Positions 1 to 11,999 of a stretch of DNA of 11,999 bases are shown in pieces (positions within the stretch are counted from its first letter, which is position 1; each line of letters begins with the position of its first letter). Source of the DNA: an uncultured Ruminococcus sp. Lineage in GTDB: Bacteria; Bacillota; Clostridia; Oscillospirales; Ruminococcaceae. The DNA lies in NCBI GenBank assembly GCA_902796865.1, contig CADBQZ010000205.1, forward strand, positions 1 to 11,999. The letters run 5' to 3'. Both the position numbers and the translations under genes were made by a program. The notes beneath the pieces were generated by a model, which had not been told where the DNA came from, did no database searches, and worked only from the letters and a program-made list of their open reading frames with translations.

Positions 1-737
1 CAGTGAATAAAATACTTTTCAGCGGAGAAGTAATGCCTTTAAAGCATCTTAACGAATGGAGAAAGCATATACCTGATGCTTTATATGTAAACCTTTATGG
101 ACCTACCGAGATAACCTGCAACTGTACCTATCATATACTCAAGAAGGACAAGGATTATTCAGAAGGTATACCGATAGGAAAACACTTCCCTAATGAAGAT
201 GTTTTTCTGCTTAATGATAATAATGAGCGCATTACAGAAAAAGGCAAGACAGGAATGATCGTCGTAAGAGGTACTGCGCTTGCGCTCGGATACTACAAGC
301 TTCCCGAAAAAAATGAAGAATGCTTTGTACAAAATCCGCTGAACAAATGCTACCCTGAACTTATATACAAAACCGGAGATCTTGGATTTTTCGATGAGAA
401 CGGTGACCTCAGATTCTGCGGCAGAGCAGATTTCCAGGTAAAGCATATGGGCCACAGGATAGAGCTTGAAGAAATAGAAAGAGCTATGTCTGCTATCGAC
501 GGCGTTGAAAGATGCTTCTGCGATTTCGATGAAAAGAAGCAGAAACTCAAAGGCTACTATGTAGGAAGCATAGAAAAAAGCGAACTTCATAAAATAATGC
601 GTGAAACAATGCCTGTATTTATGGTCCCGGGACTTTTAAGACAGGTAGATGAAATGATACTTACAAAAAACGGTAAGATAGACAGAAAGAAAACCGCTCA
701 GCTGATAGGAGGTCAGAATGGAAAAAAAGATACTTGA
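1..737 (+). CDS. Amino-acid adenylation enzyme, DltA-like (C-terminal part; 5' end outside window)
   Basis: This is the C-terminal 244 residues of an ANL-superfamily adenylating enzyme, open at the left edge; the first full codon is at base 3 and the GTG there is an internal Val codon. Such enzymes make an aminoacyl-AMP and load it onto a carrier protein. Visible core motifs, numbered in the fragment: YGPTE (32-36, A5), YKTGDLG (122-128, A7), GRADFQVKHMGHRIELEEIE (140-159, A8 hinge) and NGKIDR (223-228, A10, with catalytic Lys225). The protein ends soon after A10, so there is no fused carrier domain, which fits a stand-alone DltA-type ligase. The segment ILFSGE (4-9) aligns by eye with FLFCGE of DltA, so the Cys that favours D-Ala there is Ser here. 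The substrate is therefore uncertain. The 3' end overlaps the decarboxylase gene by 20 bases, and the carrier protein gene is two genes downstream. The adenylation family is secure; the substrate is not. Confidence 0.9.
   Translation, partial: VNKILFSGEVMPLKHLNEWRKHIPDALYVNLYGPTEITCNCTYHILKKDKDYSEGIPIGKHFPNEDVFLLNDNNERITEKGKTGMIVVRGTALALGYYKLPEKNEECFVQNPLNKCYPELIYKTGDLGFFDENGDLRFCGRADFQVKHMGHRIELEEIERAMSAIDGVERCFCDFDEKKQKLKGYYVGSIEKSELHKIMRETMPVFMVPGLLRQVDEMILTKNGKIDRKKTAQLIGGQNGKKDT
707..712 (+). promoter_or_regulatory. Ribosome binding site of the PLP decarboxylase
   Basis: A perfect AGGAGG lies 5 bases before the ATG at 718, inside the last codons of the adenylation gene. It fixes the decarboxylase start and shows the 20-base gene overlap is real, with translational coupling likely. 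Confidence 0.8.
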
Positions 738-1908
738 CCGGCTGATAAATGATAATAAAAATGCTTTCTATGTTTTCGATTCCGATAAATTAAAAGAACG
801 TATAGGATTCTTACGAAAACATCTCCCGGAAGATGTTGAGCTTTGTTATGCGGTAAAAGCGAACCCTTTTATCTCAAAAGAGCTTGAAGACATCGTTGAA
901 CGCTTTGAGATATGCTCTCCGGGTGAAGCCGATATATGCTGTGAACTTGAAATAGACAGCAGTAAAATGGTCATATCCGGCGTATATAAAACCCCGGAAG
1001 TCATTGAAGAAATGGTAAGAAAAGCTGATTTTTCCGGTATTTTCACGGCAGAGTCTCTTACACAGTACAGACAGCTTTGTGAGCTTTCCGAACGATACGA
1101 TCAGAAACTTACAGTATTGCTCCGTCTTACAAATGACAGTCAGTTCGGAATGAATGACGAAGATATAATTGATATTATAAGCAAAAGGACCGAATACAAA
1201 AACATATATATAAAAGGCATACAGTATTTTTCGGGCACACAGAAGACATCAATAAAAAGATTCAAACGTGAACTTGAACAGCTCGATAAATTTCTCATCA
1301 AACTTCATGAGGAATACGGCTTTGATGCTGATGAGCTTGAATACGGCACCGGGTTCCCTGTTTCATATTTTGAAGGCGAAAATTCAGATGATTCTGAGCT
1401 TATTGACGGCTTTTCAGAGCTACTCAAAAATATGACGTATAAAGCAAATATCGTTCTGGAGCTTGGAAGAAGCATTGCTGCCTGCTGCGGAACATATTAT
1501 ACACATATCGTTGACATAAAACAGAATAAGGGCATAAATTATGCTCTTATCGACGGAGGTATGCACCATATTGTATATTTCGGTCAGCATATGGCAATGA
1601 AAAAACCTTATTTTTCAATTGTTGGCAAAGAAATAAACGATGATGATAAACTTTGGACAATATGCGGTTCATTGTGTTCTATGAATGATATTGTCGTAAA
1701 GCAGGTACCTTTGGCTGATATTGAGATAGGTGATGTTCTTTGTTTTGAAAATACCGGTGCATATTGTATGACCGAAGGTATTTCTCTCCTTCTGAGTCGT
1801 GATATTCCCGGCATATATATAGTAAGAAACGAAAACGAGCTTTACAAAGTCCGTGATTCGTTTGAAACAAAAAATATAAATACACCCAAATACGAAAGGA
1901 TATGTTAA
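718..1908 (+). CDS. Fold-type III PLP-dependent decarboxylase, BtrK-like
   Basis: A 396-residue alanine-racemase-fold enzyme of the Orn/Lys/DAP decarboxylase superfamily. An N-terminal PLP barrel carries the Schiff-base lysine in YAVKAN (Lys47), the ICSPGE segment (65-70) and GIQYFSGTQ (167-175); a glycine-rich phosphate-binding loop follows at 210-213 (GTGF, where relatives have GGGF), then ELGRS (248-252). The C-terminal beta domain has DGGMHH (279-284), CGSLCS (316-321) and NTGAY (345-349). From memory, GTQ, DGGMHH and GAY match BtrK, which decarboxylates glutamyl-S-carrier protein to GABA-S-carrier protein. The usual HxGS motif reads FSGT, so the His that stacks on PLP is Phe171. The Cys-Asp pair of ornithine decarboxylase reads Cys320-Ser321, so a basic side chain is unlikely to be bound in the usual way. 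Lying between an adenylation gene and a carrier gene, it probably acts on a carrier-linked amino acid or supplies the ligase's substrate. A racemase or DAP decarboxylase role is a less likely alternative. Confidence 0.85.
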   Translation: MEKKILDRLINDNKNAFYVFDSDKLKERIGFLRKHLPEDVELCYAVKANPFISKELEDIVERFEICSPGEADICCELEIDSSKMVISGVYKTPEVIEEMVRKADFSGIFTAESLTQYRQLCELSERYDQKLTVLLRLTNDSQFGMNDEDIIDIISKRTEYKNIYIKGIQYFSGTQKTSIKRFKRELEQLDKFLIKLHEEYGFDADELEYGTGFPVSYFEGENSDDSELIDGFSELLKNMTYKANIVLELGRSIAACCGTYYTHIVDIKQNKGINYALIDGGMHHIVYFGQHMAMKKPYFSIVGKEINDDDKLWTICGSLCSMNDIVVKQVPLADIEIGDVLCFENTGAYCMTEGISLLLSRDIPGIYIVRNENELYKVRDSFETKNINTPKYERIC

Positions 1909-1910
1909 AA

Positions 1911-2138
1911 ATGGAAAGACTTATCGAAATTTTAGAAGACATCCAGCCTGATGTTGATTACAAAAACTGTGAAGATCTTATTGATGCACATCATCTTGAT
2001 TCACTCGCTATAATCTCGCTTATAGCTGAACTTGAAGATGAATTTGATGTTACTATCCCTGCTGTTGAGATAATCCCTGATAATTTCAATTCAGCAGAAA
2101 GAATAATGAAAATGATAGAGCGTCTTCAGGAGGACTAA
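1911..2138 (+). CDS. Acyl carrier protein, DltC/ACP-like
   Basis: A 75-residue acidic carrier protein of typical size. The phosphopantetheine attachment serine is Ser31 in HHLDSLAI, the DSL motif at the start of helix 2, followed by the acidic recognition helix SLIAELEDEFDV. It would hold the activated amino acid as a thioester for the adenylation enzyme upstream and deliver it to the MBOAT downstream. It has DSL, as in fatty-acid and polyketide carriers, where DltC usually has DSF. An in-frame ATG at 1902 would give 78 residues and overlap the decarboxylase stop by 7 bases, but the only Shine-Dalgarno-like run (AAAGGA, 1895-1900) ends one base before it and ten before 1911, so 1911 is preferred. 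No phosphopantetheinyl transferase is visible in the window; the genome must supply one. Confidence 0.88.
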   Translation: MERLIEILEDIQPDVDYKNCEDLIDAHHLDSLAIISLIAELEDEFDVTIPAVEIIPDNFNSAERIMKMIERLQED

Positions 2139-2141
2139 AAT

Positions 2142-3767
2142 ATGACATTGGAATCCTTGCTTTTAGCTGGTAAAGGCAAGTCACTGACATCATTTTTTTC
2201 ACTGTCATATCTGTTGGTCGTTTTGCCTTTTTCGGTGGGATTATATGCCATAACCCCCAAAAAATGGAAAAAATATTCACTTCTGTTTTTGAGTTATCTT
2301 TTCTTTTGGCTCATTAGCGGAAGCCTGATAGTTTATCTTTTCATAACTACCCTATCCATACATTATCTTGCTATATGGATAGACCGGCTAAACGGACAGC
2401 AAAAACTTGCAGCCGCAGGGCTTGGAAAAGATGAAAGAAAAATAGTCAAGCAGGAATTTCTCACAAAAAAACGTATGATAGTATTCCTCGGTGTGGTAAT
2501 ACACATCGGAATGATACTTGTACTCAAATATTCGGCGTTCTTTACAACGAATATAAATACTATTTTTAAGACGTTTGGCATAGGAATAACGCTTCAGATA
2601 CCAAAATATCTTATGCCTATAGGTATATCTTTCTTTACCATGCAGGCACTTTCCTATATAATCGACGTTTACCGTGGAGTTATAAAGGCTGATGATAACC
2701 TCGGAAGGCTCGCATTGTTTATAAGCTTTTTCCCGCAGATCGTGGAAGGTCCTATCTGCCGATACAGTCAGACCGCTGATCAGCTCTGGAATGCAAAACA
2801 GATAACCTATAAAAATCTCTCTTACGGCGCTCAGCGGATCCTTTACGGTGCGCTGAAAAAATATGTGGTCGCTGACAGACTTAATCTGCTTGTTAAAAAT
2901 GTCTTTGACCAGAAACAAGAATACTCAGGACCGATCGTTGCTTTTGCAGCTATTTGCTACACTATACAGCTCTATATGGACTTTTCGGGTTCGATGGATG
3001 CTGTTACAGGTACGGCACAGATATTCGGCATAACAATGCCCGAAAACTTTGCAAGACCGTTTTTCTCAAAGACTATATCAGAATTCTGGCAAAGATGGCA
3101 TATCAGCCTCGGTGCGTGGTTCAGAGATTATATTTTCTATCCGGTAACCACCTCGAAACGTATGAAGAAGATAACCTCCGCTTCACGAAAGAAGATCGGA
3201 AACCACTACGGACCTCTTCTTGCCGGAAGCGTGGCGTTGTTCTGCGTATGGTTCAGTAATGGTTTGTGGCATGGTTCTGCATGGAGCTACATCTTCTTCG
3301 GAATGTATCACTTTGTACTGATACTTACAGGAAATATGATGGGACCTATCGTAAAAAAATTCAATGCAAAGTTCCACATCAATCCGCAAAGTGCCATATA
3401 CAAAGGCTTACAGATATTCCGTACAGTTATCCTTGTAATTATCGGTGAGCTGTTTTTCCGTGCAAAGGGTCTTAAAGCAGGTCTTAAACTATTCAAAAAA
3501 ATGGTTACAGACTTTTCGCTCCCGGATCTCAGCAAGCTTGAGCTTGGCATAGATAAGTATGATCTTATAATAGTTGCTGTTGTACTTGCAATAATCCTGT
3601 TTGTAAGTATCCTCAACGAAAAGGGCATCTGTGTAAGAGATTCGCTTTCAAAAAAGCCTACAGCAGTACGCTGGCTCGTTTTCTATGGACTTATACTCCT
3701 TATAATCGTATGCGGAGCATATGGATTCGGCTATAAGCCTGTTGATCCAATATATGCTAAATTCTAG
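2142..3767 (+). CDS. Membrane-bound O-acyltransferase (MBOAT), DltB/AlgI-like
   Basis: A 541-residue polytopic membrane protein of the MBOAT family, which moves an acyl group from a cytoplasmic donor across the membrane to a hydroxyl on a surface or secreted polymer. Family landmarks: MPIGISFFTMQALSYIIDVY (158-177), QLYMDFSGSMD (276-286), FWQRWHISLGAWFRDYIFYP (315-334, with His320), and NGLWHGSAW (373-381), where His377 is the invariant MBOAT histidine in the central funnel. The C-terminal hydrophobic stretch (511-529) and the ending near DPIYAKF recall AlgI/PatA proteins. Length is somewhat above DltB and close to AlgI. AGGAGG at 2128-2133, inside the ACP gene, sits 8 bases before this ATG, and only 3 bases separate the two genes. 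Placement after a carrier protein gene suggests that the donor is the carrier thioester, as for DltB-DltC. The acceptor polymer is unknown. Confidence 0.92.
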   Translation: MTLESLLLAGKGKSLTSFFSLSYLLVVLPFSVGLYAITPKKWKKYSLLFLSYLFFWLISGSLIVYLFITTLSIHYLAIWIDRLNGQQKLAAAGLGKDERKIVKQEFLTKKRMIVFLGVVIHIGMILVLKYSAFFTTNINTIFKTFGIGITLQIPKYLMPIGISFFTMQALSYIIDVYRGVIKADDNLGRLALFISFFPQIVEGPICRYSQTADQLWNAKQITYKNLSYGAQRILYGALKKYVVADRLNLLVKNVFDQKQEYSGPIVAFAAICYTIQLYMDFSGSMDAVTGTAQIFGITMPENFARPFFSKTISEFWQRWHISLGAWFRDYIFYPVTTSKRMKKITSASRKKIGNHYGPLLAGSVALFCVWFSNGLWHGSAWSYIFFGMYHFVLILTGNMMGPIVKKFNAKFHINPQSAIYKGLQIFRTVILVIIGELFFRAKGLKAGLKLFKKMVTDFSLPDLSKLELGIDKYDLIIVAVVLAIILFVSILNEKGICVRDSLSKKPTAVRWLVFYGLILLIIVCGAYGFGYKPVDPIYAKF

Positions 3768-3771
3768 GAGG
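3766..3771 (+). promoter_or_regulatory. Ribosome binding site deciding the SGNH gene start
   Basis: AGGAGG overlaps the MBOAT stop codon (TAG, 3765-3767) and lies 8 bases before the ATG at 3780. A longer reading frame could begin with the GTG at 3771, but that codon overlaps the Shine-Dalgarno itself and cannot be the start. Confidence 0.8.
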
Positions 3772-3779
3772 TGTATGTC

Positions 3780-4766
3780 ATGAAAAGCTTTTTTAAACAC
3801 GCTTTGAGGATCCTGATATTTAGTCTGATACTCTTTATAATACTGTTTGTACTGTCTGGAATAATGACACCAAAGTCAAACAATAAAGATGACGGTATGT
3901 ATGACGAACTTGCAAACGGCGTACTAAGCGAACCTGAAAACACTCTTGATGTTCTGTTTATAGGCGACAGTGAGGTTTATTCAGGCATTATGCCGATAAA
4001 ACTTTGGAAATATCATGGTATAACCTCTTATGATTGCAGTACTTCAGGTCAGCAATTGGCATATTCACTGGAATTTCTCCATAATACGCTTATATCGCAA
4101 TCGCCGAAACTTGTTATAATGGAAACAAATGCTTTTTATAGAAAGCTTTCATTTGATGATTCCATAATATACAAAGCCGGTATGATACTTCCAGTTTTCA
4201 AATATCACGATCGTTGGAAGCATCTGCATCTTAACGATTTTAATATTAATGCGGAAATAGAGTATAATTATAACGATACAAACAAAGGTTATAAATTCGT
4301 CGGTAAAGCCAATCCGGCAGATGATTCAAAATATATGACTGCTTCTAAAAATGTAAAAGAAATAACATCAAGGAATAAATCATATATTAAAGATATCAAA
4401 AAATTCTGCGATCAGAATGATACTGAACTCGTATTTCTTAGTACGCCAAGCACAAAAAACTGGAATTACGAAAAGCATAACGGAGTTCAGGAGCTTGCTG
4501 ATGAGCTCGGTGTTAAATTCATTGATATGAATACATTTGCCGATGATCTTGAGATCGACTGGAGCAAAGACACATACGATCAAGGCGACCATATGAATTA
4601 TTATGGTGCTACTAAGGTAACAAATTATCTTGGCGATTACTTTGAAGAACTTGGTATTTTCACAAGTCATAAAGATGATAAAAAATACAGTTCATGGGAC
4701 GAAAGTACTAAAAAGTTCTATGAAATGCTTGCAAGACATCTTGATCCAAAAGATTATGAGGACTGA
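3780..4766 (+). CDS. Membrane-anchored SGNH-fold protein, DltD/AlgX-like
   Basis: A 328-residue protein with one N-terminal membrane helix (about 8-27, after a basic start MKSFFKH) and an extracytoplasmic SGNH/GDSL-type domain. Block I is LFIGDSEVYSG (60-70) with nucleophile Ser64; GQQ follows at 90-92; a C-terminal DQGDHMNYYGA (267-277) supplies His271. Spacing is DxxxH or DH, not the textbook DxxH, so the acid partner is unclear. SGNH proteins next to MBOATs (DltD, AlgX, AlgJ, PatB) help transfer the acyl group to, or bind, the polymer outside the membrane. By position this is the last step of the operon. It is shorter than typical DltD (about 400 residues), and the match is to the SGNH fold in general more than to DltD. 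Its stop codon lies inside the terminator stem. Confidence 0.82.
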   Translation: MKSFFKHALRILIFSLILFIILFVLSGIMTPKSNNKDDGMYDELANGVLSEPENTLDVLFIGDSEVYSGIMPIKLWKYHGITSYDCSTSGQQLAYSLEFLHNTLISQSPKLVIMETNAFYRKLSFDDSIIYKAGMILPVFKYHDRWKHLHLNDFNINAEIEYNYNDTNKGYKFVGKANPADDSKYMTASKNVKEITSRNKSYIKDIKKFCDQNDTELVFLSTPSTKNWNYEKHNGVQELADELGVKFIDMNTFADDLEIDWSKDTYDQGDHMNYYGATKVTNYLGDYFEELGIFTSHKDDKKYSSWDESTKKFYEMLARHLDPKDYED

Positions 4767-4786
4767 TTATCAGTCCTCATTTTTTA
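4756..4786 (+). terminator. Rho-independent terminator of the acyl-transfer operon
   Basis: Arms 4756-4766 and 4770-4780 form a perfect 11-bp stem (ATGAGGACTGA / TCAGTCCTCAT) with a 3-base loop, followed by a T run at 4780-4785. The left arm includes the last codons and the stop codon of the SGNH gene, so it ends the operon with no 3' untranslated space. Confidence 0.85.
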
Positions 4787-4789
4787 TGC

Positions 4790-4827
4790 ATAAAATAAAG
4801 CCGCACTATAAGGCGGCTTTATTTTAT
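4790..4827. terminator. Bidirectional terminator between convergent genes
   Basis: Arms 4790-4804 and 4813-4827 pair over 15 bp around a GCCGC/GCGGC core with an 8-base loop. The A/T-rich outer part of the stem gives a U-rich 3' side on either strand. It begins 3 bases after the T run of the previous terminator and stops one base before the cellulase stop codon at 4828, so it can end the - strand tex-cellulase transcript and back up the + strand terminator. Confidence 0.82.
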
Positions 4828-7683
4828 TTATTCGGTTTTATTCTGAAACTCATCGTTCTCTGTATTATCGCTGCTTAAACTTATCTCTTGGGTATCATTA
4901 TTATCATAAGTGTTGTTTATGTCGTCACTACTGTAACTACTTTCTATAATCTCTTTACTGTCATTGTCTATGTCACTACTGCTTATGCTATTGTCAATAT
5001 CGGTGTTATTGTTATCGTTATCAGCAATACTTCTATTAAGTTCTTCTTCATTTTTTGAATTTTTCTTTATTCTTCTTACAACCAATATGGCAAGCTCTAT
5101 AAGTATAATACCGCCTACTATCGCTGAGAATAATGGTACAAGTCCAAGCCCTTCGCTGCCGGTGCTGTCCGACTTTTTAGAGCTTTCATACTCCTGCGGT
5201 TCATAATCCCCGGCTGCCGGATTTTCGTCACCATTGACTGAGAGAATATTCTGGTCTGCCTCAATCGAACCATATGTCGAAACGATACCGCCACCCTGCT
5301 GTGCAACGTATGCTGAGAGCCATGCAAGCGGAGCATTCCAGTTTATAGTACATTCATTTACAGACCACGCTTCGATATTATCCATATAGCATTTTGCAGG
5401 TGCTATCTCACCAGGTTTCCAGCCTGAACCTTTGACCCATGGATCCTGCATACCTGAATTAGGTCCGCCCACAACAACACCGCTTGGCGCTTTAGGGAAG
5501 CTGTTGTCAGCCTGATACGACCACCATCTGTGATGCGGATTTTCTGCCGCATGAGTGCCGTATCCTGTGACATATGAATAATCCATAGGGTTTCTGCCCA
5601 GTATGTAATCCATTCCGCTAACAACACCGTTAAGATATTTGCTGTCCTTTGTAAGCTCATAAGCATATGCCATTATAATATCATTATTCATGACAAATGA
5701 ATTTGAACCCCAGCAATATCCCTTATCATCTATATCATAATTTATGGTGCTTTGCTCATAAGGCTGTCCGTAGCCCTGCTTATCAGAAAGTGATCTGTAG
5801 TATTCTCCTGCTATCTTGAAAGAATCGGTAAGCTTTAAAAGCATTTCATTATCTATCTTGTCTCTGTTTAAAGCCATAGACATATCGCCTAGTGCAGCAG
5901 TATGTGCCCAGTTGAATACTCCTGCTGAGCCCCTGTCCTCACCGCCGTTCAAGCTCGTTTCAAGCTTTAAATAATGCTTTGAAGCTTTCATATCTTCAAG
6001 ATAGCTCTGTTCACCTGTTGTAATATACAGCTCACTTGCTGCCCAATAGAATTCATCAGATGCGTCATCATCTCCATAAGGACCGCCGCCTACCGATTCA
6101 TCTATCGGTGCATACATCTCAGGATGCTTCTTTGCAGATTCATATGCCGCCTGAGAATTTATAAGACATTGTTTTGAAAACTGAGGATCAAGATCTTTCC
6201 AAAGTCTTGATGCCTGTGCCGCACAAGCAGCCATATTAAGAGTTGCTGCAGTCGTCGGCGGCTTTATCACACGCTCTTCTGTATCATCTGAAGGTGCAAG
6301 CGCTAACGCAGTCCACTTTTTATCATGTACCTTGTGGTAGACCATATTAACATAGTCTCCGTCTTTCACCATCATTTTGAACATCCACTCAAGTTCGTAT
6401 CTTGCTTCGTCGAGAATATCAGGATATTTATTGCTGCTTTCAGGTATCATCATACTGCCGTCTGCAAAAATATCATCATAGCCGTTATTTAATGCCATTT
6501 CATACTGATTCTGCATAGTCCAGAGCGAGATACCGCCGTTTACAACATACTTTCCGTGGTCGCCTGCATCATACCAGCCGCCCGTGACATCCTGTGTACC
6601 GCTGCTTCCGGAATAGCCCCATGTTTGTTCGATAGTGGCATTATCGGAAGGATGACCCGCATCTCTTGCAAGCGAAGAACTATCCCCTGACGTAATATAC
6701 TTACTTTCTATAGGTATTCCGCTTCGGTTCTGATAAAAATAATTGAGCGCATCAAAAAGCATATATGAATAAAGCTCTCCGCCGCCTATGCTGAATTCAC
6801 GGCTTTTTGCGCCGTCAGATGCTTCGAGATAATATGTTCCCGGCTTATCAAAATCGGAAAAATCAAGTATATGTACTTCATCTCCCGAGTCTTCATCATA
6901 CCCTATCGGTTTGGATTTTCCGGAAAAGACTTCATCTCCGCTCTCATTTTTAAGACTAAAATCTACTGCAGAACTATCATCAGATAAAAGTGTTGCCCTT
7001 TTCTTCAGGCTGCTGAAATATCCGAGCTGATTGGTAAGTATATCCGAACGAACCCAGCTGTCATCAGCCTTATAGTCGTTGGTATCACTTGTCTTATCAA
7101 TAAGCGACATATTATCAAAAGTAAATACTGTTCCTTCCGGTACGCTGTCGCCGCCTATATGAAATGCCCATTCGACCTCTGCTGTTCTCGAAGCTGTAAA
7201 TTTTCCTTCAACGTGCTCCTTTTTTCCGGCAGTAAGCGGCTTTACGTCCCATGTCGATTCATGCTGTGAAGGATCGGATTCGCCGTGCCAGTCTTCTGCA
7301 TACGGTTCTGACATATCACCTATCTTTGAATAATATGTACAGTCATTTGATGCGGTTATATCAAATGCGACTTCATATTCATCTCCGCTCTGTAGAGTGA
7401 GACCCCTGTGCCTGAACTGACAATCCCATCTGTCCTCGCCGCCGTTTGAAGCTCCGCCCGGATTTACGATAGTTACCTTATATTCACCGTCTGTTATTTC
7501 AAATTCCATCTCTCCCGGAGCAGATTCACAGACGTGCCACGGAAGTCCGACTCCGTTTTCAAAATCTGTCTGCCCGAGCTGCTGCCCTGCAAAAACAGTT
7601 TCCGACGGAAGATACGTTATATTAAGGAGCGCTGCTGAGACCGAAACAGCTGCAGCAACTGCCCTTTTCAAAATGCCTTTCAT
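4828..7683 (-). CDS. GH9 cellulase, CelK/CbhA-type, with C-terminal membrane anchor
   Basis: A 951-residue secreted glycoside hydrolase family 9 enzyme, expected to cleave beta-1,4-glucan in cellulose. Order: signal peptide (1-32, likely cut after VFA); CBM4-like carbohydrate-binding module (about 36-196, with GVGLPWH at 44-50); Ig-like domain (about 213-299, NQLGYF at 218-223); GH9 catalytic domain (about 303-795). GGWYDAGDHGKY (368-379) holds the catalytic aspartates Asp372 and Asp375. GYGTHAAENPHHR (707-719) is the His-containing GH9 signature. YMDNIEAWSVNECTINWNA (766-784) fits the second signature with acid Glu777. From memory this closely matches C. thermocellum CelK and CbhA, known as exo-acting cellobiohydrolases. 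Those end in dockerins; here a linker leads to one hydrophobic helix (846-869), a basic RRIKK stop-transfer and an Asn/Asp/Ser-rich tail of about 80 residues. A membrane-anchored surface enzyme is inferred. The start is set by AAGGAGG 7 bases upstream. Confidence 0.95.
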   Translation of the reverse strand: MKGILKRAVAAAVSVSAALLNITYLPSETVFAGQQLGQTDFENGVGLPWHVCESAPGEMEFEITDGEYKVTIVNPGGASNGGEDRWDCQFRHRGLTLQSGDEYEVAFDITASNDCTYYSKIGDMSEPYAEDWHGESDPSQHESTWDVKPLTAGKKEHVEGKFTASRTAEVEWAFHIGGDSVPEGTVFTFDNMSLIDKTSDTNDYKADDSWVRSDILTNQLGYFSSLKKRATLLSDDSSAVDFSLKNESGDEVFSGKSKPIGYDEDSGDEVHILDFSDFDKPGTYYLEASDGAKSREFSIGGGELYSYMLFDALNYFYQNRSGIPIESKYITSGDSSSLARDAGHPSDNATIEQTWGYSGSSGTQDVTGGWYDAGDHGKYVVNGGISLWTMQNQYEMALNNGYDDIFADGSMMIPESSNKYPDILDEARYELEWMFKMMVKDGDYVNMVYHKVHDKKWTALALAPSDDTEERVIKPPTTAATLNMAACAAQASRLWKDLDPQFSKQCLINSQAAYESAKKHPEMYAPIDESVGGGPYGDDDASDEFYWAASELYITTGEQSYLEDMKASKHYLKLETSLNGGEDRGSAGVFNWAHTAALGDMSMALNRDKIDNEMLLKLTDSFKIAGEYYRSLSDKQGYGQPYEQSTINYDIDDKGYCWGSNSFVMNNDIIMAYAYELTKDSKYLNGVVSGMDYILGRNPMDYSYVTGYGTHAAENPHHRWWSYQADNSFPKAPSGVVVGGPNSGMQDPWVKGSGWKPGEIAPAKCYMDNIEAWSVNECTINWNAPLAWLSAYVAQQGGGIVSTYGSIEADQNILSVNGDENPAAGDYEPQEYESSKKSDSTGSEGLGLVPLFSAIVGGIILIELAILVVRRIKKNSKNEEELNRSIADNDNNNTDIDNSISSSDIDNDSKEIIESSYSSDDINNTYDNNDTQEISLSSDNTENDEFQNKTE

Positions 7684-7690
7684 TTTGTCT

Positions 7691-7697
7691 CCTCCTT
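7691..7697 (-). promoter_or_regulatory. Ribosome binding site of the cellulase, overlapping the tex stop
   Basis: Read on the - strand this is AAGGAGG, 7 bases before the cellulase ATG. It shares two bases with the tex stop codon (7696-7698), so ribosomes ending tex arrive directly at the cellulase start; translational coupling is likely. Confidence 0.8.
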
Positions 7698-9849
7698 ACT
7701 TCTGGATACCTTTCATGGTAAGAGATATTCTTCCACGCTTTACATCAACATCAAGCACCTTTACATTCACTATCTCTCCGACCTTTACTGCTTCAAGCGG
7801 ATGCTTTATATATCTGTCACATATCTGAGATATATGTACAAGTCCGTCCTCATGAACACCAATATCTACGAACGCCCCGAAATCTATGACATTTCTTACC
7901 GTTCCGACAAGTTCCATTCCGGGCTTCAGATCCTTTATTTCCATTACATCACCGCTTCTCATAAGAGGCGCCGGAAGCTCATCACGGGGATCTCTTCCCG
8001 GTTTAATAAGCTCATCAACAATATCCTTCATTGTAGGTACTCCGATCCCCAATCTTTCGCAAAGAGATTTCCTTCCCTGCTTGTTGATACTGTCGTTAAT
8101 ATCTGTCATGTGCGGTGTTCCTATATCAGCTATCTTAAATCCGCATTCATCAATAAGCTTTCTTGCAGCTTCATAGCTTTCAGGGTGAACTCCCGTATTA
8201 TCCAGAGGGTCTTTTCCGTCACGAACTCTTAAAAATCCTGCACATTGTTCAAAAGCCTTTTTGCCAAGCTTTGGTACTTTAAGAAGCTGTTTGCGATCGG
8301 TAAACTCACCATTTTCCTCTCTGTAGGAAACTATATTTTTAGCAACAGTAGAGTTTATGCCGGAAATATAAGATAAAAGTGAATGTGAAGCTGTATTAAG
8401 GTCAACACCTACTGTATTAACACAGTCTTCCACGACTCCTGAAAGAGCTTCGTCCATTCTCTTTTTAGGCATATCATGCTGATACTGTCCGACACCTATT
8501 GCCTTCGGGTCTATTTTTACAAGTTCAGCAAGAGGATCCTGCATTCGTCTTGCAATAGATACAGCGCCTCTTATAGATACATCAAACTCTGGGAATTCCT
8601 CAGCCGCAAGCTTTGATGCAGAATATACTGAAGCTCCTGCTTCGCTTACAACTATATAGCTTACTCTCTGCGGTATCTCTCGGATAAGCTCTGCAATAAG
8701 CGCTTCGCTTTCTCTTGAAGCAGTACCGTTTCCGATAGCTACAGCCGTAACACCATTCTTTTCTATCATTTTTTTAAGCTTGTCTTTTGTAAAATCATCT
8801 TTGCCCTTTCGGAAAGTAGGATAAACTATACCATGATCCAATACCTTTCCTGTAGCATCTACAACAGCAAGCTTGCATCCATGAGCGTATCCGGGATCGA
8901 AACCAAGAGTTACCTGATCCTTTATCGGAGGCTGAAGCAGAAGCTGACGCAGATTTGAAGCAAACACTTTTATTGCTCCTTCTGCCGCATTTTCTGTTAA
9001 TTCAGCTCTTATCTCACGCTCTACCGAAGGCATTATAAGACGTGTGCAGCTATCCTGTGCAGCCTTTTTAACAAGCTCTGAACAACTGTTATTATCCTTG
9101 ACATACATTTTTTCGGCTATTGAAAAAACAAATTCTTCATCTATAACGACCGCTACTTTGAGTGCTTTTTCCTTTTCGCCTCTGTCTATCGCAAGAACCC
9201 TGTGTCCGGCTATCCTTGATACCGATTCGCTGAAATCATAGTAATTCTGATAAACAGTCTCCTGCTCCTCATCGACCGCTTTTGACTCTACCTTGGCAGC
9301 CTTTTCATAAAGGCTTCTTATTTTCTTTCGCAGCTCAGCATTATCGGAAATATCTTCGGCAATAATATCCATAGCGCCCTGTAAAACTGTTTCTGTATCT
9401 GGAAGTTCCTTTTCCGGATCAATATACTTTTCAGCTTCATTTTCAGGCTGAGCACTTCCCTGCTCCATTATAAGCTCTGCAAGCGGTTCAAGTCCCTTTT
9501 CTCTTGCAACACTAGCCCTTGTTTTACGCTTTGGCTTGAACGGACGGTATATATCCTCAACTTCTACCAATGCAGCAGCATTATCAAGCGCTTTCACTAT
9601 ATCTTCGGTAAGCTTTCCCTGCTCCTCGATAGATTTTTTTACTTCCTCTTTTCTCGTTTCCAGATTTCTTAGATATGTAAGTCTGTCTGAAAGCTGACGC
9701 AATAGCTGGTCATCAAGAGAACCGGTAAGTTCTTTTCTATAACGTGCTATAAACGGTATAGTCTTTCCGTCATCGAGCATCTCTATTGTATTATCTACCT
9801 GTTCACGCCTTAGTGAAAATTCATCGGCGATCTTTTGATTTATATCCAT
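7696..9849 (-). CDS. tex: Tex, S1-domain RNA-binding transcription accessory protein
   Basis: A 717-residue, full-length Tex protein, a cytoplasmic nucleic-acid-binding factor related to eukaryotic Spt6 that influences transcription and RNA handling. Domain order follows the family: the helical Tex N-terminal region with IPFIARYRKE (31-40) and VEDIYRPFKPKRKTRA (97-112); a YqgF/RNase H-like domain starting at LGFDPGYAHGCK (315-326); helix-hairpin-helix repeats with GVDLNTAS (481-488) and SGINSTVAKNIV (496-507); and a C-terminal S1 domain (641-713) with FGAFVDIGVHEDGLVHIS (657-674). The start ATG has a modest AGGG site 7 bases upstream, and the N terminus (MDINQKIADEF) is typical. A good promoter lies just upstream. 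Nothing appears truncated. The gene runs straight into the cellulase gene with a 12-base gap, an unusual partner for this housekeeping protein. Confidence 0.96.
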   Translation of the reverse strand: MDINQKIADEFSLRREQVDNTIEMLDDGKTIPFIARYRKELTGSLDDQLLRQLSDRLTYLRNLETRKEEVKKSIEEQGKLTEDIVKALDNAAALVEVEDIYRPFKPKRKTRASVAREKGLEPLAELIMEQGSAQPENEAEKYIDPEKELPDTETVLQGAMDIIAEDISDNAELRKKIRSLYEKAAKVESKAVDEEQETVYQNYYDFSESVSRIAGHRVLAIDRGEKEKALKVAVVIDEEFVFSIAEKMYVKDNNSCSELVKKAAQDSCTRLIMPSVEREIRAELTENAAEGAIKVFASNLRQLLLQPPIKDQVTLGFDPGYAHGCKLAVVDATGKVLDHGIVYPTFRKGKDDFTKDKLKKMIEKNGVTAVAIGNGTASRESEALIAELIREIPQRVSYIVVSEAGASVYSASKLAAEEFPEFDVSIRGAVSIARRMQDPLAELVKIDPKAIGVGQYQHDMPKKRMDEALSGVVEDCVNTVGVDLNTASHSLLSYISGINSTVAKNIVSYREENGEFTDRKQLLKVPKLGKKAFEQCAGFLRVRDGKDPLDNTGVHPESYEAARKLIDECGFKIADIGTPHMTDINDSINKQGRKSLCERLGIGVPTMKDIVDELIKPGRDPRDELPAPLMRSGDVMEIKDLKPGMELVGTVRNVIDFGAFVDIGVHEDGLVHISQICDRYIKHPLEAVKVGEIVNVKVLDVDVKRGRISLTMKGIQK

Positions 9850-9901
9850 TTTCTTTCCCTTTCGTATCCTATTAAAATATGCCTTTTATGCACTATAAAT
9901 A

Positions 9902-9930
9902 ATTTTACCACGTTTTAAGATAAATTTCAA
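9902..9930 (-). promoter_or_regulatory. Sigma-A promoter of tex (and probably the cellulase)
   Basis: On the - strand, TTGAAA (9925-9930) and TAAAAT (9902-9907) are separated by exactly 17 bases. This places transcription start near 9895 and leaves a leader of about 45 bases before the tex ATG. No other promoter of this quality was seen between here and the cellulase gene, although one inside tex cannot be excluded. Confidence 0.72.
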
Positions 9931-9986
9931 CCTTTTTTGATTTTTAGTCATAAACTATTTGATTTTATACATAAAACCAATACAGG

Positions 9987-10015
9987 CTAAAGGGGGACGA
10001 AAAGTCCCCCCTTAG
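9987..10015 (-). terminator. GC-rich hairpin downstream of the small DUF6514-like gene (possible terminator)
   Basis: GGGGGAC (9992-9998) pairs with GTCCCCC (10004-10010) across a 5-base loop, and CTAA/TTAG extends the stem after one mismatch. It begins 22 bases past the stop codon of the small gene at 10038, where a terminator is expected. There is no long T run after the stem on either strand, so intrinsic termination is uncertain. Confidence 0.5.
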
Positions 10016-10037
10016 AATCTTTGATGTTTTTACGTTC

Positions 10038-10346
10038 TCAAATAGTCTGCCTGAGATAGCATAATGCCGCATTATAAATAAGTGCAGGCTTTATGTTATT
10101 TTTGCAGAGCATCTCAGCAAAGCCTACCGCCTGATCTACATCGTCTGAAAAGTCATCTATCTTTTCGCAGAATCTTACAGGCCCTATTTTTGTTTCAGCT
10201 TCAACACCATATGTAACGCTCGGTTCTCCTCCATATATCTTTTTCGAGGATGTCACACGATAGGTCACACGGTTTGCTCCGACCATTTCGAGATAGCCTG
10301 TCTTTTCGCAGGTTATTTTTTTGATTCGTTTCATTGTTGTCATCAT
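10038..10346 (-). CDS. Small conserved protein, DUF6514-like
   Basis: A 102-residue soluble protein with no signal peptide or membrane helix. From memory it resembles DUF6514, a small family of Clostridia with no known role: a beta-rich N-terminal half, a central SVTYGVEAE strand (43-51), and a C-terminal half that looks helical and ends in NNIKPALIYNAALCYL (about 83-98), comparable to the family's ending in which a short xxVxPxxLxD-type helix closes the protein. I cannot confirm the family without a profile search. Of three Met codons near the start (1, 2 and 5), the first is favoured because it is nearest to the AAAGGA site, although the gap of about 12 bases is long. It is transcribed alone from its own extended -10 promoter and followed by a GC-rich hairpin. 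Confidence 0.7.
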   Translation of the reverse strand: MMTTMKRIKKITCEKTGYLEMVGANRVTYRVTSSKKIYGGEPSVTYGVEAETKIGPVRFCEKIDDFSDDVDQAVGFAEMLCKNNIKPALIYNAALCYLRQTI

Positions 10347-10382
10347 TTCTTTTTACCGTCCTTTCTTTTTGTCGGTAACTAT

Positions 10383-10390
10383 ATTATAGC
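10383..10390 (-). promoter_or_regulatory. Extended -10 promoter of the small DUF6514-like gene
   Basis: On the - strand the sequence reads TGC-TATAAT, a consensus -10 (10383-10388) with part of the TGn extension immediately upstream. No good -35 hexamer is present at 17 bases; TGTTCA at 19 bases is the best alternative. The inferred start near 10376 gives a leader of about 30 bases before the ATG at 10346. Confidence 0.65.
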
Positions 10391-10450
10391 ACATTATTCC
10401 AAAAAAATGAACAGGTTTTTTTTGAAATGTTTTGCCGGGTACTGTCGAAA

Positions 10451-10464
10451 AGTGAAAAATTCAC
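10451..10464 (-). terminator. Weak hairpin after the cupin gene (possible terminator)
   Basis: A 5-bp stem GTGAA/TTCAC with a 3-base loop, followed on the - strand by TTTTC, lies about 30 bases past the cupin stop codon. The stem is short and AT-rich, so this is only the best available candidate for ending the mntP operon before the next promoter at about 10390. Confidence 0.25.
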
Positions 10465-10492
10465 GCAAATGTGTTATTGTTGAATGCTTTTA

Positions 10493-10834
10493 TTATTTTC
10501 CTACTCTGTGTACCGGTACGGCAGCGAAGAATATCAGATCTTCATCAGAATCATTTATAAGACTGTGTGAATGACCCTCCGGACAGTAGTGACACTCGCC
10601 TGCACTCACTTTCTCCTCAGTATCATCATAAAGAACCCTGCCTTTGCCCGATATAATGAATATTATCTCGCTTGTTCCCTCATGTTTATGATAACCGATA
10701 GATGCACCGGGAATAAGCTTTCCTTTCATTATCTTATTATTTTCATCATCAAACATGAATACACGGTATTCCTTTTCACCGCCCTTGAAATTCGGAAGCA
10801 CCTTTTCTTCCATACTTTCAAATCCTATTTTCAT
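10493..10834 (-). CDS. Single-domain cupin protein
   Basis: A 113-residue protein made almost entirely of one conserved cupin barrel. Motif 1 (G-x5-HxH-x4-E-x6-G) is complete from Gly43 to Gly63 with His49, His51 and Glu56. Motif 2 (G-x5-PxG-x2-H-x3-N) is complete at GECHYCPEGHSHSLIN (79-94) with His90. Together these are the 3-His/1-Glu ligands for a divalent metal, commonly Mn, Fe, Ni or Zn. Small cupins act as isomerases, dioxygenases or sugar/metabolite-binding proteins, and nothing here decides which. The ATG overlaps the TGA of the upstream gene by 4 bases, with AAGGAGGA about 6 bases before it, so it is translationally coupled in the mntP operon. A metal-related role is possible from context but is only inferred. 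Confidence 0.88.
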   Translation of the reverse strand: MKIGFESMEEKVLPNFKGGEKEYRVFMFDDENNKIMKGKLIPGASIGYHKHEGTSEIIFIISGKGRVLYDDTEEKVSAGECHYCPEGHSHSLINDSDEDLIFFAAVPVHRVGK

Positions 10835-11445
10835 TTTTTATCCTCCTTTTTTTCTTTTTCTATATCAATTTCAACTAACGTTCCGCCTATTTTGTAAACT
10901 CTGTAATTACGCTTATATACTTTAAGTACCATATAGATAAGTACTGCTCCAAGCATTATTCCGGAAATCATGACGATAAATTTCACATTGCTGAAACTTG
11001 AACAGCTTATCATAAAACCGTACATCATTATAGCTGAAACACTGCCTATAATAAAGCTTATCAATATACTTCTTTTCTTTTTTCCATCAAGCCTGTCCTT
11101 TAAAAACACACACATCACACCAAAACTTGAAAAAATTCCTGAACAGCCATATATGTATATACTAATATATGCTCTGGATTCGCTTACACAACATATAATA
11201 GAACTCAATATAAGAGCTATTCCGGAACAGATAAGAAATACCGCAAATTTAGTGAGCTCAAGAGTAGGTTTATTTTGATCTTCAGAAACTGATGTGCTGC
11301 CAACATAGCTATTCTCCATCGGCGTATAGGACGTTTTCACTTTATGCTCCTCGGTATTTTCCGATACCTTCTTAAATACATAGTTCTTTTTAAGACTCTC
11401 AAATGTATCAAGCTTTCCGTCCTTGTTAAAATCAAAAAAGTCCAT
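10831..11445 (-). CDS. Four-helix membrane protein with an N-terminal EF-hand loop
   Basis: A 204-residue protein I do not recognise as a named family. It opens with a textbook 12-residue EF-hand calcium loop, DFNKDGKLDTFE (5-16): Asp, Asn, Asp, Gly, Leu, Asp and Glu fall at loop positions 1, 3, 5, 6, 8, 9 and 12. A polar region (17-65) follows, then four hydrophobic helices at about 66-87, 92-115, 126-146 and 154-175, and a charged Lys/Glu C-terminal tail. There is no signal peptide, so the EF-hand side and the tail are probably cytoplasmic. Translation starts at 11445 with GGAGGA 4 bases upstream. The stop codon of the mntP-like gene is one base before this ATG, and the cupin start overlaps this gene's stop. 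A role in ion sensing or transport is suggested only by the EF-hand and the neighbouring metal exporter. Confidence 0.75.
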   Translation of the reverse strand: MDFFDFNKDGKLDTFESLKKNYVFKKVSENTEEHKVKTSYTPMENSYVGSTSVSEDQNKPTLELTKFAVFLICSGIALILSSIICCVSESRAYISIYIYGCSGIFSSFGVMCVFLKDRLDGKKKRSILISFIIGSVSAIMMYGFMISCSSFSNVKFIVMISGIMLGAVLIYMVLKVYKRNYRVYKIGGTLVEIDIEKEKKEDKK

Positions 11446-11446
11446 T

Positions 11447-11999
11447 TTATCCTCCGAAGAAAACGTGCTCTACAAATATCTTTACTCCGATCCCTACTAA
11501 AATAAGACCGCCCACGAGCTGTGCCTTATTGTTGAGTATCGTTCCAAATTTTTTACCGATAAATACTCCGCAGGTACCAAAAATAAACGTTATAAAACAG
11601 ATAGCTGAACAGGCAAACGGAACGTTTACATCAGTAAGTGCTGCAAAGCTCACACCGACCGCAAGAGCATCAATGCTTGTAGCTACGCCCTGCATAAGAA
11701 GCATTTTAAGAGTAAGAGTACTCCCGGTCTGTTCTTCCTCTTCCTTTTTGAAAGATTCCCATATCATCTGTCCGCCTATAAAGCATAATAGTACCAGAGC
11801 TATGATATGATCGACTGCACGGATATACTTAGCAAATCCGACCCCGAGCAAAAATCCTATAAGCGGCATCAACCCCTGAAACAGCCCGAAACAGACTCCG
11901 TTTGCGAGTGCTCCGCCTGTTTTGATATTCTTACAGCAAAGCCCGTTTGTAACGGCTACCGCAAAAGCATCCATTGAAAGTCCTATGCCTATAAGTATA
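11447..11999 (-). CDS. mntP: MntP-type manganese efflux pump (5' end outside window)
   Basis: A small polytopic membrane protein of the MntP (former DUF204) family, which exports Mn2+ from the cytoplasm. The internal ATG at 11974 is not the start: reading further on the - strand gives LIGIGLSMDAFAVAV without a stop up to the window edge, and SMDAFA is an internal family motif preceded in E. coli MntP by the first part of helix 1. The two-fold pattern is visible, with the conserved aspartates in SMDAFA and, about 100 residues later, SIDALAVG. A charged KKEEEE loop separates the two halves, and the C terminus GGLILVGIGVKIFVEH is characteristic. Only about 7-10 residues are probably missing. It is the first visible gene of a three-gene operon. 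A Mn-sensing yybP-ykoY riboswitch often precedes mntP, but that region is not in this window. Confidence 0.9.
   Translation of the reverse strand, partial: ILIGIGLSMDAFAVAVTNGLCCKNIKTGGALANGVCFGLFQGLMPLIGFLLGVGFAKYIRAVDHIIALVLLCFIGGQMIWESFKKEEEEQTGSTLTLKMLLMQGVATSIDALAVGVSFAALTDVNVPFACSAICFITFIFGTCGVFIGKKFGTILNNKAQLVGGLILVGIGVKIFVEHVFFGG

Follow-up and report, generated by a model that had tools for sequence, protein, structure and literature searches.

D-Alanylation is the textbook means by which Gram-positive bacteria tune their surface charge and resist cationic peptides. Its dlt operon (DltA, DltC, DltB, DltD, DltX), which serves teichoic acids, brings together an adenylation enzyme, a carrier, an MBOAT and an SGNH protein, with the shuttle DltX as a separate protein. 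In the butirosin system (BtrJ/BtrI/BtrK), BtrJ is an ATP-grasp ligase and the product goes to an aminoglycoside. A further pair is the exosortase A-associated TIGR03098 ligase and TIGR03099 decarboxylase; we know of no function shown for these genes. BtrK converts glutamyl-S-BtrI to GABA-S-BtrI, according to a passage of PMC7857480. The precedent is broader than BtrK: the VinN/VinL/VinO set of vicenistatin already pairs an adenylation enzyme with ACP-bound decarboxylation, and in the relevant section of PMC11284099 VinN loads 3-methyl-Asp and the fluvirucin enzyme FlvN loads Asp on a stand-alone ACP, with decarboxylation following on the ACP. PatA of the PatA/PatB peptidoglycan O-acetylation system uses acetyl-CoA as donor with no carrier protein, and a C-terminal acyl-Tyr shuttle motif of the FxYxxF type is described for PatA and DltX (in a part of PMC12148441).

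The window, by which we mean the whole stretch of 11,999 nucleotides from an uncultured Ruminococcus sp. that was analysed, carries an operon of five genes: an adenylation enzyme (A), a fold-type III PLP decarboxylase (DC), an ACP, an MBOAT and an SGNH protein, in that order and followed by a terminator (Table 1). This bears out the operon structure given in a preliminary description of the locus. The operon is likened to dlt by its adenylation enzyme, carrier, MBOAT and SGNH protein, but differs from it in the extra PLP decarboxylase, in an A pocket that is not of the DltA type, and in the fusion of the Tyr shuttle motif to the MBOAT. With VinN/VinL/VinO and FlvN it would share a diacid adenylation enzyme and ACP-bound decarboxylation, the likeness to VinO being by description only; the product there enters a polyketide synthase, whereas an MBOAT/SGNH export pair is found here. 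It has an adenylation enzyme where butirosin has BtrJ and, unlike PatA/PatB, a linked A-DC-ACP loading module. We favour, with a probability of roughly 0.6, the reading of this gene set as a predicted surface-acylation pathway with built-in carrier-bound decarboxylation and an omega-aminoacyl product.

Table 1. Features of the operon in the window.
Feature	Positions	Strand	Supporting match or residues
A, C-terminal part (244 aa), stand-alone adenylation enzyme	3..737	+	AMP-binding Pfam
DC, fold-type III (alanine racemase fold) PLP decarboxylase, operon-specific clade	718..1908	+	PLP Lys47, Cys320
ACP with invariant phosphopantetheine Ser	1911..2138	+	PP-binding Pfam
MBOAT membrane acyltransferase	2142..3767	+	His320 and His377 invariant (12-sequence alignment)
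PIYAKF, MBOAT C-terminal hexapeptide, acyl-shuttle-like	3747..3764	+	Tyr538 (PatA/DltX type FxYxxF)
SGNH protein, membrane-anchored	3780..4766	+	GDS Ser67, Asn120, Asp273-His274 (counted from 3771)
Terminator-like hairpin, overlaps SGNH gene end, T-rich tail after	4756..4780	+	

The window opens within the A gene, whose N-terminal 261 aa are found on a different contig of this draft assembly (C90; L166:3-785:-). The two pieces were read separately, unjoined: both match the AMP-binding Pfam family, and positions 1-261 of the A2 profile fall on C90 and 267-503 in the window. The ACP start was set at 1911, not 1902, on the basis of relatives and spacing; its Ser34 (counted from 1902) is invariant in 11/11 sequences. 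Past the hairpin lies a convergent GH9 gene.

The five genes are constant neighbours. Of the DC relatives in GTDB genomes the 80 best were kept; among these, the set is complete and in order at 71 by a position-based tally (59 by gene calling, which loses ACP ORFs overlapping DC); of the remaining nine, seven are cut by a contig end, one has the SGNH gene upstream of A (L101) and in one no SGNH gene was found (L105). A chance neighbourhood is ruled out by these 71 loci, and the co-occurrence on which the preliminary description had staked its reading is thereby found. Seven further regions with a DC above 290 bits, in four arrangements overall, all have A and ACP beside DC, and six of them also have the MBOAT and SGNH genes; at L151 A-DC-ACP lacks an adjacent MBOAT. 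At L149 and L150 A groups with the DC-type A proteins (support 97/93) and the MBOAT with those of DC-less loci (100/99), in trees that took 10 of the 80 main loci. Because A and MBOAT here fall in different lineages, A-DC-ACP appears to act as a loading unit. Close relatives without DC, a side of the family absent from the preliminary description, have other loading enzymes (seen in 17 of the regions with high-scoring DC-less MBOATs, others of which are in G054, G150 and G178, for example). We tentatively suggest, at somewhat less than even odds for the whole, a plug-in form of surface acylation in Clostridia: one ACP-MBOAT-SGNH line, its MBOAT carrying its own Tyr shuttle, would accept interchangeable loading modules, for example A by itself (with two or more other pockets), A together with DC, or an FkbH-type glyceryl loader, and the version with DC would yield a GABA or beta-alanine ester coat replacing D-alanine.

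The residues of DC set it apart from LysA. At the positions of Arg, Tyr and Glu, which we take to be the substrate-binding residues of LysA, all three are kept in 28/28 LysA proteins from the relatives' genomes (Arg 28, Glu 28), including the source genome's own LysA at C56. Across 89 operon DCs the Arg position is occupied by Tyr (88) or Phe (1) and the Glu position by Thr (47) or Ser (42), and the third residue, Tyr, is kept in 17. Eight BtrK-like enzymes have Phe (8) and Thr (8) at the Arg and Glu positions; BtrK itself has replacements similar to those of DC, an aromatic residue and Thr. DC has lost Arg and Glu out of these three residues in 89/89 and is similar to the BtrK-like enzymes there, which favours the earlier comparison with BtrK; a LysA paralogue was rejected because both recognition residues are replaced throughout and LysA exists separately in the genome. 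BtrK is the best solved relative of DC by profile. An unrooted tree (9 of the 80 main loci and 9 other operon DCs) resolves operon DC, BtrK-like enzymes and LysA as three groups, with operon DC a separate clade (100/100); in fold comparison the Z scores against BtrK and LysA were tied and did not discriminate. DC has two marks expected of a carrier-bound decarboxylase of the BtrK/VinO type: it is a fold-type III PLP enzyme without the LysA Arg and Glu, and its gene has those of a loading enzyme and a carrier protein beside it. The three BtrK-like genes tested (L152, L156, L157) each adjoin an ATP-grasp protein over the Pfam cut-off. The best NCBIfam model for DC is TIGR03099 (170.5 bits) and the partial A matches TIGR03098 (96 bits); both scores are far below the cut-offs (478, 592).

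The A pocket is near-invariant: eight of ten code positions (235, 236, 239, 278, 301, 330, 331, 517) are identical in 76/76 loci, the A of the other four of the 80 (L052, L056, L084, L106) being cut off by the start of the contig, and in 7/7 further operons. Positions 235, 236 and 301 are Asp, Val and Ser in all 76, against Asp, Leu and Cys in the D-Ala pocket of DltA; VinN has Phe at 236 and Ser at 301 (both from a portion of PMC11253843), and Val236 and Ser301 are bulkier residues of the VinN type. Eight of ten code positions also differ from the near-canonical DltA of L132, so the view that this is not a DltA pocket stands. The beta13-beta14 loop, whose shortening marks side-chain-activating enzymes of the VinN type, has no gap relative to LgrA A2 and a one-residue gap relative to the DltA-like L132, the latter common to DC-less relatives too. 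Across 295 genomes of the order, all 11 full-length A matches of 777-897 bits are in genomes with DC; the next match, at 581 bits, is in a genome without it.

The pocket bears on what is loaded. Lys239, invariant in 76/76, is a diacid-type residue; the K239E change shifted a surfactin Glu domain towards Gln, in the account given in part of PMC11355689. Were DC to make GABA from free Glu, or beta-alanine from free Asp, and A to load the free product, the same surface group would result from an identical gene set, and there is a precedent in IdnL3 of incednine, for which decarboxylation of beta-glutamate before loading is described (a section of PMC11284099); we consider this unlikely, as Lys239 would be unexpected in a GABA or beta-alanine pocket, DC is like the BtrK-like enzymes at the tested residues, and it is still found beside A and ACP where the MBOAT is of another lineage. 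Another substrate would be meso-diaminopimelate, loaded via one alpha-carboxylate and converted by a LysA-related DC to lysyl-ACP and then to lysyl esters: its distal carboxylate would suit Lys239 and its alpha-amine Asp235, and DC lies on the LysA/BtrK side of the fold. The replaced LysA residues, the genome's own LysA and the fact that free lysine is directly loadable make this highly improbable.

The NCBIfam DltA, DltC and DltB models do match the operon, all below cut-off: the partial A in the window gives 134.9 bits with DltA and the MBOAT 165.5 bits with DltB. No DltA above the cut-off of 559.85 (matches of 240-304 bits) and no DltB above 375 was found in 14 DC genomes examined, and two of 14 control genomes exceed the cut-off for each. 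This too favours the earlier reading. An ordinary dlt operon was rejected on these cut-offs and the A pocket; an ordinary D-alanylation operon in which DC is a passenger or has its role elsewhere, for which the dlt-like plan of A, ACP, MBOAT and SGNH speaks, is in our view barely credible, since DC tracks this A subfamily.

The export pair also has a feature that the preliminary description lacked, a shuttle motif fused to the MBOAT, as at the C-terminus in PatAB/DltBDX-kind systems. A tail of the form xxYxx(F/Y) ends 73 of 74 main-set MBOATs, the remaining one being cut by a contig end, and 25/25 others; the count leaves out the split L086 and five loci whose contig has no MBOAT. The first motif position in the main set is Pro, against Phe in FxYxxF. 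The SGNH protein provides a catalytic Ser/His partner, with Ser67 and Asp273-His274 invariant in 11/11; its fold is confirmed in a predicted model, and a sequence search of solved structures with the SGNH alignment gave nothing useful. Delivery of the loaded group to a lipid, or to a small molecule that is secreted, would be in keeping with L151, with the BtrK-like gene that adjoins a thioesterase at L152, and with the recurrent neighbours, among which no polymer-synthesis family is prominent. We nevertheless hold this quite unlikely: MBOAT, SGNH and C-terminal Tyr shuttle form the envelope-polymer arrangement described in part of PMC12148441, and away from L151 its genome (G462) encodes four MBOATs with matches that extend to the model's C-terminal end.

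Surface acylation with carrier-bound decarboxylation would then proceed as follows: A would activate a dicarboxylic amino acid via its side-chain carboxylate and load it on the ACP; DC would remove the free alpha-carboxylate of the bound residue, so that an achiral omega-aminoacyl group would stay behind as a thioester (beta-alanyl if Asp was loaded, 4-aminobutyryl if Glu); the MBOAT would carry that group over the membrane and hand it to the Tyr in the PIYAxF motif at the MBOAT's own C-terminus; and a polymer of the cell surface may then receive the group in ester linkage through the SGNH protein. The substrate may be either Asp or Glu, with no choice made between them, and the surface group, as predicted from the genes, is probably a small amino acid after decarboxylation, for example beta-alanine or GABA. 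The earlier reading is in this way supported in part: carrier-bound decarboxylation feeding the MBOAT/SGNH pair is the best-supported reading, from neighbours, pocket, DC residues and the DltA and DltB searches, and the substrate (Glu, Asp or another), the decarboxylated product, the ester bond and the acceptor polymer are predictions. Taken as acceptor markers, TagF (PF04464) exceeds the cut-off in 4/14 genomes and PF00884, a broad family that includes LTA synthases, in 11/14, so that no constant acceptor was found. Among the matches listed in open-access PMC we found no paper describing the five-gene set, and open-access PMC yielded no report of beta-alanine or aminobutyryl groups on teichoic acid.

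If the proposed pathway holds, commensals of gut and rumen, among them Ruminococcus bromii (locus L044 in strain ATCC 27255), would be coated with base-labile GABA or beta-alanine esters. These would give the cell surface a positive charge from an achiral group and a bioactive amino acid that can be released, and D-Ala would be replaced in genomes without DltA or DltB over cut-off. The operon would be intermediate between Dlt, which has a carrier protein and a separate shuttle, and PatA, whose shuttle is fused and which has no carrier protein. Relatives occur on 271 genome contigs, some under the names 'alanine racemase' or 'diaminopimelate decarboxylase'; many Clostridia could hence carry a surface chemistry missed by D-Ala assays and by present names. 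The most recurrent flanking families are a response regulator (33/80 loci), a histidine kinase (30) and an ABC-transporter family (16), of which two response regulators, two histidine kinases and one ABC-transporter member were checked in Pfam. At 14 of 64 loci the response regulator and histidine kinase lie directly upstream on the same strand as a two-component pair, a likeness to dlt in some loci.

As a check, the preliminary description had proposed a gene-neighbourhood search, and the five genes do prove to be neighbours among the relatives of the decarboxylase (DC). A scan of GTDB genome contigs recovered 271 of these: among the best 80, which were kept and read, the full set stands in the order adenylation enzyme (A)-DC-carrier protein (ACP)-MBOAT-SGNH at 71 loci, and a contig end interrupts the operon at 7; at L101 the SGNH gene lies upstream of A, and at L105 a search of the locus for an SGNH gene found none. 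The hosts include Ruminococcus bromii, Agathobaculum, Catenibacillus scindens and Pseudoflavonifractor. DC is patchy across both the order (13/295 genomes at E<=1e-60) and the class (21/391 at E<=1e-35, 7 of these 21 having weaker BtrK-like proteins of 131-150 bits). By coordinates an MBOAT adjoins DC in 12 of the 13 genomes of the order; in the remaining one, G139, they are on separate contigs, each close to a contig end. Among the open-access PMC papers listed by our searches, we found none that describes this gene set.

The A subfamily of the operon and DC go together in the order: the 11 full-length A matches among the 295 genomes (777-897 bits) all come from DC genomes, and the next match, of 581 bits, belongs to a genome lacking DC. 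This search picks up the window's own A in two halves, and the divergent genome G291, with DC present, has an A match of 518 bits. Code positions 235/236/239/278/301/330/331/517 read D/V/K/A/S/C/N/K in 76/76 A proteins, with small variation at positions 299 and 322, and these eight invariant residues recur in 7/7 further operons; for the window's A, D-V-K is encoded on C90, another contig of the same draft genome, and the later positions within the window. K239E, at the residue corresponding to Lys239 here, shifted the Glu domain of surfactin towards Gln (PMC11355689), and the code shared by Asp/Asn domains, DLTKVGHVGK, has its Lys at 278 instead (PMC12283262). Val236 and Ser301 resemble Phe231 and Ser299 of VinN, and Val236 recalls A236V in an engineered beta-amino-acid TycA (both in PMC11253843). 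The evidence on the pocket points to a diacid, without singling out which; we infer that it would be loaded through its side chain, since a PLP enzyme could not decarboxylate an alpha-loaded residue at that carboxylate.

The window's MBOAT ends in PIYAKF. A C-terminal Y-x-x-F/Y is shared by 73/74 main-set MBOATs (the exception is truncated where its contig ends) and by 25/25 others. PMC12148441 assigns the role of acyl shuttle to a hexapeptide of this kind in both PatA and DltX, and states that the MBOAT/SGNH pathways besides Dlt lack a similar carrier protein; the present operon combines a carrier protein with a fused shuttle motif.

We sampled 17 of the high-scoring MBOAT regions without DC. 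Eleven have A-ACP-MBOAT-SGNH; in four (L117, L118, L119, L124) an FkbH protein, over the TIGR01686 cut-off in 4/4, replaces A ahead of ACP-MBOAT-SGNH, with weak ACP matches in 3/4 and none in L119; two (L120, L123) have surroundings of other kinds. The FkbH-type regions suggest that glyceryl-ACP feeds the same kind of export pair. The DC-less A proteins show two pocket classes. The first (L112-L116, 5 operons) has Ser235-Met236, and with Ser instead of Asp at 235 its substrate is possibly not an amino acid. The second (L121, L122, L125-L128, 6 operons), with Asp-Ala/Gly-Lys and Gly301, may load Glu without decarboxylation; as it has Lys239 too, this Lys by itself does not imply decarboxylation.

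Divergent relatives have the same set in different orders: MBOAT-SGNH-A-DC-ACP (L148), DC-ACP-A-MBOAT-SGNH (L149, L150), A-ACP-DC-MBOAT-SGNH (L129), and A-DC-ACP with no adjoining MBOAT (L151, MBOATs being elsewhere in its genome). In trees, the A of L149/L150 groups with the DC-type A (97/93) and their MBOAT with the DC-less MBOATs (100/99); hence, the A-DC-ACP loading unit seems to have swapped its export partner there. The L129 A is unplaced (53/2).

DltA and DltB are each over cut-off in 0/14 DC genomes versus 2/14 controls. The drafts G000 (89%) and G005 (88%) are incomplete. None of the acceptor markers searched for in the DC genomes is constant. Where two genes were called directly upstream (64 loci), they form a two-component pair in 14. 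As comparative genomics, the case is strong: the operon is well conserved and would carry out a variant form of Dlt-like surface acylation; its decarboxylase is probably carrier-bound, and its predicted products are most likely beta-alanyl or GABA esters.

BtrK-like decarboxylases are also seen in other Clostridia (L152-L158), in what are probable small-molecule clusters: L152, L156 and L157 were tested for ATP-grasp neighbours, and all three have one; L152 also adjoins a thioesterase.

Further genes of the window
Feature	Coordinates	Strand	Evidence
GH9 cellulase, CelD_N + CBM_4_9 domains	4828-7683	-	domain matches
204-aa protein, N-terminal EF-hand-like DFNKDGKLDTFE stretch, then hydrophobic segments	10831-11445	-	
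MntP manganese efflux pump, cut by window end	11447-11998	-	

The 204-aa protein has a weak TssN match, below cut-off, and in the cellulase a C-terminal hydrophobic helix precedes a long tail that is acidic and rich in Asn and Ser.
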